Position numbers and translations under genes: made by a program. The notes beneath the pieces are model-generated. The model did not search any database, was not told where the DNA came from, and saw only the letters and a list, made by a program, of their open reading frames with translations. From Parablautia sp. Marseille-Q6255 (lineage in GTDB: Bacteria; Bacillota; Clostridia; Lachnospirales; Lachnospiraceae), in assembly GCF_951230155.1 (NCBI RefSeq), contig NZ_CATNVD010000001.1, forward strand, positions 186,001-250,000: DNA of 64,000 nucleotides, written 5' to 3'. Shown here one piece after another: positions 1 to 64,000 of this stretch; within the stretch, counting starts at the first letter, position 1; each line of letters opens with the position of its first letter.

Positions 1-688
1 GCGCTCTGCACCGCACGCCTGCAAGCGCCGCAAAAAAGTCTCCCCGGCAGGTCACCGGCACCAGAGCAGGCGACGGCTCTATGACCGTATGACCGAGCAT
101 CCTGGCAAGCGCATAGCCGCTTCCGTCTGAGCCTGTCGCCGGCGCTGCCGCAGAGCCGCAGGCAAGAATCACCGCATCTGCCCGATACGTCCAGCCGCCG
201 GTCCTGACAAACCAGCTTCCGGCTTTTCCGGGCTCTTTTTCTGCGCCCTCCCCGTCAGAACAAATCCCGATCTCCTGTATCTTTTCATTTAGTTTTATTT
301 TTACACCAAGGCGGTAAAGTTCAGCGAGAAGTACCTCCAGCACCGAGGCAGCCTGTCTGGAATACGGATACACATACCCTTCCCTGTCTGTCGTCAGCAG
401 TCCAAGCTCTTCAAAAAACGCAAGAGTATCCGCCGCATCAAACTGCTGTGTCACTCCGGCTGCGAGTGCGGCTGCACTACCATGATACCTGCGCGAAAGC
501 CCGCAGTCTGTGTTCGTCAGGTTGCACCTGCCATTTCCTGTTATAAGGAGCTTTCTGCCCGGGCGCTCCATCGCCTCCAAAAGCGTCACTCCCGCCCCCG
601 CGCGCGCTGCCGTGATCGCCGCCATCATACCGGAAGCCCCGGCTCCTGCAACGATTATCTGCTTTTGCGTACGTCCTCTTTCTGCCAT
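1..688 (-). CDS. BaiN/HI0933-family NAD(P)/FAD-dependent oxidoreductase, C-terminus cut by window edge
   Basis: The frame is open from an ATG at 688 to the left edge, so only the first 229 codons are present. The N-terminus has the dinucleotide-binding glycine motif VAGAGASGMMAA (residues about 11-22), then RPGRKLLITGNGRCNLTN, typical of the HI0933/BaiN flavoprotein family. Further on the family blocks GSDGSGYALA and PSPALVPVTC are readable. Family members bind FAD and act as cytosolic NAD(P)H-dependent reductases, in most genomes on an unknown substrate. It starts 21 bases after the stop of the YnbB-type gene and is probably co-transcribed with it. The family is clear; the physiological substrate is not, and naming it a bile-acid enzyme would be over-reading. 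Confidence 0.88.
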   Translation of the reverse strand, partial: MAERGRTQKQIIVAGAGASGMMAAITAARAGAGVTLLEAMERPGRKLLITGNGRCNLTNTDCGLSRRYHGSAAALAAGVTQQFDAADTLAFFEELGLLTTDREGYVYPYSRQAASVLEVLLAELYRLGVKIKLNEKIQEIGICSDGEGAEKEPGKAGSWFVRTGGWTYRADAVILACGSAAAPATGSDGSGYALARMLGHTVIEPSPALVPVTCRGDFFAALAGVRCRA

Positions 689-708
689 AGTCCCATACCC
701 CATCTGTC

Positions 709-1986
709 TTAGAGTTTTACAAGTCCCTTTTCATAAAGTCTCTGCAGGGATTTTAAGATCCCAAGCTTTGCATGCGGCCACGTAAGACCGCCCTGAAAAT
801 ATACGGCATACGGCGGCTTGATCGGTCCGTCCGCACTCAGCTCGATCGAGGAGCCCTGTACAAACGCTCCCGCCGCCATGATCACATCACTGTCATATCC
901 CGGCATTGCCCATGGCTCCGGCGTCACATAGCTGTCCACCGGCGCTGCCGCCTGAATGCCTTCGCAAAACGCGATCACACCCTCCGGCGTTCCGAATTCT
1001 ACTGCCTGGATAATATCATAGCGTTCCTCATCTGCTCCCGGGATTACCCGAAATCCGAGTTTTTCATATACATTTGCCGCAAAAACAGCGCCTTTGAGCG
1101 CTGCCGCCGTGACAACGGGCGCAAGGAAAAAGCCCTGATAGAACGACTGCATGACGCCAAGCGTCGCCCCTACCTCTTTTCCCAGTCCCGGTGAGGTCAG
1201 GCGGTAGGCCGCCCGTTCGATACATTCTTTTGTGCCTGCGATATAGCCCCCGATCGGCGCCAGACCGCCGCCCGGATTCTTGATCAGAGAGCCCACCACC
1301 ATATCTGCGCCAAAATCGCTCGGCTCCAGCTTTTCAACGAATTCTCCGTAGCAGTTGTCGACCATACAGATAATATCCGGACGGATACTCTTTACAAACG
1401 CGACCGCCTCTGCGATCTGGCGTACCGAAAGAGTTGGGCGCGTCAGGTATCCCTTTGAGCGCTGGATCTCGACCAGCCTTGTATTTGGCTTGATCGCCCG
1501 CCGGATCGCCTCAAAATCAAAGCCCCCGTCCGGCAAAAGCTCTACCTGATCATAGGTGATCTGAAACTCTGCCAAAGAACCGCAGGAGGGACGGATGCCG
1601 ATCACTTCCTCCAGCGTATCGTATGGTTTGCCGGAGATCGAGATCATCTCATCCCCGGGACGGAGATTTGCAGACAGAGCAAGGGCAAGCGCATGCGTGC
1701 CGCAGGTGATCTGCGGGCGCACCAGCGCATCCTCAGTATGAAAGGTGAGCGCATAGACCTTTTCCAGGGTCTCGCGTCCAATATCATTATAACCGTATCC
1801 GCTCGTTGCCTGGAAGCACTCCGCACTGACGCGCGCATCCTGCATCGCCTTTATCACCTTGAGCTGATTATATTCAGCCGTCTCATCTATCTCTGCGAAT
1901 CTCTCCTCCAGCTGTGCGAGGATCTTCTCTGCAAAATCCAGTACCGGTCTGCCGATCCCCAGCGCTTCATATAACTGTTCCATCAT
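709..1986 (-). CDS. YnbB-type PLP-dependent lyase (methionine gamma-lyase/aluminum-resistance family)
   Basis: The 425-residue protein resembles the Met_gamma_lyase (aluminum resistance protein) family, fold-type I PLP enzymes of unsettled substrate. Visible features are GTHALALALSANLRPGD near residues 95-111, MVDNCYGEFVE in the middle, and SLIKNPGGGLAP, whose lysine is the expected Schiff-base residue. Length is normal for the family. Its ATG overlaps the miaA stop by four bases (ATGA), implying translational coupling. The miaA-ynbB neighbourhood is also known from Bacillus (there with hfq between), supporting the family call. Many databases call it methionine gamma-lyase family protein without biochemical proof, so no symbol is given. 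Confidence 0.9.
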   Translation of the reverse strand: MMEQLYEALGIGRPVLDFAEKILAQLEERFAEIDETAEYNQLKVIKAMQDARVSAECFQATSGYGYNDIGRETLEKVYALTFHTEDALVRPQITCGTHALALALSANLRPGDEMISISGKPYDTLEEVIGIRPSCGSLAEFQITYDQVELLPDGGFDFEAIRRAIKPNTRLVEIQRSKGYLTRPTLSVRQIAEAVAFVKSIRPDIICMVDNCYGEFVEKLEPSDFGADMVVGSLIKNPGGGLAPIGGYIAGTKECIERAAYRLTSPGLGKEVGATLGVMQSFYQGFFLAPVVTAAALKGAVFAANVYEKLGFRVIPGADEERYDIIQAVEFGTPEGVIAFCEGIQAAAPVDSYVTPEPWAMPGYDSDVIMAAGAFVQGSSIELSADGPIKPPYAVYFQGGLTWPHAKLGILKSLQRLYEKGLVKL

Positions 1987-2948
1987 CCATTCTCCTTTAT
2001 GATCTTCTTCTGTTTCAGGATATCTGTCATATAACCAAGGATCTTTTCCTGATCGTATCCAAATTCCTGCTTATTCACCCATATCACATCCCGCTCCCTG
2101 CGAAACCAGGTCAGCTGCCGCTTTGCAAAATGCCTCGTATCCCGCTTCAGGATGCGCACAGCCTCATCCAGACTGTACACACCGTCAAGATAATCAAGGA
2201 TTTCCTTATACCCCAGTCCCTGCATCGATACCATCTGCCGTGTACAGCCCGCTTTTTGCAGCGCGCGCACCTCATCTACCAGTCCCTGACTTATCATCTG
2301 ATCCACACGCAGGTCAATATTCTTATAAACGGCGGCACGGTCATCATTTAATACGAAATATGCGGCCTGGTAGGGCGATTCCTTTGCGCGTTCCGCTTCA
2401 TTATGCTTTGATATCTGCTCTCCTGTTTCATGGTAAAACTCCAGCGCACGGATCACCCGCTTGATATTATTTGCATGGATCAAAGCAGCGGAATCCGGGT
2501 CAACAACCGCAAGCATCGCATGGAGAGCCTGCGCTCCCTGCTCCCTCGCGATCGTCTGCAGGAAAGCACGATAGGAGAGATCGCCGCCGTTTTCTGTAAA
2601 ATCTATATCATATAAGACAGACTGGATATAAAATCCCGTACCTCCGACCAGAATCGGTATCCTGCCTTTCTCGAGGATCCGGCGGATATACCGTTTCGCG
2701 TACTCCTGAAATTTTACGACATGAAACTCCTCCTGAGGATCCAGCTCATCGATCAGATAATGCGCTACGCCCTGCATTTCCTCCTTCGTGACCTTCGCAG
2801 AGCCAATGTCCATGTTCCGATAGACCTGCATGGAATCGGCTGAAATAATCTCCCCGCCGATCTGTTTCGCAAGCTCCACGGAAAGCCGCGTCTTCCCCAC
2901 TGCCGTTGGCCCCGTCAGGATAATGAGCGGCTCTTTGTTCTCCTCCAT
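1983..2948 (-). CDS. miaA: tRNA dimethylallyltransferase MiaA
   Basis: MiaA transfers a dimethylallyl group to N6 of A37 in tRNAs that read codons starting with U. The 321-residue protein starts with the P-loop GPTAVGKTRLSVELA (residues 12-26), followed by ISADSMQVYRNMDIGSAK and VGGTGFYIQSVLYD, all standard MiaA blocks; the C-terminal part contains RDTRHFAKRQLTWFR. Length is typical. It lies 23 bases downstream of mutL and overlaps the next gene by four bases. MiaB, which methylthiolates the product, is encoded at 7567-9021 of the same cluster, so both steps of ms2i6A37 formation are here. Confidence 0.97.
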   Translation of the reverse strand: MEENKEPLIILTGPTAVGKTRLSVELAKQIGGEIISADSMQVYRNMDIGSAKVTKEEMQGVAHYLIDELDPQEEFHVVKFQEYAKRYIRRILEKGRIPILVGGTGFYIQSVLYDIDFTENGGDLSYRAFLQTIAREQGAQALHAMLAVVDPDSAALIHANNIKRVIRALEFYHETGEQISKHNEAERAKESPYQAAYFVLNDDRAAVYKNIDLRVDQMISQGLVDEVRALQKAGCTRQMVSMQGLGYKEILDYLDGVYSLDEAVRILKRDTRHFAKRQLTWFRRERDVIWVNKQEFGYDQEKILGYMTDILKQKKIIKENG

Positions 2949-2971
2949 CCTGTTATCCTCCTCATCCCTTC

Positions 2972-4846
2972 CTAAACAATCCGCTTAAACTTTTTCTCCA
3001 GCTCGTACTTGGTCATCGCGATGATCGTCGGTCTGCCATGCGGACAGTTGTACGGATTTTCAAGCGTCAATAGCTCTCCGATCAGCGCGTCTGCCTCCTG
3101 AACCGAAAGACGGCTGTTCCCTTTGACGGCTGCCTTGCAGGACATAGAAGCGATTTTTTCCAGAACCGCCTCTGCCGATGCCTTCTCAGACAGATCCGTC
3201 AGGCCATCAAGCATTTCTGTAAAGAGCGTCCTGTCTGCGACTCCGTAAAGATTATCCGGTACTGCGCTGATCGCATAATCGCGGCCGCCAAAATGCGAGA
3301 TTTCAAATCCAACGGATGTAAACTCATCCAGATGCTGCCTCAGCCTTTCCTCCTCCTGCAAGGTCAGGGTAATGATGACCGGGGGAGTGACCTGCTGAGA
3401 GGTCTGCTGCTTTTTCTTCCGTTTTTCCATAAAACGCTCATACAGCACTTTTTCATGCGCCGCGTGCTGATCAATGATAAAAAGCTTTTCCTCAAACTCC
3501 ACCAGCCAGTACGTATCAAAAAGCTGTCCGATCAGCTTGTGGCGCTTCCGGCTCTTTTCATCCAACAGCTTCTCCTCAAACAGCTCAAGCTGTTGCGCGG
3601 CGCCGCTTTCCCGGATCCGTTCCTGTGTCGCGGGATGACCGACATTTCCTGTGACTGTACGCAGCTCTCCCAAACGGTGCGGATACCGGACCTCGTAAGG
3701 ACTGTCCGCCTCCGCGATCAGCTGACTGCGGATCTTTTCAAATGGCTCCGGATAACGCTTTGCTTCTGGTTTTTCCGATACTTCTGTCTGTTTCTTTTTC
3801 TCCGAAGCCTGCTGTGCAGCTGTCGGTGTATCTATGTGGAACTCCGGGATCAGCTCGCGTCCTGCCAGCGCATCCCTCACAGTCTGGTATACCTTCTCAT
3901 ATACCCCGCTGCGGTCTGCAAAGCGCACCTCCATCTTGGTCGGATGAACATTTACATCTACCTGCTGCGTATCAATCTGTATGGAAAGTGCCGTAAACGG
4001 ATATCTGTGGTTCATCAGAAACGGCTTGTACGCATCCTCAATCGCCTTTGCAATGATCGCGCTTTTTACATACCGCCCATTCACAAAATAATTTTCATAA
4101 TTTCTGTTCCCGCGTGAGATGACCGGCTTTCCGATAAAACCGGAAACAGTCAGCCCCTGCGTCTCCTCCGGCTCTATCTTCACTACATTCGCGGCGATTT
4201 CTCTTCCATAGATGCTGTAGATAATATCTTTTACATTACAATTTCCAGAGGTATGCAGCTTTGTCTCATTATTATTGATAAATTTAAAGGAAATCTGCGG
4301 ATTCGACAGTGCCATACGCTCGATCAGATCGCTGACGTATCCTGCCTCCGTCGCCGCAGATTTCAGAAATTTTTTTCTGGCAGGCGTATGGTAAAACAGG
4401 TTGCGGACCAGAAATGTAGTCCCTTCCGGAGCTCCGATCTCTTCGAGCGATTTCTCCGCCCCGCCCTCGATTATGTAGCGGATGCCGGTGATGCTGCCTG
4501 CTGTCTTGGAGATCATCTCCACCTGGCATACTGCCGCAATACTGGAGAGCGCCTCGCCGCGAAACCCCAGTGTCCCGGAGGTAAGCAGATCCTCTACAGT
4601 ACGGATCTTGCTCGTTGCATGGCGCAAAAATGCCACCCGCACCTGTTCCCCCGGAATACCGCTTCCATTATCCGTGATGCGGATCAGTGAAATCCCCCCG
4701 TTTTTGATCTCGACAGTGATCGCATTGGCTCCTGCGTCAACTGCGTTTTCAACCAGCTCTTTTACAATAGAAGCAGGGCGCTCCACCACCTCTCCGGCTG
4801 CGATCTTGTCGATCGTCTCCTGACTCAACACACTAATCTGGTTCAT
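2972..4846 (-). CDS. mutL: DNA mismatch repair protein MutL
   Basis: MutL couples mismatch recognition by MutS to strand incision. The N-terminal GHKL ATPase shows IAAGEVVERPASIVKELVENAVDAG split over residues 14-38, NGSGIP and TLGFRGEALSSIA. The C-terminal domain keeps the nicking-endonuclease motif DQHAAHEKVLYER (near residue 465), a CKAAVKGN block and CPHGRPT near the C-terminus, so this is an endonuclease-type MutL as expected in a bacterium without MutH. A variable Lys/Glu-rich linker joins the domains. Length (624) is typical. It directly follows mutS with a gap of about 50 bases. Confidence 0.97.
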   Translation of the reverse strand: MNQISVLSQETIDKIAAGEVVERPASIVKELVENAVDAGANAITVEIKNGGISLIRITDNGSGIPGEQVRVAFLRHATSKIRTVEDLLTSGTLGFRGEALSSIAAVCQVEMISKTAGSITGIRYIIEGGAEKSLEEIGAPEGTTFLVRNLFYHTPARKKFLKSAATEAGYVSDLIERMALSNPQISFKFINNNETKLHTSGNCNVKDIIYSIYGREIAANVVKIEPEETQGLTVSGFIGKPVISRGNRNYENYFVNGRYVKSAIIAKAIEDAYKPFLMNHRYPFTALSIQIDTQQVDVNVHPTKMEVRFADRSGVYEKVYQTVRDALAGRELIPEFHIDTPTAAQQASEKKKQTEVSEKPEAKRYPEPFEKIRSQLIAEADSPYEVRYPHRLGELRTVTGNVGHPATQERIRESGAAQQLELFEEKLLDEKSRKRHKLIGQLFDTYWLVEFEEKLFIIDQHAAHEKVLYERFMEKRKKKQQTSQQVTPPVIITLTLQEEERLRQHLDEFTSVGFEISHFGGRDYAISAVPDNLYGVADRTLFTEMLDGLTDLSEKASAEAVLEKIASMSCKAAVKGNSRLSVQEADALIGELLTLENPYNCPHGRPTIIAMTKYELEKKFKRIV

Positions 4847-4895
4847 GCCTCTCCTCCATCCTCTCCCGCATCTGCATACTGCGCCGCCTGATCTG

Positions 4896-7544
4896 TCACC
4901 AGCGATTCTTCAGCTTGTTCTGAAGACGATAGATCGTATTCAGGGCATCGATCGGCGTCAGATTTGACACATCGATCTCTTCCAGCTCCCTTAATACATC
5001 GGAATCACTGACTGTATCAAACAGCGACATCTGATCCAGATCCACCGGATCATATTTTCTCGGTCTCCCGCGCTTTGCTCTGTGCGCGTCATTTCCTGTT
5101 TCCTGCACGCGGACAGTGATATCCGCATTTGTAAGCTCCTCTGCAAGCTCCTTTGCCCGTTCTATCACGCTCTCCGGCACGCCTGCAAGCTTTGCCACCT
5201 GGATACCATAGCTCTTATCCGCTCCGCCCTTTATGATCTTACGCAGGAAAACGATATCATCTCCCTTTTCCTTTACAGCAATGCAGTAATTATTGACACC
5301 GGTCAGCTTTCCCTCCAGCTCTGTCAGCTCATGGTAATGTGTCGCAAACAGCGTCTTTGCCCCCAGCAGCTTCGTATTGCTGATATGCTCTACAACAGCC
5401 CAGGCAATGCTCAGTCCGTCAAAGGTGCTCGTACCGCGCCCGATCTCATCCAGGATCAGAAGACTGTTTCTCGTCGCATTGCGCAGGATATTTGCCACCT
5501 CCGTCATCTCGACCATAAAGGTGCTCTGCCCGCTTGCCAGATCGTCCGATGCGCCGACACGCGTAAAGATCCGGTCCACAAGGCCGATCCTCGCAGCTGA
5601 CGCCGGAACAAAGCTTCCGATCTGCGCCATCAGCACGATCAGCGCAGACTGTCTCATATATGTAGACTTTCCCGCCATATTCGGTCCTGTGATGATCGAC
5701 ACACGGCTTTTTGCATTGTCAAGATACGTGTCATTTGCAATGAACATATCGTTGGAAAGCATCTGCTCTACGACCGGATGACGCCCGTTTTTGATATCAA
5801 TGATGCCTTTTTCATTCAGGGACGGCTTTGTATAATTATTCCGCTCCGCCACAAGCGCCAGAGAAGCAAACACATCAATCCCGGCTACTGCTTTCGCCGT
5901 CTCCTGGATCCGCACGATCTCCTGCGCGATCCGGTTGCGGATCTCGATGTACAGACCGTATTCCAGAGAAAAAAGCTTATCCTCCGCGCCAAGGATCATA
6001 TCCTCCAGCTCCTTTAATTCCGGCGTAATATAGCGCTCTGCATTCGCAAGCGTCTGCTTTCTCGTATAATACTCAGGCACCTGATCCTTGTAGGAATTCG
6101 TAACCTCAAGATAGTAGCCAAAGACCTTATTGTACTTGATCTTCATATTTCGGATACCGGTCTTTTCGCGCTCCCGCGCTTCCAGCTGGGCAAGCCACGT
6201 CTTTCCCTCACTCTTGGCATTTCTGAGCCGGTCGACCTCCTCATGGAACCCCTCCCGGATGATGCCTCCGTCGCGTATCCCGATCGGAGGCTCCTCTACG
6301 ATCGCCTCCTCAATCAGCTGATGCAGATCAGACAGCTCATCCATCTGCGCCTCCAGTTCCTGGAGCGCCGGTGACTCCAGACTTTTCATCAGATATTTGA
6401 TATGCGGCAGCATGGACAGAGAAATCTTAAACGCCACAAGATCACGCGGGTTTGCGCTCTGATAGCTGATGCGGCTGATCAGACGTTCCAGATCATACAC
6501 CGGACTTAAATACTCCCGGAGTTCTTCCCTTGTGATCGCATTTTCTTTCAGCTCGCCTACCGCATCGAGGCGCTTCTGGATCTCTGTCTTGTCGATCAGC
6601 GGCTGCTCCACAAATCTGCGCAGCAGCCTCGCTCCCATCGCTGTCTTTGTTTTGTCAAGGACCCACAGCAGAGATCCCTTTTTATTTTTTTCTCTGAGCG
6701 TCTCCGTAAGCTCCAGGTTCCGGCGCGTGGAGCTGTCCAGGATCATATATTTTCCAATAGAATACGGCTGCAGACGTGTCAGATTAGAGATCGATGTTTT
6801 CTGAGTCTCCATCAGATATTTCAGCAGAGCTCCTGAAGCGATCACTCCGCTGCCATAATCTGCGATTCCCAGCCCCTCGAGCGCCGACACGCCAAAATGC
6901 TCCATAAGTACCCTGGCACACATCGCATCATCAAAGTACCACGAATCCAGCGCATACACGCAGATGCCAAGCCGGTCCTTCATATCCTCAATGTCTACGC
7001 CGCTGACATAAAAAGAGTGATTGCAGATGATCTCTGAGGGAGAAAACTTCATGATCTCGTCCAGCAGCCTGCGCTCATTGTCAAGCTCTGTGACAAGGTA
7101 TTCTCCTGTCGTAATATCTGCGATCGACACGCCGTACCGGTCGATCAGATAGACAATACACATCAGATAGTTATTGCGCGTTTCATCAAGCGCCTGTGCA
7201 TTCAGATTCGTTCCAGGCGTAACGACGCGGATCACTTCGCGCTTTACGATTCCCTTTGCCTGCTTCGGATCCTCCACCTGCTCACAGATCGCTACCTTAT
7301 ATCCTTTCGAAACGAGTTTATTCAGATACGCATCGACTGCGTGATACGGCACGCCGCACATCGGAGCGCGCTCCTCCTGCCCGCAGTCCTTTCCTGTCAA
7401 AGTAATTTCAAGCTCCTTTGACGCAGTCAGCGCATCGTCAAAAAACATCTCATAAAAATCTCCGAGACGGTAAAACAAAATACAGTCTGCATACTGCTCC
7501 TTTGTCTTCATGTACTGCTGCATCATTGGTGTTAACTGTGCCAT
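4896..7544 (-). CDS. mutS: DNA mismatch repair protein MutS
   Basis: The 882-residue protein is a full-length MutS1. The mismatch-reading motif appears at the N-terminus (LGDFYEMFFDDA near residue 27, containing the Phe-x-Glu wedge), and the C-terminal ABC-type ATPase has the Walker A GPNMAGKSTYMRQ followed by LLILDEIGRGTSTFDG (Walker B/D-loop) and ATHYHELTELE. It recognises mismatches and small loops and recruits MutL, encoded just downstream. It begins 22 bases after the miaB stop. The start ATG (MAQLTPMMQQYMKTKEQ) gives the usual N-terminus. Confidence 0.98.
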   Translation of the reverse strand: MAQLTPMMQQYMKTKEQYADCILFYRLGDFYEMFFDDALTASKELEITLTGKDCGQEERAPMCGVPYHAVDAYLNKLVSKGYKVAICEQVEDPKQAKGIVKREVIRVVTPGTNLNAQALDETRNNYLMCIVYLIDRYGVSIADITTGEYLVTELDNERRLLDEIMKFSPSEIICNHSFYVSGVDIEDMKDRLGICVYALDSWYFDDAMCARVLMEHFGVSALEGLGIADYGSGVIASGALLKYLMETQKTSISNLTRLQPYSIGKYMILDSSTRRNLELTETLREKNKKGSLLWVLDKTKTAMGARLLRRFVEQPLIDKTEIQKRLDAVGELKENAITREELREYLSPVYDLERLISRISYQSANPRDLVAFKISLSMLPHIKYLMKSLESPALQELEAQMDELSDLHQLIEEAIVEEPPIGIRDGGIIREGFHEEVDRLRNAKSEGKTWLAQLEAREREKTGIRNMKIKYNKVFGYYLEVTNSYKDQVPEYYTRKQTLANAERYITPELKELEDMILGAEDKLFSLEYGLYIEIRNRIAQEIVRIQETAKAVAGIDVFASLALVAERNNYTKPSLNEKGIIDIKNGRHPVVEQMLSNDMFIANDTYLDNAKSRVSIITGPNMAGKSTYMRQSALIVLMAQIGSFVPASAARIGLVDRIFTRVGASDDLASGQSTFMVEMTEVANILRNATRNSLLILDEIGRGTSTFDGLSIAWAVVEHISNTKLLGAKTLFATHYHELTELEGKLTGVNNYCIAVKEKGDDIVFLRKIIKGGADKSYGIQVAKLAGVPESVIERAKELAEELTNADITVRVQETGNDAHRAKRGRPRKYDPVDLDQMSLFDTVSDSDVLRELEEIDVSNLTPIDALNTIYRLQNKLKNRW

Positions 7545-7566
7545 GCTCTCTCCTTCTGCCTGTGTT

Positions 7567-9021
7567 CTACTGTAAATCTGCGGCCTCTCCCAGATAATAG
7601 AAGCCCTTGCATTCCTTTAAATATACCGGAAGGATCTTTCCGATGAGGTCCTTTGTTCCCGGAAAATGTACCAGAAGATTGTTGCTCAATCGCCCTGTCA
7701 CAAGCGATCCGTCCTGCTCATTTACCGATTCTACGAGTACCGGAAGTGTCTGTCCTTCTACCCTTTTGGACATTTCCTGGGAAATTTCCTGTACCAGTAA
7801 AAGCAGACGCTGGAAGCGCTCCTTTACCACATCCTCCGGCACCTGATCCTCCATCACTGCCGCCGGAGTCCCGGTACGTCTGGAATAAATAAATGTAAAC
7901 GCACTGTCATAACGCACTTTGCGCACCACGTCGAGCGTCTCCTGGAAATCTTCTTCCGTCTCACCCGGAAAACCGACAATAATATCCGTAGTCAGTGACA
8001 GGTCCGGAATCTCCTGGCGCAGCCGCTGTGCAAGCGCAAGATACTGTTCCTTCGTATATCTGCGGTTCATCTGCTTTAAGATCCTCGTACTGCCTGACTG
8101 GAGCGGCAGATGCAGATGCCGGCAGATTTTCTGCGAGTGTTTCATTACCTCGATCAGCTCATCCGACAGATCCTTTGGATGGGACGTCATAAAGCGGATC
8201 CGCTCAAGTCCCTCAATGCGCTCTACCCGCCGCAAAAGCTCGGCAAAGGTGATCGGCTCATCCAGATTCTTCCCGTAAGAATTGACATTCTGCCCGAGCA
8301 GCATGATTTCTACGACTCCGTCCCTTACAAGTCCCTCAATCTCCGCGATAATATCCTCCGGCCGACGGCTTCTCTCCCGTCCCCGCACATACGGTACAAT
8401 ACAGTAGCTGCAGAAATTATTGCAGCCAAACATAATATTAACACCTGATTTAAACGGATAGGTCCGCTGCGCCGGCAGATCTTCTACGATCTTGTCCGTA
8501 TCCTTCCACAGATCTACCACCATGCGCTCGGATTCCAGGGCTGTCACGAGCAGCTCTGCAAATTTATAGATATTGTGTGTTCCAAATACCAGATTCACAA
8601 AGCGATAGCTTTTCTTAATCTTCTCTACAACCTCCGGCTCCTGCATCATACAGCCGCAAAGCGCGATCACCTTGTGCGGATTTTTCTTTTTCAGACCGGA
8701 AAGGTATCCCAGATGCCCATATACCTTCTGATTCGCGTTTTCCCGCACGGTACACGTATTATAAAGAACAAAGTCCGCTTCCTCACTGTCTGTATTCTCA
8801 TAGCCTGCAAGCTCCAGGATCCCCCTCAGCTTTTCTGAATCCCTCGCATTCATCTGACACCCGAATGTCCGTATGCAGCTCGTAAGCTTTCTGCCTTCTC
8901 TCCTGCTTTGCTGCTCTGTCATCTGGCGCAGCCTTGCGATAAAGTAATACTGGCGCTGCGGCTCCAGGGCCGGGGCCTCTTTCGTTACGTCTATCTCATC
9001 TAAATTCAAATGACTGTACAT
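7567..9021 (-). CDS. miaB: tRNA-2-methylthio-N6-dimethylallyladenosine synthase MiaB
   Basis: MiaB is a radical-SAM methylthiotransferase acting on i6A37 tRNA. The N-terminal MTTase domain has RTFGCQMNARDSEK; the radical-SAM cluster motif CNNFCSYCIVPYVRGRE is in the middle, and a TRAM-like RNA-binding domain follows. The frame extends upstream to a GTG at 9102, but that codon lacks a ribosome site; I chose the ATG at 9021 because GGAG lies six bases before it, giving 484 residues. The ATG at 9033 is an alternative. A strong promoter nested in the preceding terminator lies at 9108-9137. The gene heads the miaB-mutS-mutL-miaA run. Confidence 0.95.
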   Translation of the reverse strand: MYSHLNLDEIDVTKEAPALEPQRQYYFIARLRQMTEQQSRREGRKLTSCIRTFGCQMNARDSEKLRGILELAGYENTDSEEADFVLYNTCTVRENANQKVYGHLGYLSGLKKKNPHKVIALCGCMMQEPEVVEKIKKSYRFVNLVFGTHNIYKFAELLVTALESERMVVDLWKDTDKIVEDLPAQRTYPFKSGVNIMFGCNNFCSYCIVPYVRGRERSRRPEDIIAEIEGLVRDGVVEIMLLGQNVNSYGKNLDEPITFAELLRRVERIEGLERIRFMTSHPKDLSDELIEVMKHSQKICRHLHLPLQSGSTRILKQMNRRYTKEQYLALAQRLRQEIPDLSLTTDIIVGFPGETEEDFQETLDVVRKVRYDSAFTFIYSRRTGTPAAVMEDQVPEDVVKERFQRLLLLVQEISQEMSKRVEGQTLPVLVESVNEQDGSLVTGRLSNNLLVHFPGTKDLIGKILPVYLKECKGFYYLGEAADLQ

Positions 9022-9089
9022 GTAATTCTCCATTTCTCCATACGGTATGGCAGCAAAAGCAGCTGTACGGCTTCTGCTGCGTGACGTGC

Positions 9090-9132
9090 AAAAAACTGCC
9101 ACAGACTACTATAATTCGTAAGCGGCAGTTTT
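9090..9132 (-). terminator. Probable intrinsic terminator after the cyclo-ligase/ProA gene
   Basis: On the minus strand AAAACTGCC (plus 9124-9132) can pair with GGCAGTTTT (plus 9092-9100) across a 23-base loop, and the descending arm continues into a six-T run. It starts about 30 bases after the stop at 9164. The loop is long, so efficiency is uncertain. Confidence 0.5.
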
Positions 9133-9137
9133 GTCAA
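9108..9137 (-). promoter_or_regulatory. Sigma-A-type promoter for miaB
   Basis: On the minus strand TTGACA (plus 9132-9137) is followed after 18 bases by TATAGT (plus 9108-9113). It lies about 85 bases upstream of the miaB start. The promoter sits inside the hairpin annotated at 9090-9132: the -35 overlaps the ascending arm and the -10 is in the loop, so RNA starting here carries only the descending arm and cannot form the hairpin. Confidence 0.7.
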
Positions 9138-9163
9138 TATTTGATACCCTTGCTTTTTCGTTC

Positions 9164-10960
9164 TTATGGGCGGATCTGCCCGTTTCCGAAAATAATATAT
9201 TTCGTTGTCGTAAGCGCCAGAAGCCCCATTGGTCCCCTCGCGTGAAGCTTCTGTGTGCTGATACCGATCTCTGCTCCAAAGCCAAATTCAAAACCGTCTG
9301 TAAACCGTGTGGATGCGTTGACATACACGGCAGCAGCATCGACCTCATCCAGAAAACGCATCGCATGATTGTAGTCCGATGTAATGATCGCCTCCGAATG
9401 TCCTGTATTATACTGATTGATATGAGCGATCGCCTCATCCAGAGAAGCTACGGTCCTGACTGAAAGAATATAGTCCAGATACTCTCTGCCCCAGTCCTCT
9501 TCCTTTGCGCGGACTCCTCCCTCTATGCAGGAAAGCGCCTGATCGTCGCAGCGCAGCTCTACCTGATGCTCCTTCAGTCTTTTTTCCAGCGCGCCAAGCA
9601 GCTCCCGCTCGATCGCTTCATGCACGACCAGGGACTCACAGGCATTGCACACACCGATCCTCTGTGTCTTTGCATTATGGATGATCTCAACTGCCATTGC
9701 AATATCCGCCGACTCATCTACATAGATATGGCAGTTTCCTGTCCCGGTCTCGATCACCGGTATCGTACTGTTCTCTACGACTGTGCGTATCAGCCCTGCG
9801 CCGCCCCGTGGGATCAGGACGTCGACATACGGCTTCAGTCTCATAAACTGCGCGGTCGCCTCGCGGTCCGTCACCTGAATCAGCTGCAGCGCATCTGCCG
9901 GGACATCCGCCTCGCAAAGCGCATTTCGCAGTATTTTCACGATCGCTGTATTTGAATGGATCGCATCGCTTCCACCCTTTAAGATAACCGCATTTCCAGT
10001 CTTAAAGCACAGAGCAAACGCGTCTGCCGTCACATTTGGGCGGGACTCATAGATGATGCCCACCACGCCGAGCGGTACGCGCTTTTTCCCGATCATCAGC
10101 CCGTTCGGGCGTTTTTTCATCTCGGTAACCTCTCCGATGGGGTCGTCCAGTCCGGCTATCTGACGAAGCCCCTGCGCCATCGCCCCTATTCGTGCGTCAT
10201 TTAACAGCAGACGGTCCACCATCCCCTCCGGCATGCCGTTGCTGCGCGCACGGCGGATATCCGCTTCGTTCGCCCGAAGGATCTCTTCTTTGTGTGCTTC
10301 AAGCGCCTGCGCCGCCTGCAAAAGAACCTCATTCTTTTTTGCCGTCGGAAGTATGCGAAGCTTTGGCTCAGTCTCCTTCGCCTTTTTGCCGATCGCCGTA
10401 AGCAGAAGCTTTGGGTCTGCAAAAAAGCGCTCCTCTGTGATCAGATACTCCGGGAGGATATCATGCTCCTGCGACGGCACCTCGTCCATCATCTGAAATT
10501 CAAATGCTACAGCCACGGTCGGATGCGATGGATGAGCGGACAGGTAGCGGTCATAAAATCCTTTCCCATAACCGCAGCGATGACGCTTTGCATCAAAGCC
10601 CACCCCGGGAACGATCAGCAGCGCTTCCTCATCAGAAGCCGCCCTTTGCGTCACCGGCTCCGGAATGTCGTAGTAGCCTGGCGCCACATCCTGCCAGGAA
10701 GAAATATAGTAAAATACCATATCCTCACCCTCTACCTTAGGCGCGGCCACTCTCTTTCCTCTTTTCCAAGCCTCCTCACAAAGCAGCTTTGTCGATACCT
10801 CATTTTTGCAGTCCATGTAGACATAAACGGCATCTGCTTTTACAAAAAGGTCTGACTCTGTGATCTGCCTGCAGATCACCCGGCTCTTTTCTTCTGCCCA
10901 CGCAGGAGAAAGCTCCTTTCTTCTGGAAAATACAAGCTTTCTAATTTCCTTTTTTTCCAT
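9164..10960 (-). CDS. Fused 5-formyltetrahydrofolate cyclo-ligase / gamma-glutamyl phosphate reductase (ProA)
   Basis: One uninterrupted frame encodes two complete enzymes. Residues 1-about 180 are a 5-formyl-THF cyclo-ligase (MTHFS/YgfA), which returns 5-formyl-THF to 5,10-methenyl-THF with ATP; the ATP-site motif [11 protein letters not shown] is at 130-140. Residues about 186-598 are ProA, the NADPH-dependent reductase making glutamate semialdehyde for proline; blocks include [29 protein letters not shown] and [11 protein letters not shown], with the likely nucleophile Cys438. Each half has normal length and the linker is only a few residues. I chose the ATG at 10960 (GGGTG about six bases upstream) over a start at 11038. 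It overlaps the DUF896 gene by 20 bases. ProB lies two genes upstream, so proline synthesis is complete apart from ProC. Confidence 0.93.
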
Positions 10961-11165
10961 ATTTTTCACCCAGATTCTCAATCGTTCCGTCTTTGTTGAT
11001 AATATCGATATTGTTGAGCTGTCCGCGCAGATTTGCACGCACTGCTTCTATATACTCTCTGCGAAGCATGGCCTGCTCTTCCTTTTCAGCCTGCGTAAGC
11101 CCCTCCGCCTTTGCCCTGCGCGCAAGCTCATTGATACGCGCAAGCTTGTTCTGATCTATGCTCAT
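10941..11165 (-). CDS. DUF896 (YnzC-like) small protein
   Basis: A 74-residue protein that starts [17 protein letters not shown] and contains [17 protein letters not shown], the two-helix pattern of the DUF896/YnzC family of small cytosolic Bacillota proteins. Family function is not settled; one Bacillus member is linked to the SOS operon. GGAGG lies six bases before the ATG. Its 3' end overlaps the start of the cyclo-ligase/ProA fusion by 20 bases, and it begins 12 bases after proB, so it is embedded in the proline operon. Confidence 0.9.
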
Positions 11166-11177
11166 TTGTTTCCTCCG

Positions 11178-12020
11178 TCAAAATTCCTTTTCCAGTATGT
11201 CAATCAGATAAAAATCCTCATTTTTCTTTCCCTGAAACAGTGTTCCGACCGGCGTTCCCTGCAGGATCCGGTGGATCACATGAAAGTCATCTCCATTTGC
11301 GATGATCATATCCGCTCCGGAAGCCGTAGCGATCTTTGCTGCTGAAAGCTTGGTTGCCATGCCGCCTGTTCCCACATCGCTTCCCGCGCCCTTGCCCATC
11401 TGCATCAGATGCCCGTCGAGTGTATCGACAAAGTCAATAAAGCGGGCGTCGGGATTCTTCCGCGGATCATCCGTGTAAAGTCCGTCAATATCAGAAAGCA
11501 GCAAAAGCAGATCGGCTCCCACGAGAGCAGCTACGATAGCAGAAAGCGTATCATTATCTCCAAACTGGATCTCATAGGTGGACACCGTGTCGTTTTCATT
11601 GACGATCGGGATCGCTCCGAGCGCCAGCAGTTCATCAAAGGTATTGGATGCATTTCGGCGGCTCAGATTGTCCATCATGGTATCCTTCGTCATCAGAACC
11701 TGCGCTGCCTGATGACCGTACTCGCCAAACAGCTTCTGGTAGATCATCATAAGCTGCGCCTGTCCGATCGCCGCACACGCCTGCTTTTCTGCCACGTTTT
11801 TCGGACGGTGGTGGAAGCCGATCGTCTGGCGCCCGACAGCGATCGCGCCGGAGGATACCAGGATCACATCCTTCCCGGCATTTTTCAGATCACAAAGCTC
11901 CCGCACAAGGATCTCGAGCTTGGTCAGATTCAGCGCGCCCGTCTCAGGATGCGTGATCGAGGAGCTCCCGATCTTGATAACGATCCTGCTCTTATTTTTC
12001 AAATTCTCTCTGTACTTCAT
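11178..12020 (-). CDS. proB: Glutamate 5-kinase ProB, short form without PUA domain
   Basis: ProB phosphorylates glutamate with ATP, the first step of proline synthesis. The 280-residue protein contains only the amino-acid-kinase domain: IVIKIGSSSI near residue 13, VSSGAIAVG near residue 55, and NENDTVSTYEIQFGDNDTLSA for the substrate loop (motif shown in part of positions about 155-175). The C-terminal PUA domain of the Escherichia coli enzyme is absent, which is common in Bacillota. GGGGAG precedes the ATG by five bases. It follows the flippase gene by 18 bases. Confidence 0.95.
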   Translation of the reverse strand: MKYRENLKNKSRIVIKIGSSSITHPETGALNLTKLEILVRELCDLKNAGKDVILVSSGAIAVGRQTIGFHHRPKNVAEKQACAAIGQAQLMMIYQKLFGEYGHQAAQVLMTKDTMMDNLSRRNASNTFDELLALGAIPIVNENDTVSTYEIQFGDNDTLSAIVAALVGADLLLLLSDIDGLYTDDPRKNPDARFIDFVDTLDGHLMQMGKGAGSDVGTGGMATKLSAAKIATASGADMIIANGDDFHVIHRILQGTPVGTLFQGKKNEDFYLIDILEKEF

Positions 12021-12038
12021 AATAACTCCCCTGCTGTC

Positions 12039-13697
12039 TTATCTTAACAGCCCTGTTTTTCGAAGGAGCCTGATGATCAGGTGCCCCTTTGGAAATGTTG
12101 CGATCTCTTCGATCGTAATCCCCCGGAACGATACAAGGCTGACCACATACACGGCAGCGCCCATCAGGATCGCCAGGATCGTGGAGATCGTATTACCTGC
12201 GAACAGGTGGAATACCGAATATACCAGATAAGCGGCAGCACCCATGATCACAGAAGCGATCGCAGGTACGGCAAAGGTCCGGTACCACTCCTGTCTGTAA
12301 TGGATAAAACGCCTGATGCACACGGCATTCATGATGCACACAAGCAGCGCAAATAAAATATTTGCATATACCACTGCATAAATATTGAGATTGGCTGCAG
12401 TCAGAAGGAAATACAGCACAACAAAGTGGACCGCCAGCGCAATACTGCAGTTTACCAGCGGCTGGCGAAGCTGTCCGAGTCCCTGCAAAATCCCTGTCGT
12501 AAGGGTAGACAGAGCGTACAGCACGATCATCAGAGCGCCTGCCTGGAGGATTCCTGCCGAGAGAGGCGCGCCCGTTTCCTGTGAAAACAGCATGGTAATG
12601 ATCGGCTTCGCCAGGGCAGCCATACCGACCGCACACGGAATCGTCAAAAGCATCGTAAAACGGATCGACAGCCGGATCTTGGCACGGGCTTCACTGCGGC
12701 GGTTCTTTGCCATCGCGGCAGTCAGCGACGGCACGATCGCCGGCGCCATACACGATGCAAGCGCCAGCGGGACGTTCATCAGCACACGGAACTGGCCGGA
12801 ATAGATTCCCCAGATAGAGCCGTACTGTGCCTCTGTGTACCCCTGGCTGTTTAATACCTTGTTAAAAATCCCCTGATCCGCCACATTGCTGATGTTGTAG
12901 ATCACTGTGCTTAATATTACCGGAAGGATCGTCAGCACAAGCTGCCGGTAGATCAGCTGCGTCGGCTCCAGGCGCGAGCTCTGATCACGCCGCAGATTGC
13001 GGCGCAGAGTCTTTCTCTGCGCCGTATAAATAAACATCATGAACAGAAGCGCCACTGTGATACTCACCACAGTACCAAATGTCCCGCCGGCTGCTCCCCA
13101 TGCAGGTCCCAGAGAATCATTTCCCTCCTTTGCAGCCAGCGTCATCCCGTAGCTGTACATAATATCTGCACAGACAAGCGTGACCACCGCATTGATGATC
13201 TGCTCGATCACCTGTGACACCGCAGTCGGGACCATGTTGGAATATCCCTGAAAATAGCCGCGGAATGTACCGATCACTGCTGAAATAAAGATCGCCGGAG
13301 CAAGCACGCGCAGTGCATAGGATGCCAGCTCAAACGACATCAGATATTTCGTGATGACACCTGCAAAGATATATGTGATCAGCGCCAGTCCGCCACCGAC
13401 CACCAGCGCAAAACGTACCGCACACAGGAATACCTTGTGCGCATTGCGGTACTCGCCGCGGTGGATACGCTCTGATACCAGCTTGGAAACTGCAAGGGGC
13501 AGATTAAAGCACGATATCATCAGCAGGATCGCATAAATCTCATTTGAGGTGCTGTAATAGCTGACCCCCTCGTTTCCCAATGTGTTCTGGAGCGGTATCC
13601 GGTACACCAGACCGATGATCTTTGCAATGATAGACGCCGCCGCCAGAATCGTACCCTGCACTAAAAAATTTTTTCCGGTATTCTTTTTCTCTTTCAC
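12039..13697 (-). CDS. SpoVB/MurJ-like polysaccharide flippase (MOP superfamily)
   Basis: A 552-residue polytopic membrane protein with about 14 hydrophobic segments, starting with a short basic N-terminus (MKEKKNTGKNFLVQGTILAA). The pattern IIGLVYRIPLQNTLG, then YSTSNEIYAILLMI and FNLPLAVSKLVSER, is that of the SpoVB/YtgP group of the MOP exporter superfamily, which move lipid-linked wall precursors or contribute to spore cortex formation. The start is GTG with GAGG six bases upstream. Location after a DUF3048 gene in a run headed by sporulation genes fits a wall or spore role. Which lipid-linked substrate it moves cannot be told from sequence. Confidence 0.88.
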   Translation of the reverse strand: MKEKKNTGKNFLVQGTILAAASIIAKIIGLVYRIPLQNTLGNEGVSYYSTSNEIYAILLMISCFNLPLAVSKLVSERIHRGEYRNAHKVFLCAVRFALVVGGGLALITYIFAGVITKYLMSFELASYALRVLAPAIFISAVIGTFRGYFQGYSNMVPTAVSQVIEQIINAVVTLVCADIMYSYGMTLAAKEGNDSLGPAWGAAGGTFGTVVSITVALLFMMFIYTAQRKTLRRNLRRDQSSRLEPTQLIYRQLVLTILPVILSTVIYNISNVADQGIFNKVLNSQGYTEAQYGSIWGIYSGQFRVLMNVPLALASCMAPAIVPSLTAAMAKNRRSEARAKIRLSIRFTMLLTIPCAVGMAALAKPIITMLFSQETGAPLSAGILQAGALMIVLYALSTLTTGILQGLGQLRQPLVNCSIALAVHFVVLYFLLTAANLNIYAVVYANILFALLVCIMNAVCIRRFIHYRQEWYRTFAVPAIASVIMGAAAYLVYSVFHLFAGNTISTILAILMGAAVYVVSLVSFRGITIEEIATFPKGHLIIRLLRKTGLLR

Positions 13698-13746
13698 GTC
13701 AGACCTCGTAATATATCAGATATAGTTTGTCCCTTTCCGGACCTTA

Positions 13747-14838
13747 TTACGGCTGCTGTGCACTGACTACCACATTGTCACTGTCCGTATCAAGCACAAT
13801 GCAGACCCATGTCTTTCCCTGGTTCAGCGTGATCTCATTGCCATCCGCGTCGTAATAGCGCGTCGGATTGAAATTGCCCTGCGCAAACGGATCTTCTGCC
13901 GTAGCACCTTCTTTGCTCCAGGTTACATCGATCGCCTTACCCTTTGTGATATACTTTCCGCTGCCGCCGGTAAGGACATCGATATTCAGGTATGTATCAG
14001 AATCTACCTGCGGAGACCAGGAGCAGTACTGGATCAGGATATTGTCATACTGAAGCGGATTTCCGGTCAGCTTGTCGATCTGTGTATCTCCGAACTGATA
14101 TCTCGTATACTTTCCGCTCTCTGCATCGTACAGAAAATAAGCATTATTATAATCATAGCCCGGAGCGACATACACTGCGTCCTGCCCGTTTTCCAGTGTG
14201 ACCGGAGCATCATCTGCCGCAAACTGATAATGGCCGTTCTGCTCCAGATAAGCATCAGAATAATCACGGGAATACCCTCTGAAATCAATTCCCTCCTGAA
14301 TATGCTCATAATCTGTAAATACGTTGTGCGGCGCCGGGAAATCATCACTTCTGTAATATACAAGGTCTCCCTCTCCGTGTCCCGCATCCTCAAGACCGCT
14401 TAAATTCAGCGTATCATCCCGCCACAAAAGCTCCAGCGCATACCAGGCTTGTCCGAAATGCAGATAAAAGGAATCAAACTCCCTCGCAAAATATACGTAA
14501 TACTCTCTGCTGCTTCGCACAGAACCAATGCGCTCCACGTCCTGATAGTCCTCCATGATCCCCATCAGTCGCGTGATGCCGCCCTCTACCGGAGCCTCAT
14601 ATACGATCTCAGCATTGGCAATGCCGGACTGTGGCAATGCATTTTCAATATTATTTATCATAACGGAAATCGGGCGCTTGCGTCCGATCGATTCCGGCAC
14701 CTGCTTGCCAGTCAGAAAGCTGCGTACCATCCCGTTGTCCTCTGCTGCTGATGCCGTCATGGCGCCTGTCATACTGCCAAGCAGCATTCCTGCTGCCGCC
14801 ATCCCTGCTGCTGCCTTTTTCCATGTTTTCCTCTTCAT
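13747..14838 (-). CDS. DUF3048-domain secreted protein (YerB-like)
   Basis: The 363-residue protein starts with a basic residue cluster and a hydrophobic stretch ending ASAAED, a signal peptidase I type signal (cleavage near residue 32); there is no lipobox cysteine. The mature part reads RPISVMINNIENALPQSG and EAPVEGGITRLMGI, then GSVRSSREYYVYFA, the DUF3048 signature known from Bacillus YerB. The C-terminal half (from about residue 235) carries the second DUF3048-associated domain. Family function is unknown; it is probably extracytoplasmic. It follows ybeY by 14 bases. Confidence 0.9.
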   Translation of the reverse strand: MKRKTWKKAAAGMAAAGMLLGSMTGAMTASAAEDNGMVRSFLTGKQVPESIGRKRPISVMINNIENALPQSGIANAEIVYEAPVEGGITRLMGIMEDYQDVERIGSVRSSREYYVYFAREFDSFYLHFGQAWYALELLWRDDTLNLSGLEDAGHGEGDLVYYRSDDFPAPHNVFTDYEHIQEGIDFRGYSRDYSDAYLEQNGHYQFAADDAPVTLENGQDAVYVAPGYDYNNAYFLYDAESGKYTRYQFGDTQIDKLTGNPLQYDNILIQYCSWSPQVDSDTYLNIDVLTGGSGKYITKGKAIDVTWSKEGATAEDPFAQGNFNPTRYYDADGNEITLNQGKTWVCIVLDTDSDNVVVSAQQP

Positions 14839-14852
14839 AAAACTGTTCCTCC

Positions 14853-15350
14853 TTATCTTGTAATGTTCAGTTTTTCGAGAATCTCCTCCTGAAGCGCTTC
14901 CATCTGTGCAGCCTCTTCCGGAGTCATATGATCGTATCCGATCAGATGCAAAATACTGTGCGTGATCAGAAACGCATACTCCCTCTTTACCGAATGTCCG
15001 AACTTCTCCGCCTGCTCTGACACCTTATCTGCCGATATGACAATATCCCCAAGCATCAGCTCTCCGGTATCCGGCTCAAAACAGTCAATCCCCTCATCTT
15101 CCAGAAAATCAAAATCCCCGGGCACCTCATACTGTGTCATGGGGAAGGACAGGACATCTGTCGCGCTGTCGATCCCGCGCTGCTCCTTATTGATCCTGTG
15201 TATTTCCTCGTTGTCCGTGATCAGCAGACCCACCTGCGCCTCATACGGACAGTCCATATAATCCAGCGCGCAGGAAATGACTTCCTCCGCGATCTCATAC
15301 AGATCCAGCCCCAGATCTGCTGCTCCTTCCTGCTCAAAATCAATGGTCAT
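14853..15350 (-). CDS. ybeY: Endoribonuclease YbeY
   Basis: A 165-residue metal-dependent endoribonuclease for rRNA maturation and ribosome quality control. The diagnostic zinc motif HSILHLIGYDH is near residue 135, followed by an acidic tail MTPEEAAQMEALQEEIL, and INKEQRGIDSATDVLSFP is the conserved N-terminal block. The ATG overlaps the phoH stop by four bases. The order yqfC-yqfD-phoH-ybeY is the standard Bacillota arrangement. Confidence 0.97.
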   Translation of the reverse strand: MTIDFEQEGAADLGLDLYEIAEEVISCALDYMDCPYEAQVGLLITDNEEIHRINKEQRGIDSATDVLSFPMTQYEVPGDFDFLEDEGIDCFEPDTGELMLGDIVISADKVSEQAEKFGHSVKREYAFLITHSILHLIGYDHMTPEEAAQMEALQEEILEKLNITR

Positions 15351-16351
15351 CTTGGCTTCCTCCCGGTCTCCTGCCTGCGCGTTTCGCGCTTCTTTTCCCG
15401 TTTTTCATATTCCTCGTACGCATTTACAATCTTCTGGACCAGAGGATGGCGCACAACATCCTGACTCGTCATCGCGCAAAAGCTGATATCATCTACCTTT
15501 GCAAGCACCTTCATTGCTGTATCAAGTCCTGATGGAGCGCCGGACGGCAGGTCCTTTTGCGTCTGGTCTCCAGTCACAACTACCTTTGATCCAAACCCGA
15601 TACGGGTAAGGAACATCTTCATCTGAGCAGGAGAGGTATTTTGCGCCTCATCCAGAATGATAAAGGCATTGTCCAGTGTCCGCCCTCTCATGTAAGCCAG
15701 AGGCGCCACCTCGATCAGACCCTTCTCCATATTTTTCAGAAAGCTGTCCGGTCCCATGATCTGATATAATGCGTCATACAGCGGACGCAGATACGGGTCG
15801 ACCTTGCTTTGCAGATCGCCCGGCAGAAATCCGAGCTTTTCCCCCGCCTCTATCGCGGGCCGCGTCAGAATGATACGTCCCACCTCGTCATTCTTAAACG
15901 CTGTGATCGCCATTGCCATAGCAAGATAGGTCTTTCCGGTCCCGGCGGGTCCCGTGCCAAATACGATCATCTTTTTACGGATCGCATCTACATACGCCTT
16001 CTGTCCCAGCGTTTTTGGCTTGATCGGCTTTCCATTTACTGTGTGGCAGATGCAGTCCGCATCGATCTCCACAAGAGAGGATTCCTTCTCTTCCCAGGAA
16101 AGTGCGATCGCATAATTGACATTTTGTTCTGTGATCGCTGTCCCCTTTTGCGAGAGTTCCTGCAGGCTTTCCAGAATATGCTTCGCCTTTACAGCGTTTG
16201 AAGGACTTCCCAGGATCCGGATCGTCCCGTCGCGGTTTAACACCGTCACCTGCAGTGCCCGCTCAATCTTTTTTACATACTGGTCAAACTGACCGAAAAT
16301 ATTCTGTATATGCTCTGCCGGCACATTCAGTGTCATCTCAACCATAGTCAT
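15347..16351 (-). CDS. phoH: PhoH-family ATPase
   Basis: The 334-residue protein has an N-terminal KH-like region and then the PhoH P-loop GPAGTGKTYLAMAMAI near residue 135, followed by LTRPAIEAGEKLGFLPGD and AFIILDEAQNTSPAQMK (Walker B). PhoH proteins are ATPases, probably helicase-like, connected to RNA handling with YbeY, encoded next. The ATG at 16351 overlaps yqfD by 14 bases; the ATG at 16345 (second Met) is an alternative. The Arg/Lys-rich C-terminus (EKREKKRETRRQETGRKPR) could contact RNA. Confidence 0.95.
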   Translation of the reverse strand: MTMVEMTLNVPAEHIQNIFGQFDQYVKKIERALQVTVLNRDGTIRILGSPSNAVKAKHILESLQELSQKGTAITEQNVNYAIALSWEEKESSLVEIDADCICHTVNGKPIKPKTLGQKAYVDAIRKKMIVFGTGPAGTGKTYLAMAMAITAFKNDEVGRIILTRPAIEAGEKLGFLPGDLQSKVDPYLRPLYDALYQIMGPDSFLKNMEKGLIEVAPLAYMRGRTLDNAFIILDEAQNTSPAQMKMFLTRIGFGSKVVVTGDQTQKDLPSGAPSGLDTAMKVLAKVDDISFCAMTSQDVVRHPLVQKIVNAYEEYEKREKKRETRRQETGRKPR

Positions 16352-17570
16352 TTTTCAGCAATTCCTCCTCTGCACGGTCTATCGCTACACGGCGCACCGC
16401 ACTTTCTCCTGTCACAAGAACGCCTGACGCAATGGCAGACTTCTCATTCCATTCTATTTTAACATCATTTTCAAATATTTGAACCCCCTTTTCCTGCAAT
16501 TTTTGAATAAAATATTCTAAATTTGATTGCAGAATCTGCTCTGCTTCTTTTTTTGTATATATAATTTTCTCTATTGTATATTCTTTAACTGTATATTTTG
16601 TCACATATACCGGCAGATAAAAGTTTTCCAGAAGCTGTATCTGGACCGTCTCGGCCAGCACATCATACTGTTCATAGCTGTCTGGAAATCCGGAAAGCGC
16701 AAAAGGCAGCTCTCCTATGCGCACACGAAAGCACGTCTTCTGCCGCCCCGTATAATGCTTCTGCTTTGCCGTAAGAGGCAGCACCTCGCGGTACGGGGTC
16801 TGTGTGCGCAGCACCACATCTGCGTCCGCCGCTACGTACTGCACGCTGCAAAGCGACTTGCTGTCATCGTAGATCGGAAGGATCCCGGAGACAAGCAGCT
16901 GTCCTTTCTCCACCGTATCTCCCGGCTGTACCACGCTTCTTCCGCTTCTTGCATACACAGATACGACAGTTCCGGCTTTTGAGGCGGCAAGACCCGACGC
17001 CTCCCGTTCTCCGGTATCTGACATTTTCTCTTCCAGGATCCCCTCCTTTACGTGGATCTGGAGCCTCGTCCCGTTAAGCTCTGCCGCCACCCAGGAAAAC
17101 TGTGTAAAATAATTGCGCAGCTCTGATGCCAGCTCCTTACAGTCCACCTGCGACTTCGGCATCCCGTGACGAATACCTGCGCTCTCCAGATATTCAAAGA
17201 TCACCTCATCCGTCTGGGACCAGTTTCCGTCTACCGTGATATTCCATATGTGCGAGGAAAGCCAGAACATAAAAAGAAAAGCCGCGGCGATACCTGCAAT
17301 ATAAAATTTTCTTTTCCGATATTTATGCATAAAAAAAGGCAGACCAAAGCGCCCCGTAATACGCACGGACGCATGGCTTTTTCTGGCGATCATCCGCAGC
17401 TTTCTGAAATCCCTTAAAAGCACGTACGCCTCATACGCCTCTCCCTGAGGCAGCAGCTCCCACAGCGTGATATCGTGATAGGCGCACAGGTTCAAAAAAC
17501 GGTCATACGAGCTTCCGCCAATCCGGATACGGACATATCCCTTTAAAAAATTCAAAAAACGTACCTCCAT
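16338..17570 (-). CDS. yqfD: Sporulation protein YqfD
   Basis: The 410-residue protein has the YqfD opening (FLNFLKGYVRIRIGG) followed by a cytosolic region, one transmembrane helix near residues 90-108 (FYIAGIAAAFLFMFWLS) and a large extracytoplasmic part with WVAAELNGTRLQIHVKEG. In Bacillus YqfD is made in the mother cell under sigma-E and is needed for efficient sporulation. GGGAGG lies four bases before the ATG. It follows yqfC by about 70 bases and precedes phoH with an overlap. Confidence 0.93.
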   Translation of the reverse strand: MEVRFLNFLKGYVRIRIGGSSYDRFLNLCAYHDITLWELLPQGEAYEAYVLLRDFRKLRMIARKSHASVRITGRFGLPFFMHKYRKRKFYIAGIAAAFLFMFWLSSHIWNITVDGNWSQTDEVIFEYLESAGIRHGMPKSQVDCKELASELRNYFTQFSWVAAELNGTRLQIHVKEGILEEKMSDTGEREASGLAASKAGTVVSVYARSGRSVVQPGDTVEKGQLLVSGILPIYDDSKSLCSVQYVAADADVVLRTQTPYREVLPLTAKQKHYTGRQKTCFRVRIGELPFALSGFPDSYEQYDVLAETVQIQLLENFYLPVYVTKYTVKEYTIEKIIYTKKEAEQILQSNLEYFIQKLQEKGVQIFENDVKIEWNEKSAIASGVLVTGESAVRRVAIDRAEEELLKNDYG

Positions 17571-17639
17571 ACAGCCTCCCTCCTGCCGGCCCGGTGATCC
17601 CTTCTTTTCCGGCTTTCCCTGTCTCTGGCGGTACCTTTC

Positions 17640-17918
17640 TTACTGATACTCCAGCTTATCAATAATGCCGGAGATTTCTATCTCATCTCTGGAATAGCTT
17701 TCTATCTTCAGATGTCTGCCTGTGACGCAGATCTTTCCCTGCCTCGTGATCAGCCGTATCTGCGTATCTGTATAAGAAGAAATTCCCTTAAAATTTTCGA
17801 CCGCAAGCCGTTCCCTCCCCTGCATCGAAACAAGAATCGTTCCCTTTGAAACATCCTCCGGGAGCTGCATCGCCCGGACGAGACCAGAACCCATAAACTG
17901 CCCGGGTCTTTTTTTCAT
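17640..17918 (-). CDS. yqfC: Sporulation protein YqfC
   Basis: A small YabP/YqfC-family protein: ILVSMQGRERLAVENF and GKICVTGRHLKIESYSRD are the family blocks, ending at GIIDKLEYQ. The frame can be extended to a GTG at 17927, but AGGGG lies one base from that codon and about 11 bases from the ATG at 17918, so the ATG is preferred (92 residues). It heads the yqfCD-phoH-ybeY block. A candidate sigma-E promoter is at 17957-17985. Confidence 0.93.
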   Translation of the reverse strand: MKKRPGQFMGSGLVRAMQLPEDVSKGTILVSMQGRERLAVENFKGISSYTDTQIRLITRQGKICVTGRHLKIESYSRDEIEISGIIDKLEYQ

Positions 17919-17956
17919 ACTGCACACGCCCCTGTACCGCGTCTCTTTTACCGTAA

Positions 17957-17985
17957 AGCATATGTGGTCTTTCTCCCCTTTATTC
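17957..17985 (-). promoter_or_regulatory. Candidate sigma-E sporulation promoter for yqfC
   Basis: On the minus strand GAATAAA (plus 17979-17985) and CATATGCT (plus 17957-17964) are separated by 14 bases. This fits the published Bacillus sigma-E pattern (KMATATT, 13-15 bases, CATACAMT) at most positions, and places a transcript start about 25-30 bases before yqfC. No sigma-A site was obvious here. Confidence 0.45.
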
Positions 17986-18015
17986 CCTATCGGATAAAAT
18001 CGTGCTTTCTTATAC

Positions 18016-18065
18016 TATAAAAATGTGCTGCGGCAAAATACACTTTCTGTATTTGCCGCAGCACA
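18016..18065 (-). terminator. Intrinsic terminator after carB
   Basis: A near-perfect hairpin with arms at 18024-18042 and 18048-18065 (GTGCTGCGGCAAA paired with TTTGCCGCAGCAC) and a five-base loop ends in a five-T run on the minus strand. It starts about 55 bases after the carB stop. Confidence 0.88.
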
Positions 18066-18120
18066 CTGCACAGCGTATGGGCGTCCCGTTGCAAAATATA
18101 CCGGGCGCTACCCTGTCTTT

Positions 18121-21100
18121 TTATTTATCTTTGATCATTGCATGCAGCTCCTGAAGAGAGTTGACCTCACCGCATCCCTGCATCTTCATAGACTTGATAC
18201 CGCTGACGGTAGCCGCTGCTGCCGCGATCGTTGTCATATACGGTACTTTCTTTTTGATAGCAGCCTTTCTCAGATAGCTGTCATCCATCTTACTGCTTGC
18301 CCCGACTGGCGTATTTACGATCAGGTCGATCTTGCCGTTCATGATCAGATCGTAGATATTCGGTCTGCCTTCCTGCACCTTATTGACCTGCTCTGCCTCG
18401 ATACCGGCCTCTTCCAGGGATTTTTTCGTTCCCTCTGTCGCAAGGATCTTAAATCCGGTCGCAACAAATTCCCTGGCCACACGGATCGTCTCTTCTTTAT
18501 CCTTATTATTTACAGAGATCAGCACTGTTCCCTCAAGCGGAAGCCTTGTCTGTGTCGCCTCCTGTGCCTTGAAGAATGCCTCTCCCCAGAATCTCGACAG
18601 CCCAAGCACTTCTCCGGTCGAACGCATCTCCGGTCCGAGCACCGGGTCTACCTCCTGGAACATATTGAACGGGAACACGGCTTCCTTTACTCCGTAATAC
18701 GGAATATCCTGTTCCTTTAACTGTGGAACCGGAGACGGTCTGCCTGTAAGCTCTGCAGTAGCCACCTCGATCGCGAGCGGTACCATACGGATGTTGCATA
18801 CCTTTGATACGAGCGGAACCGTACGGGATGCTCTCGGATTGGCCTCCAGCACATATACCTTTCCATTTTCGATCGCATACTGCATATTCATCAGACCCTT
18901 TACATGCATCTCCTCTGCGATCCTTCTCGTATATTCCTTGATCGTCGCAACATTCTCCTCGGAGAGATGTCTGGACGGGATAATACATGCAGAATCACCG
19001 GAATGTACACCCGCAAGCTCGATGTGCTCCATGACAGCCGGAACGAATGCATGCGTGCCGTCGCAGATCGCATCTGCCTCACATTCTGTGGCATGCATGA
19101 GGAAACGGTCGATCAGGATCGGACGATCCGGTGTCACGCCTACCGCAGCCTTCATATATCCGATCATGCTCTCAGGATTGTATACAACCTCCATGCCGCG
19201 TCCGCCAAGCACGTAGGACGGGCGCACCATCACCGGATAGCCGATCTTATCTGCGATCGCAAGCGCCTCATCTACATTGACTGCCATACCGGACTCCGGC
19301 ATCGGGATCTCCAGCTTCTCCATCATCGCGCGGAACAGATCGCGGTCCTCCGCGAGGTCGATCACAGACGGAGCCGTTCCAAGGATCCGGACGCCGTTCT
19401 TCTCCAGATCTGCTGCCAGATTCAGCGGCGTCTGTCCGCCAAACTGAGCGATCACGCCGACCGGCTTCTCCTTCTTATAGATGCTTAGTACATCCTCCAG
19501 TGTCAGCGGCTCGAAATAAAGCTTGTCAGACGTATCGTAATCCGTAGAAACCGTCTCAGGATTGCAGTTCACGATGATCGTCTCAAATCCGAGCTTTTTC
19601 AGCGCCAGAGAAGCGTGTACACAGCAATAGTCAAACTCAATACCCTGTCCGATACGGTTCGGTCCTCCGCCAAGGATCATGATCTTCGGCTTCTCCTCCC
19701 GGATCGGATTTTTGTCCGGTGCATTATAGGTGGAGTAATAATATGCATTATCCTTTGTGCCGCTTACGTGAACGCCCTCCCAGGCCTCCTCCACGCCAAG
19801 CTCGATCCGGCGCGTCCGGATATCAGCCTCCGGCACCTCAAGGATCTGGCTCAAATATTTATCAGAGAATCCGTCCTTCTTCGCCGCTGTGAGCGCCTCG
19901 TCAGACGGAAGGCCTCCTTTGTAAGAAAGCAGCGCTTCTTCCTCTTCTACAAGCTCCTTCATCTGCTCGATAAAGTAATGCTTTACCTTTGTTATCTCAT
20001 GGATCTCATCTACCGTCGCACCTTTTCGCAGCGCCTCATACATAATGAAATGGCGCTCGCTTGTCGGCGTTGCAAGCAGACGCAGCAGCTCTTCTTTGGA
20101 TCTGCTGTCAAAATCTTTTGCATGTCCGAGTCCGTATCTTCCCGTCTCCAGGCTTCGGATCGCTTTCTGGAATGCCTCCTTGTAGGTCTTTCCGATGCTC
20201 ATGACCTCTCCGACCGCGCGCATCTGCGTACCAAGCTTGTCCTCCACGCCTTTGAACTTTTCAAATGCCCAGCGCGCAAACTTGATCACAACGTAATCGC
20301 CGTCCGGCACGTATTTATCCAAAGTACCATACTTTCCGCACGGAATATCTTTCAGGGTCAGCCCTGTAGCAAGCATTGCAGAGACAAGTGCGATCGGGAA
20401 TCCTGTCGCCTTGGATGCAAGCGCAGAAGAACGTGACGTTCTCGGATTGATCTCGATGACAATGTCACGGTCTGTCTTCGGATCATGCGCCCACTGTACA
20501 TTTGTACCGCCGATTACCTGGATCGACTCAACGATCTTATAGGACTTTTCCTGAAGACGCTTCTGCACGTTCTCCGGGATCGTCAGCATCGGCGCGGAAC
20601 AGAAGGAATCTCCTGTATGTACACCGAGCGGATCAATATTCTCAATGAAGCAGACAGTGATCATGTTGTTGTCCGCGTCACGCACTACCTCAAGCTCGAG
20701 CTCCTCCCAGCCAAGGATCGATTCCTCCACCAGAACCTGTCCGACGAGACTTGCCTGCAGTCCGCGCGCACATACCGTTTTCAGCTCTTCTACATTATAT
20801 ACCAGACCGCCGCCGGCTCCGCCCATCGTATAAGCCGGACGCAGTACGACCGGATAGCCAAGGCGGTCAGCGATCGCAAGCGCCTCATCCACCGAGTATG
20901 CGACCTCGCTCCTTGCCATCTCGATCCCGAGACTCTCCATTGTCTTTTTAAACTCAATACGATCCTCACCGCGCTCGATCGCATCTACCTGAACACCGAT
21001 CACCTCTACGTTATACTTTTCCAGCACACCTGCCTGCGCTAATTCTGAACATAAATTAAGACCGGACTGTCCGCCAAGATTCGGCAATAAAGCATCTGGT

Positions 21101-21345
21101 CTTTCCTTTGCGATGATCTGTTCAATTCGTTCTACATTAAGCGGCTCAATATAAGTCACGTCGGCCGTTTCCGGATCCGTCATGATCGTAGCCGGATTAG
21201 AATTTACTAATACAATTTCATAACCTAAATTTCTAAGAGCCTTGCACGCCTGAGTTCCTGAATAATCAAATTCACAAGCCTGTCCGATAATGATCGGGCC
21301 GGAACCGATGATCAGTACTTTTTTAATATCTTTTCTCTGGGACAT
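18121..21345 (-). CDS. carB: Carbamoyl-phosphate synthase large subunit CarB
   Basis: Full-length CarB (1074 residues) with two ATP-grasp halves. The N-terminal half opens VLIIGSGPIIIGQACEFDYSG and the second half repeats it as IMILGGGPNRIGQGIEFDY near residue 555; the C-terminal MGS-like allosteric domain (about 935-1070) includes DLIVNTPVG. With the glutaminase subunit it makes carbamoyl phosphate for pyrimidines and arginine. GGAGG precedes the ATG. The small subunit gene carA is not adjacent (neighbours are rlmH and yqfC). It has its own promoter and terminator and is a single-gene unit. Confidence 0.97.
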   Translation of the reverse strand: MSQRKDIKKVLIIGSGPIIIGQACEFDYSGTQACKALRNLGYEIVLVNSNPATIMTDPETADVTYIEPLNVERIEQIIAKERPDALLPNLGGQSGLNLCSELAQAGVLEKYNVEVIGVQVDAIERGEDRIEFKKTMESLGIEMARSEVAYSVDEALAIADRLGYPVVLRPAYTMGGAGGGLVYNVEELKTVCARGLQASLVGQVLVEESILGWEELELEVVRDADNNMITVCFIENIDPLGVHTGDSFCSAPMLTIPENVQKRLQEKSYKIVESIQVIGGTNVQWAHDPKTDRDIVIEINPRTSRSSALASKATGFPIALVSAMLATGLTLKDIPCGKYGTLDKYVPDGDYVVIKFARWAFEKFKGVEDKLGTQMRAVGEVMSIGKTYKEAFQKAIRSLETGRYGLGHAKDFDSRSKEELLRLLATPTSERHFIMYEALRKGATVDEIHEITKVKHYFIEQMKELVEEEEALLSYKGGLPSDEALTAAKKDGFSDKYLSQILEVPEADIRTRRIELGVEEAWEGVHVSGTKDNAYYYSTYNAPDKNPIREEKPKIMILGGGPNRIGQGIEFDYCCVHASLALKKLGFETIIVNCNPETVSTDYDTSDKLYFEPLTLEDVLSIYKKEKPVGVIAQFGGQTPLNLAADLEKNGVRILGTAPSVIDLAEDRDLFRAMMEKLEIPMPESGMAVNVDEALAIADKIGYPVMVRPSYVLGGRGMEVVYNPESMIGYMKAAVGVTPDRPILIDRFLMHATECEADAICDGTHAFVPAVMEHIELAGVHSGDSACIIPSRHLSEENVATIKEYTRRIAEEMHVKGLMNMQYAIENGKVYVLEANPRASRTVPLVSKVCNIRMVPLAIEVATAELTGRPSPVPQLKEQDIPYYGVKEAVFPFNMFQEVDPVLGPEMRSTGEVLGLSRFWGEAFFKAQEATQTRLPLEGTVLISVNNKDKEETIRVAREFVATGFKILATEGTKKSLEEAGIEAEQVNKVQEGRPNIYDLIMNGKIDLIVNTPVGASSKMDDSYLRKAAIKKKVPYMTTIAAAAATVSGIKSMKMQGCGEVNSLQELHAMIKDK

Positions 21346-21390
21346 CCTTACTCCTCCATTTTGTATATAGTACTTACAGTTATCCCGAAT

Positions 21391-21419
21391 ATTATACAGG
21401 ATAACCGTTATAACTGCAA
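21391..21419 (-). promoter_or_regulatory. Sigma-A promoter of carB
   Basis: Minus-strand TTGCAG (plus 21414-21419), a 17-base spacer and a perfect TATAAT (plus 21391-21396) lie about 45 bases before the carB ATG. The short leader leaves no room for a PyrR-type attenuator, and none is seen. Confidence 0.8.
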
Positions 21420-21504
21420 GAGCTGATTTGCAGATTTTGTACAGTTTTTTGTCTTTTTCTGTCTTTTTTCTCTCCGCCGTTTTGAGATCCCGCAGCGCCG
21501 GATG

Positions 21505-21984
21505 TTATTTGTGGTACGGCTCTCCCCTGCTGATCCGGAAGCTGCGGTACAGCTGCTCAAGCAGTATCATCCGCATCAGCTGGTGCGGAAAGGTCATTTT
21601 TGAAAAACTCAGACGATCATCTGCCCGGTCCAGCACCTCGTCGGAAAGTCCCAGCGATCCGCCGATCACAAAGACCAGATGCCCTTTTCCCTGCACGCCA
21701 AGACGGTCAAGCTCCTTTGAGAGCTCCACCGAGTCCGGCATATGACCGTTGATCGCAAGTGCGATCACGTAATCTCCGTCTTTGATATAGCGCAGGAGCC
21801 GCTCTCCCTCGGTCCGCCTGATCTGAGCTTCCTGTGCGGCAGACGCCTGATCCGGCGTCTTTTCATCCGCCACCTCGAGGATCTCCAGGCGGCAGTACCG
21901 TCCAAGCCTCTTTGCATATTCAGCGATCCCGTCCCGCAGATATTTTTCCTTGATTTTTCCTACTGTCAGAACTGTAATCTTCAT
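21505..21984 (-). CDS. rlmH: 23S rRNA pseudouridine-1915 N3-methyltransferase RlmH
   Basis: The 159-residue SPOUT methyltransferase contains [15 protein letters not shown] (SAM knot loop) and the C-terminal [20 protein letters not shown]-type block ending GEPYHK, diagnostic for RlmH. It methylates pseudouridine 1915 in helix 69 of 23S rRNA on assembled ribosomes. Start [19 protein letters not shown] is canonical. Its ATG overlaps the stop of the small DUF2007-like gene by four bases. Confidence 0.97.
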
Positions 21985-22241
21985 ACTCCATGCTCCCGCA
22001 GCACATATTTCGCCTTCTCGTAATCCTTTTTATGTACAAACACCTCATACGTATCTTCAGCTGCGAACCCTCCCATACGGCTGCGCATCGTGCCTGCTCC
22101 GGGCGCGGCCCATTTATCCATGGGATTCGACACCTTGTAAGTGTAATCGATCCCTTCACATGCAAGAATATCACGTATCTTTGAAAATCTGCGCATATCT
22201 GTACCGATATAAATGCTTTCTCTGTTAAATACTGTAATCAT
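21981..22241 (-). CDS. Small DUF2007-like protein, function unknown
   Basis: I chose the ATG at 22241 (AAGGA eight bases upstream) rather than the first in-frame codon at 22277, which lies in the preceding terminator. The 86-residue product [16 protein letters not shown]... continues with a helix ([20 protein letters not shown]) and ends [20 protein letters not shown] strand-helix-strand plan with a C-terminal VHKKDYEKA helix resembles the DUF2007 signal-transducer fold. The resemblance is by pattern only. It is translationally coupled to rlmH. Confidence 0.6.
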
Positions 22242-22260
22242 AGGCAGATTCCTTTCCCAC

Positions 22261-22324
22261 AAAAAACATCCGGGCAAAGATCACGGTCAGTGCCCCTGCG
22301 CTGCCATCTGTCTTTGTCCGGATG
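22261..22324 (-). terminator. Intrinsic terminator after nfnB
   Basis: Arms CATCCGGGCAAAGA (22267-22280) and TCTTTGTCCGGATG (22311-22324) pair with one G-T wobble around a 30-base loop. On the minus strand the stem is followed by a six-T run. It lies 14 bases after the nfnB stop and ends the nfnAB transcript. Confidence 0.78.
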
Positions 22325-22337
22325 CGGTTGCGTTTGT

Positions 22338-23729
22338 TTAGTTCTTTGCACTCAGGAACTCATGGATTCCCTTTGCTGCAGCCTTTCCGGCGCCCATAGC
22401 CAGGATAACGGTAGCCGCTCCTGTCACAGCATCGCCGCCTGCAAACACGCCGTCCTTTGAGGTCTGGCCTGTCGTATCATCTGCCACGATGCATTTTCTC
22501 TTATTTACATCCAGTCCGATCGTGGTAGAGGAGATCAGCGGGTTCGGTGACGTACCCAGTGACATGATCACAGTGTCAACATCAATGTCAAACTCAGATC
22601 CCGGGATCTCTACCGGACGTCTTCTTCCGGATGCATCCGGCTCGCCAAGCTCCATGCGGATGCAGCGGATACCGCATACGCTGTCGTTCTCATCTACGAG
22701 GATCTCCTTTGGATTTGTCAGAAGATCAAAAATGATCCCCTCTTCCTTTGCGTGATGAACCTCTTCTGCACGGGCCGGAAGCTCTGCCTCACTTCTGCGG
22801 TATACGATATGTACTTCTGCACCGAGACGCAGCGCTGTTCTTGCAGCGTCCATTGCAACGTTTCCGCCGCCGACTACTGCTACCTTTTTGCCGTGTACGA
22901 TCGGTGTATCATAATCCTCACGGAAAGCTTTCATCAGGTTATTTCTGGTCAGGTACTCATTCGCAGAGAATACACCCTTTGCAGTCTCTCCCGGAATACC
23001 CATAAACATCGGAAGTCCTGCGCCGGAACCGATAAATACCGCCTCAAATCCTTCCTCATCCATCAGCTCATCAATTGTAATAGACTTGCCAATGATGACA
23101 TTTGTCTCGATCTTTACACCGAGAGATTTTACATTTTCCACTTCCTTTGCGACCACGTCAAGCTTCGGAAGACGGAACTCCGGAATACCGTATACAAGCA
23201 CTCCGCCCGGCTCATGAAGCGCCTCAAAGATCGTCACATCATAGCCATACTTTGCGAGATCACCGGCGCAGGTAAGTCCTGCAGGACCGGAACCGATCAC
23301 TGCCACCTTGCGTCCTGTCCTGTTCTCGGGAGCAGGCGGTTTGATCCCGTTCTCTCTTGCCCAGTCAGCAACAAAGCGCTCCAGCTTTCCAATAGAAACA
23401 GCCTCGCCTTTGATGCCGCGGATACATTTTCCCTCACACTGGCTCTCCTGCGGACAGACACGGCCGCAGATTGCCGGAAGTGCACTGGACTCGGAGATCA
23501 CCTTGTAGGCATCCTCGAATTTTCCTTCTTTTACTTCCTTGATAAATGCCGGGATATTGATATTTACCGGGCATCCCTCGATACATTTTGCATTTTTGCA
23601 ATTTAAGCAGCGCGCAGCTTCTTCCATTGCTTCTTCTTTATTATAGCCAAGGCATACCTCGTCAAAATTTGTCGCTCTCACCTGCGGATCCTGCTCTCTT
23701 ACAGGAACCTTCTTTAATACGTCTGCCAT
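22338..23729 (-). CDS. NfnB-type large subunit of NADH-dependent reduced ferredoxin:NADP+ oxidoreductase (GltD-like)
   Basis: The 463-residue protein is a GltD/NfnB flavoprotein. The N-terminus has two [4Fe-4S]-type cysteine sets (CLNCKNAKCIEGCPV near 40-55; ICGRVCPQESQCEGKC near 88-104), then FAD and NAD(P) Rossmann motifs VIGSGPAGLTCAGDLAKYG and VVGGGNVAMDAARTALRLGA. Alone such a protein is often called glutamate synthase small chain. Direct linkage to an NfnA-like [2Fe-2S] flavoprotein (overlapping by one base) and absence of a glutamate synthase large chain make NfnAB more likely, which couples NADH and reduced ferredoxin to NADPH formation. Stop codon is followed by a strong terminator. 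Confidence 0.87.
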   Translation of the reverse strand: MADVLKKVPVREQDPQVRATNFDEVCLGYNKEEAMEEAARCLNCKNAKCIEGCPVNINIPAFIKEVKEGKFEDAYKVISESSALPAICGRVCPQESQCEGKCIRGIKGEAVSIGKLERFVADWARENGIKPPAPENRTGRKVAVIGSGPAGLTCAGDLAKYGYDVTIFEALHEPGGVLVYGIPEFRLPKLDVVAKEVENVKSLGVKIETNVIIGKSITIDELMDEEGFEAVFIGSGAGLPMFMGIPGETAKGVFSANEYLTRNNLMKAFREDYDTPIVHGKKVAVVGGGNVAMDAARTALRLGAEVHIVYRRSEAELPARAEEVHHAKEEGIIFDLLTNPKEILVDENDSVCGIRCIRMELGEPDASGRRRPVEIPGSEFDIDVDTVIMSLGTSPNPLISSTTIGLDVNKRKCIVADDTTGQTSKDGVFAGGDAVTGAATVILAMGAGKAAAKGIHEFLSAKN

Positions 23730-24622
23730 TATTCGTCACCTCCGCAATTGCCGCATCCGCCGTGATGAGTATCTCCCTCACGCAGCTTCAGAAGCGCTCT
23801 GCCTTCCTCTGTCTTGTACATTGCCTGTCTCTTCATCGCAGCGTCGAAATCGATCAGATGACCGTCAAACTCCGGCCCATCCACGCAGGCAAACTTCACT
23901 TCATCGCCGACTACCACACGACATGCTCCGCACATGCCTGTGCCGTCCACCATGATCGGGTTCATGCTGACGATCGTCTTCAGATTGTATTTTTTCGTTG
24001 TCAGGCAGCAGAATTTCATCATGATCATCGGTCCGATGGATACACACCAGTCGTATGTCTTTCCTTCGTTTGTGATCAGATCATCAATAACTTTTGTGAC
24101 CATACCGCTTCTGCCGTAGGAACCGTCATCGGTGGTGATGTAGAGATTTCCTGCCACCTCTTTGAACTTATCCTCCATGATCACGAGGTCCTTTGTCTTG
24201 GCTCCGATGATAACATCAGCCTCAACGCCATGCTCATGCAGCCATTTTACCTGCGGATATACCGGTGCAGTACCTACACCGCCGGCAACAAAAAGAATCT
24301 TTTTCTTTTTTGTCTCCTCCAGCTCTTTCTCCAGACACAGCTCTGACGGCTGTCCGAGCGGACCTACGAAATCGCGGAAGGAATCTCCCGTCTTCAGTGT
24401 AGCAAACTTCTCTGTAGAAGCACCGATCGGCTGGAATACGATCGTGATTGTGCCGGCCTCTCTGTCATAGTCGCAGATCGTAAGCGGGATCCTCTCACCG
24501 ACTTCATCCATCTTGACAATAATAAACTGTCCCGGCAGGCAGCGCTTTGCAACTCGCGGAGCTTCGACAACCATCTCATAGATATTGCCCGCAAGCTTTC
24601 CTGCTTTCAAAATCTTGTACAT
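23729..24622 (-). CDS. NfnA-type FAD/[2Fe-2S] small subunit (ferredoxin-NADP+ reductase-like)
   Basis: The 297-residue protein has an FNR-like FAD/NAD module (RCLPGQFIIVKMDEVGERIP; FVAGGVGTAPVYPQ near 110-123) and a C-terminal [2Fe-2S] site GMCGACRVVVGDEVKFACVDG (positions about 220-240), as in dihydroorotate dehydrogenase electron-transfer subunits and NfnA. The very C-terminus adds a His/Gly/Cys-rich tail (THHGGCGNCGGDE). Paired with NfnB it forms the flavin-based electron-bifurcating transhydrogenase common in clostridia. GGAGG precedes the ATG. A sigma-A promoter lies upstream. Confidence 0.87.
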   Translation of the reverse strand: MYKILKAGKLAGNIYEMVVEAPRVAKRCLPGQFIIVKMDEVGERIPLTICDYDREAGTITIVFQPIGASTEKFATLKTGDSFRDFVGPLGQPSELCLEKELEETKKKKILFVAGGVGTAPVYPQVKWLHEHGVEADVIIGAKTKDLVIMEDKFKEVAGNLYITTDDGSYGRSGMVTKVIDDLITNEGKTYDWCVSIGPMIMMKFCCLTTKKYNLKTIVSMNPIMVDGTGMCGACRVVVGDEVKFACVDGPEFDGHLIDFDAAMKRQAMYKTEEGRALLKLREGDTHHGGCGNCGGDE

Positions 24623-24704
24623 TCGTATACCTCCATATTGTTTATAGCAGGGAAACCCTGCCTTTGTACTGCGCGCTGTAAATCACGCAGGTCATATTTC
24701 ATTC

Positions 24705-24733
24705 AGTATAAAACAACAGACGGGAAAATTCAA
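24705..24733 (-). promoter_or_regulatory. Sigma-A promoter of nfnAB, with leader hairpin
   Basis: Minus-strand TTGAAT (plus 24728-24733), 17 bases, TATACT (plus 24705-24710). The leader of about 75 bases contains the small perfect hairpin GCAGGG-TTT-CCCTGC (around plus 24648-24663), not followed by Ts. Confidence 0.7.
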
Positions 24734-24752
24734 CGGGAAAATCAGACATTTG

Positions 24753-27700
24753 TCAGTTTTCTTCGAGATAATTTTCAAATTCCTCTGCAGACATCAAAAT
24801 CTTCCGGGGCTTTGTTCCCTCTTCCGGCCCCACAACTCCCGCCTCGCTTAGCTGATCCATGATCCGGGCCGCACGGTTAAAGCCGATTTTGAACACACGC
24901 TGCAGCATACCGATGGAAGCTTTATCTTTTTCGATAATAAATTTACCCGCATCCGCAAACAGCGCATCCGTATCCTCCTCGCCTCTTGCTGCGGCCGCAC
25001 TGTGCTGGACCTTCGCGATCTGAGCTTCTATGTCCGCACGGTAAGACGGATCTGTATTTTTGTTTTTCAGAAAATCTACCACATCAGAGACTTCTTCATC
25101 TGAAACAAACGCCCCCTGCACTCTGGCCGGCTTCTGATAGCCCTGCGGATAAAACAGCATGTCTCCTTTTCCAAGCAGCTTTTCCGCCCCTCCCATATCA
25201 ATGATCGTACGGGAATCGACGCTTGACGTCACCGAAAAGGCAATACGCGAAGGCATATTTGCCTTGATCAGTCCGGTGATGACATTTACAGACGGACGCT
25301 GTGTCGCGATGATCAGATGGATCCCCGCCGCACGCGCAAGCTGTGCCAGGCGGCAGATAGAATCCTCCACCTCGCCCGGAGCCACCATCATCAGATCCGC
25401 AAGCTCATCCACGATGATAATGATCTGCGGAAGCTTCTGCGGCTTCTTGTCATCTTCTATATCCTGAATATCCTCGATCTTTTTATTATATCCCTTCAGA
25501 TCGCGCACACCAAGCTCTGCGAATTTGTTGTACCGGTCCGTCATCTCCGCAACCCCCCAGTTAAGCGCACCTGCCGCTTTCTTTGGGTCTGTCACAACCG
25601 GGATATAAAGATGCGGGATCCCATTATATACACTCAGCTCTACGACCTTCGGGTCGATCATGATCAGTTTGACCTCTTCCGGCTTTGCCTTGTACAGGAT
25701 ACTCATGATCAGCGTATTGATGCAGACGGACTTACCGGATCCTGTGGCTCCTGCGATCAGCAGATGAGGCATCTTCGCAATATCGGAGACAACAACCTTT
25801 CCGGCGATATCCTTTCCCGTGGCAAACGCCAGCTTTGACGGATGCTTTCTGAATTCCTTTGATTCCAGCAGATCACGCAGCGCCACAGCGCTGTTCTCTG
25901 TATTTGGCACCTCAATACCGACGGCTGCCTTTCCGGGGATCGGCGCTTCAATACGAATATCGGCTGCCGCAAGATTCAGCTTGATATCATCGGCAAGTGA
26001 GACAATGCGGCTGACCTTTACTCCCTGTTCCGGCAAAAGCTCATAGCGGGTCACGCTCGGTCCGCAGCTTACATTTGTTACTGTCACACGCACGCCAAAG
26101 CTCTCAAGCGTCTGCTGCAGCTTCGCCGCTGTCTTTCGTATCTCCTGTTCCTGCCCCGCACTTGATTTACTGCTGCCGCGCTTTAGAAGATCCAGCGGCG
26201 GGAATACGTATTCCGGCTTTACTGCCTCTGCCGCTTTTTCCATCTCAGCCTGCACACTGGCGATCCCCTCCTCGATCTCCTCCTTTGAGGAGCGTGGATT
26301 CTTTTTCGGCGCCATCGGCCGGGCTGCCTCCTCCTGCTCTTTCCTGTCTTCTTCGGATACCTCAGAAACCTTTTCTCTGCTTTCCGGTGCTTTTCTCACC
26401 TGCTCCGCCGCCTGCGCTTCCTGAGATGGTTGCACCGCGTGCGGTTCGCGGTATGGCAGCTCTTCCTGTCCGCCGCCTGCTTCCTCCTGCTGCTGTGTAT
26501 GGATCCCCTCAATATGCAGCGGCATACGCTCGCTGTAAAGCTCAAGCCCCATATCATCCGCTTTCTCATCCGTCTGCATGTCTGCAGTCAGCTGCTCCAG
26601 ATCAATATAGGAGGTCCCTTTCTCCGGCGAAGCGTCCATGCGCATACTGCGGCCGCCATCCAGGTGTCCGGGCATGATCTCATGGATCTCTGCCCCAACG
26701 CTCTCCGGACTGCCGACGATCTTCGTATCCATTGTCACGCCGCAGACCTTATGCCCGGTACGGCTCTCACGCCCCTGGACCGGAAACAGGACCGGCACGT
26801 CGATCTCTGTGCGTACCTGCTGTCTGCCGCCTCTGTGGCCCTTTTCCTGTGCCATGACATTTTGCTGCGGCTGCTCCTGACAGGCCGTCTCATCTGCCCT
26901 GTCCTCCCCGGGCGCCTGCGCATTTCTCACATTGTCCCGCACTACCACCGGATGGTGCCTGCGGTACGCTTCCTCCTCCTGCCACTCTTCCATCTCCCTG
27001 CGATGCGCCTCGCGCCTTCTGGCAGAGGATTCCCTTGCCGAGCGATATACCCGGCTGCTTTTATTTCTGACAAAACGCATCAGGGATTTCTGTGTTGTCA
27101 GCACAAAAAATACGATCATCAGAACCAGGAGCAGGATCCCCGTTCCTGCCACGCCCAGGGCAGGCTGCAGCAGGCTGCAGATCGTACCGCCGATCACTCC
27201 GCCCCCTGTTTTTTTAGAAGCGCAGAACTCATACAGCTGTGCCGCGGTGGCATGCGGCTCCTCTCCATATACAAACAGCGCTGCAACACCGCAGATACAG
27301 ATGTACAGTCCGAGTGCAGACAGGCATTTCACAGATGCGATGCGGCTGCCTCTATTTGATATCAGAAATGCAGCTGCCACAAATACGATCACCGGAAACG
27401 CGTATGCCGTGATCCCGAACACACCAAAACTGACATCGGAGATCACCTCTCCAAGATAACCCCCGATGCCAAAATAACTGATATATAACAAAATACAGAC
27501 TGCAAGGATCAGCCACAGCACAGCCTCCCTCACGATCAGCGGATTTGTCTGTTCCCGATCAGGCGATATGCCGGCTGTCTGCTGCTCGACTCTGGTCAGC
27601 TTTGCAGGACGGCTTTCTCCTGACCGGGTACGCTTTGCCGTCTTCCCTGTGCTCTTTGACGGTCCTGCCTCCCGAACGGAAGCAGCCGTCTGTTTCACTG

Positions 27701-27848
27701 CTGTACCGCTCTTTCTGGTTCCTGTGCTTTTTTTCGCTGCGGTACTGCTCTTTCCGGTCCCGGTACTTTTTCCTGCTGCGCCGCCCTTTGCGGTAGCTGT
27801 GCCCTTCTTCGCTGTTGTAGTCTTTTTCTTTGTTGCGTTTGATGCCAA
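24753..27848 (-). CDS. FtsK/SpoIIIE DNA translocase with H1-like N-terminal tail
   Basis: The 1031-residue protein starts at TTG (27848; GAGGGG eight bases upstream). Residues 1-about 85 are a Lys/Ala/Thr/Ser-rich tail with repeated KKTT, AKKST and GTGKS units resembling histone H1 tails. About four membrane segments follow (about 105-255), then an acidic/Gln-rich linker to about 540. The motor shows Walker [17 protein letters not shown] (about 698-713) and [15 protein letters not shown] (Walker B), and the C-terminal gamma domain (about 965-1031) for KOPS-type DNA reading. It pumps chromosome ends at the septum during division or sporulation. Whether it acts as FtsK or SpoIIIE cannot be decided. 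Confidence 0.95.
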
Positions 27849-27895
27849 TTTTACGTCCCCTCTAACTTTTCATTCTACATGACATGCGGCATCTC

Positions 27896-28771
27896 TCAGA
27901 TCAGAAAATGTCCTGCAACTGCCACGATCCCCACTGCGAAGCAGTAGTATGCAAAATACTTAAACTTTTTGTTGCGCACGATGACCAGCATGGTCTTGAT
28001 GCAGATATAGCCGACTGCCGCGGAAAAAAGAGCGCCGACTGCATAGATCCCAATCTGCCCCATCTCGATCGGCTCTGCGATCACATCCTTGATCTCCAGC
28101 ACTGCTGCGCCGAGGATTGCCGGAATCGATAAAATAAAAGAATACTTCACAGCAAATCTCCGGTCAAGGCCGCACAGAATGCAGGTCGCGATCGTTGTCC
28201 CGGAACGGGAAAGTCCCGGAAGTGTCGCAAGTCCCTGTGCCGCTCCGATGATCAGTCCGCTTTTATAGCTGACCTCCTTTGGCTTCTTTTTCCCTTCCTT
28301 TGCCAGATCTGCGATCAGCAGGAGCACACCCGTGATCAGCAGACACAGCCCCGGGATCAGAAGCGTCTCGCTGGCCTGTGTGATCAGATCCTTTCCGAGC
28401 ACGCCGATCAGTCCGGTCGGAATTGTCGATACGATCACGAGCACTACAAATTTACGGTAGCTGTTGTGTACGATCTTTCTGTATTTTAACGATGTTTTAT
28501 GTATCCTGTTCAGGATAAAGGTTTTCAGATTTATGCATATGTCTGCAAACATCAGGACCGCTTCCTTTATCATACTCCAGATATCTTTGCGATACACGAC
28601 AAACACGGCCACCAGTGTACCGAGGTGGAGCATGATATCAAAAAGCATACTGCCCCCCGTCTCTACATTAAAAATATTCTGCAGGATAGCGAGGTGTCCG
28701 GAACTGCTCACCGGAAGGAACTCTGTAATCCCCTGCACGATACCAAGTAAAATTGATTCTATCAGTGTCAT
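27896..28771 (-). CDS. uppP: Undecaprenyl-diphosphate phosphatase UppP (BacA)
   Basis: A 291-residue polytopic membrane enzyme that dephosphorylates C55-PP to recycle the wall lipid carrier. Motifs GITEFLPVSSSGHLAIL (about residues 15-31) and LPGLSRSGTTIATCIL (about 175-190) hold the catalytic Glu, Ser and Arg residues. The ATG at 28771 has GGAGG five bases upstream; the in-frame TTG at 28783 overlaps that site and is rejected. It sits between tepA and ftsK with its own candidate promoter. Confidence 0.96.
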   Translation of the reverse strand: MTLIESILLGIVQGITEFLPVSSSGHLAILQNIFNVETGGSMLFDIMLHLGTLVAVFVVYRKDIWSMIKEAVLMFADICINLKTFILNRIHKTSLKYRKIVHNSYRKFVVLVIVSTIPTGLIGVLGKDLITQASETLLIPGLCLLITGVLLLIADLAKEGKKKPKEVSYKSGLIIGAAQGLATLPGLSRSGTTIATCILCGLDRRFAVKYSFILSIPAILGAAVLEIKDVIAEPIEMGQIGIYAVGALFSAAVGYICIKTMLVIVRNKKFKYFAYYCFAVGIVAVAGHFLI

Positions 28772-28810
28772 AGCTTCCTCCAAATCATATATTTTCGTTG
28801 TCTGTTTTTT

Positions 28811-28839
28811 ATTCTATCATGTTCTTCTGCCTGAAACAA
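28811..28839 (-). promoter_or_regulatory. Candidate sigma-A promoter of uppP
   Basis: Minus-strand TTGTTT (plus 28834-28839), a 17-base spacer and TAGAAT (plus 28811-28816), about 40 bases before the uppP ATG. Both hexamers deviate by one or two positions from consensus. Confidence 0.5.
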
Positions 28840-28863
28840 GGTTTTTTCAAAAGGCAGTATTTT

Positions 28864-28884
28864 GGCAGGGTGTCTCACCCTGCC
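28864..28884. repeat. Perfect hairpin over the tepA stop codon
   Basis: GGCAGGGTG (28864-28872) and CACCCTGCC (28876-28884) are perfectly complementary around a three-base loop that lies at the tepA stop. No T-run follows on the minus strand (AAAATACTGCC follows), so it is not a standard terminator; it may stabilise the mRNA end or be incidental. Confidence 0.6.
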
Positions 28885-29591
28885 TCGATCATGTGGTGCA
28901 GCTTGCAAAGTGCATCACTGATCCCTCCGGTCTCGTCGATCAGTCCCTCCTTTACCGCATCTTCTCCGACCAGGATCGTCCCCAGGTCCTTCGTCAAAAT
29001 CCCGGTATCCAGCATCAGCTCCTCCAGGCGTTCTCTGGTTGCCCGCGAATGATCCGAAATAAAGCCCAGTATCCGATCCTGCATCTGCTGAAAATAATCA
29101 TACGTCTGCGGCGCTCCGATGACCGTTCCGCTCATACGTACCGGATGGATCACCATTGTCCCTGTCTTTACAATAAAAGAATAGTCTGTGGAAACTGCGA
29201 TCGGCACACCGATCGAATGGCTGCCGCCAAGAACAAGAGATACTTTCGGTTTGCTCAAAGAAGCGATCATTTCTGCGATCGCAAGTCCGGCCTCGACATC
29301 GCCTCCTACTGTATTGAGCAGGATCAAAAGTCCTTCTATTTCCGGATTGTCCTCGATCGCCGCCAGCCGCGGAAGTACATGCTCATACTTCGTTGTCTTT
29401 GCATTTGCCGAGAGACATTCGTGTCCTTCAATCTCCCCGATCACACTGAGCAGATGGATATTGTGGCTAAGAGACATCTCTCCCGTCTCCCTGATGGATT
29501 CTCTTTGCTCTTTTTGTTCCTCCCGCTTTTCCTCACGCCGATCCTCTGCTCCTCCCGGTTGCTTTTTCTGCGCCTGATTTGTCTGCCCCAT
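28875..29591 (-). CDS. tepA: TepA/YmfB-type ClpP-like serine protease
   Basis: The 238-residue protein has a Gln/Glu/Arg-rich N-terminal extension (residues 1-about 38) and then a ClpP-fold domain: [34 protein letters not shown] with the candidate nucleophile Ser, and [14 protein letters not shown] with the candidate His. This is the TepA/YmfB group, next to spoIIIE in Bacillus, here one gene away from ftsK. Proposed roles include signal-peptide or membrane-protein degradation. GGAGG precedes the ATG by five bases. Confidence 0.88.
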
Positions 29592-29655
29592 GGTGCCCTC
29601 CTTACAATATATTTCATACTCTTACTGAGTATTTCCGATTCCGGACAATTCATAC

Positions 29656-29729
29656 GCAAAAATCAAAAAATCCATCCGCATCAGGGCTCCCCAAAGCATA
29701 CGCTTTCGTCCTGCCCGACACGGACGGAT
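29656..29729 (-). terminator. Strong intrinsic terminator after the CFI-box gene
   Basis: Long stem between 29670-about 29687 and about 29711-29729 (ATCCGTCCG pairing with CGGATGGAT, extended by GGGC with GCCC) followed on the minus strand by TTTTTTG and a second T run. It starts seven bases after the stop at 29736. Confidence 0.85.
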
Positions 29730-29735
29730 CACATC

Positions 29736-30503
29736 CTACTGGATAAAATATTCATCTGACAGATGGCGGACCATCTCTTCATAATGCTCCCTGCAGTCCT
29801 CCAGCCTGTCATCCTCGATCATCTCGATACACGGAGCCAGGTACTCCTTCCAGATCAGGCGGTAGATCCCCGCCGGATCCTTTTGCTGATTGATATGCTT
29901 GACGATCGTAGGCGCCACATCGTAATACTCTCCGATCAGCTCCTGTCCATCCGGAAGCGATGCAAGATACGTATCCCGGTAGTCACGCAGGAGCGTCAGC
30001 TCATAGCAGTCGTCGCTCTTTCCGAAAGACTCGCATACCGCTGTTGTGATATAGCAGAATTTCTTGTGGAAACCTTTTTCGATATAATCGAAATCAGCAG
30101 CCTGAAGATTTGATTTCGGAAACTCCCGCTTCCAGGCTTCCAGAAGCTTTTCCGCAAGCGGCTTTGACGAGTTTCCTTTATACTCGAGTACCATCGGGAT
30201 CACAAAAACAGCCATGGTCATATTGAGATCCATCTGCATCTGTTCTCTGCTGTTTTTCCGGCTGCACGCATTCATCTTTTCGACTGCATGCGCCGTCAGT
30301 GCATCCGCCATGTTGATAAGGAACTGCTCCTTGTCGATCACGGAATTGTATCCGTTTTCAATTGCATCAAATGTCGCGACATGCTCCTGATACATCCTCC
30401 GGAACGCATCCGGATAAACATTCCGCTTGAAATATTTCAGCGGCTCTGCGCAGCCATCCAGCAGCTTTGGCATTCCTTCAATTCCGGTCAGATAGTAATT
30501 CAT
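29736..30503 (-). CDS. CFI-box-containing protein, function unknown
   Basis: The 255-residue protein has an all-helical N-terminal region (IDKEQFLINMADALTAHAVEKM; MTMAVFVIPMVLEYKG) and a C-terminal part reading CYITTAVCESFGKSDDCYELTLLRDYRD followed by GEYYDVAPTIVKHI (the first motif spans roughly residues 150-177). That matches the CFI-box pattern (C-F/Y-I-A/T-T-A, then LR.FRD, then YY..SP.I), found at the C-terminus of many uncharacterised proteins. No signal peptide is seen. It follows yebC by five bases and ends at a strong terminator, so it is the last gene of the corC-yebC unit. Function unknown. Confidence 0.8.
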   Translation of the reverse strand: MNYYLTGIEGMPKLLDGCAEPLKYFKRNVYPDAFRRMYQEHVATFDAIENGYNSVIDKEQFLINMADALTAHAVEKMNACSRKNSREQMQMDLNMTMAVFVIPMVLEYKGNSSKPLAEKLLEAWKREFPKSNLQAADFDYIEKGFHKKFCYITTAVCESFGKSDDCYELTLLRDYRDTYLASLPDGQELIGEYYDVAPTIVKHINQQKDPAGIYRLIWKEYLAPCIEMIEDDRLEDCREHYEEMVRHLSDEYFIQ

Positions 30504-30508
30504 CCTGA

Positions 30509-31237
30509 TTATTCCTCCAAGTTGGTATAAACCGCCTGTACGTCATCATCCTCATCAAGAAGATCGAGCGTCCTGTTGAGCTGCTTTAATGCAGTCTCAT
30601 CCGTAAGCGCTACATAGGTCTGCGGGATCATCGTCACTTCTGCGGACGCCATCGGCACTCCCTGCTCCTCCAGAGCCTGACGGACCGTGCTGAAATCATC
30701 CGGAGAGGTCAGGATCTCAAAGCTGTCTTCCTCCTCAGAGAAATCCTCTGCCCCCGCATCCAGTGCCATCATCATCAGATCATCCGCTTCCATGTCGCAT
30801 TCTTCCTTGTCAATGATGATCTGCCCTTTCTGATCAAACATATAGGAGACACAGCCCTGCGTACCAATGCTTCCGCTTCCCTTTGTGAAGGCATTTCTGA
30901 CATTGGAGGCCGTACGGTTTTTATTGTCCGTCAGCGCATCTACGATGATCGCGATGCCGTTCGGTCCGTACCCCTCATATGTAACATACTCATAGTTGAC
31001 GGCTCCAAGCTCTCCCGCCGCCTTCTTGATGCCTCTCTCGATCGTATCGTTGGGCATATTGTTCGCTTTTGCCTTTGCGATGATATCGCGCAGACGGCTG
31101 TTGTTTGCCGGGTCTGATCCGCCCTCTTTTACTGCTACTGCGATCTCACGGCCGATGATCGTAAAAATCTTGCCCTTTGCCGCATCATTTTTTTCCTTTT
31201 TGTGTTTGATATTTGCAAATTTTGAATGTCCTGACAT
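30509..31237 (-). CDS. YebC/PmpR-family protein
   Basis: The 242-residue protein has the standard start [20 protein letters not shown] and blocks [18 protein letters not shown] and [13 protein letters not shown]. The family is annotated as transcriptional regulators; some members were recently tied to translation of proline-rich stretches. The three-domain length is normal. It lies 10 bases after the CorC-like gene and five before the CFI-box gene. Confidence 0.95.
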
Positions 31238-31247
31238 AACTCAAATG

Positions 31248-32528
31248 TCACTCCTCTTCTTTATATTTTGTGATCCGTACAGAACAGATCATTTTATTTT
31301 TCACACTCATGATCTGGAACAGATAGCCGTATGCCACGACCTCCGCCTGCTCTCCGTCCGCCGGGATCCGGTCAAGCCGCGAGATCAAAAGTCCGTTTAA
31401 GGTACCGTAATCCTGATCTGCTTCCTCAAGCAAAAAGCCAAGCGTCTGCGTCACCTCATCAAGCGGCGCCATACCGTCCATCAGATAAGTGCCCTGCGAC
31501 TCTTCATGAATGAGCGGAAGCTCGTTGTCATATTCATCCTGGATATTTCCGACGATCTCCTCCAGAATATCCTCCATCGTGACCAGTCCGGCCGTCTGCC
31601 CGTACTCATCCACGACAATGACCATCTGCAGCTTTTCTGCCTGCATATTGCGGAACAGCACGTCGATCCCCCGCGTCTGCGGAATATAACGCACGCTTCG
31701 CACAAGCCCGCTGATATCCCTGATCAGCCAGTCATCGTACGTCCCCATAGTATGGAACTTCATGGCATCCCGGAAGTGGATCACACCAAGGATATTGTCG
31801 ACACTGTCCTCATATACCGGAAAACGCGATACGGACTCGCCTACCATAAAGCTGATCGCATCGTGCAGATTCATGGCGCCGCTCAAAGCAATAATATTTT
31901 TCCGGTGTGTCATGATATCGCCGGCTTTTTTATCATCCAGTTCAAAGATATTCTGGATCATCTCAGCCTCGCTGGCATTAAACACACCCTGCTCATGACC
32001 TTCATTGACCATCGTGATGATCTCGTCCTCTGTCACCTCCTGCTCCAGAGACTGCGGATCAATGCCAAACAGCCGGATGCAGAGATTGGAAAGAACAGTC
32101 ATCACATATGTAAAAGGCCTCAGTACTGTCATGACCTTATGTGCAAACGCATATCTGCGTACGACTGTGCGCGTCGGATTTTTCCGCCCGGACATCTCCG
32201 GCAGAGAATATCCGGCAAGATAAACCAGCACCATCAAAAGCGCCAGCACTGCCCATTGCACACGTCCGCGCACAAAATGGATGCAGACAGCTCCTGCGCC
32301 CGTACAGATCACCACATGCAGCAGCCATATCGTATGCGAAAGCATCCCCATATGGCTCTTCACCTGCAGGATCGCCCCGGACGGCCGTCCGGCCTCCTCA
32401 AACGCTTCTTCCAGTTCGGCATCTGACGCCGCATCGACTGCGGCGGCAAATGATGTCATAATAAAGTCAATCAGCAGCAGCGCTGCCAGAACGACAGCAC
32501 CTATTATACTGCCCGTGTCACTGTCCAT
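31248..32528 (-). CDS. CNNM/CorC-family membrane protein with CBS pair
   Basis: The 426-residue protein has an N-terminal CNNM domain of about four membrane segments (residues 1-about 140), then FELDDKKAGDIMTHRKNIIAL, the start of a CBS pair (about 190-310) with RFPVYEDSVDNILGVIHFRD and VVIVVDEYGQTAGLVTMEDI, and a C-terminal CorC_HlyC domain. Family members are proposed Mg/Co transport or Na-coupled Mg efflux proteins; haemolysin labels are historical. A near-consensus promoter is 53 bases upstream. It heads a corC-yebC-CFI-box unit. Confidence 0.92.
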   Translation of the reverse strand: MDSDTGSIIGAVVLAALLLIDFIMTSFAAAVDAASDAELEEAFEEAGRPSGAILQVKSHMGMLSHTIWLLHVVICTGAGAVCIHFVRGRVQWAVLALLMVLVYLAGYSLPEMSGRKNPTRTVVRRYAFAHKVMTVLRPFTYVMTVLSNLCIRLFGIDPQSLEQEVTEDEIITMVNEGHEQGVFNASEAEMIQNIFELDDKKAGDIMTHRKNIIALSGAMNLHDAISFMVGESVSRFPVYEDSVDNILGVIHFRDAMKFHTMGTYDDWLIRDISGLVRSVRYIPQTRGIDVLFRNMQAEKLQMVIVVDEYGQTAGLVTMEDILEEIVGNIQDEYDNELPLIHEESQGTYLMDGMAPLDEVTQTLGFLLEEADQDYGTLNGLLISRLDRIPADGEQAEVVAYGYLFQIMSVKNKMICSVRITKYKEEE

Positions 32529-32580
32529 AAAGTATATTACTCTCCTTTTGCCCCTATTGTATCCTCAGGTACGTTATCTC

Positions 32581-32609
32581 AATATATCATTTTCGCTTTC
32601 ATTCGTCAA
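32581..32609 (-). promoter_or_regulatory. Sigma-A promoter of the corC-yebC unit
   Basis: Minus-strand TTGACG (plus 32604-32609), a 17-base spacer and TATATT (plus 32581-32586). It begins 19 bases past the mazF stop at 32628 and so separates the rex-nnr-alr-mazF run from the corC unit. Confidence 0.8.
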
Positions 32610-32627
32610 GTTTTGAAATCCCGGAGA

Positions 32628-32975
32628 CTATGTAAGCAGCTCCAGGCTGACCTGAAGCGCCCGGTCCACGCGCGAAAGCAGTTCCATATCCAGATGGCAC
32701 ACGCGGTCCTTCAGCCGCCTTTTGTCGATCGTACGCAGCTGCTCCAGAAGGATCACAGAATCCTTTACGATCTCATACTTTCCGGCTTCTATCTCCACAT
32801 GGGTCGGCAGCTTCGCCTTATTCATCTTTGATGTGATCGCCGCACAGATCACCGTCGGACTGTGCCGGTTTCCAATGTCATTCTGGATGATCAGCACCGG
32901 ACGTATACCGCCCTGCTCTGATCCGACAACTGGTCTTAAATCTGCATAAAAAATATCTCCTCTTTTAATAACCAC
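32628..32975 (-). CDS. MazF/NdoA-type mRNA interferase
   Basis: The product [20 protein letters not shown]...[12 protein letters not shown] followed by [11 protein letters not shown] is a canonical EndoA/NdoA MazF toxin, a ribonuclease that cuts mRNA at short sites. I chose the GTG at 32975 (GGAG ten bases upstream; 115 residues, the usual length) over the GTG at 33008, which adds 11 atypical residues. In Bacillus an antitoxin gene lies between alr and ndoA; here the 80-odd bases in between encode none. Confidence 0.93.
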
Positions 32976-33089
32976 ACCATTCACACTCCGATACAAGGAT
33001 TTTTTCACTTCATTACCTTAAGTATCTCCCTGTTTCTTCTGTATATTCACTATGGTTATCCTGTTTTTGCAGTCCCGAAAGCAAAAATC

Positions 33090-34232
33090 CTATCGCCCGG
33101 TCTCCCGGCTGCCTCCCGTATACACGCGCGGCACACGCTTGCCGATATTGCAGACGAATTCATACGGGAAACGCCCGGAATCCCGGTCAAGCTCTTCCAG
33201 CGTGATCCCCTCTTTTCCGTCGCGTCCCAGAAGCGTCACCTCATCAAACAGCTGTGCGGGGATATCGGTCACATCAACCATAAACTGATCCATGCAGATC
33301 CTGCCCAGGATCGGCGCGCGTCTTCCATTGATCAGGACACTGCCCCTGCCGCTTAGGCTTCTCGGATATCCGTCCCCGTAGCCGACCGGAACTGTCGCGA
33401 CGACAGTCTGTCTTTTCGCGGTAAAGGTTCCGCCATAGCTTACGTGCGTACCCGGCTGTATGGTCTTTAAGTGGATAATGTGCGATTTCAGGGACATCGC
33501 CGGCACAAGCTTCATCCGGCTCCTGTCTACCTCCTCCGACGGATAGATCCCGTAGATCGTGATCCCGGCCCGCGCCATATCCATATGTGCCTCCGGGATC
33601 TCCAGTATCCCGGCGCTGTTGGAGCAGTGGCGCATAAACCCGTGCACGCCCGCTGCTTCCAGCGTATCGCAAAAGCCAGTGAAGCGGCGGATCTGTTCCT
33701 GCGTAAAATCCTTATCCGCCTCATCTGCTTTTGCAAAATGTGTGAACACGCCCTCCACAGTAAGCTCCTTAAATCCTGCGATCCGCTTTGCCAGATCAGC
33801 TCCCTTTGCATCATCCGAAACGCCAATGCGCGACATCCCTGTATCCACAGCGATATGCACCGGTGCGCAGACGCCGCACGCTCCTGCCGCACGAGCAAAC
33901 TGCTGCGCCATTTCGCAGGAGAACACAGACGGACGGACGCCATGCGCCGCCATCCATGCATAATCCTCTTCAAACGCGTAGCCCAGTATCAGCACCGGCT
34001 TTGTGATCCCCGCCTCCCGCAGGCTTTTTGCCTCCTGCACCGTTGCTACCGCAAAGCCCCATATGTAATCATAGCTCTCTGCCAGTTTTGCGATCGGCAC
34101 TGCGCCATGCCCGTATCCGTCTGTTTTTACAACTGCCATCAGCCTGGCGCTTCCGCACAGATTTTTTTTCATACTGCAAAAATTCTGCGCGATCGCATCC
34201 ATGTCTATATACGCAGTGATCCTTCCGTTCAT
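33090..34232 (-). CDS. alr: Alanine racemase Alr
   Basis: PLP-dependent racemase giving D-alanine for peptidoglycan. The PLP lysine motif AVVKTDGYGHGAVPIA is near residue 35, and the catalytic tyrosine block THVSYGGTFTAKRQTVVATV lies in the second half with PVGYGDGYPRSLSGRGS. I chose the ATG at 34232 (GGGGGG seven bases upstream), which removes eight residues and the overlap with nnr. Length 380 is typical. Confidence 0.96.
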   Translation of the reverse strand: MNGRITAYIDMDAIAQNFCSMKKNLCGSARLMAVVKTDGYGHGAVPIAKLAESYDYIWGFAVATVQEAKSLREAGITKPVLILGYAFEEDYAWMAAHGVRPSVFSCEMAQQFARAAGACGVCAPVHIAVDTGMSRIGVSDDAKGADLAKRIAGFKELTVEGVFTHFAKADEADKDFTQEQIRRFTGFCDTLEAAGVHGFMRHCSNSAGILEIPEAHMDMARAGITIYGIYPSEEVDRSRMKLVPAMSLKSHIIHLKTIQPGTHVSYGGTFTAKRQTVVATVPVGYGDGYPRSLSGRGSVLINGRRAPILGRICMDQFMVDVTDIPAQLFDEVTLLGRDGKEGITLEELDRDSGRFPYEFVCNIGKRVPRVYTGGSRETGR

Positions 34233-34248
34233 CTCGAATCCCCCCTCG

Positions 34249-35754
34249 TCAGTCAAACCTCTGATCTTCCACCTGCTTTAATACAAAACCGATCTCTTCT
34301 GAAATATCCCTCGCGATCATCCCGTATGCGCCTCTCTTTTCCCTCGCAGCATCCCCTGCCAGTCCATGCAGGTATACCCCCAGTGAGGCCGCTTCAAACG
34401 CAGGCATATGCTGGGCCAGAAGCCCGCAGATCACACCTGTAAGGACATCTCCGGAGCCGCCCACAGCCATCCCGCTGTTGCCGGACGTATTCACGTACGC
34501 CTTTTTCCCATCCGAAACCACCGTACGGGCATCCTTCAGCGCACAGATCACGCCGTACTGCTGCGCAAACGATCTGGCAAAGCAGATAATATCATCCAGT
34601 ATCTCCTCTTTTTCACAGCCTGCCAGCCGCATCATCTCGCCAATATGAGGCGTCAGTATCACCGTTGCCTTTGCGCCGTACAAAAGCTCCATACGCCCTG
34701 CCAGCAGGTTCAGCCCGTCTGCATCGATCACAAGCGGACCCGCACAGTGCTCAAGCACGTATTCCAGCATCCGCTCCTGTACAAATCCTGTGCCGAGCCC
34801 GGGTCCGATGCCTACTACATCTGCCCAGGAAAGCGCATCTGAAAGTCCCTCCGGCAGAGCATGCTCCGACTCCCATACCGAAACAACTGCCTCCGGCAGA
34901 TAAAGCTGGACTGCCTGCCTGCTGCTCTTTTGCGTAAACACGCGCACCAGACCACTGCCGCTTCTGTAGGCCGCTTCTGCCGCAAGGCAGGAAGCGCCGC
35001 TCATCCCTTCACTTCCCGCGATCAGAAGCACCTTTCCGTACGTCCCTTTGTTAGAATACGGTTTTCTCGGAGCAATGCCTGCAAGATCCTCCCTCGTATA
35101 GGTAAACACAGAAGGGATACCGCTGTGAAACCGCCCTGCAGTGATCCCAATATCCCTGCACACAACGCTTCCGCAGTTCTGCGTGCCGGGATACAGCACA
35201 TGTCCAAGCTTCCGGTAAGCAAAACTCACCGTCAGATCCGCCTGGATCGCGGTCCCCATGATCCTTCCGGTGTCCGCCCCGACGCCGCTTGGAATATCGA
35301 CCGATACAATGCAGGCATCCTGTTTATTGATCCAGTCGATGACCTGTGCATACGCTCCTTCGATATCGCGCGAAAGCCCGATGCCGAAAACTGCGTCTAC
35401 TATAGTAGTATATTCATGTTCCATGTAATTACTGCTGATTTTTATTCCGCAGTTTTCACATATCTGCCTTTGTATCCGTGTCTCTTCGGACATGGATGCT
35501 TCCCTGCCCGCAAAAGCGACACGGACCGGTATCCCCTGCGCGTCGAGCAGTCTCGCCACCGCAAAGCCGTCCCCTCCATTATTGCCGGAGCCGCAGACGA
35601 CGAGCACACTGCTCAGGTCACAGCCAAACCGGTGCATCTCTTCTACCGTGCACAGTGCAGCCCGCTCCATAAGGACCAGCGATCCGATGCCGACTCTGTG
35701 GATCGTATCATGATCATACTGTCTCATCTGCGCTGCATTTAACAAAAATTCCAT
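34249..35754 (-). CDS. nnr: Bifunctional NAD(P)H-hydrate epimerase/dehydratase
   Basis: The 501-residue protein joins an N-terminal YjeF_N epimerase (residues 1-about 210; VVCGSGNNGGDGFAVARLL, DAVFGIGLSRDIEG) with a C-terminal ADP-dependent dehydratase (about 225-495; KVLLIAGSEGMSGA, VVGIGPGLG, VIDADGLNLLAG, GSGDVLTGVICGLLAQ). Together they repair damaged NAD(P)H hydrates. AGGAG lies five bases before the ATG. It sits between rex and alr. Confidence 0.96.
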   Translation of the reverse strand: MEFLLNAAQMRQYDHDTIHRVGIGSLVLMERAALCTVEEMHRFGCDLSSVLVVCGSGNNGGDGFAVARLLDAQGIPVRVAFAGREASMSEETRIQRQICENCGIKISSNYMEHEYTTIVDAVFGIGLSRDIEGAYAQVIDWINKQDACIVSVDIPSGVGADTGRIMGTAIQADLTVSFAYRKLGHVLYPGTQNCGSVVCRDIGITAGRFHSGIPSVFTYTREDLAGIAPRKPYSNKGTYGKVLLIAGSEGMSGASCLAAEAAYRSGSGLVRVFTQKSSRQAVQLYLPEAVVSVWESEHALPEGLSDALSWADVVGIGPGLGTGFVQERMLEYVLEHCAGPLVIDADGLNLLAGRMELLYGAKATVILTPHIGEMMRLAGCEKEEILDDIICFARSFAQQYGVICALKDARTVVSDGKKAYVNTSGNSGMAVGGSGDVLTGVICGLLAQHMPAFEAASLGVYLHGLAGDAAREKRGAYGMIARDISEEIGFVLKQVEDQRFD

Positions 35755-35834
35755 GGAAGCTCCTTTCCAAATGTTAAGGCCGACCGATCCTGTGACCTGC
35801 CGACCTGTTTGCCCCTTTTTTTCCTGCGATATGC

Positions 35835-36473
35835 CTATTTCTTTTTCTCCAGATGGTTCAGATTATAGGAAAGCTGCATCAGACTTTCTGAGAGATGGAC
35901 ATTTTCGACAACAACGTTTTTCGGAAGCTGCAGATCCGTATGAGCAAAATTCCAGATCGCCCGCACACCGCTTTCTACAAGTACCGGCGCCACCTCCTCC
36001 GCCCCTGTCTTCGGGAGCGTCAGCGCCGCGATCTTTATCTCATTTTCACGGATAAATACCGGCAGCTCATCGACCATACGTATCTCGATCCCTCGCACCG
36101 ATACTCCCCGCAGCGTAGGGTTCACGTCAAAAATACCCTTTACCACAAACCCGCTTTTTTCAAAATTCACATAGTTCGCAAGCGCCTGTCCGAGATTTCC
36201 GGCTCCCACGATGATCATATTGTAGACCTGGTCAAGCCCCAGGATCCTCCCGATCTCACTGTAAAGATACTTGACATTATAGCCGTATCCCTGCTGTCCG
36301 AAGCCTCCGAAGTTGTTCAGATCCTGACGTATCTGAGAGGCTGTCACGTGCATCATATCACTTAGCTCATTTGACGAGATACGCTCTACATTTGCTTCAA
36401 GCAGATCCCCCAGATACCGGTAATACCGGGGCAATCTCTTTATCACGACTTTTGGAATAGAATGTTCGTCCAC
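35835..36473 (-). CDS. rex: Redox-sensing transcriptional repressor Rex
   Basis: Rex binds operators when NAD+/NADH is high and lifts repression of reductive pathways. The winged-helix domain reads RLPRYYRYLGDLLEANVERI and VTASQIRQDLNNFGGFGQQG; the Rossmann domain has IVGAGNLGQALANY. I chose the GTG at 36473 (GGGG seven bases upstream), giving 212 residues as in other Rex proteins; the frame itself is open to 36533. A perfect-consensus promoter overlapped by a Rex-like half-palindrome precedes it. Confidence 0.96.
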   Translation of the reverse strand: MDEHSIPKVVIKRLPRYYRYLGDLLEANVERISSNELSDMMHVTASQIRQDLNNFGGFGQQGYGYNVKYLYSEIGRILGLDQVYNMIIVGAGNLGQALANYVNFEKSGFVVKGIFDVNPTLRGVSVRGIEIRMVDELPVFIRENEIKIAALTLPKTGAEEVAPVLVESGVRAIWNFAHTDLQLPKNVVVENVHLSESLMQLSYNLNHLEKKK

Positions 36474-36554
36474 ATTTTCACCCCTTTTCTCTTTGTGCAC
36501 GATAGCGCCGCCACGTTTCAGACCGCGCATCATCCGTTCGGAAATATCAAAAAT

Positions 36555-36583
36555 ATTATACTAAATTGTGATTTTTCTGTCAA
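36555..36583 (-). promoter_or_regulatory. Perfect-consensus sigma-A promoter of rex with candidate Rex operator
   Basis: Minus-strand TTGACA (plus 36578-36583), 17 bases, TATAAT (plus 36555-36560). The 18-mer TTGACAGAAAAATCACAA (plus 36566-36583) starts at the -35; it keeps TTG and TCACAA of the Rex consensus TTGTGAA-N4-TTCACAA, suggesting autoregulation. Confidence 0.8.
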
Positions 36584-36619
36584 TGACAGTGCGCACGGTT
36601 TTCACTACCCGGTTTCCCC

Positions 36620-36655
36620 AAAAAAACAGTTCTGCCCTCCGCTCAGATCAGAACT
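36620..36655 (-). terminator. Minus-strand terminator-like hairpin upstream of rex
   Basis: On the minus strand AGTTCTG (plus 36649-36655) pairs with CAGAACT (plus 36628-36634), followed by G and a run of T (plus A-run 36620-36626). No minus-strand gene lies immediately upstream, so it may insulate rex from antisense transcription out of the ABC-F locus, or end a short RNA. Confidence 0.5.
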
Positions 36656-36688
36656 CGGATCAGATGCTGCACAGGTTCACTTTAGATA

Positions 36689-36716
36689 TTGTCTTTTTTC
36701 TTTTTTTCGTTATAAT
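36689..36716 (+). promoter_or_regulatory. Sigma-A promoter of the ABC-F gene
   Basis: TTGTCT (36689-36694), a 16-base T-rich spacer and a perfect TATAAT (36711-36716), about 30 bases before the ATG; AAAGGAG ends eight bases before it. The leader is too short for a ribosome-mediated attenuator of the kind seen before some resistance ABC-F genes. Confidence 0.7.
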
Positions 36717-36745
36717 AAAATAGAACTTTCAAAAGGAGAACAGCT

Positions 36746-38656
36746 ATGATACTTTCATGTCAAAATATAGTAAAATCATTCGGAACTGATGTCATCATAA
36801 AAGGCGGGTCCTTTCACCTGGAGGAACACGAAAAGGCTGCTATTGTAGGCATCAACGGAGCAGGGAAAACGACACTGCTGCGCATGATCGCCGGGGAATC
36901 CGCTCCGGACTCCGGTACCATAACACTCTCAAAGGGCAGAACCCTCGGATATCTCAAACAGCACCAGGACGTAAACAGCACGGCTACGATCTATGAAGAG
37001 CTGCTTTGTGTAAAAGAGGAGGTGCTGCAGATGGAGCGCAGACTGCGCGCCATGGAACTGGAAATGAAGCATCTCGAAGGAGAAAAGCTCCAGAACCTGA
37101 TGGAGCAGTACAACCGCGTCTCAACAGAGTTTGAGCATCAAAACGGCTACGCCGTCCAGAGTGAGGTGACTGGTGTCTTAAAAGGTCTGGGCTTTACCGA
37201 GGACGAATTTTCCAAGCAGATCTGCACACTATCCGGCGGTCAGAAAACACGTGTGGCGCTCGGCAGACTGCTGCTGTCCGCGCCGGACGTCCTGCTGCTG
37301 GACGAGCCGATCAACCACCTTGATCTTACCTCTATTGCCTGGCTGGAGACATACCTGCTTGGCTACAGCGGGGCCGTCCTGATCGTTGCACATGACCGCT
37401 ATTTCCTCAACCGTGTTGCCTCCAAGATCATCGAGCTCGACAACGGATGGATCTCTTCTTTTTCCGGCAATTACTCCGACTATGCCGAAAAAAAAGCGCA
37501 GCTTCGCGAAACTGCATGGAAAGCATACCTGAATCAGCAGCAGGAGATCCGACACCAGGAGGCTGTCATTGCAAAGCTGAAGTCCTTCAATCGGGAAAAA
37601 TCCATCCGGCGTGCAGAAAGCCGTGAAAAAATGCTTGAGAAAATCGAGGTGCTCGACAAGCCCTCTGAGATCCGCACAGATATGCACCTGCACTTTTCTC
37701 CACAGGTCACAAGCGGCAACGATGTGCTCAAAGTAGAGCACCTCTCAAAATCCTTCCCGGGAAACCCGCTGTTTTCCGATCTCTGCTTCACCGTCAGCCG
37801 CGGAGAACGGATCGCGATCATCGGCGACAACGGCACCGGAAAGACGACCATCCTGAAAATCCTCAACGAGCTGGAGCCTGCCGACAGCGGCACGTTCACA
37901 CTTGGCAGCAAGGTACATATCGGTTACTACGATCAGGAGCACCAGCTCCTGCACATGGATAAAACACTCATAGAAGAAATCTCTGACGTCTATCCAGATA
38001 TGACCGGGACTCAGATCCGCAACGTCCTGGCTTCCTTCCTCTTTACCGGGGATGATGTATTTAAGCGTGTACGTGATCTAAGCGGCGGTGAGCGCGGCAG
38101 ACTTTCTCTGGCAAAGCTGATGCTCTCACAGGCAAACTTCCTGATCCTCGATGAGCCGACGAACCATCTTGACATTACATCCAAAGAGATCCTGGAGGAA
38201 GCGCTGCGCAACTATACCGGGACTGTGCTCTACGTCTCCCATGACCGTTATTTTATCAACCGCACAGCCACCCGTATCCTCGAGCTGAAAAATCAGACGC
38301 TGATCAATTATATCGGCAACTATGATTACTATCTGGAAAAGGTCGAGGAGCTCACAAAAATCTACGCTCCTGTTTCTGAGCCTGCCGCAGCCCCTGCGGA
38401 GTCCTCCGGCTCCCGTGAGGACTGGGCGCGTCAGAAGGAAGCGCAGGCAAGGGAGCGCAAACGCCATAACGAATTAAAAAAGACCGAGGACCGCATCGCC
38501 GCGCTGGAAGAACGCAGCAGCGAGATCGATACACTCCTGACACAGGAGGAGGTCTTTACTGATGTTGCAAAATGCATGGAGCTTGGCAGAGAAAAGGCTG
38601 CCCTTACCGAAGAGCTCGACGCCCTGTATGAGCAGTGGGAAGCTCTGTGCGACTAA
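36746..38656 (+). CDS. ABC-F family ATPase (ribosome-associated)
   Basis: The 636-residue protein has two ABC domains and no membrane segments. Domain 1: Walker A GINGAGKTTLLRMIAGE (about 35-51), signature LSGGQKTRVALGRLL, Walker B LLLDEPINHLD, in which Ile replaces the usual Thr. Domain 2: GDNGTGKTTILKIL, LSGGERGRLSLAKLML, LILDEPTNHLD. An arm/linker of about 80 residues lies between, and a Lys/Glu-rich coiled coil ends the protein. ABC-F proteins act at the ribosomal E site; this one looks like the housekeeping YfmM/YfmR-like group, but resistance cannot be excluded. It is the only clear plus-strand gene. Confidence 0.92.
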   Translation: MILSCQNIVKSFGTDVIIKGGSFHLEEHEKAAIVGINGAGKTTLLRMIAGESAPDSGTITLSKGRTLGYLKQHQDVNSTATIYEELLCVKEEVLQMERRLRAMELEMKHLEGEKLQNLMEQYNRVSTEFEHQNGYAVQSEVTGVLKGLGFTEDEFSKQICTLSGGQKTRVALGRLLLSAPDVLLLDEPINHLDLTSIAWLETYLLGYSGAVLIVAHDRYFLNRVASKIIELDNGWISSFSGNYSDYAEKKAQLRETAWKAYLNQQQEIRHQEAVIAKLKSFNREKSIRRAESREKMLEKIEVLDKPSEIRTDMHLHFSPQVTSGNDVLKVEHLSKSFPGNPLFSDLCFTVSRGERIAIIGDNGTGKTTILKILNELEPADSGTFTLGSKVHIGYYDQEHQLLHMDKTLIEEISDVYPDMTGTQIRNVLASFLFTGDDVFKRVRDLSGGERGRLSLAKLMLSQANFLILDEPTNHLDITSKEILEEALRNYTGTVLYVSHDRYFINRTATRILELKNQTLINYIGNYDYYLEKVEELTKIYAPVSEPAAAPAESSGSREDWARQKEAQARERKRHNELKKTEDRIAALEERSSEIDTLLTQEEVFTDVAKCMELGREKAALTEELDALYEQWEALCD

Positions 38657-38671
38657 GCTTCAGACAAACAA

Positions 38672-38738
38672 ATGCTGCATTATGCAAAAGGAGTTGCAGA
38701 TAACATAGCCTCCTGCATAATGCAGCATCTCTTTTTTT
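38672..38738 (+). terminator. Bidirectional intrinsic terminator between the ABC-F and SH3 genes
   Basis: Perfect 15-base arms ATGCTGCATTATGCA (38672-38686) and TGCATAATGCAGCAT (38714-38728), followed by CTC and seven Ts on the plus strand. On the minus strand the stem is followed by TTTGTTTG, so it may also serve the convergent SH3 gene. A second small GC hairpin with a T-run is at about 38750-38766. Confidence 0.9.
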
Positions 38739-38772
38739 ATTCTTTTCGCGCTGTGCGCGCTTTTTTGACTTC

Positions 38773-39495
38773 TCAGCTAAGGAACTGACGTCCCATATAG
38801 CCGATCATCCCGTCTACCTGAACCTCTGCCCAGCCCTCAACCATACCGAGGAATTCTACCGTTGTCCCTGCCGAATATTCTGCGACCACTTCATAGTCAT
38901 AGCCCGGACCGCTGCGGAAATTGCATGCCTGGTTCAGCGTCATATATACCGGCTGGGCCTCAGTCGGCGGCTGTGTTTCTGTCTGTACCGGCTGCGTCTC
39001 CGGCTGAGTTTCTGCCTGTGCCGGCTGTGTCTCCCCGGACTGCTGTGTCTCAGACTGCTGCGCCCCATTTGACGAAGCGCTGACATTCTGATCCGCAGAA
39101 AGTCCTGCGAGCGCAGCTGCATCTGTATTTACGTCACTGTCTCCCTGTGACGCCGCATCTTTGGATTTTTCGTCTGTCTCTTTCTGCACTCCGGTCTGCG
39201 TCTCACTCTCCTCCTCAGACTGCTCCCCGGACGCCGGCTTCTTCTGCCCTTCTGTCTGCTCCTTTTGCGTCTGCAGCTCTGTCTCTGTCTGCGCATCCGC
39301 CTTTGCAGGCTTTTGCTCCTTATCCTGCTGTGTTTCCTTCTCTGTCAGTATCTCAATATTTTTCCCCGCTGTCGACGAATCATAATTCTGATACACTCTG
39401 ACTCCGATCCAGACGATCCCTACAAACAGAGCGCCGGCCAGAAACAAAAGAATGTAGCGCAGATAATCTGACAGCCATTCTTTAAAATGCTTCAT
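38773..39495 (-). CDS. Membrane-anchored SH3b-domain protein with Glu/Gln/Thr-rich stalk
   Basis: The 240-residue protein has a short cytosolic start, one N-terminal membrane helix (about residues 12-33; RYILLFLAGALFVGIVWIGV), a low-complexity stalk rich in Q, T, E and S (about 50-175, with repeats of TQP and ETQ), and a C-terminal bacterial SH3 domain NFRSGPGYDYEVVAEY...WAEVQVDGMIGYMG. Such domains often bind peptidoglycan, so it is probably a wall-facing protein. It follows a small membrane protein gene by 12 bases, in a run behind thrC. Confidence 0.85.
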   Translation of the reverse strand: MKHFKEWLSDYLRYILLFLAGALFVGIVWIGVRVYQNYDSSTAGKNIEILTEKETQQDKEQKPAKADAQTETELQTQKEQTEGQKKPASGEQSEEESETQTGVQKETDEKSKDAASQGDSDVNTDAAALAGLSADQNVSASSNGAQQSETQQSGETQPAQAETQPETQPVQTETQPPTEAQPVYMTLNQACNFRSGPGYDYEVVAEYSAGTTVEFLGMVEGWAEVQVDGMIGYMGRQFLS

Positions 39496-39507
39496 ATGTA
39501 CCTCCTT

Positions 39508-39861
39508 CTACCAGAAAACTCTGGACGCTTTTTTGACCGCAACGCAATACCACACAACACACGCGATAAACACAACGATCGTGCCCAGATAAAGCACCGG
39601 GCTGTTCAGCTTCCCGTAATCCTGAGCAAGCCCGACCGCTCCGCTTATGACTGCCAGTCCGCCCAGTATGATCTGTTTTGCCCTCATATACCGGATAAAG
39701 CCTGCGACATCCTTGCATTTTTTCATCTCCAGATCTTTAGGCATCAGCGCATTTTCTTTGAGCTTCCCTGTTTTTATCATTACAAAGCTAAGATACAGGA
39801 TGTACACTCCGCACAGAAGGATCATCACATCCATCAGCCCCATAATCGAACTCGTATTCAT
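39508..39861 (-). CDS. Small membrane protein, function unknown
   Basis: 117 residues with three likely membrane helices (about 8-26, about 62-80 and 90-110) and a basic loop between the first two (KTGKLKENALMPKDLEMKKCKD). It starts 11 bases after the thrC stop with GGAGG upstream and ends 12 bases before the SH3 gene. I do not recognise the family. Confidence 0.75.
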   Translation of the reverse strand: MNTSSIMGLMDVMILLCGVYILYLSFVMIKTGKLKENALMPKDLEMKKCKDVAGFIRYMRAKQIILGGLAVISGAVGLAQDYGKLNSPVLYLGTIVVFIACVVWYCVAVKKASRVFW

Positions 39862-39872
39862 CTTTCTTCCTC

Positions 39873-41363
39873 CTAAGCAATTCCCAGAAATTCTTTTACC
39901 GCCTGCTCCATCTCTTCTTTCTCGATCACCCGGTCATGGAGCACCGGAGCATTCCGGATCTCTTCGATCGCGCGCGGGACCGCCGTGCCGGACAGCTTTG
40001 AAAGCTCATCGATCAGCGCAAAATCATCCATCTGACCGTACGCCCCGTCAATCGCCTCCATGACGCTGCGCGCAAATTTATAAGGGCTCGCTGTAGCTGC
40101 GATCACAGCAGGCGTCGTATCATTTTGTGCTTCCCGGTACGCATGGTACACACTCGATGCAACCGCTGTATGCGGGTCAAGGACGTAACCTGTCTCCTGA
40201 TAAACCCGCCCGATCTCCTGCGCAGTCTGCTCACGTGTTGCAAAGCCTCCGCAAAAGTCCTTCATACGCTCCCGCATCTGCGGCGTCACAGTATACGCTC
40301 CTGTGCTGGCAAGCTCCTGCATCAGCTGTGCGTTTTTCTCCGCATCATCCCCTGCCGCACGGTAGATCAGACGTTCCAGATTGCTCGAAACCAGAATATC
40401 CATCGACGGCGAGGTGGTCAGGACAAACTCCCTGTTCCGGTCATATGTACCGCTTTCAAAGAAATCATACAGCACTTTGTTTTCATTGGAAGCACAGATC
40501 AGCCGCCCCACCGGAAGCCCCATGTTCTTTGCATAAAACGCTGCCAGGATATTGCCGAAATTACCGGTAGGTACGACTACATTCATCGGCTCACCCGCTT
40601 TTAATACGCGACGCTTCAGCAGACGCCCATATGCATACACATAATATACGATCTGCGGCACCAGACGCCCGATGTTGATCGAATTAGCTGACGAAAAACG
40701 AAATCCTGCCCGATGCAGCTCCTCGCCAAGCGCTTTATCACCAAACAGATTTTTCACGCCTGTCTGCGCATCGTCAAAGTTGCCCCGGATGCCGATCACA
40801 CACGTATTGTCTCCCTTCTGTGTGACCATCTGCTTCTCCTGCACTGCACTGACGCCGTCTTTTGGATAAAATACGAGGATCCGTGTGCCCGGCACATCTG
40901 CAAATCCGGATAACGCAGCTTTTCCTGTATCCCCGGACGTCGCGGTCAGGATCACAATCTCCCTGTCCTCCTGATTCTTTTTTGCCGCTGTAGTCATCAG
41001 ATAAGGCAGGATCGACAAAGCCATATCCTTAAATGCGATCGTTGCTCCGTGGAACAGCTCCAGGTAATAGGCGCCATCCGCCTCATGCACAGGCACGATC
41101 TCCGGCGTATCAAACTTTTCGTCATATGCACACCGGATGCAGTACTTCAGCTCCTCCTCTGTATAATCGCTCAGAAACTGCTTCATAACCGCATACGCAG
41201 TCTCATGGTAAGTCATATCTGCCAGTGCCTCCAGCGAAACATCCAGGCCCGGAATATACTCCGGCACATACAGGCCGCCATCCTCAGCAAGTCCCTTGAG
41301 CACTGCCTGCGAAGCCGTGACCACATTCCCGGCATTACGTGTACTTCTGAACATTACATTCAT
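39873..41363 (-). CDS. thrC: Threonine synthase ThrC
   Basis: PLP enzyme converting O-phosphohomoserine to threonine. The 496-residue form is the long (yeast/enteric-like) type: YHETAYAVMKQFLSDYTEEE near the N-terminus, ELFHGATIAFKDMALSILP containing the PLP lysine (near residue 113), and ILTATSGDTGKAALSGFAD, VPTGNFGNILAAFYA. GAGG precedes the ATG. It has a promoter overlapping the sleB terminator and probably drives the two small genes behind it. Confidence 0.96.
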   Translation of the reverse strand: MNVMFRSTRNAGNVVTASQAVLKGLAEDGGLYVPEYIPGLDVSLEALADMTYHETAYAVMKQFLSDYTEEELKYCIRCAYDEKFDTPEIVPVHEADGAYYLELFHGATIAFKDMALSILPYLMTTAAKKNQEDREIVILTATSGDTGKAALSGFADVPGTRILVFYPKDGVSAVQEKQMVTQKGDNTCVIGIRGNFDDAQTGVKNLFGDKALGEELHRAGFRFSSANSINIGRLVPQIVYYVYAYGRLLKRRVLKAGEPMNVVVPTGNFGNILAAFYAKNMGLPVGRLICASNENKVLYDFFESGTYDRNREFVLTTSPSMDILVSSNLERLIYRAAGDDAEKNAQLMQELASTGAYTVTPQMRERMKDFCGGFATREQTAQEIGRVYQETGYVLDPHTAVASSVYHAYREAQNDTTPAVIAATASPYKFARSVMEAIDGAYGQMDDFALIDELSKLSGTAVPRAIEEIRNAPVLHDRVIEKEEMEQAVKEFLGIA

Positions 41364-41400
41364 TTTCCCTCATCCTTTACTATATTTTTTTATGCCCTTG

Positions 41401-41429
41401 AGTATATCATAAGAAAAAGGCTGTTGCAA
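41401..41429 (-). promoter_or_regulatory. Sigma-A promoter of thrC, overlapping the sleB terminator
   Basis: Minus-strand TTGCAA (plus 41424-41429), 17 bases, TATACT (plus 41401-41406), about 38 bases before the thrC ATG. The -35 lies in the hairpin stem and loop of the upstream terminator. Confidence 0.6.
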
Positions 41430-41447
41430 CGAAAACAACAGCCTTTT
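41411..41447 (-). terminator. Intrinsic terminator after sleB
   Basis: AAAAGGCTGTTG (41415-41426) and CAACAGCCTTTT (41436-41447) form a perfect 12-base stem with a nine-base loop; on the minus strand the stem runs into TTTTTCTT. It begins 10 bases after the sleB stop. Confidence 0.9.
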
Positions 41448-41456
41448 CCCATCTTC

Positions 41457-42275
41457 TTATACATTATCCACGTACTCTTTAAACGTGTAGTACTCATGCC
41501 CGCCGTATTCGAACATCCGAACCAGACTGGAATCAAACCAGGTGAGGTTCGCCTGCTCCGCAAAGCTGCGTGCAACAAAGAATAAAGCGCCCTGTGAATA
41601 ATCTTCTCCCTGAAGCACTCTGTCAACCGCCTCCACTGTCTCCGGTGTAACAGAAACGCTGTGGATACGCCCGTCCTGTGTCGGCTGGAACTGTGCCTCC
41701 TGCCATACCACTTCACAGATCGTGTCAGGAAAATGCGAATCACGTACTCTGTTCAGCACTACACCGGCCACCATCATCTTGCTCATAACGTCCCCGCCTG
41801 TTGCTTCTGCCTCTACGATCTGCAGCAGAGTATGATACTCATCCGATGACATCTGATTCTCATACACCGTCTGCTGTGCATAATAGCCAAGCTCTCCGGC
41901 CGTCTTCGTTCCCTGTGTGATGGATGCCCTGTGGATCTCCTTTCTGTCCACTTTACTGAGTCCTGCCAGTACCTCCTCATTCGCATCTGCAACGCTCAAA
42001 AGCCTGGTAGCATCTGAATACTGCTCCATATCTGCCACGCCGCTGACAACTCCCATAAGCCCGGTCTGAAACTGCTGCGCCCTTCCACCTTCCCCAAAAG
42101 AGGAATCTACAGCATATACCCGGCTGTGCCCGCCAGCGTCGAACTCAGAAATAATAAGAGCAAGCGCCCCGACCAGCAGCGCTCCGAACAGCGTCAGCGC
42201 TGCATTTCTGATGTACCGGCAAATGATGCGTCGTGTGAAATCAACTGCGGATTTCTTTGCGTCTTGTAACAGCAT
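41457..42275 (-). CDS. SleB-type cell wall hydrolase, membrane-anchored
   Basis: The product has a short basic cytosolic N-terminus, a membrane helix near residues 26-46 (LTLFGALLVGALALIISE), a linker, and a C-terminal Hydrolase_2 domain: LLQIVEAEATGGDVMSKMMV with the catalytic Glu, VVLNRVRDSHFPDTICEVVW and GALFFVAR. SleB-like enzymes are lytic transglycosylases of cortex or wall peptidoglycan. I chose the ATG at 42275 (AGGAG seven bases upstream; 272 residues) over 42353. It is monocistronic: own promoter and terminator. Confidence 0.9.
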   Translation of the reverse strand: MLLQDAKKSAVDFTRRIICRYIRNAALTLFGALLVGALALIISEFDAGGHSRVYAVDSSFGEGGRAQQFQTGLMGVVSGVADMEQYSDATRLLSVADANEEVLAGLSKVDRKEIHRASITQGTKTAGELGYYAQQTVYENQMSSDEYHTLLQIVEAEATGGDVMSKMMVAGVVLNRVRDSHFPDTICEVVWQEAQFQPTQDGRIHSVSVTPETVEAVDRVLQGEDYSQGALFFVARSFAEQANLTWFDSSLVRMFEYGGHEYYTFKEYVDNV

Positions 42276-42364
42276 ATAAACTCTCCTGTTGTTTATTGCA
42301 TCGGCAGCCCCCTGCCTCTGCTCCTGTGTCCCCCCGTCTGCATACTGCCCCACAACGTACCTGT

Positions 42365-42394
42365 ATTATACAAAATCCAGAAACACTATGTCAA
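42365..42394 (-). promoter_or_regulatory. Sigma-A promoter of sleB
   Basis: Minus-strand TTGACA (plus 42389-42394), 18 bases, TATAAT (plus 42365-42370), both perfect hexamers, about 90 bases before the ATG at 42275. Confidence 0.85.
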
Positions 42395-42689
42395 TATATC
42401 TTTCACAATTTCGTAACATATTACTTTTACCATTTTTTACCATTCCGCTTTTATTGTACATATATCATAATTTTATCCTATATTAAATAAATATTTTCAT
42501 ATATAATCACAGTTCTCTTTTTGACATTTTAGCAATATAAACAGATGTTACTTTTGTACAACCCACTGTTTTCTCGACATTTTTTGCATCTCCGGCAGTT
42601 TTTATGTGATTTTATGAGGTATTTTTTACATTCGTTAATATTTATGTAATAACTTGTAACTTTATGGCTCTTTCTGTCGTATCCCGGTC
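42395..42689. other. AT-rich intergenic stretch with no gene seen
   Basis: About 295 bases between the sleB promoter and the leuA terminator. Composition is strikingly AT-rich with many T runs. No open frame with a plausible start and ribosome site and no strong hairpin was found. An upstream regulatory region for sleB is possible but nothing specific is visible. Confidence 0.6.
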
Positions 42690-42751
42690 ACAAAAACAGG
42701 CTGTGCATAGCCTGCAGCCTTACCTCCTGCTGCAGGCCATTTGCACAGCCC
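42690..42751 (-). terminator. Intrinsic terminator after leuA
   Basis: Long interrupted stem: GGCTGTGCA (42699-42707) with TGCACAGCC (42742-42750), continued inside by CCTGCAG pairing with CTGCAGG. On the minus strand it ends in TGTTTTTG. It begins about 19 bases after the leuA stop. Confidence 0.85.
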
Positions 42752-42769
42752 GTTCCTTTTCTGTCGTTT

Positions 42770-44440
42770 CTATTTTGTATGGCTGGTCGCCATATGATTG
42801 ATCGCAGTCAGAAGCGCGTCTACAGATGCCTTAATAATATCGACATCCAGGCCTGCGCCCCAGTGTACCTTGCCATTTTTATCCCGGATACCAACGTAAG
42901 CGATCGCGCGTGAGCTTGAGCTTTGCTCCAGTGCATGCTCCTCATACGTCACAAGGTCATAATCCAGACGGAAATGCCGCTTGAGCGCATTGCTTACTGC
43001 ATTGAGGCGTCCATTTCCCGAAGCCACGATCACACTCGTTTTTCCTTCAAAGGTAGCCGTCACCTCAGCAATTATGCCATTGTGCTGTTTGAAATGCAGC
43101 TCCCCGATTCCATAGGGTTCCCGGATATTTTCAAATTTTTCCTTAAACAGACGGAAAATTTCCTCCGGCATCAGCTCCTTATGCTGTGCATCCGAGACGC
43201 CCTTTGCCACATATCCCATAGCCTCGCGCATCTTTTTCGGCAGCTTCAGACCATAATGCTGCTCCAGAATGTATCCTACCCCGCCCTTGCCAGACTGGCT
43301 GTTGATGCGGATCACATCTGCATCATAAGAGCGTCCGATATCCGTCGGGTCAATCGGCAGATACGGTACAGTCCAGGTCTCACACCGGTTCTCCTCCCGG
43401 TACTTCATCCCCTTTGCGATCGCGTCCTGATGCGACCCGGAAAACGCTGCAAATACGAGAGCTCCGCTGTACGGGCTTCTCTCATCTACCTTCATCCCGG
43501 TATACTCCTCGTACGCCTCTGTCACTGCCGTCATATTCTGAAAATCCATCTGCGGATCTACACCCTGCGCATACATATTCATTGCCAGCGTCACAATATC
43601 TACATTTCCAGTCCGCTCCCCGTTCCCGAAAAGCGTTCCTTCGATACGGTCCGCCCCGGCGAGGATCCCCATCTCTGCATCAGAAATACCGCAGCCACGG
43701 TCATTGTGCGGATGCAGCGAAAGCACGACATTTTCTCTGTATTTCAGATGATCATTCACATATTCGATCTGGCTTGCATAAACATGCGGCATGGACATCT
43801 GCACCGTACTTGGCAGATTAATGATCGCCTTGCGGTCCGCTGTAGGTCTCCATACGTCAAGCACCGCATTGCACACCTCCACAGCATAATCCACTTCTGT
43901 TCCGGTAAAGCTCTCCGGGCTGTATTCAAAGCGGTAATCCGCGCCCTCCTCATCCGCAAGCTTCTTTAACAGCTTTGCGCCGTCTACTGCGATCTGTAAA
44001 ATATCTTCTTTGGATTTGCGGAACACCTGCTCACGCTGCGCCAGCGAGGTGGAATTATAGACATGCACGATCGCGTGCTTCGCACCTCTGAGCGCCTCAA
44101 AGGTCTTTCGTATGATATGCTCTCTCGCCTGCGTCAGCACCTGGACTGTCACGTCGTCCGGGATCAGGTCATCCTCGATCAGCCGTCTCAGGAACTGGTA
44201 CTCCGTATCAGAAGCAGCCGGGAATCCGACCTCGATCTCCTTAAAACCGACCTTTACAAGAAGCTGAAAAAACTTCACCTTCTGCTCCAGCGACATCGGC
44301 ACAACAAGCGCCTGGTTGCCGTCACGCAGATCCACACTGCACCATATCGGCGCGTGATCCACGTACTCCTTCTGTGCCCATTTCATGCTGGAAACAGGCG
44401 GCATAAAATACTGTCTCGTATATTTCCTGTAATTCATCAT
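42770..44440 (-). CDS. leuA: 2-Isopropylmalate synthase LeuA, long form
   Basis: First committed enzyme of leucine synthesis. The 556-residue protein opens MMNYRKYTRQYFMPPVSSMK and has WCSVDLRDGNQALVVPMSLE and GFKEIEVGFPAASDTEY of the TIM-barrel domain, SLHPHNDRGCGISDAEMG with metal-binding His residues, and a C-terminal LeuA allosteric domain (about 430-556). It is the long alpha-IPMS type. I chose the ATG at 44440 (AGGAG ten bases upstream) over one at 44536. It is preceded by a leucine-type T-box leader, so it is controlled by uncharged tRNA-Leu. Confidence 0.96.
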   Translation of the reverse strand: MMNYRKYTRQYFMPPVSSMKWAQKEYVDHAPIWCSVDLRDGNQALVVPMSLEQKVKFFQLLVKVGFKEIEVGFPAASDTEYQFLRRLIEDDLIPDDVTVQVLTQAREHIIRKTFEALRGAKHAIVHVYNSTSLAQREQVFRKSKEDILQIAVDGAKLLKKLADEEGADYRFEYSPESFTGTEVDYAVEVCNAVLDVWRPTADRKAIINLPSTVQMSMPHVYASQIEYVNDHLKYRENVVLSLHPHNDRGCGISDAEMGILAGADRIEGTLFGNGERTGNVDIVTLAMNMYAQGVDPQMDFQNMTAVTEAYEEYTGMKVDERSPYSGALVFAAFSGSHQDAIAKGMKYREENRCETWTVPYLPIDPTDIGRSYDADVIRINSQSGKGGVGYILEQHYGLKLPKKMREAMGYVAKGVSDAQHKELMPEEIFRLFKEKFENIREPYGIGELHFKQHNGIIAEVTATFEGKTSVIVASGNGRLNAVSNALKRHFRLDYDLVTYEEHALEQSSSSRAIAYVGIRDKNGKVHWGAGLDVDIIKASVDALLTAINHMATSHTK

Positions 44441-44549
44441 GGCTGATCTTCTCCTTTTCCTATTCTGATTTCCCGTAAAAGAACAAAATTTTGCATCCTG
44501 TCGCATCTTGCTTTTATGATATAGGAAAATTTTCACTTTCCCGTATCAC

Positions 44550-44875
44550 AAAAAAACGCCTCCCAGGCAAACGCCCGAGAGACGGAAGATAACAATTCTT
44601 TCGCGGTACCACTCTCATTCATGATCACTCACACACTCTGTCAGATACAGACTCTCATCTATATCCGGCCCGGATAACGGCCGGGATACCGTCTGCGCCT
44701 ACTCTCCTGCGGATTTGGGGCAGCCGCTTGGGAGCGAGTTCTGCTCATACACTCTGACGCCTCACACCCGCCGGCGCCTCTCTGAAAGACCTGTATCAGC
44801 ATACTATTCTCCGTCATCGCATTTCACACTATATGATATTTTATCGTATTCCGCTCACTGCGGTTGTTGTTATCT
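44550..44875 (-). promoter_or_regulatory. T-box leader of leuA, Leu (CTC) specifier inferred
   Basis: On the minus strand the leader has a stem I region with GACGGAGAATAGTATG and CAGAGAGG, a specifier region CAGAACTCGCTCC (plus 44731-44743) in which CTC (plus 44736-44738) follows GAA, and the conserved T-box AGAGTGGTACCGCGAA (plus 44600-44615). It ends in a 13-pair terminator hairpin (plus about 44555-44583) followed by seven Ts (plus 44550-44556). Uncharged tRNA-Leu would stabilise the antiterminator and allow leuA transcription. The specifier reading rests on position only. Confidence 0.93.
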
Positions 44876-44904
44876 AATCTAACATCGCTGCAGGATTTTG
44901 TCAA
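44876..44904 (-). promoter_or_regulatory. Sigma-A promoter of the leuA T-box transcript
   Basis: Minus-strand TTGACA (plus 44899-44904), a 17-base spacer and TAGATT (plus 44876-44881). It starts the T-box leader. The 80-odd bases between it and the rfbD stop hold only a direct repeat GGCTGATTT and no recognised terminator. Confidence 0.7.
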
Positions 44905-44988
44905 GGGAAAGTTTTACTAAAGTAAAGCCTTAAAATCAGCCGCTACAAATCAGCCATCTGCACTGATCCGAACATTTGCGCCGGCAAA

Positions 44989-45930
44989 TTAAAACTCGAT
45001 CAGCCGCAGGTACCTTTCCAGCGCATCCTGCCAGGTTGGCAGCGGCTCAAATCCATTCTCTGCAAGCTTGCTCTTATCCAGCCTGGAATTAAACGGACGC
45101 TTCGCCTTAGACGCACCGTACTCCTGCGTCGTCACAGCCTCTACTGTAATACGATCCTCGCCGTACTCCTCATGTCCAAGCGCCCTCGCCTGCCGGAAGA
45201 TCTCTTTCGTAAAATCATACCAGCTGATATAGCCGCCCTCATTCGTCGCATGATAGTAACCATACTTGTCCGTCTCGATCATATCCACCAGCAGGCGCGC
45301 CAGATCATATGTGTACGTTGGCGTACCGATCTGATCACAGACCACACGCAGATGATCGTGCGTCTTTCCGAGATTCAGCATTGTCTTGATAAAATTCTTT
45401 CCATTTACGCCAAACACCCATGCAATGCGGACAATAAAGTACCGTTCCAGATTCTCTGCAACAGCCAGCTCCCCGTCAAGCTTCGTCTGCCCATACACAT
45501 TAAGCGGCTCATATTCCTTGCAGTCCGGCTCCCACGGCTGTGTCCCCAGCCCATTAAACACATAATCCGTAGACAGATAGACCATCTTGCAGCCAAGGCG
45601 CTTGCACACCAGAGCGATGTTCCTGGTTCCATCCACATTCACCCGGCGCACCAGCTCCACCTTATCATCATCCTCTGCCATATCAACGGCAGTCCACGCC
45701 GCGCAGTGCACCACTACGTCCGGAGCAGCCTTTGTAATAATCGCATCAACCGCCTCCCGATCCGTAATATCCATCTGCACATACGGCATCGTCACCACCG
45801 GCGTACCATCTGCAATCCCGCCGTAGACCGGAGCGATATCCGATCCAATCCCTTCGTATCCTCTTTTTGCCAGTTCATTCATCACGTCATGGCCAAGCTG
45901 GCCTGCTACGCCTGTTACAAGTACCTTCAT
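44989..45930 (-). CDS. RfbD-like dTDP-4-dehydrorhamnose reductase
   Basis: A 313-residue extended SDR protein: VLVTGVAGQLGHDVMNEL (NAD(P) loop), HCAAWTAVDMAEDD, YLSTDYVFNGLG, and YGQTKLDGELA with catalytic Tyr and Lys. This is the RmlD/RfbD group, the last step of dTDP-L-rhamnose synthesis. RmlA, RmlB and RmlC are not in the window, so rhamnose supply would depend on genes elsewhere. Its ATG overlaps the stop of the preceding nuclease-like gene by four bases. Confidence 0.9.
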   Translation of the reverse strand: MKVLVTGVAGQLGHDVMNELAKRGYEGIGSDIAPVYGGIADGTPVVTMPYVQMDITDREAVDAIITKAAPDVVVHCAAWTAVDMAEDDDKVELVRRVNVDGTRNIALVCKRLGCKMVYLSTDYVFNGLGTQPWEPDCKEYEPLNVYGQTKLDGELAVAENLERYFIVRIAWVFGVNGKNFIKTMLNLGKTHDHLRVVCDQIGTPTYTYDLARLLVDMIETDKYGYYHATNEGGYISWYDFTKEIFRQARALGHEEYGEDRITVEAVTTQEYGASKAKRPFNSRLDKSKLAENGFEPLPTWQDALERYLRLIEF

Positions 45931-46520
45931 ACGTTTTCACTCCTTGTTAAATATTCTTTTTCAAATTCATTTGGCGTGTATGTAAAAACATTCCGAAAAT
46001 AAATAGTTTTAAATTTTTCTAATCCAAAACGGATAAAAGGCTGCTTCGCCTTTTTAGAAAAATAATTACTGATAACTATCCTTGAAGGCGATGACTCGCA
46101 ACTCTCAACTACTTCATCTTCTCGTATATCTGAATTTCTCTGTTCATTATAAACCAGAATAAAATCCATATTTTCTCTACAGAATGAAACAGTCACATTC
46201 ATAATATCATTAAATATTAACAGACTATCATAAATCTTTTTACGAATACCATACGCCTCTTTCCCATTAACATGCCCATTCTTAAACTCAATAAAACAGT
46301 ATTCTCCGTCTATCGGCTCTAACAAAGCATCACTTGATGATGGTGCCTCTGTCAAAGACATTTCTTTGATATACGCATTTTTTACTGCATCAAAATTAAC
46401 CGCCACCATTTCCGAAGGAAGCATGTAGTTTCTCTCTTTCCTGCTGTCATCTAAAGAAATAGTTTTTAATGTTGCGTAATGTTCCTTAAAAACAGGTCCT
46501 GCGTCTAAATGTTTATTCAT
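45927..46520 (-). CDS. Small protein with PD-(D/E)XK-like motif, partner of the adjacent ATPase
   Basis: I do not recognise a named family. The 197-residue protein has, near residues 63-80, SDALLEPIDGEYCFIEFKNG: an Asp, a beta-strand and an E-x-K triad in the arrangement of PD-(D/E)XK nucleases, followed by a helix YGIRKKIYDSLLIF. A second strand block is MDFILVYNEQ. The C-terminus is rich in aromatic and basic residues. It overlaps the ATPase gene by eight bases and rfbD by four. ATPase-plus-nuclease pairs of this shape are frequent in anti-phage modules; that role is inferred. Confidence 0.6.
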   Translation of the reverse strand: MNKHLDAGPVFKEHYATLKTISLDDSRKERNYMLPSEMVAVNFDAVKNAYIKEMSLTEAPSSSDALLEPIDGEYCFIEFKNGHVNGKEAYGIRKKIYDSLLIFNDIMNVTVSFCRENMDFILVYNEQRNSDIREDEVVESCESSPSRIVISNYFSKKAKQPFIRFGLEKFKTIYFRNVFTYTPNEFEKEYLTRSENV

Positions 46521-47802
46521 CCTGATACTCCAGATTTTCTAATTCCTGTAAAGGCCTTGCCAGTTTTTTGTAAATAGCTTCTGTTGAGTTCGTTACATCA
46601 ACAGCTTCAGTCCTTCCACATGTTTCTTCCATAAGATAATATCTGCACCTGTCTGCGATTTTATATTTTTGAGAAAATACCTGTATGGCATTTAGAAAAT
46701 AAGGACTGTGCGTATTTAATAAAATGTTCGTCTGAAAATTTTTTTGCAATAGTACAATCAACTCTGCAAAACGAAGCTGCCATTCCGGATGCAAATGGAT
46801 TTCCGGCTCATCCATAACAATAACGCTCTGATCCTGGATTGAACCATTTTTTAATAATGTCTGTAAAATAATGAAGCTTTTAATACCGGTAGATAAATTA
46901 GCAATTTCTAATTCATCTTTTAAGCAGGGCGACTTATACCCATATGAACGTCGATGCCCTCGATCACTTTGACATAACTCCCCATCGCAAACACTACTCA
47001 TAGTCGAAAAAATCTGCTTCAGCTTATTCTCTGTAACTAATTCATCCAATGCACCAAAATCATTTCTTTGCTCAACGTTTCTAAGCTTTTTTAACAAATG
47101 GTTTCGATGATCATACTCTCCTTGAAAATCTGTAAGCCAAAGCCACTGCGAATTCAGCTCATCTAAAATAAACGGATCATCAATATAACATATTCCTTTT
47201 ACAATATTAAAAAAATTATTAATTTTGACATCCGAGTTATGAAGACTTTTGATTTCTATTTTGTTGTCCTGAATGTCTAATGCAACATAGGAATCCACGT
47301 CCTGATCATTTAGATAACCGATTTTCATACCAAACTCTGCATTAAAACGTTTTTTTACGATCATTTCCCGAATCTCTGCTTCATCAATTTTAAGTAAAGT
47401 CAGTATTCTGGAAGATAGGCCAGACAAATCTTCATCCGACAGAGCACTGCCTATTTGTTGTTTACTTTGAATATAAAATTCCTTCAGTTCATTTTGCAAG
47501 AGCTCTGGATTTTGCAAAAACTTCTTACGCTCAAAAATGCACCGCTGCGCAAATGGAGCACAGTTTATATCGGATGCCGCCCACTCTGCACGTTCATAAT
47601 AAAAAGTGTTCATACGTCGTAAAATACTATCCTGTCGTTCTAAAAACACCTGCTCTTGGATTTTATAAAAAGAGTCAAAAATAAAACAACATTTTCCCTA
47701 TCGTGCTTTTTCCAGTATTATTTTCTCCTGCAATTACAGTAATCCCCGTAATTCAATATCAGCGTTTTCTATTTTTCCGATGTTTTTTAACTTAAGCTTC
47801 AT
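46513..47802 (-). pseudogene. AAA/ABC-type (OLD/AAA_15-like) ATPase with two compensating frameshifts around Walker A
   Basis: The intact reading would be about 429 residues from the ATG at 47802. The start MKLKLKNIGKIENADIEL is in frame, then one base is missing at the C-run 47744-47747 and one is extra at the A-run 47677-47681. The segment between holds the Walker A GENNTGKST (47702-47728) in the -1 frame, and the zero frame has TAA and TAG there. Downstream the frame resumes and encodes SIQDQSVIVMDEPEIHLHPEW (Walker B), NLSTGIKSF (signature-like) and LNTHSPYFLNAIQV. An internal GTG at 47649 opens a 378-residue frame without a P-loop. Homopolymer sequencing error is possible. Promoter at 47834-47862. 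Confidence 0.8.
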
Positions 47803-47833
47803 TTCAAAACCTACCTTTACTATGCTCTTTCTT

Positions 47834-47862
47834 AGTATACCTAAATCACACAGCCTTGTCAA
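47834..47862 (-). promoter_or_regulatory. Sigma-A promoter of the ATPase-nuclease-rfbD unit
   Basis: Minus-strand TTGACA (plus 47857-47862), 17 bases, TATACT (plus 47834-47839), about 32 bases before the ATG at 47802. It means the module has its own promoter inside the polysaccharide locus. Confidence 0.8.
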
Positions 47863-47871
47863 TATTCATTC

Positions 47872-47896
47872 AAAATGTTGCATTTTTCAACATTTT
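47872..47896. repeat. Inverted repeat just upstream of the ATPase promoter
   Basis: AAAATGTTG (47872-47880) and CAACATTTT (47888-47896) are perfect 9-base arms with a 7-base spacer, ten bases upstream of the -35. It could be a repressor site or a weak terminator of the GT-C gene ending at 48011; no T-run follows on the minus strand. Confidence 0.6.
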
Positions 47897-48010
47897 ACCA
47901 AAAGCTGTAACCTTACGTATACAATCAACGAATGCAAAGCAGAAATAAATCCTTTTACATATCACATACTCCACCGAAATAGTAGTGACTTACATCCAAA
48001 TCAGCTTTCC

Positions 48011-49930
48011 TTATTTACTTCCTTCCAACCTTTTATTCTCTGGCAGATATTCTGTCATCTCATATCCCAGTTCCTCAAGGGCATTTTTTAATCCTTCCCC
48101 CTTCACATAGATAATATCATACTTTGCATTTTCGTAATCAAAATCAGCAAACAAGTAATAATCCCCCTCATACCAGGTCAAATCAATGTCATCATGATCG
48201 CTGATAATAAAATAATCAGTAAGCCCTAATTCCTCTTCCTGCTCTTTTCCAAACATCTGATAGCTCATGAGTTGGGACTGGTAAAACTGTATCTTGATAC
48301 CCGATAGCTTACCTTTTAGAACATATGGGTATTCCTGCGTGATCTCCTCCTCAAACTCCTGCATAAAATCAACAACTTCCGCAGTTGCATCCATCGTATA
48401 ATCATTTGTAGCCTTCCGTACCTTTACAAAATTCACCTGAATCAAAACAAGATCACTGACCAAAATTATACTAAGCAGAACATACGGCGCCCACTTCTTT
48501 TTGATACATGACAAAACCAAAGCGGTGAACATCAATCCAATTCCTAAAAGGCTGATTGCCAGTAAAGCTTCCCGGCCATATTTCTGCCCCCACATAATCT
48601 TTTCCGGAGCTTTTATCTTTTGAAAAGTATTCAAAATAATTGTATTATAAAGATAACCTTTATACTTAACCGCCAATGGCAAAATTTTCTGAAACCAAAC
48701 AAAAAAGACTGCCAGCGCACTCACACCGCAAAAAATCTTTCCTTTCCACCGGATCCAGTCCTTTCTGATACACAGAGCGTAAAGTGCGACAAAAATAATC
48801 ATCCCTGCTCCGCAGATCGCATATCGATCATAGAGCAATCGATCTACTCGTTTTTCCAATGTTCCAGTCGCAAATGATAAATATGTGCCTTTGAAAAACA
48901 ATGCTCCTACTGCATAATATCCCAAAAATACCAGCAAACAAAAAAGTACTGACACTTTTTCATTATCCGTCACATTTCCATCGTGATCCGCCACCAACTT
49001 CCAGACTACAATCCCCGAAACAACTATTCCAATCAGCACAAGTCCCTGTCCTGACACAAGCAAAGTATGTAGCCAGCTAATACAAAGCATAAACAGATCC
49101 TTCAGCATATCATATGAGAAAAAAGAAAAATATGCCTTCATATCCGTCGACTCCAAGGCATTTGCATTCAGCCCACTGATCGAATACAGCGCAGATTTAA
49201 ACAACTGACCCGTACAAGAATCCACCGCAAAACAAATTACTGATACAACCGCCAAGGTCATCCAGCTTATAGACTTTTTCTTTAAAAATATGCGTACTGC
49301 TATTGCTGTCAGCAAAAGCGCGATCAGCACCACGATTCCCCGTGTATGCGCTGTATAAGAATACACTGCAAAAAAAACTGCTGCTATCGTCCAAAGAACT
49401 CTTCGCATCTCCTTGTCCTGCTCCGCAGCCCGGATCGTCTCGAAAAAAGCCAATAAGACATACCATGGCAACACACTAAGCAGAAAATCTCCTCTGTAGT
49501 AAAAAACGTACAATGCAATAGACGGAACCAGACATACCGCCGCTCCCACTAATGCAGCAATTTTCTCAGACTTTACCGATAGATGGCGCTGACATATCAC
49601 ATAGACAACTGGTACAGTACTTACTTGTATCATACTCTGCAAAACCATACTGAGCCGATAGATCATATCCGGATCTTTCAGAAAAGCAAAAAACGGTATC
49701 GTCAATAATGCCTGTCCAAAACGATAATACAAACCGCCCAAAGAGGTAACCATCAAATGCCAGTCATAACCACCAAGCCATGCTGCATTCGCCATCGTCG
49801 TTGTCTCATCACTGATAACCGGAACTGTAAGCTGCCACGCCATAGCAAGTAATACAATTCCAACCAATACCGTAGTTATTATAATATACCTGTTTTGTTT
49901 TTTTCTCTGCTCTAATTTGTTCTCAATCAT
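48011..49930 (-). CDS. GT-C-like polytopic membrane protein (paralogue 1)
   Basis: The 639-residue protein has about a dozen membrane helices after a basic N-terminus. The first extracytoplasmic loop has VISDETTTMANAAWLGGYDW, with the Asp-Glu pair placed as in GT-C glycosyltransferases that use lipid-linked donors. A soluble C-terminal tail (about 500-639) includes LTDYFIISDHDDIDLTWYEG. It is clearly related to the protein at 51712-53475. A polysaccharide-modifying transferase is likely, but no acceptor can be named. Codon and base use are AT-rich. Confidence 0.7.
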   Translation of the reverse strand: MIENKLEQRKKQNRYIIITTVLVGIVLLAMAWQLTVPVISDETTTMANAAWLGGYDWHLMVTSLGGLYYRFGQALLTIPFFAFLKDPDMIYRLSMVLQSMIQVSTVPVVYVICQRHLSVKSEKIAALVGAAVCLVPSIALYVFYYRGDFLLSVLPWYVLLAFFETIRAAEQDKEMRRVLWTIAAVFFAVYSYTAHTRGIVVLIALLLTAIAVRIFLKKKSISWMTLAVVSVICFAVDSCTGQLFKSALYSISGLNANALESTDMKAYFSFFSYDMLKDLFMLCISWLHTLLVSGQGLVLIGIVVSGIVVWKLVADHDGNVTDNEKVSVLFCLLVFLGYYAVGALFFKGTYLSFATGTLEKRVDRLLYDRYAICGAGMIIFVALYALCIRKDWIRWKGKIFCGVSALAVFFVWFQKILPLAVKYKGYLYNTIILNTFQKIKAPEKIMWGQKYGREALLAISLLGIGLMFTALVLSCIKKKWAPYVLLSIILVSDLVLIQVNFVKVRKATNDYTMDATAEVVDFMQEFEEEITQEYPYVLKGKLSGIKIQFYQSQLMSYQMFGKEQEEELGLTDYFIISDHDDIDLTWYEGDYYLFADFDYENAKYDIIYVKGEGLKNALEELGYEMTEYLPENKRLEGSK

Positions 49931-49966
49931 CTATTCAACCATCATATTTCCATTACTTACTTTCCT

Positions 49967-50053
49967 TTAAGCGCTACAGTTCCTTATTGCACCTTCCCTT
50001 TTCTTGTCTATGGCAAGCTTCATCACATCCCGAAAACGCTGAACTGATGTATC
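49967..50053 (-). pseudogene. Possible gene remnant (29 codons ending in TAA)
   Basis: In the 240-base gap between two glycan genes the minus strand reads DTSVQRFRDVMKLAIDK and continues KREGAIRNCSA before a stop. It looks like a protein C-terminus, is open for about five more codons upstream, then meets TGA, and has no start. I could not identify a parent protein; chance is possible. Confidence 0.25.
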
Positions 50054-50169
50054 TTTTTTATTATTTTTCAATCATTTTACTGACTCTCACCTCTAAGGAA
50101 ACCCGTAATATTACACCCTGTGCTAATTGCAACTTATTGTATACTTTTTTGAATTTCATTTATAATTCT

Positions 50170-51057
50170 CTATTTTAACTGAGTTTCCATTTGTTGTACA
50201 TAGTACAACATAGAATCATCAAATATCTCATTATTATCATGAGCATAAAACTCTTCTATAGTCCGCTTTTCGTCTGATTTATCTGCTTTACCAAAGCTTC
50301 TACGCTCTACCCACTCTTCTTTTGATTTTGTAAAATAATGATTAATACGTATTTTATTAATCTGCTCAACAGGATGTGACCATCCCTTCACCTTATTTCC
50401 GTTTTCGTCTATAGAATAATAGCCGTATAAATATGTAGGAAAATGGGGCTGTTTATATTTATATACCTTTCTTGGATTAACAATTGTTTTTATACAGTTA
50501 TTTCCTTTTCCATCTTCCGCTGCTCTATACAAATAATTTTCTAAAACTCCCCCCTCTGGCCTATGCTCCAGTCCAGACGAACCAAACATACGCCAATTCA
50601 CTGCCAATCCCCCAACTGATTTTTTAGCTGGAACATTCAAAAGTTCGTCAATAATATCTTCTAATCTTTGAGCTTTGTTCATTACAAATAAAAACTCATC
50701 TGCATCTATAAAAGCCATATAACGGCAATCATTTCCATAATGTTTTAAAGCATAATTATATGCCGGAAGCTGCCTGTTCCTTCCCTCAAATGGAATAAAA
50801 TCCACTATTCCAGACTCAATATAGTGCACAAGTTCTGCTTTTGTACTATCAGTGCTTCCATTATCAAACAAATAAAAATGTGATACACCTATCATAGTGT
50901 GATAGGTTACCCACTCTTTAATGTAAGCGCCCTCATTTTTTATAATTGCAACAATTGCAATCTGATGCCTATACTCTCGAGTTTGAGTTCTAAATCGTTC
51001 CTTTATTGTTCTGTAAAGTCTCTCCGGTGCTTCCACTACATAACTAATTTTTTTCAT
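50170..51057 (-). CDS. GT92/GT2-like glycosyltransferase
   Basis: The 295-residue protein has VAIIKNEGAYIKEWVTYHTMIG (positions about 35-56), YLFDNGSTDSTKAELVHY and MAFIDADEFLFVM with the DxD motif, the pattern of GT92 (DUF23) transferases with a GT-A fold. SHPVEQINKIRINHYFTKS near the C-terminus also fits. It lies 12 bases from the acetyltransferase gene. It likely adds a sugar to a surface glycan. Confidence 0.85.
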   Translation of the reverse strand: MKKISYVVEAPERLYRTIKERFRTQTREYRHQIAIVAIIKNEGAYIKEWVTYHTMIGVSHFYLFDNGSTDSTKAELVHYIESGIVDFIPFEGRNRQLPAYNYALKHYGNDCRYMAFIDADEFLFVMNKAQRLEDIIDELLNVPAKKSVGGLAVNWRMFGSSGLEHRPEGGVLENYLYRAAEDGKGNNCIKTIVNPRKVYKYKQPHFPTYLYGYYSIDENGNKVKGWSHPVEQINKIRINHYFTKSKEEWVERRSFGKADKSDEKRTIEEFYAHDNNEIFDDSMLYYVQQMETQLK

Positions 51058-51069
51058 CTAATCCATCCT

Positions 51070-51690
51070 CTATTCCCTATGTGGCATCCAGCTTAGTTGC
51101 TCCTTGTCATTCAATGGTGTATACAATTTTTCAATATTTTTTTCAATCATATCCTGACTTAATTTTGAAAAATCTATTTTAAGCAATTCTGCTCTCAGCC
51201 CCTCCTCAAAACGATATTTCACAACATGTGCCGGTACACCCCCAACTATAGCATACGGTGGAACATCCTTACTTACAACGGCTCCTGCTGCTATAATCGC
51301 CCCCTGACCGATCGTTACTCCCGATAATATAATCGCATTACAACCAATCCATACGTCATCGCCAATCCTTATGTCGCCTTTTGATTCTCCTTCTAGCTTT
51401 GCAGTGTGTGTACATTTAACTTTAAATGGAAATGTTGAAATATTTTTTGTTGAATGGTCTGCGTCAAGAATGATTTTTACTCCTGGAGCAATCGAACAAT
51501 AATTTCCAACATACAATCTTGCCGTCTCTCCAAAATTTAAAATATCCAGTCCTCCATACGTCCCATTTCCTACTTGAACGCACTTCATAGAAAAAAGATT
51601 TACAGCTGACGTAGTATTATGCGAGTTTTGCTTTCTCCATTTTCTTTTAAAAAAATATCTTTTTATTTTATCATTAACAAAACGAAACAC
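51070..51690 (-). CDS. Left-handed beta-helix acetyltransferase (CatB/XAT-like)
   Basis: The 206-residue protein shows hexapeptide repeats, including DIRIGDDVWIGCNAIILSG and VTIGQGAIIAAGAVVSKDVP, ending YAIVGGVPAHVVKYRFEE. This is the xenobiotic/CatB-type acyltransferase group, which in glycan loci O-acetylates sugars. A likely catalytic His is in DADHSTKN. It lies 22 bases after the second GT-C gene. Confidence 0.9.
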   Translation of the reverse strand: MFRFVNDKIKRYFFKRKWRKQNSHNTTSAVNLFSMKCVQVGNGTYGGLDILNFGETARLYVGNYCSIAPGVKIILDADHSTKNISTFPFKVKCTHTAKLEGESKGDIRIGDDVWIGCNAIILSGVTIGQGAIIAAGAVVSKDVPPYAIVGGVPAHVVKYRFEEGLRAELLKIDFSKLSQDMIEKNIEKLYTPLNDKEQLSWMPHRE

Positions 51691-51711
51691 AGCTCCTACC
51701 TCATTTCTAAA

Positions 51712-53475
51712 CTATCTTTTTTGGCATAACAATAACGTACCACTTTGATCAAGCACATCATATTCCTTTATAATATCCTGTAAAACAGGACACTCAGAAT
51801 CGATAAATAAGGTCTCTGCTTCCCCTAATTTATCTTCATAATTATATATATCTACACAAACCACTGTCTTATCCTGCATAGCAAATTGTAGTGTACTGCG
51901 GTTTGCATCTTTATTAAAATCTCCTTGCAGCATATAATATACGGTTTCATTCTCACTATTATTCAAATACACTGCATTATCTTGAAGCATCCGCAGAACA
52001 TCCTTTTTTATATCCTGCCAATTTTCAATATGCAGCTCAAAAATAAATGCTTCGTTATTATAGACAAACAGAAGCGCCAGACTCAAAAGACCATAAGCAG
52101 CCTTTGTCCTATATGCATAAAGAAATATAATAATAAGCAATATGCCTGTCATGATCCACAGCTCGCCTATAAATTTTCCTAATAAAAACGTATTACCTTC
52201 TATATAGCGCCCCATTGCAATACAATTTAGTGAAAACGGCGTCATATCCGGCTGCCATAAAGCCAAAGCAACAATATATGCTATAATCGTATCAAGCACT
52301 GCTCCAAATCCGATAACTAACATCTTTTCTTTGACTTCTGTTCGCCAAAAATTCAACAAGTTACCAAATGCAAGCAAAATAACTGGTCCTGTCAGCGACT
52401 CCGAATATCTCCCATATATTGTAGCATCATTTCGCACAGTAGGATACATTCCTATCGTAGTGATCGCAATCATTCCCATTATACTTAACAGTACATACTG
52501 CAAAACTATCGTTTCTTTTGTATTCTCTTTTTTGATACAATTATGTATCCAGCTATAAGCAACAAGGTATACTCCCAAATAGGAAGCAAACGAAAAATAT
52601 AGGAGCTTTCCAAAAGCCAGTAAAGTAAAATCTAAAAAATTTTCAGGACTGGAAAAAATCAACTTCAGCTTATCCATCTGTCCACTATAATCATTTACAT
52701 TCTGCGCACTAATTTTACTGCCTACCACATCTTTTGCCCACAATGCAGTTTGTGTATACTCCTTTATCCATGATGCAAAAAACAAGCCTAAAATGATTAT
52801 CACACCAGCAATAAGAAGCTGTTTTTTAGAAACTCCTTTTTTATATACGCAATATACCAGCATCATACTGGATGCAATTACTATCCCTACCATTCTCTGA
52901 TGAACCATATAGATTAAAACATTTCCAATAAGAAACAGGTAGAAATATCTGTTTTTTTCAGTATATAAATATTTTACAAAGCAAAACATGAGCAACCATG
53001 TAAGCAATAAAATCAGTGTCTCTGACCAGGCTATCTCCGCTTCCACCACGGCACCTGATGTCAGTACAGAAATCATAGAAAGCACGATATTCATCCGAAC
53101 ATCTATTTTAGGATATATCTGTTCTGCTGTCTTATACGCCAATGCAAATGCTATAATCAAAAACAACACATTGAGGAAAATTGCAGCCCGGTACAGTATC
53201 ACAGGATTTTTGAATATAGCAAATAGAGGTGCTAAAATCACACCGTATCCAAATGAATAATAATTTCCATATTGTAATATCCCAGACCAGTCATGTCCGG
53301 CAAAATAAGCTGCATTTCCCCAATACCCCATCTCATCATCGTTTACCCACGGGATATTCAACTGATTCAGACGCAGGAGCTGAAAACCTGCAATAAGTGC
53401 AGCTGCTAAAATCCACCATAAAATTTTCTGTTTTCTTTGAGCAGAGACACTTTCTATTTTAAACTTTGAATCCAT
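51712..53475 (-). CDS. GT-C-like polytopic membrane protein (paralogue 2)
   Basis: The 587-residue protein shares with the 48011-49930 product an N-terminal helix, then WVNDDEMGYWGNAAYFAGHDW, then YSFGYGVILAPLFAIFKNP and LYRAAIF. About a dozen helices are visible and a soluble C-terminal tail (about 495-587) ends TLLLCQKR. It overlaps the 53454 gene by 22 bases. Predicted to be a lipid-sugar-dependent transferase at the outer membrane face; assignment is by topology and the Asp-Asp-Glu loop. Confidence 0.7.
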   Translation of the reverse strand: MDSKFKIESVSAQRKQKILWWILAAALIAGFQLLRLNQLNIPWVNDDEMGYWGNAAYFAGHDWSGILQYGNYYSFGYGVILAPLFAIFKNPVILYRAAIFLNVLFLIIAFALAYKTAEQIYPKIDVRMNIVLSMISVLTSGAVVEAEIAWSETLILLLTWLLMFCFVKYLYTEKNRYFYLFLIGNVLIYMVHQRMVGIVIASSMMLVYCVYKKGVSKKQLLIAGVIIILGLFFASWIKEYTQTALWAKDVVGSKISAQNVNDYSGQMDKLKLIFSSPENFLDFTLLAFGKLLYFSFASYLGVYLVAYSWIHNCIKKENTKETIVLQYVLLSIMGMIAITTIGMYPTVRNDATIYGRYSESLTGPVILLAFGNLLNFWRTEVKEKMLVIGFGAVLDTIIAYIVALALWQPDMTPFSLNCIAMGRYIEGNTFLLGKFIGELWIMTGILLIIIFLYAYRTKAAYGLLSLALLFVYNNEAFIFELHIENWQDIKKDVLRMLQDNAVYLNNSENETVYYMLQGDFNKDANRSTLQFAMQDKTVVCVDIYNYEDKLGEAETLFIDSECPVLQDIIKEYDVLDQSGTLLLCQKR

Positions 53476-54326
53476 AGAGCAAAATCTTCCTCCGAAATTT
53501 CTTCGATTTTCTTTTCAAAAAACATATTTGAAAATGTGTACTTATCTCTCCAGTCCTTTGATTTATTCGCAGGATATACTACGGTCATACAGCACTTTGA
53601 ATATGCCAAAAGATCACATAGTCCACTCCTCAGACCAACAAAGTAACCTCCGTATTCCGTAGCCAAATACATTTCATCCAATCTAAGCGAAATTCCTTCT
53701 GTCCCGTCAAGAGGATATTCACTGTTGTCTTTGACATTCGTCAGAACCTGAAATCCTTTTTTATGATAATGCTCTACCAACTGATTCCAAAGGTCTTTTG
53801 AGATCAGAGGAACCGATACTGCATACGGTGCAAGAATTACTGTCTTACCCTCCAAAAGATGATATTGTTTTATAATTTCCTCTTTTCTGTCTGGCTTCCA
53901 ACTAAACTGCGGTTGTTCATATGTAAGTGCAGTATCTGGAATACCCATAGAAATATTCACAAGATCACAGATAGAAAGATCCTTATACCCCAAAAGCTGT
54001 TCTCCGTCCGGTGGTAAAATAAAGTGAATATTTCTAGGTAACATCTTTTGATTCGCCAAACGATCCATAATTCCTATCACATTACCCTTTTCATAATGCT
54101 CTGAATCAATATATTTTTTATAACCTTCTGCAATAATTCGATGATTTTCCTGTAAAATCAAATGGATTGCATTTTTCGGATACCACGTCTTATAGTCATG
54201 TAGCTTAGATAAGAATACCACCGTATCCCCAATCCCCCTACTGCATAAAAAAAACTCCTGCTTTTTATACTTTGTTCTAAATAATATTTTTACATATAAT
54301 TCATACAAAAAGTTTTTTACACTCAT
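53454..54326 (-). CDS. GT-B-like (GT9-like) protein, probable glycosyltransferase
   Basis: The 290-residue protein reads FFLCSRGIGDTVVFLSKL near the start and TVILAPYAVSVPLISKDLWNQL, then GYFVGLRSGLCDLLAYSKC, a layout like ADP-heptose:LPS (GT9) transferases, whose last motif is a glycine-rich loop followed by LAA. Homology is weak by eye. It is between the second GT-C gene and a HAD phosphatase gene. Function uncertain beyond a GT-B-like fold. Confidence 0.5.
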   Translation of the reverse strand: MSVKNFLYELYVKILFRTKYKKQEFFLCSRGIGDTVVFLSKLHDYKTWYPKNAIHLILQENHRIIAEGYKKYIDSEHYEKGNVIGIMDRLANQKMLPRNIHFILPPDGEQLLGYKDLSICDLVNISMGIPDTALTYEQPQFSWKPDRKEEIIKQYHLLEGKTVILAPYAVSVPLISKDLWNQLVEHYHKKGFQVLTNVKDNSEYPLDGTEGISLRLDEMYLATEYGGYFVGLRSGLCDLLAYSKCCMTVVYPANKSKDWRDKYTFSNMFFEKKIEEISEEDFALWIQSLK

Positions 54327-54343
54327 TTTTCACGCTACTCCAT

Positions 54344-54730
54344 CTACAGACTCGGATCTAAATAAAGCTGTAAATCCCACGCAGCATCTCTGGTCTGATT
54401 GACTGCTACAGCAGTTTTTAACCCGCTCATTTTTTTATCATTGATAAGAATCCGTTCCCCATAAGGAGCTTCAAATACAATGTGATCATATCTGACATTT
54501 TGTTCCATCAGAAATTCTTTTGTTATATTTTCATACTGCTTTTTTCTGGAGGTCAGAAAAATAATCATATCCTGCTCTGGAATTGTGCTTAGAAATTCTT
54601 GCGCACCAGGCAAAAAAGAATCCTTTCCATCAATCAAATAGCCATTGTGTTTTACCAAAGTACCATCCAAATCAAGAATCCAAGTATGCCCTAATTTTGA
54701 TAGTAAAAGACGGTTTTTATCCTGCATCAT
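54344..54730 (-). CDS. HAD-family phosphatase
   Basis: The 128-residue protein has the HAD motif I WILDLDGTLVKHNGYLI and motif II FLTSRKKQYENITKEF, with the third motif region ERILINDKKMSGLK. It is a small, cap-less HAD. I chose the ATG at 54730 (AAGGAG eight bases upstream) over 54772. Placement next to a nucleotidyltransferase/kinase fusion suggests a dephosphorylation step in a nucleotide-sugar or polyol pathway. Confidence 0.85.
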   Translation of the reverse strand: MMQDKNRLLLSKLGHTWILDLDGTLVKHNGYLIDGKDSFLPGAQEFLSTIPEQDMIIFLTSRKKQYENITKEFLMEQNVRYDHIVFEAPYGERILINDKKMSGLKTAVAVNQTRDAAWDLQLYLDPSL

Positions 54731-54774
54731 CAATTTGTCTCCTTCACAACCCGTTTTAATTTTTTCGCGCATTT

Positions 54775-56289
54775 TTAAAGTAGTTCTGCTAGCACATCTT
54801 CAAAATAAAGCAATCCATTATAAAAAGCTCCACAGATAGAATCATAATCTTCCCATGCATACGTTGTAAGCGAGAGCCAAATAAGTGCGTGAATCATTTT
54901 GATATGCTTCTTTGACACAGAATCACCTAAAAGCTCAAAAAACTCTTCTTCCATATCTTTCCATTCACTAGTCTCAATAGTCAAATCCACTTCTGCATCT
55001 TTAATTTCTAAAGAAAATCTTTTTAAATTAAACTGGTCGTAATCGCCTACAACAGAATAGTACAACTTGGCCCAATCATAATTCGCATCTCCTACAATTT
55101 TGCTAAATCCAAAATATCCCCTGGGATCAATCAACACTGGATTCTGCTTACTGTCTAACAGAATATTAGAAAATGTACAGTCACCATGTATCAGGCAAAA
55201 CTCTGAAATTCTATATTCACTAAGGAATTTTTCCACTACATCTTTATAGAAAAAGATATTTCTGCATGTTTTACCGTTGATCCGAACCGTCTCATCCATA
55301 GCAAACGGAACCAGATTCTGTATCTTTTTCAAACGGTCAAATGTCTTTCCAAAATAATTGTTCCACACGCTAAAATAATCCACAGGCTGCGCCTGCAAAG
55401 AGTGCAGTTCCTTCAGCATAATAATAATTTTCTCCAAAACTGCCCGTTTTGTATTGTGATCAAATGTATACTCAAATACATTCTTGCCGTCTGTTATTTC
55501 CATAATAAATGGCGTATAAGAATATATCTGAGGAATATTTTTAAATCCTTTCTGTATCACATATTTATACCAGTTTTTCTCTCGCTCCTCCAAAAGCTTT
55601 CCGTGCTCATCAATGCCCTCTTTCACAAGCTTATCACCCTGTATACTTAATTTATTAAACGGACGACATTTACTAACTGGCAGCTTATTATACTCTGAAA
55701 TTAAACCAAACTCCCTGGTCTCATACAGAGCAACTTCCTGTAGCTCTTTGTTTTGACTCTTTAACCACGGCACAAACTCTCCCTGCTCTGGAACATCTTT
55801 CAGTTCATCTTTATTTTTAAAAATAAAGAAACCTGCCACACCGTGTTCTTTCGATTTTACTTCACAGAATTCTCCGTCAATATACGACCACCTGCAGTCA
55901 AAGTCTTTAGAGATCCCAACATAATTTGCCTCCTTTTCTGGCAAAATAAAATCTGAAGGCAAGACCAGATCTGACCAAATCAGTAAAAATGCCTTATCCT
56001 TTGGTACTAGGCTCATTGCCTCCTGCACTCCACCGCATGTGCCCTTTTTCCCTTTGGCATCTACAACAATATACTGAACATCGGCAAAAGTTTCAAGATA
56101 CTTTTTTAATACATCACATTTATAGTCTCCAATAATAATGAATTTTTTATCTTTAAATTTTCGGAAATTATAAAAAATCATTGGGAGACTGTTGATTGGT
56201 ACAAGCGCCTTCGGTTTATTAACTGTAAGCCTCTCCATTCTTTTTCCTCTTCCGCCTGCCTGAACAATAATGTACTCAATATCCATCAT
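54775..56289 (-). CDS. Fused nucleotidyltransferase/APH-fold kinase
   Basis: The 504-residue protein joins two enzymes. Residues 1-about 225 are a GT-A-fold nucleotidyltransferase: VQAGGRGKRMERLTVNKPKAL (positions about 9-29) and LIWSDLVLPSDF with the metal Asp. Residues about 240-504 have a kinase/APH fold: CLIHGDCTFSNILLDSKQNP and LIDPRGYFG (Brenner/DFG-like motifs). Such fusions resemble LicC/LicA or heptose kinase-pyrophosphorylase pairs that phosphorylate a sugar or alcohol and activate it. The HAD gene downstream would remove a phosphate. Substrate unknown. Confidence 0.82.
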   Translation of the reverse strand: MMDIEYIIVQAGGRGKRMERLTVNKPKALVPINSLPMIFYNFRKFKDKKFIIIGDYKCDVLKKYLETFADVQYIVVDAKGKKGTCGGVQEAMSLVPKDKAFLLIWSDLVLPSDFILPEKEANYVGISKDFDCRWSYIDGEFCEVKSKEHGVAGFFIFKNKDELKDVPEQGEFVPWLKSQNKELQEVALYETREFGLISEYNKLPVSKCRPFNKLSIQGDKLVKEGIDEHGKLLEEREKNWYKYVIQKGFKNIPQIYSYTPFIMEITDGKNVFEYTFDHNTKRAVLEKIIIMLKELHSLQAQPVDYFSVWNNYFGKTFDRLKKIQNLVPFAMDETVRINGKTCRNIFFYKDVVEKFLSEYRISEFCLIHGDCTFSNILLDSKQNPVLIDPRGYFGFSKIVGDANYDWAKLYYSVVGDYDQFNLKRFSLEIKDAEVDLTIETSEWKDMEEEFFELLGDSVSKKHIKMIHALIWLSLTTYAWEDYDSICGAFYNGLLYFEDVLAELL

Positions 56290-57734
56290 GTTTTCCTCAC
56301 TTTCATTTTATTTTTTATTATATCAAAAAGTTGCAGTGCTATTTGATTCTTAAATGTCAAAAGAATCAAACCATATAAGAGTCCGCCTAAAATTGTTGTA
56401 GCTATTAAGATCATAAAGGGACTACCTGTTAAACATCTTATTCCAAAATAAACTGGAACAATGAAAACTGCTGAAACTATAAATTGCCAAAGGTTATGTA
56501 GAACTCCGGTATAGCAAATATACTTTCTTGAGAAATACGCGCATATTAGCAATGCTACCAATTCAGCCAACACTGTACTGATTGCGGCTCCTTCCTTTCC
56601 AAATTTCGGTATCAGGGTATAATTCAAGCCCGCATTTATAGCAGCTGCACTGCAACTCGCATACAGAGAATATTTTTCTTTTTCCATTGGAATAAATACC
56701 TGTACCGACATCAAATTACTTATTCCTATGATAATAATCGTAAGTGTAAGAATCTGAGATGTAAGGCTTGCCGAAACATATTTTTCTCCACTTAATACAT
56801 ACAAAGTTTCCCGACTCAGTACACACAGCCCTAACGATGCCGGTATTGCGATAAACAATACACTATTCATCACCTTCAAAAACAACGTTTGATATTTATG
56901 AAACTCTCCTTTTGCATAGTAAAATGACAATCTTGCAACAACAACAGTGCCTATAGATAAAATCAGTTGTAATACAATCCGGTTCATTTTTAACGCTGCA
57001 CCATATAAACCAACCTCTACGTCTCCGCAAAGAAATCCCAGCATAGTTTTATCCAGATTCATATATATATTGCTTGCCAGATTTAATCCAAAAATGACCA
57101 AAATCGGTTTAAAATGCCGTGTAAAATCATACGACATGCTCTTTTTAATCGTAATAAACTTTCTTGCATGAATCAGATTCAGTAAATTAGATCCAACTGC
57201 TGCAAACACCTGCACAAAAGCATACTCCAAATAATCATCTGAATCTTTCACTAAAACAAACAACAAAACCAGTGCCAGCGCCTGAAAAACAACACTTCTG
57301 ATTGTGATATATGCATATTCCTCTAAAGCACCATAAAGCCAATCAATCCCTAAAGTTGTAAAACCTATCTGTAACCCGCTGATCAATAGCACAAAAACAT
57401 ACGGTTTAAACTGCGGAACAGTCACCAGCATAATTCCAAAAACAGCATACGATATTACTGTCGTGACTATATTAATAATTAAAATTTCCTGCACAAATGT
57501 GCTTAGTTTTTGTTTATCATCCCGATATTTCGCTCCCTGCCGTATTCCATAAGTAGAAATTCCAAGAGATGCAAATAGCATAAAATATGCTACGACAGAG
57601 GTTGAAAAATCAACCTTCCCTATGCCAGAGGGACCCAGTACTCTTGATGCATAAGGAAACGAGATGAGGGGGAAAAACATACTCATCAATACCTTTATAG
57701 CACTTAGTACCGCATTTTTTTTAATGGATTTCAT
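56286..57734 (-). CDS. Wzx-like oligosaccharide flippase
   Basis: The 482-residue protein has about 12-14 helices and the start LSAIKVLMSMFFPLISFPYA, followed by SRVLGPSGIGKVDFSTSVVAYF, the Polysacc_synt (Wzx) pattern of lipid-linked repeat-unit exporters. It overlaps the next gene by four bases. It likely moves the repeat unit made by the surrounding transferases across the membrane. Confidence 0.92.
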   Translation of the reverse strand: MKSIKKNAVLSAIKVLMSMFFPLISFPYASRVLGPSGIGKVDFSTSVVAYFMLFASLGISTYGIRQGAKYRDDKQKLSTFVQEILIINIVTTVISYAVFGIMLVTVPQFKPYVFVLLISGLQIGFTTLGIDWLYGALEEYAYITIRSVVFQALALVLLFVLVKDSDDYLEYAFVQVFAAVGSNLLNLIHARKFITIKKSMSYDFTRHFKPILVIFGLNLASNIYMNLDKTMLGFLCGDVEVGLYGAALKMNRIVLQLILSIGTVVVARLSFYYAKGEFHKYQTLFLKVMNSVLFIAIPASLGLCVLSRETLYVLSGEKYVSASLTSQILTLTIIIIGISNLMSVQVFIPMEKEKYSLYASCSAAAINAGLNYTLIPKFGKEGAAISTVLAELVALLICAYFSRKYICYTGVLHNLWQFIVSAVFIVPVYFGIRCLTGSPFMILIATTILGGLLYGLILLTFKNQIALQLFDIIKNKMKVRKT

Positions 57735-57771
57735 TTTTATTTTTCCTTCCTGTTTTTATCAGGCTACCACA

Positions 57772-58851
57772 TCAACTATTTTTATTTTCTGAATTCACTC
57801 GTGCAATTGATTCCAAATATCTATATCCATAATGCTGATCTGGTTCTAAATATGCTCCTTCCCCCCATTCATTCCATGCATTAATAAAAATATACTTCTC
57901 TATGTCCGATCTATGGAACAATTTTTCCAAGTGCTTTTTAAAAAGATCTGGTGACGAGTTTGTAAAAACAATTCCTCGGTTTCCCTTTCTTGCTGTGTTG
58001 TCCCAATCAGGAAACGTTCCGATATAAGTCTTTCTCTGTGCCGGATATTTACGTTCTTCTATTAAACGATATATGTCTTTTGTATTTAATCTGGAAACTT
58101 TTCCTACACCATAGTGGTAATTCAGATATCTCTTTATTTTCGAGAAAAGATCATTTTTTTTCACTTCATGGCAACGTGTATAAATCGGTTCAAACACAAC
58201 GTCACCTTCACTATTGCCAAGTACATGATCCTTCTGAATAGCGTTTAAGGTCTCCAGAATATAGATTCCCTCAAATCCTTCTTCTCGCATTCTCTTTTGC
58301 CAGTAGTCCACCATTTCCTCGCATCTTTCGATATTGCATGCAGTATACAATAAAAAAAGTGGTTTTCCATCTATTCTTATATACCTCTTATCTCTGAAAA
58401 ATGGAAGTAAATACTGTAAATGCGCTTCCCAATCTTCTTCTCCTCCATAGTTCTGATGGATCAGGTATTCCTTATCATTTCCATCCCAAGTTCTTGCCCA
58501 CGATTCGTTTGCCCAGGAAATACAAAACGGTATTGTAATTCTGCTGTCTTTCAGCATATTTTCCATTGGTTTTTCCAAAAGAAGCTTTCCTGTAAACCAG
58601 TAATGGTAATAGCAAAAACCGTAAACTCCATATTTCTGAGCTAATTCGGACTGCCAGATCTGTGTTTCACTATTTAACAAGTTATAGTAATTTTCGTTTA
58701 ACGGAATTCTGGGCTGTACATGTCCTGGAAATAAAGGCTCTGCCTTTTTTGTATTTCTCCATTCCGTAAACCCTTTTCCCCACCATTCATCATTTTCCGG
58801 TATTGCATGAAACTGCGGCAAATAAAACGCTAGTATCTTTTTATTATTCAT
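57772..58851 (-). CDS. WbsX-like glycosyltransferase/GH99-fold protein
   Basis: The 359-residue protein opens ILAFYLPQFHAIPENDEWWG, continues GKGFTEWRNTKKAEPLFPGH and YGFCYYHYWFTGKLLLEKP, and has WANESWARTWDGND and NAWNEWGEGAYLEPD near the C-terminus. This is the WbsX family of O-antigen/capsule loci, with a GH99-like barrel. Activity is proposed as a glycosyltransferase. The acidic AWNEWGEG motif is the likely active site. Confidence 0.9.
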   Translation of the reverse strand: MNNKKILAFYLPQFHAIPENDEWWGKGFTEWRNTKKAEPLFPGHVQPRIPLNENYYNLLNSETQIWQSELAQKYGVYGFCYYHYWFTGKLLLEKPMENMLKDSRITIPFCISWANESWARTWDGNDKEYLIHQNYGGEEDWEAHLQYLLPFFRDKRYIRIDGKPLFLLYTACNIERCEEMVDYWQKRMREEGFEGIYILETLNAIQKDHVLGNSEGDVVFEPIYTRCHEVKKNDLFSKIKRYLNYHYGVGKVSRLNTKDIYRLIEERKYPAQRKTYIGTFPDWDNTARKGNRGIVFTNSSPDLFKKHLEKLFHRSDIEKYIFINAWNEWGEGAYLEPDQHYGYRYLESIARVNSENKNS

Positions 58852-58865
58852 TTTTCCTCCATAAA

Positions 58866-59741
58866 TTACATTTTCTTTAATAAAATCTTACATCCCTCTA
58901 CAATATATTTATATGTAAAAATGTTCTTATCAATGGTATTCTTATGTGCCTTTTTCGTTGTCTCACCATTAATGTGCTCTACTTTCAATACAGGCGAATA
59001 TAATATTTTGTAATTCTTCTGTATACAGTAAAAAGATAACAGATCTTCTTCGCCATACATAAATGTTTCTGGTGAAAAAGCGAATTCTTCTTTTTTCACA
59101 AATTCCGGCGTAAAAATAATGCACGCCCCCTGCAATACTACATTTTCATGCGGCATTTGATATAAAATATTGCTTTGTGTTTTTTTATCTTTTTTATCAA
59201 ACAGATACTCCAACACGTTTATCTTGTTTTCAAGATGCAATAGCTTTTTTAATTTAAAATATTGCAAAAAAATCCATTTATTTAGAAGCATCTTTCGAAC
59301 TTCTCGCTTGCTTAGCACATGAGCTCTATGAGGGTTCTGATGAATGCCGCTTGGAGTCACTAAGTCAGGTCCTAAAACCGCACATGATGTTTTCTGATAC
59401 TCGTGCTGCAAGAGCTCGACAAAATCAGACTGCCGAAAAATCGTATCATTATTTGTAATCACCATAAAAGAAGCCTTTAAAACATCCCTCGCATACTGAT
59501 ATCCCAGATTATTTCCTTTTGCAAAGCCTAAATTTTCCTCTGCCAACAGTACCGTTACTTTTTCATCTTGCTCATACTGTTTCTGTAGCAATTCACCACT
59601 ATTGTTCGGCGAATGATTATCCACAACAACAATAGAATACTCGCTATAACCTATGGACTCTTTAATGGACACTATGCACTGTTCCGTCGTTATTGTATCT
59701 AAATAATGTAAAATAATAAAACTTATATGATCCATATACAC
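58866..59741 (-). CDS. Family 2 glycosyltransferase
   Basis: The 291-residue protein starts FIILHYLDTITTEQCIVSIK and has VVDNHSPNNSGELLQ, LAEENLGFAKGNNLGYQYAR (positions about 65-90) and VITNNDTIFRQ, the GT2 rhamnosyl-type (WbbL-like) pattern with the NDT variant of DxD. It lies six bases after the next GT2 gene. Acceptor unknown. Confidence 0.9.
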   Translation of the reverse strand: MYMDHISFIILHYLDTITTEQCIVSIKESIGYSEYSIVVVDNHSPNNSGELLQKQYEQDEKVTVLLAEENLGFAKGNNLGYQYARDVLKASFMVITNNDTIFRQSDFVELLQHEYQKTSCAVLGPDLVTPSGIHQNPHRAHVLSKREVRKMLLNKWIFLQYFKLKKLLHLENKINVLEYLFDKKDKKTQSNILYQMPHENVVLQGACIIFTPEFVKKEEFAFSPETFMYGEEDLLSFYCIQKNYKILYSPVLKVEHINGETTKKAHKNTIDKNIFTYKYIVEGCKILLKKM

Positions 59742-59747
59742 TCCAAA

Positions 59748-60752
59748 CTAAACAGGATTTTTTAATCTAATTATTTTTTTATCTTTCAAAAACTGAAATA
59801 CCCTTCCCCCAAGTGAAAACCACTCAATATTAATAAAAGAAGCTAGCGCTATCAAGCGTGTAAATCGTTTGTTTTTGTTATCTCTCCACACATTTGTACG
59901 ATACTTTTTAATAATAGATTTCAAATATAGCTTCTCTTTTTTATACGCTCCCTTTCCTGGAATTCTCCTGAAAATATCAACTGCCGCTATAAACAGTTTG
60001 GAAGCCGCTGCATCTGTAAGCTCAGGATACTTTCTGCTGATAAATTCAAGCACTTCCTCCGATGCCAAGACTTGATCCATTTTCCTTATAGAAAACTCCG
60101 AATTCACAATACTGCCAGATCTTTGATAATAAAAATAAAGCTTTGCCTGATTGAAAACTATCCTATTTGCTTTATCATACACTTTGTACATAATCTTGAC
60201 ATCTTCAAATAGTTCTCCAACGGGAAACCGTATTTCATCAAATAATGTTTTTCTATATAATTTTCCCCAACAATAGGAATCAATACCTTTTCTATACAGC
60301 ATTTTTTCTAAAGTTTCTTCGTTACTAATCAGTGCTGTATCATACGCGGTTATATTATCATTATACTCGATTTTACTACTTTTTGTCTTTTGATAAGAGC
60401 ACATCGCAATATCTGCATTCTTTTGCGTCAACATTGTATATAAGGAACCCAGATAATCCGATGAAACATAATCATCAGAATCAACAAATGCCAAATACTC
60501 TCCCGTAGCTTTTTCAATTCCAAAATTTCTTGTGTCAGACACCCCTCCATTTTTTTTATGAAACACTTTCACTCGGGTATCTACCTGTTGAAAAGAATCA
60601 CAGATTTCTCCTGATTTATCCGTTGAACCGTCATCTACTAATAGCACCTCTATATTTCTATATCTCTGGTTTAGCAGGCTATTTACACACCGCTCCAAAT
60701 ATTTCTCAACGTTATATATTGGCACGATTACACTAATCAACTCCATCTTCAC
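59748..60752 (-). CDS. Family 2 glycosyltransferase (EpsJ-like)
   Basis: The 334-residue protein begins ISVIVPIYNVEKYLERCVNS and has LLVDDGSTDKSGEICDSF, HKKNGGVSDTRNFGIEKA and AFVDSDDYVSSDYL, the standard GT2 A-family pattern with DSDD. The C-terminal third is basic and helical. The ATG overlaps the GT4 stop by four bases. Confidence 0.93.
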   Translation of the reverse strand: MKMELISVIVPIYNVEKYLERCVNSLLNQRYRNIEVLLVDDGSTDKSGEICDSFQQVDTRVKVFHKKNGGVSDTRNFGIEKATGEYLAFVDSDDYVSSDYLGSLYTMLTQKNADIAMCSYQKTKSSKIEYNDNITAYDTALISNEETLEKMLYRKGIDSYCWGKLYRKTLFDEIRFPVGELFEDVKIMYKVYDKANRIVFNQAKLYFYYQRSGSIVNSEFSIRKMDQVLASEEVLEFISRKYPELTDAAASKLFIAAVDIFRRIPGKGAYKKEKLYLKSIIKKYRTNVWRDNKNKRFTRLIALASFINIEWFSLGGRVFQFLKDKKIIRLKNPV

Positions 60753-61933
60753 TCCTGCCCACGATCATTCAAAATATCCGCATACTGTCTGGCTATAACT
60801 CGATAATCATAACCTTTAATCAACTGTTTCATATTATTGACAATTGTTCTATACAACTCTTCGTCCTGTAACAATCTATTTATTTTCTCTGCTATAGCTG
60901 TTGGATTCTTTTCAGGACACAACATTCCATTTTCCCCATCATGTATTAAACTGGCAATTCCCCCTGAAACGCTAGCAATGACTGGAATTCCTGATGCCAT
61001 TGCTTCCAACATAACTAAACCAAACCCTTCTTTTGAACCATCCGGCATCGTAATAGATGGAGCAACAAATATATCAGCTGAAGCATAAATAGTTTTCAAT
61101 TCTTCATGCGTTTTAGCACCAAGGAAAACTATTTTATCACCTTGTTCTTTTGCCTGTTGTTTTAAAGCATCTTTTAATGTTCCATCACCCACAATTACAA
61201 GTTTCGCATCTACCTGCTTCATAGCTTCAATTAAGTATGTGACACCTTTTATTTCAGCCAGTCTTCCCACAAATAATATTACTTTTTTGTCACCTTGCTT
61301 AAAATAATCTAATACTGCATGTTGCTTTCCAAATTCTAAAGCATTATATCCCATGGAAATAACACGCACTTCTATAGTATCACAAAGTTTCCGAACTTCA
61401 CCCTTTAGCAGCTCTGATACAACAGTGATACATTTTGCTTTTTTCAAGCACTGTATTTTTAGCTTTTTAATAATTCCTATATTCAGAGCCTTAATATCCC
61501 CCCCATGGCTTGTTACAATATACGGTTTTTTAAAAAATGACTGTACAATCCCCTGCGGAATAATCCAGTGTGCATGTACAATGTCAAACTGAGGAAGTAA
61601 ACGAAATAAATGCCAGTACAGAGACAAAAATAAAAACGGAACTAATAACGCCCTAATTTTCTTTTCCTTAATTCGGGGTACAATCGCACCCGGATAGCAG
61701 AGTGTCTCCCATTTATGGATCGGGAAATAATGATATCTGATCACTTTTACCCCATTCATTACTTCCTGATTCTTCGCCCCTGGCGCAGCCGGTACTAATG
61801 CCGTCACATCAAAATACTCTGTCAAAGCTTCTGAAAGATCAAGAACAAACCTCGGTTCTGTGTCCCCTTTCCAACGCGGGAAAGTCGATCCCGTCACCAG
61901 AAGTTTTTTCTTTTTTACACAATCTCCACCCAT
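60749..61933 (-). CDS. Family 4 glycosyltransferase
   Basis: GT-B protein with LLVTGSTFPRWKGDTEPRFV at the N-terminus, HAHWIIPQGIVQSF, SHGGDIKAL, VILFVGRLAEIKGVTYLIEA and the donor motif PSITMPDGSKEGFGLVMLEA. The ATG at 61933 (AGGAG seven bases upstream) gives 394 residues; 61966 is the first in-frame ATG but lacks a site. Its start overlaps the preceding 685-residue frame by 19 bases. Confidence 0.93.
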   Translation of the reverse strand: MGGDCVKKKKLLVTGSTFPRWKGDTEPRFVLDLSEALTEYFDVTALVPAAPGAKNQEVMNGVKVIRYHYFPIHKWETLCYPGAIVPRIKEKKIRALLVPFLFLSLYWHLFRLLPQFDIVHAHWIIPQGIVQSFFKKPYIVTSHGGDIKALNIGIIKKLKIQCLKKAKCITVVSELLKGEVRKLCDTIEVRVISMGYNALEFGKQHAVLDYFKQGDKKVILFVGRLAEIKGVTYLIEAMKQVDAKLVIVGDGTLKDALKQQAKEQGDKIVFLGAKTHEELKTIYASADIFVAPSITMPDGSKEGFGLVMLEAMASGIPVIASVSGGIASLIHDGENGMLCPEKNPTAIAEKINRLLQDEELYRTIVNNMKQLIKGYDYRVIARQYADILNDRGQE

Positions 61934-64000
61934 ATTACTTCTCCTTTTATCTTGCATCCTTGCCAACTGAATGCATCAACCGAAAGGTTTTCCAAAGCTC
62001 TCTCTTTATCAGTTTTCAAAGTAATGACAATACTCTTATCTTCTTTAAAATGATAGCCTGCATAAGTAGCCTGCCCACATACTTTTTGTAGCTTTACTTT
62101 TTGTATAGCCTCTTTCCTCGCATAACCAGCTGCAAGCACCGCTTCAAGCTCTTCCTTCACTTCCTTCTCTGACTTATCACACATCAGGTAAACCTCGACA
62201 GTATCATCACTCTCTACCTCAGGCGCAGCCAGCTTCAAAGTAATATTATATACGGCTTTCGGAAGCTTGACAGCTGTACCATCCTCTGTCTCAGTTCCGC
62301 TTGCAAGAGCTAAGCTCTCAAGCGATATCTTTCTTCCATTGTTCAGCGCTGGATGTTCCTGCTGCTGTGCCACCTGCGCAACCTTTCCTTCACTGCGCGC
62401 CCACAGTGTATACTGCCCCGCCTGCCCGATGATATTATATTTTCCGAGCAGCCTGAGATAATCTGCTGACAGTCCATGTGTGAGCAAAAAGGCATCTGCA
62501 AGCGAGCTATTTGCTTCCCCATACGTAATCGTCTCGATCTGTACCTCCGGCATGCTCTCTGTCAGATAATCGAATCCACTGTTACCATCTCTTATCTGGT
62601 CAAATTTCTGTACGACAAACAGTTTCTCTGCTTCCGGATTCTCATTTACAATCCCACACAGCATCTCAAGCTCGGGCTCCTCCTGACCGAACTGGTACTT
62701 TTCTGCTGTCAGCTCAATACCGAGCAGTGAGGAATGCATCCTGAGACTGTCGCCTGTCTCAAGCTTATAAGACAGCGCGTTGCACTTTTCTTTCAACGCA
62801 AGAGGTACCTTAATATAAGTAGTACCATCCTCATCCCTCAGGAGATCGGTATCTTCAATCGTCTGCTCCGCAAAAATGGTTCCTTCTTCTGCATCAAAAA
62901 ACTGAATTCTTCCGATCTCCCCCTGTGGAAGCATATTTCTTGTAAGCTGCACCACCTCAAGATAGCATACATAGCTTCCTGCTTCCAATGCAATCGCTGT
63001 CTCAGTCGCCTGATTATTATCTGAGAACCGATCTGTATCTGCGTCTTTTTTACCTGTGTTTTTCTTAGCAGACCTGATCTCATCAGAAAATGCCAAAGCT
63101 TTCATTAGTGTTCCTTGCGAAAGCAGCTCTCCGCCATTCTTCTGATACGTCTTATACGCTTTTGATTCATTGCGTACGAGCACTGTATAATATTTTCCCC
63201 GCTGGATCACAGAGTACTGCTCCATTGCATTATAGTATGAGTGGGAGGATGTAACGCCGATCAGATAATCTTCCTGTGCAGATGCCGCCTCATCCCTTGT
63301 AATGATCTGCACATCGTATTCCGGTAAACGCTCCTCAAAGCAGCTCACTGAAAGATCACTGATATTCTGTGTATCGCTGGCTATATAAGCGACCGTACCC
63401 TTCTCCCCACAAAGTGCATCGAGCTCCTGTATTGCTTCGCATGCATCAGCAGTCGTATTTCCACCATTCAGTCCTACTGTATACGCAGGTGAAGTCTTCC
63501 AATAATAGATATGATCTACCTCTGCGTTTGCAGCAATACTGCCGCTTAACTGCACCTTAAAACTGCGCATAATATCTGCGCTTGAAAATTGAATACTTAT
63601 CAGACCATTATTGTCGTTTAATACGCTCTCATCTATCTTTTTTGTAACGAGCGAACCATCTGCATGAGTCAGCTTGATATCGCCCGTCTTTCCTGACAGT
63701 TCCCCTACCTTGCCAAAATAGATTTCCATGCGGTAAGTTCCCGGAACAAGTGTTGTTGCCTTTCCAAATGTCACTGTTCTGGAAGTCTCTTTCTTCTTTT
63801 CTGTCTCCGTCTCTGTCTCCGCCTGTTCCTGGTTTGCCTGTTCCAGATTATCATCTGCCAGATCTTCCGCATCTGTCTCCTGACCCGCGCTCTCCAGTTC
63901 TTCAACTTCCTCATCTGATAAAGTATCTTCTTCCTCTGTATCTATGCTGGAATGCAGCGGAAGCTGTTCCATTCTCTGTTCAACAATCTGCTCGATCGCA
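61915..64000 (-). CDS. C-terminal part of a large protein with repeated beta modules; 5' end outside window
   Basis: The frame is open past the first ATG (63972) to the right edge, reading AIEQIVEQR before it, so the true start is outside. Residues about 10-62 (from that ATG) are Glu/Gln-rich. Two homologous units follow, each an extracytoplasmic-looking beta module (PGTYRMEIYFGKVGELSGKT near 80; AGSYVCYLEVVQLTRNM near 330) plus a Rossmann-like piece ending YTVLVRNES and YTLWARSEG; a third module starts AVYNITLKLAAPEVESDD. The second half-unit resembles the soluble tails of the GT-C paralogues. Probably the tail of a larger membrane transferase or surface protein; function not identified. Confidence 0.6.
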   Translation of the reverse strand, partial: AIEQIVEQRMEQLPLHSSIDTEEEDTLSDEEVEELESAGQETDAEDLADDNLEQANQEQAETETETEKKKETSRTVTFGKATTLVPGTYRMEIYFGKVGELSGKTGDIKLTHADGSLVTKKIDESVLNDNNGLISIQFSSADIMRSFKVQLSGSIAANAEVDHIYYWKTSPAYTVGLNGGNTTADACEAIQELDALCGEKGTVAYIASDTQNISDLSVSCFEERLPEYDVQIITRDEAASAQEDYLIGVTSSHSYYNAMEQYSVIQRGKYYTVLVRNESKAYKTYQKNGGELLSQGTLMKALAFSDEIRSAKKNTGKKDADTDRFSDNNQATETAIALEAGSYVCYLEVVQLTRNMLPQGEIGRIQFFDAEEGTIFAEQTIEDTDLLRDEDGTTYIKVPLALKEKCNALSYKLETGDSLRMHSSLLGIELTAEKYQFGQEEPELEMLCGIVNENPEAEKLFVVQKFDQIRDGNSGFDYLTESMPEVQIETITYGEANSSLADAFLLTHGLSADYLRLLGKYNIIGQAGQYTLWARSEGKVAQVAQQQEHPALNNGRKISLESLALASGTETEDGTAVKLPKAVYNITLKLAAPEVESDDTVEVYLMCDKSEKEVKEELEAVLAAGYARKEAIQKVKLQKVCGQATYAGYHFKEDKSIVITLKTDKERALENLSVDAFSWQGCKIKGEVIWVEIV

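What the first reader, a model, noticed from the sequence alone, without database searches (positions are those of the whole stretch)
47677..47747. Walker A of a defence-type ATPase is isolated by two compensating frameshifts
The gene is in frame from the ATG at 47802 to about 47747, lacks one base in a C-run, carries the whole P-loop (GENNTGKST) in the -1 frame, then regains frame through an extra base in an A-run at 47677-47681. Distance from ATG to downstream GTG is 153 bases, a multiple of three, so only the 70-base P-loop segment is affected. It could be a decayed gene, homopolymer-driven phase variation that switches the ATPase off, or two read errors.
Basis: seen in the sequence. Interest (0 to 1): 0.72.

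Follow-up and report, generated by a model that had tools for sequence, protein, structure and literature searches.

The report
Broken ATPase in unnamed nuclease module
In this gut-type bacterial genome the ATPase gene of a mobile, defence-like two-gene unit (ATPase plus a probable DNA-cutting partner) is broken in the assembly by two small length changes on either side of its ATP-binding loop; relatives carry the gene whole, so this is most likely a recently disabled copy rather than a switch.

Summary
On the minus strand the frame opened by ATG 47802 stops at 47736-47734; the P-loop segment (47746-47678) is open only in the -1 frame; the first frame resumes at 47676 and runs to 46513. One correction: the second site is not simply an extra base. 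None of 30 distinct homologous ATPases shows a gap there, i.e. 9 nt against 7 in the window, so the gene is 1 nt and then 2 nt short. It belongs to a conserved two-gene module: a PtuA/Rad50-like ATPase plus a partner of about 190 aa with a PD-(D/E)xK pattern. No Pfam, NCBIfam or PADLOC model matches the window's partner significantly. The pair also occurs beside a relaxase gene, and its site here is empty in two sister species. No genuine frameshift was found in about 70 kb of comparable DNA of the same contig (58% sensitivity), so two read errors are less likely, not excluded. The rest of the ATPase and the partner look conserved, so the lesion is young. Phase variation and programmed shifting have little support. 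Verdict: probably a recently inactivated copy of an uncharacterised, probably defensive module.

The parts
47834..47862 (-). sigma-70-like promoter TTGACA-17-TATACT upstream of the module
   Evidence: 11 of 12 consensus matches; the number of such sites in the region is no higher than in shuffles (8 found, mean 8.8), so only the quality of this site speaks for it
47748..47802 (-). N-terminal part of the ATPase in the frame of the ATG (MKLKLKNIGKIENADIEL)
   Evidence: resembles the N-terminus of homologues
47744..47747 (-). G4 run, site 1: one nt short against homologues; the ATG frame stops at 47736-47734 downstream
47678..47746 (-). P-loop segment in the -1 frame (GITVIAGENNTGKSTIGKMLFYF), Walker A at 47728-47702, ended by TGA 47677-47675
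47677..47683 (-). site 2: 7-nt stretch holding the T5 run; homologues have 9 nt here
   Evidence: no gap in 30 of 30 distinct homologues
46513..47676 (-). rest of the ATPase back in the ATG frame: signature LSTG, Walker B DEPEIHLHP, NTHSPYF; the GTG at 47649 opens the 378-aa ORF
   Evidence: (AAA_15 1.7e-12, AAA_21 1.6e-11); keeps 40 of 44 near-invariant columns
45927..46520 (-). partner, 197 aa, probable PD-(D/E)xK nuclease (D64, E78, K80), start overlapping the ATPase stop
   Evidence: D64, E78, F79, K80 invariant in 17 of 17 aligned; model pLDDT 83.6; weak PD-(D/E)xK fold matches
44989..45930 (-). rfbD/rmlD (dTDP-4-dehydrorhamnose reductase), start overlapping the partner's stop; neighbour of the module
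   Evidence: RmlD_sub_bind 7.2e-89
48011..49930 (-). 639-aa membrane-type protein (judged by eye), the other neighbour; its homologues in G025 and G037 are followed directly by rfbD (empty site)
   Evidence: no Pfam match

Best explanation
The ATPase gene at 47802-46513 is a recently inactivated copy of the first gene of a mobile two-gene module: an ABC/SMC-type (PtuA/Rad50-like) ATPase followed by a PD-(D/E)xK-like nuclease. Two real small length changes, 1 nt at the G4 run and net 2 nt around the T5 run, put the whole Walker A segment out of frame (shown in the assembly). Translation from the ATG ends after 22 codons, so no full-length ATP-binding protein is made by normal decoding (follows from the sequence). 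The second change returns the downstream frame, which keeps the reading path into the overlapping partner and rfbD starts open and may be why it was tolerated (inferred). In whole copies the ATPase presumably senses or gates and its partner cuts nucleic acid, as in Septu-like systems (inferred). Without the ATPase this module is probably silent (inferred).
For: Frame structure. Among loci L003-L050, 30 distinct homologues have an in-frame P-loop and no gap in 37 columns around Walker A (the collecting pattern required the in-frame P-loop). The loci without one were the window's own (L010, L015), three cut at contig ends (L011, L019, L025) and G151 (L030, L031), in which no ATPase was found. 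Decay recurs: G029 has a broken partner beside a whole ATPase, and G151 has only partner remnants. Assembly quality: 69,916 nt of the 447-kb contig is comparable with sister sequence; the one frameshift-like cluster lies in a T-box leader; the method found 92 of 158 planted single-base deletions. The rest of the protein keeps 40 of 44 near-invariant columns, within the range of whole homologues (0.75-1.00), so the lesion is young.
Against: No raw reads and no second strain could be examined. A young lesion with everything else conserved is also what two read errors in a working gene would look like, and both sites lie in homopolymer runs. The frameshift control would miss a closely spaced compensating pair like this one, and it covers only about 16% of the contig. 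Two frame-changing events within about 70 nt, with the frame restored, are not the commonest picture of a pseudogene.
Confidence: 0.58

Rival explanations
1. Assembly or read error: two homopolymer errors close together in a working gene.
For: Both sites are in runs (G4, T5); the rest of the module is conserved; a good promoter is present; relatives are whole.
Against: No genuine frameshift in 69,916 nt of comparable DNA of the contig at 58% sensitivity, i.e. an upper bound near 1 per 13.6 kb if errors are independent. Site 2 differs from relatives by two bases, not by the single extra base first proposed.
Confidence: 0.32
2. Homopolymer phase variation switches the ATPase on and off.
For: Run positions; one homologue, L014/L033, has a longer T7 run at site 2; many bacterial surface and restriction genes vary this way (recalled).
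Against: Runs of 4 and 5 are short and common (1091 G/C runs of 4 and 1823 A/T runs of 5 in 447 kb). Two sites would have to change together. In the 10 rows printed a long run is not conserved at either site.
Confidence: 0.03
3. Programmed double frameshift: ribosomes shift -1 before the P-loop and +1 at TTT-TGA-C after it, giving a full protein one residue shorter than relatives.
For: TTT TGA C at 47680-47674 resembles the +1 shift site of the release factor 2 gene (recalled).
Against: Site 1 (TTA CGG GGA) is no standard -1 slippery site (recalled rule). The 30 homologues compared need no shift (collected by an in-frame pattern). A one-residue deletion would fall inside the helix after Walker A (H32-46 of the L032 model). 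No SD-like stimulator was seen at the short spacing used by prfB (by eye, recalled rule).
Confidence: 0.02
4. A shortened Walker-A-less protein from the GTG at 47649 is made on purpose and works as a scaffold for the partner.
For: The 378-aa ORF is open and keeps 40 of 44 near-invariant columns; the partner keeps D64, E78 and K80.
Against: Near-invariant columns include ATP-site residues with no obvious use in a Walker-A-less protein. No such form was seen among the relatives examined.
Confidence: 0.05

Closest known systems
Septu (PtuA ATPase + PtuB)
   Same: ATPase and nuclease as a pair; the predicted fold of homologue L032's ATPase has E. coli PtuA as its best PDB row (8sux E 1.5e-9, TM-score by query 0.42; Rad50 and SMC heads follow closely).
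   Different: The partner is PD-(D/E)xK-like, not the HNH protein of Septu (HNH recalled). The PtuA equivalog score of the window's 378-aa ORF is 28.6 against a cut-off of 500.
PARIS (AriA + AriB)
   Same: 18 of 18 ATPases scanned match AriA profiles (best 7.6e-24).
   Different: AriB is a Toprim nuclease (abstract start of PMC12409363, seen in the listing); the partner shows no such match.
AbiL (AbiLi + AbiLii)
   Same: The window ORF matches AbiLi (3.1e-9); an AbiLi homologue (2.7e-82) lies about 1.6 kb from the module in L034.
   Different: That AbiLi homologue is a separate gene; no AbiLii match for the 17 partners scanned.
HEC-01 / HEC-02 candidate systems of PADLOC
   Same: Sub-threshold matches of single partners: HEC-01B 5.2e-4 for L032, HEC-02B 5.6e-3 for L043; 18 of 18 ATPases match HEC-02A.
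   Different: Only 1 of 17 partners matches each of these B models at E up to 0.1; the window's partner matches neither.

Membership tests
ABC/SMC-type AAA_15/AAA_21 ATPase | Walker A, signature and Walker B in one protein | tested here: not met
   In the window Walker A is out of frame; signature and Walker B are present. Among 30 distinct homologues collected by an in-frame P-loop, Walker B matched a strict pattern in the same ORF in 28 of 30, not in L024 and L026.
ABC/SMC-type AAA_15/AAA_21 ATPase | Pfam profile above the curated cut-off | tested here: met
   378-aa ORF: AAA_15 48.1 bits (cut-off 32.1), AAA_21 45.3 (27)
PD-(D/E)xK nuclease (partner) | conserved D ... (E/D)xK residues | tested here: met
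   D64, E78, K80 invariant in 17 of 17 aligned: the window plus 16 of the 19 named loci; L041, L045 and L047 were left out
PD-(D/E)xK nuclease (partner) | restriction-endonuclease fold | tested here: inconclusive
PD-(D/E)xK nuclease (partner) | cleaves nucleic acid | not testable with these tools
   needs a biochemical assay
Septu | PtuA equivalog match | tested here: not met
   28.6 bits against a cut-off of 500 for the window's 378-aa ORF; whole homologues were not scanned against NCBIfam
Septu | HNH partner (PtuB) | tested here: not met
   No Pfam, PADLOC or PDB sequence match of the partner to an HNH or PtuB protein; its conserved residues are D/E/K instead
PARIS | AriB (Toprim) partner | tested here: not met
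   No match of the partner
OLD family | C-terminal Toprim domain after the ATPase | tested here: not met
   The ORF ends about 95 aa after Walker B and no Toprim match was found in it
Anti-phage defence system | protects against phage | not tested
   Only circumstantial: patchy spread (18 of 397 family genomes), one copy beside a relaxase gene, AbiLi- or Mko-like neighbours in two loci
Phase-variable gene | long unstable tract with length variation | tested here: not met
   Tracts of 4 and 5 nt, ordinary in the contig; length variation between cells could not be tested

The most novel reading that the evidence does not exclude
The module is an undescribed mobile defence system, a Septu-like ABC ATPase paired with a new family of PD-(D/E)xK nuclease in place of HNH, that tends to settle in surface-polysaccharide gene clusters. 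The window shows a lineage that has just disabled the ATPase by changes confined to the ATP-binding loop while keeping the partner and the downstream operon readable.
Probability: 0.35. Interest if true: 0.5.

Novelty: new variant of a known kind. Interest (0 to 1): 0.3.

Why it matters
A disabled defence-type gene is ordinary. The module around it is less so: a conserved, mobile ATPase-nuclease pair of Lachnospiraceae and some other gut bacteria, whose second protein has no named family in the libraries searched (its only good profile hit, phrog_25533 in 3 of 4 members and not the window's, has no known function). It gives phage biologists a defined, testable pair, and the window supplies a natural loss-of-ATPase case. 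It also shows how a small frame-restoring pair of indels can remove a P-loop while the rest stays open, so that an ORF caller lists a plain 378-aa ATPase without showing that Walker A is missing.

Tried and rejected
Homologue searches with the 378-aa ORF in viral contigs and genome contigs found nothing. The partner alignment found 19 loci in genome contigs and none in viral contigs. An exact 49-base pattern from the P-loop region has no match in viral contigs, the module DNA none in plasmids, the partner protein none in plasmids. No second strain was found in these searches.

Frameshift controls: one search gave 1 candidate in G000 stretches and 2 in G025; one search gave 3 clusters in G000 and 5 in G025. 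The 3 in G000 were read in three frames and judged by eye to be antisense or non-coding shadows; the 5 in G025 were not inspected. The stricter version with longest ORFs only left one cluster in G000, in a T-box leader.

The sister species with the module at the same site (G033) has a contig that ends inside the partner, so its ATPase could not be read. Of the sister stretches searched (the 20 plus L088 and L089), only L088 and L140 hold the 639-aa neighbour's homologue, so the empty site rests on two species.

The partner of the window gave no Pfam match; one other member matched Lipoprotein_X at 0.002, judged chance. Three of four partners matched phrog_25533 (best 1.6e-7), the window's did not. 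No PDB sequence matched the partner profile at E<=1. In fold rows, families not listed are not excluded. Literature: seven answered searches, seen as capped listings with abstract starts, showed no paper on this pair; that is no proof of absence.

Considered and rejected: phase variation (short ordinary runs); programmed double frameshift (no standard site 1, not needed by relatives); chance resemblance (the P-loop stretch matches homologues over 21 residues).

Full report
What is in the sequence. On the minus strand an ATPase gene starts with ATG at 47802, about 30 nt after a good sigma-70-like promoter (47862-47834). The ATG frame runs through MKLKLKNIGKIENADIEL and stops at 47736-47734. The P-loop stretch GITVIAGENNTGKSTIGKMLF reads only in the -1 frame, which ends at a TGA (47677-47675). 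From 47676 the first frame matches homologues again and runs to the stop at 46513.

A correction. In an alignment of 30 distinct homologous ATPases there is no gap in the 37 columns around Walker A, so each has nine bases where the window has seven (codons of 10 loci are printed). Against relatives the gene is therefore one base short at the first site and two bases short at the second. An alternative reading, an extra base plus an ancestral one-residue loss, would put that loss inside the helix after the P-loop (residues 32-46 of the model of homologue L032), which is less likely.

Spread. The partner is found in 5 of 47 genomes of the genus (one of them, G033, only as a contig-end piece) and in 18 of 397 genomes sampled from the family (window included). 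In 19 of 19 named loci from the genome collection an ATPase with a P-loop lies immediately upstream on the same strand. By their titles 17 of the 19 are Firmicutes-type; the others are Bifidobacterium ramosum and a Muribaculaceae bin. One record labelled 'Bacteriophage sp.' (MT835532.1) carries the whole pair just after a ribbon-helix-helix gene and a MobL relaxase, so the module seems to travel.

Where it sits here. The module lies between a 639-aa membrane-type protein and rfbD (RmlD), and its partner's stop overlaps the rfbD start. In G025 and G037 homologues of the same two neighbours are directly adjacent, roughly 110-160 nt apart by alignment ends: an empty site. G033 has the partner (57.5% identical over 73 aa) directly upstream of an rfbD that is 87% identical, but its contig ends there. 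In 5 of 17 named loci whose flanking genes were partly scanned (30 proteins) a polysaccharide gene adjoins the module (L032 by a sub-threshold Wzz match, L035, L038, L042, L045). Glycosyltransferase-2 matches number 14-24 per genome in four genomes, so this may be more than chance, but no formal test was made.

Real lesion or error. Among loci L003-L050, those lacking an in-frame P-loop were the window's own (L010, L015), three cut by contig ends (L011, L019, L025) and G151 (L030, L031), which keeps only partner remnants; the pattern used to collect the 30 required an in-frame P-loop. Degenerate copies exist elsewhere (G029 partner, G151). The contig is not error-prone at the scale tested: in 69,916 nt comparable with sister sequence the only frameshift-like cluster lies in a T-box leader, with 92 of 158 planted deletions detected. 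Earlier, looser runs gave 3 clusters in this contig that were judged shadows by eye. If errors were independent this bounds them near 1 per 13.6 kb, so two within 70 bases would be unusual; clustered errors remain possible, and a compensating pair like this would escape the control. The remaining protein keeps 40 of 44 near-invariant columns and the partner 15 of 18, both within the range of the other aligned sequences (0.75-1.00 and 0.80-1.00). So the change is young if real.

Mechanism. Shown: the assembled gene cannot give a full-length P-loop ATPase by normal decoding. Inferred: the module is inactive, because related systems use ATP binding by the ATPase to control the nuclease (recalled for Septu- and PARIS-like systems). 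Inferred: return of the downstream frame may have been tolerated or favoured because it keeps translation running into the overlapping partner and rfbD starts. Phase variation and a programmed double shift were considered and found poorly supported.

Literature seen. PMC12988326: two passages on Hma-embedded candidates. PMC10568477: outline and abstract. All others only as search listings. Septu's HNH partner, the prfB shift site and slippery-site rules are recalled.

Verdict. Observation confirmed with one correction; most likely a recently inactivated copy of an unnamed ATPase plus PD-(D/E)xK-like module (0.58), read errors second (0.32).

Noticed in passing
L152 (MT835532.1 12293-20745), 2557-4483: A whole ATPase-partner pair in a record labelled 'Bacteriophage sp.' next to a MobL relaxase and an RHH gene; the record may be a mobilisable element rather than a phage.
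   Followed up: partly
L032, L035, L038, L042, L045 and window 44989-51057: The module repeatedly adjoins surface-polysaccharide genes (Wzz-like, GLF, UGPase, PMM, GT2, RmlD).
   Followed up: partly
L003 / L012 (G029:C31) and L030 / L031 (G151:C12): Other degenerate modules: a broken partner beside a whole ATPase in G029, and a lone partner remnant in G151.
   Followed up: partly
L027 (G400:C84): Family member with an unusual Walker A, GENNSAKST (A for the usual G).
   Followed up: no
L034, 6153-7403: AbiLi homologue (2.7e-82) about 1.6 kb from the module in Lacrimispora saccharolytica An817, a possible defence island.
   Followed up: no
L046 and L047: Nearly identical module in bins labelled Muribaculaceae and Blautia, so one label is probably wrong or the DNA was exchanged recently.
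   Followed up: no
L041 and L042: Same partner sequence and same ATPase start in two bins labelled Clostridia and Lachnospiraceae from rabbit-named samples.
   Followed up: no
L014 / L033 (Frisingicoccus caecimuris): Longer T7 run at the position of site 2 in a homologue whose frame is intact.
   Followed up: no
L060:825-1046 (G000:C1:140825-141046): T-box leader that mimics a frameshifted gene in translated comparisons.
   Followed up: yes
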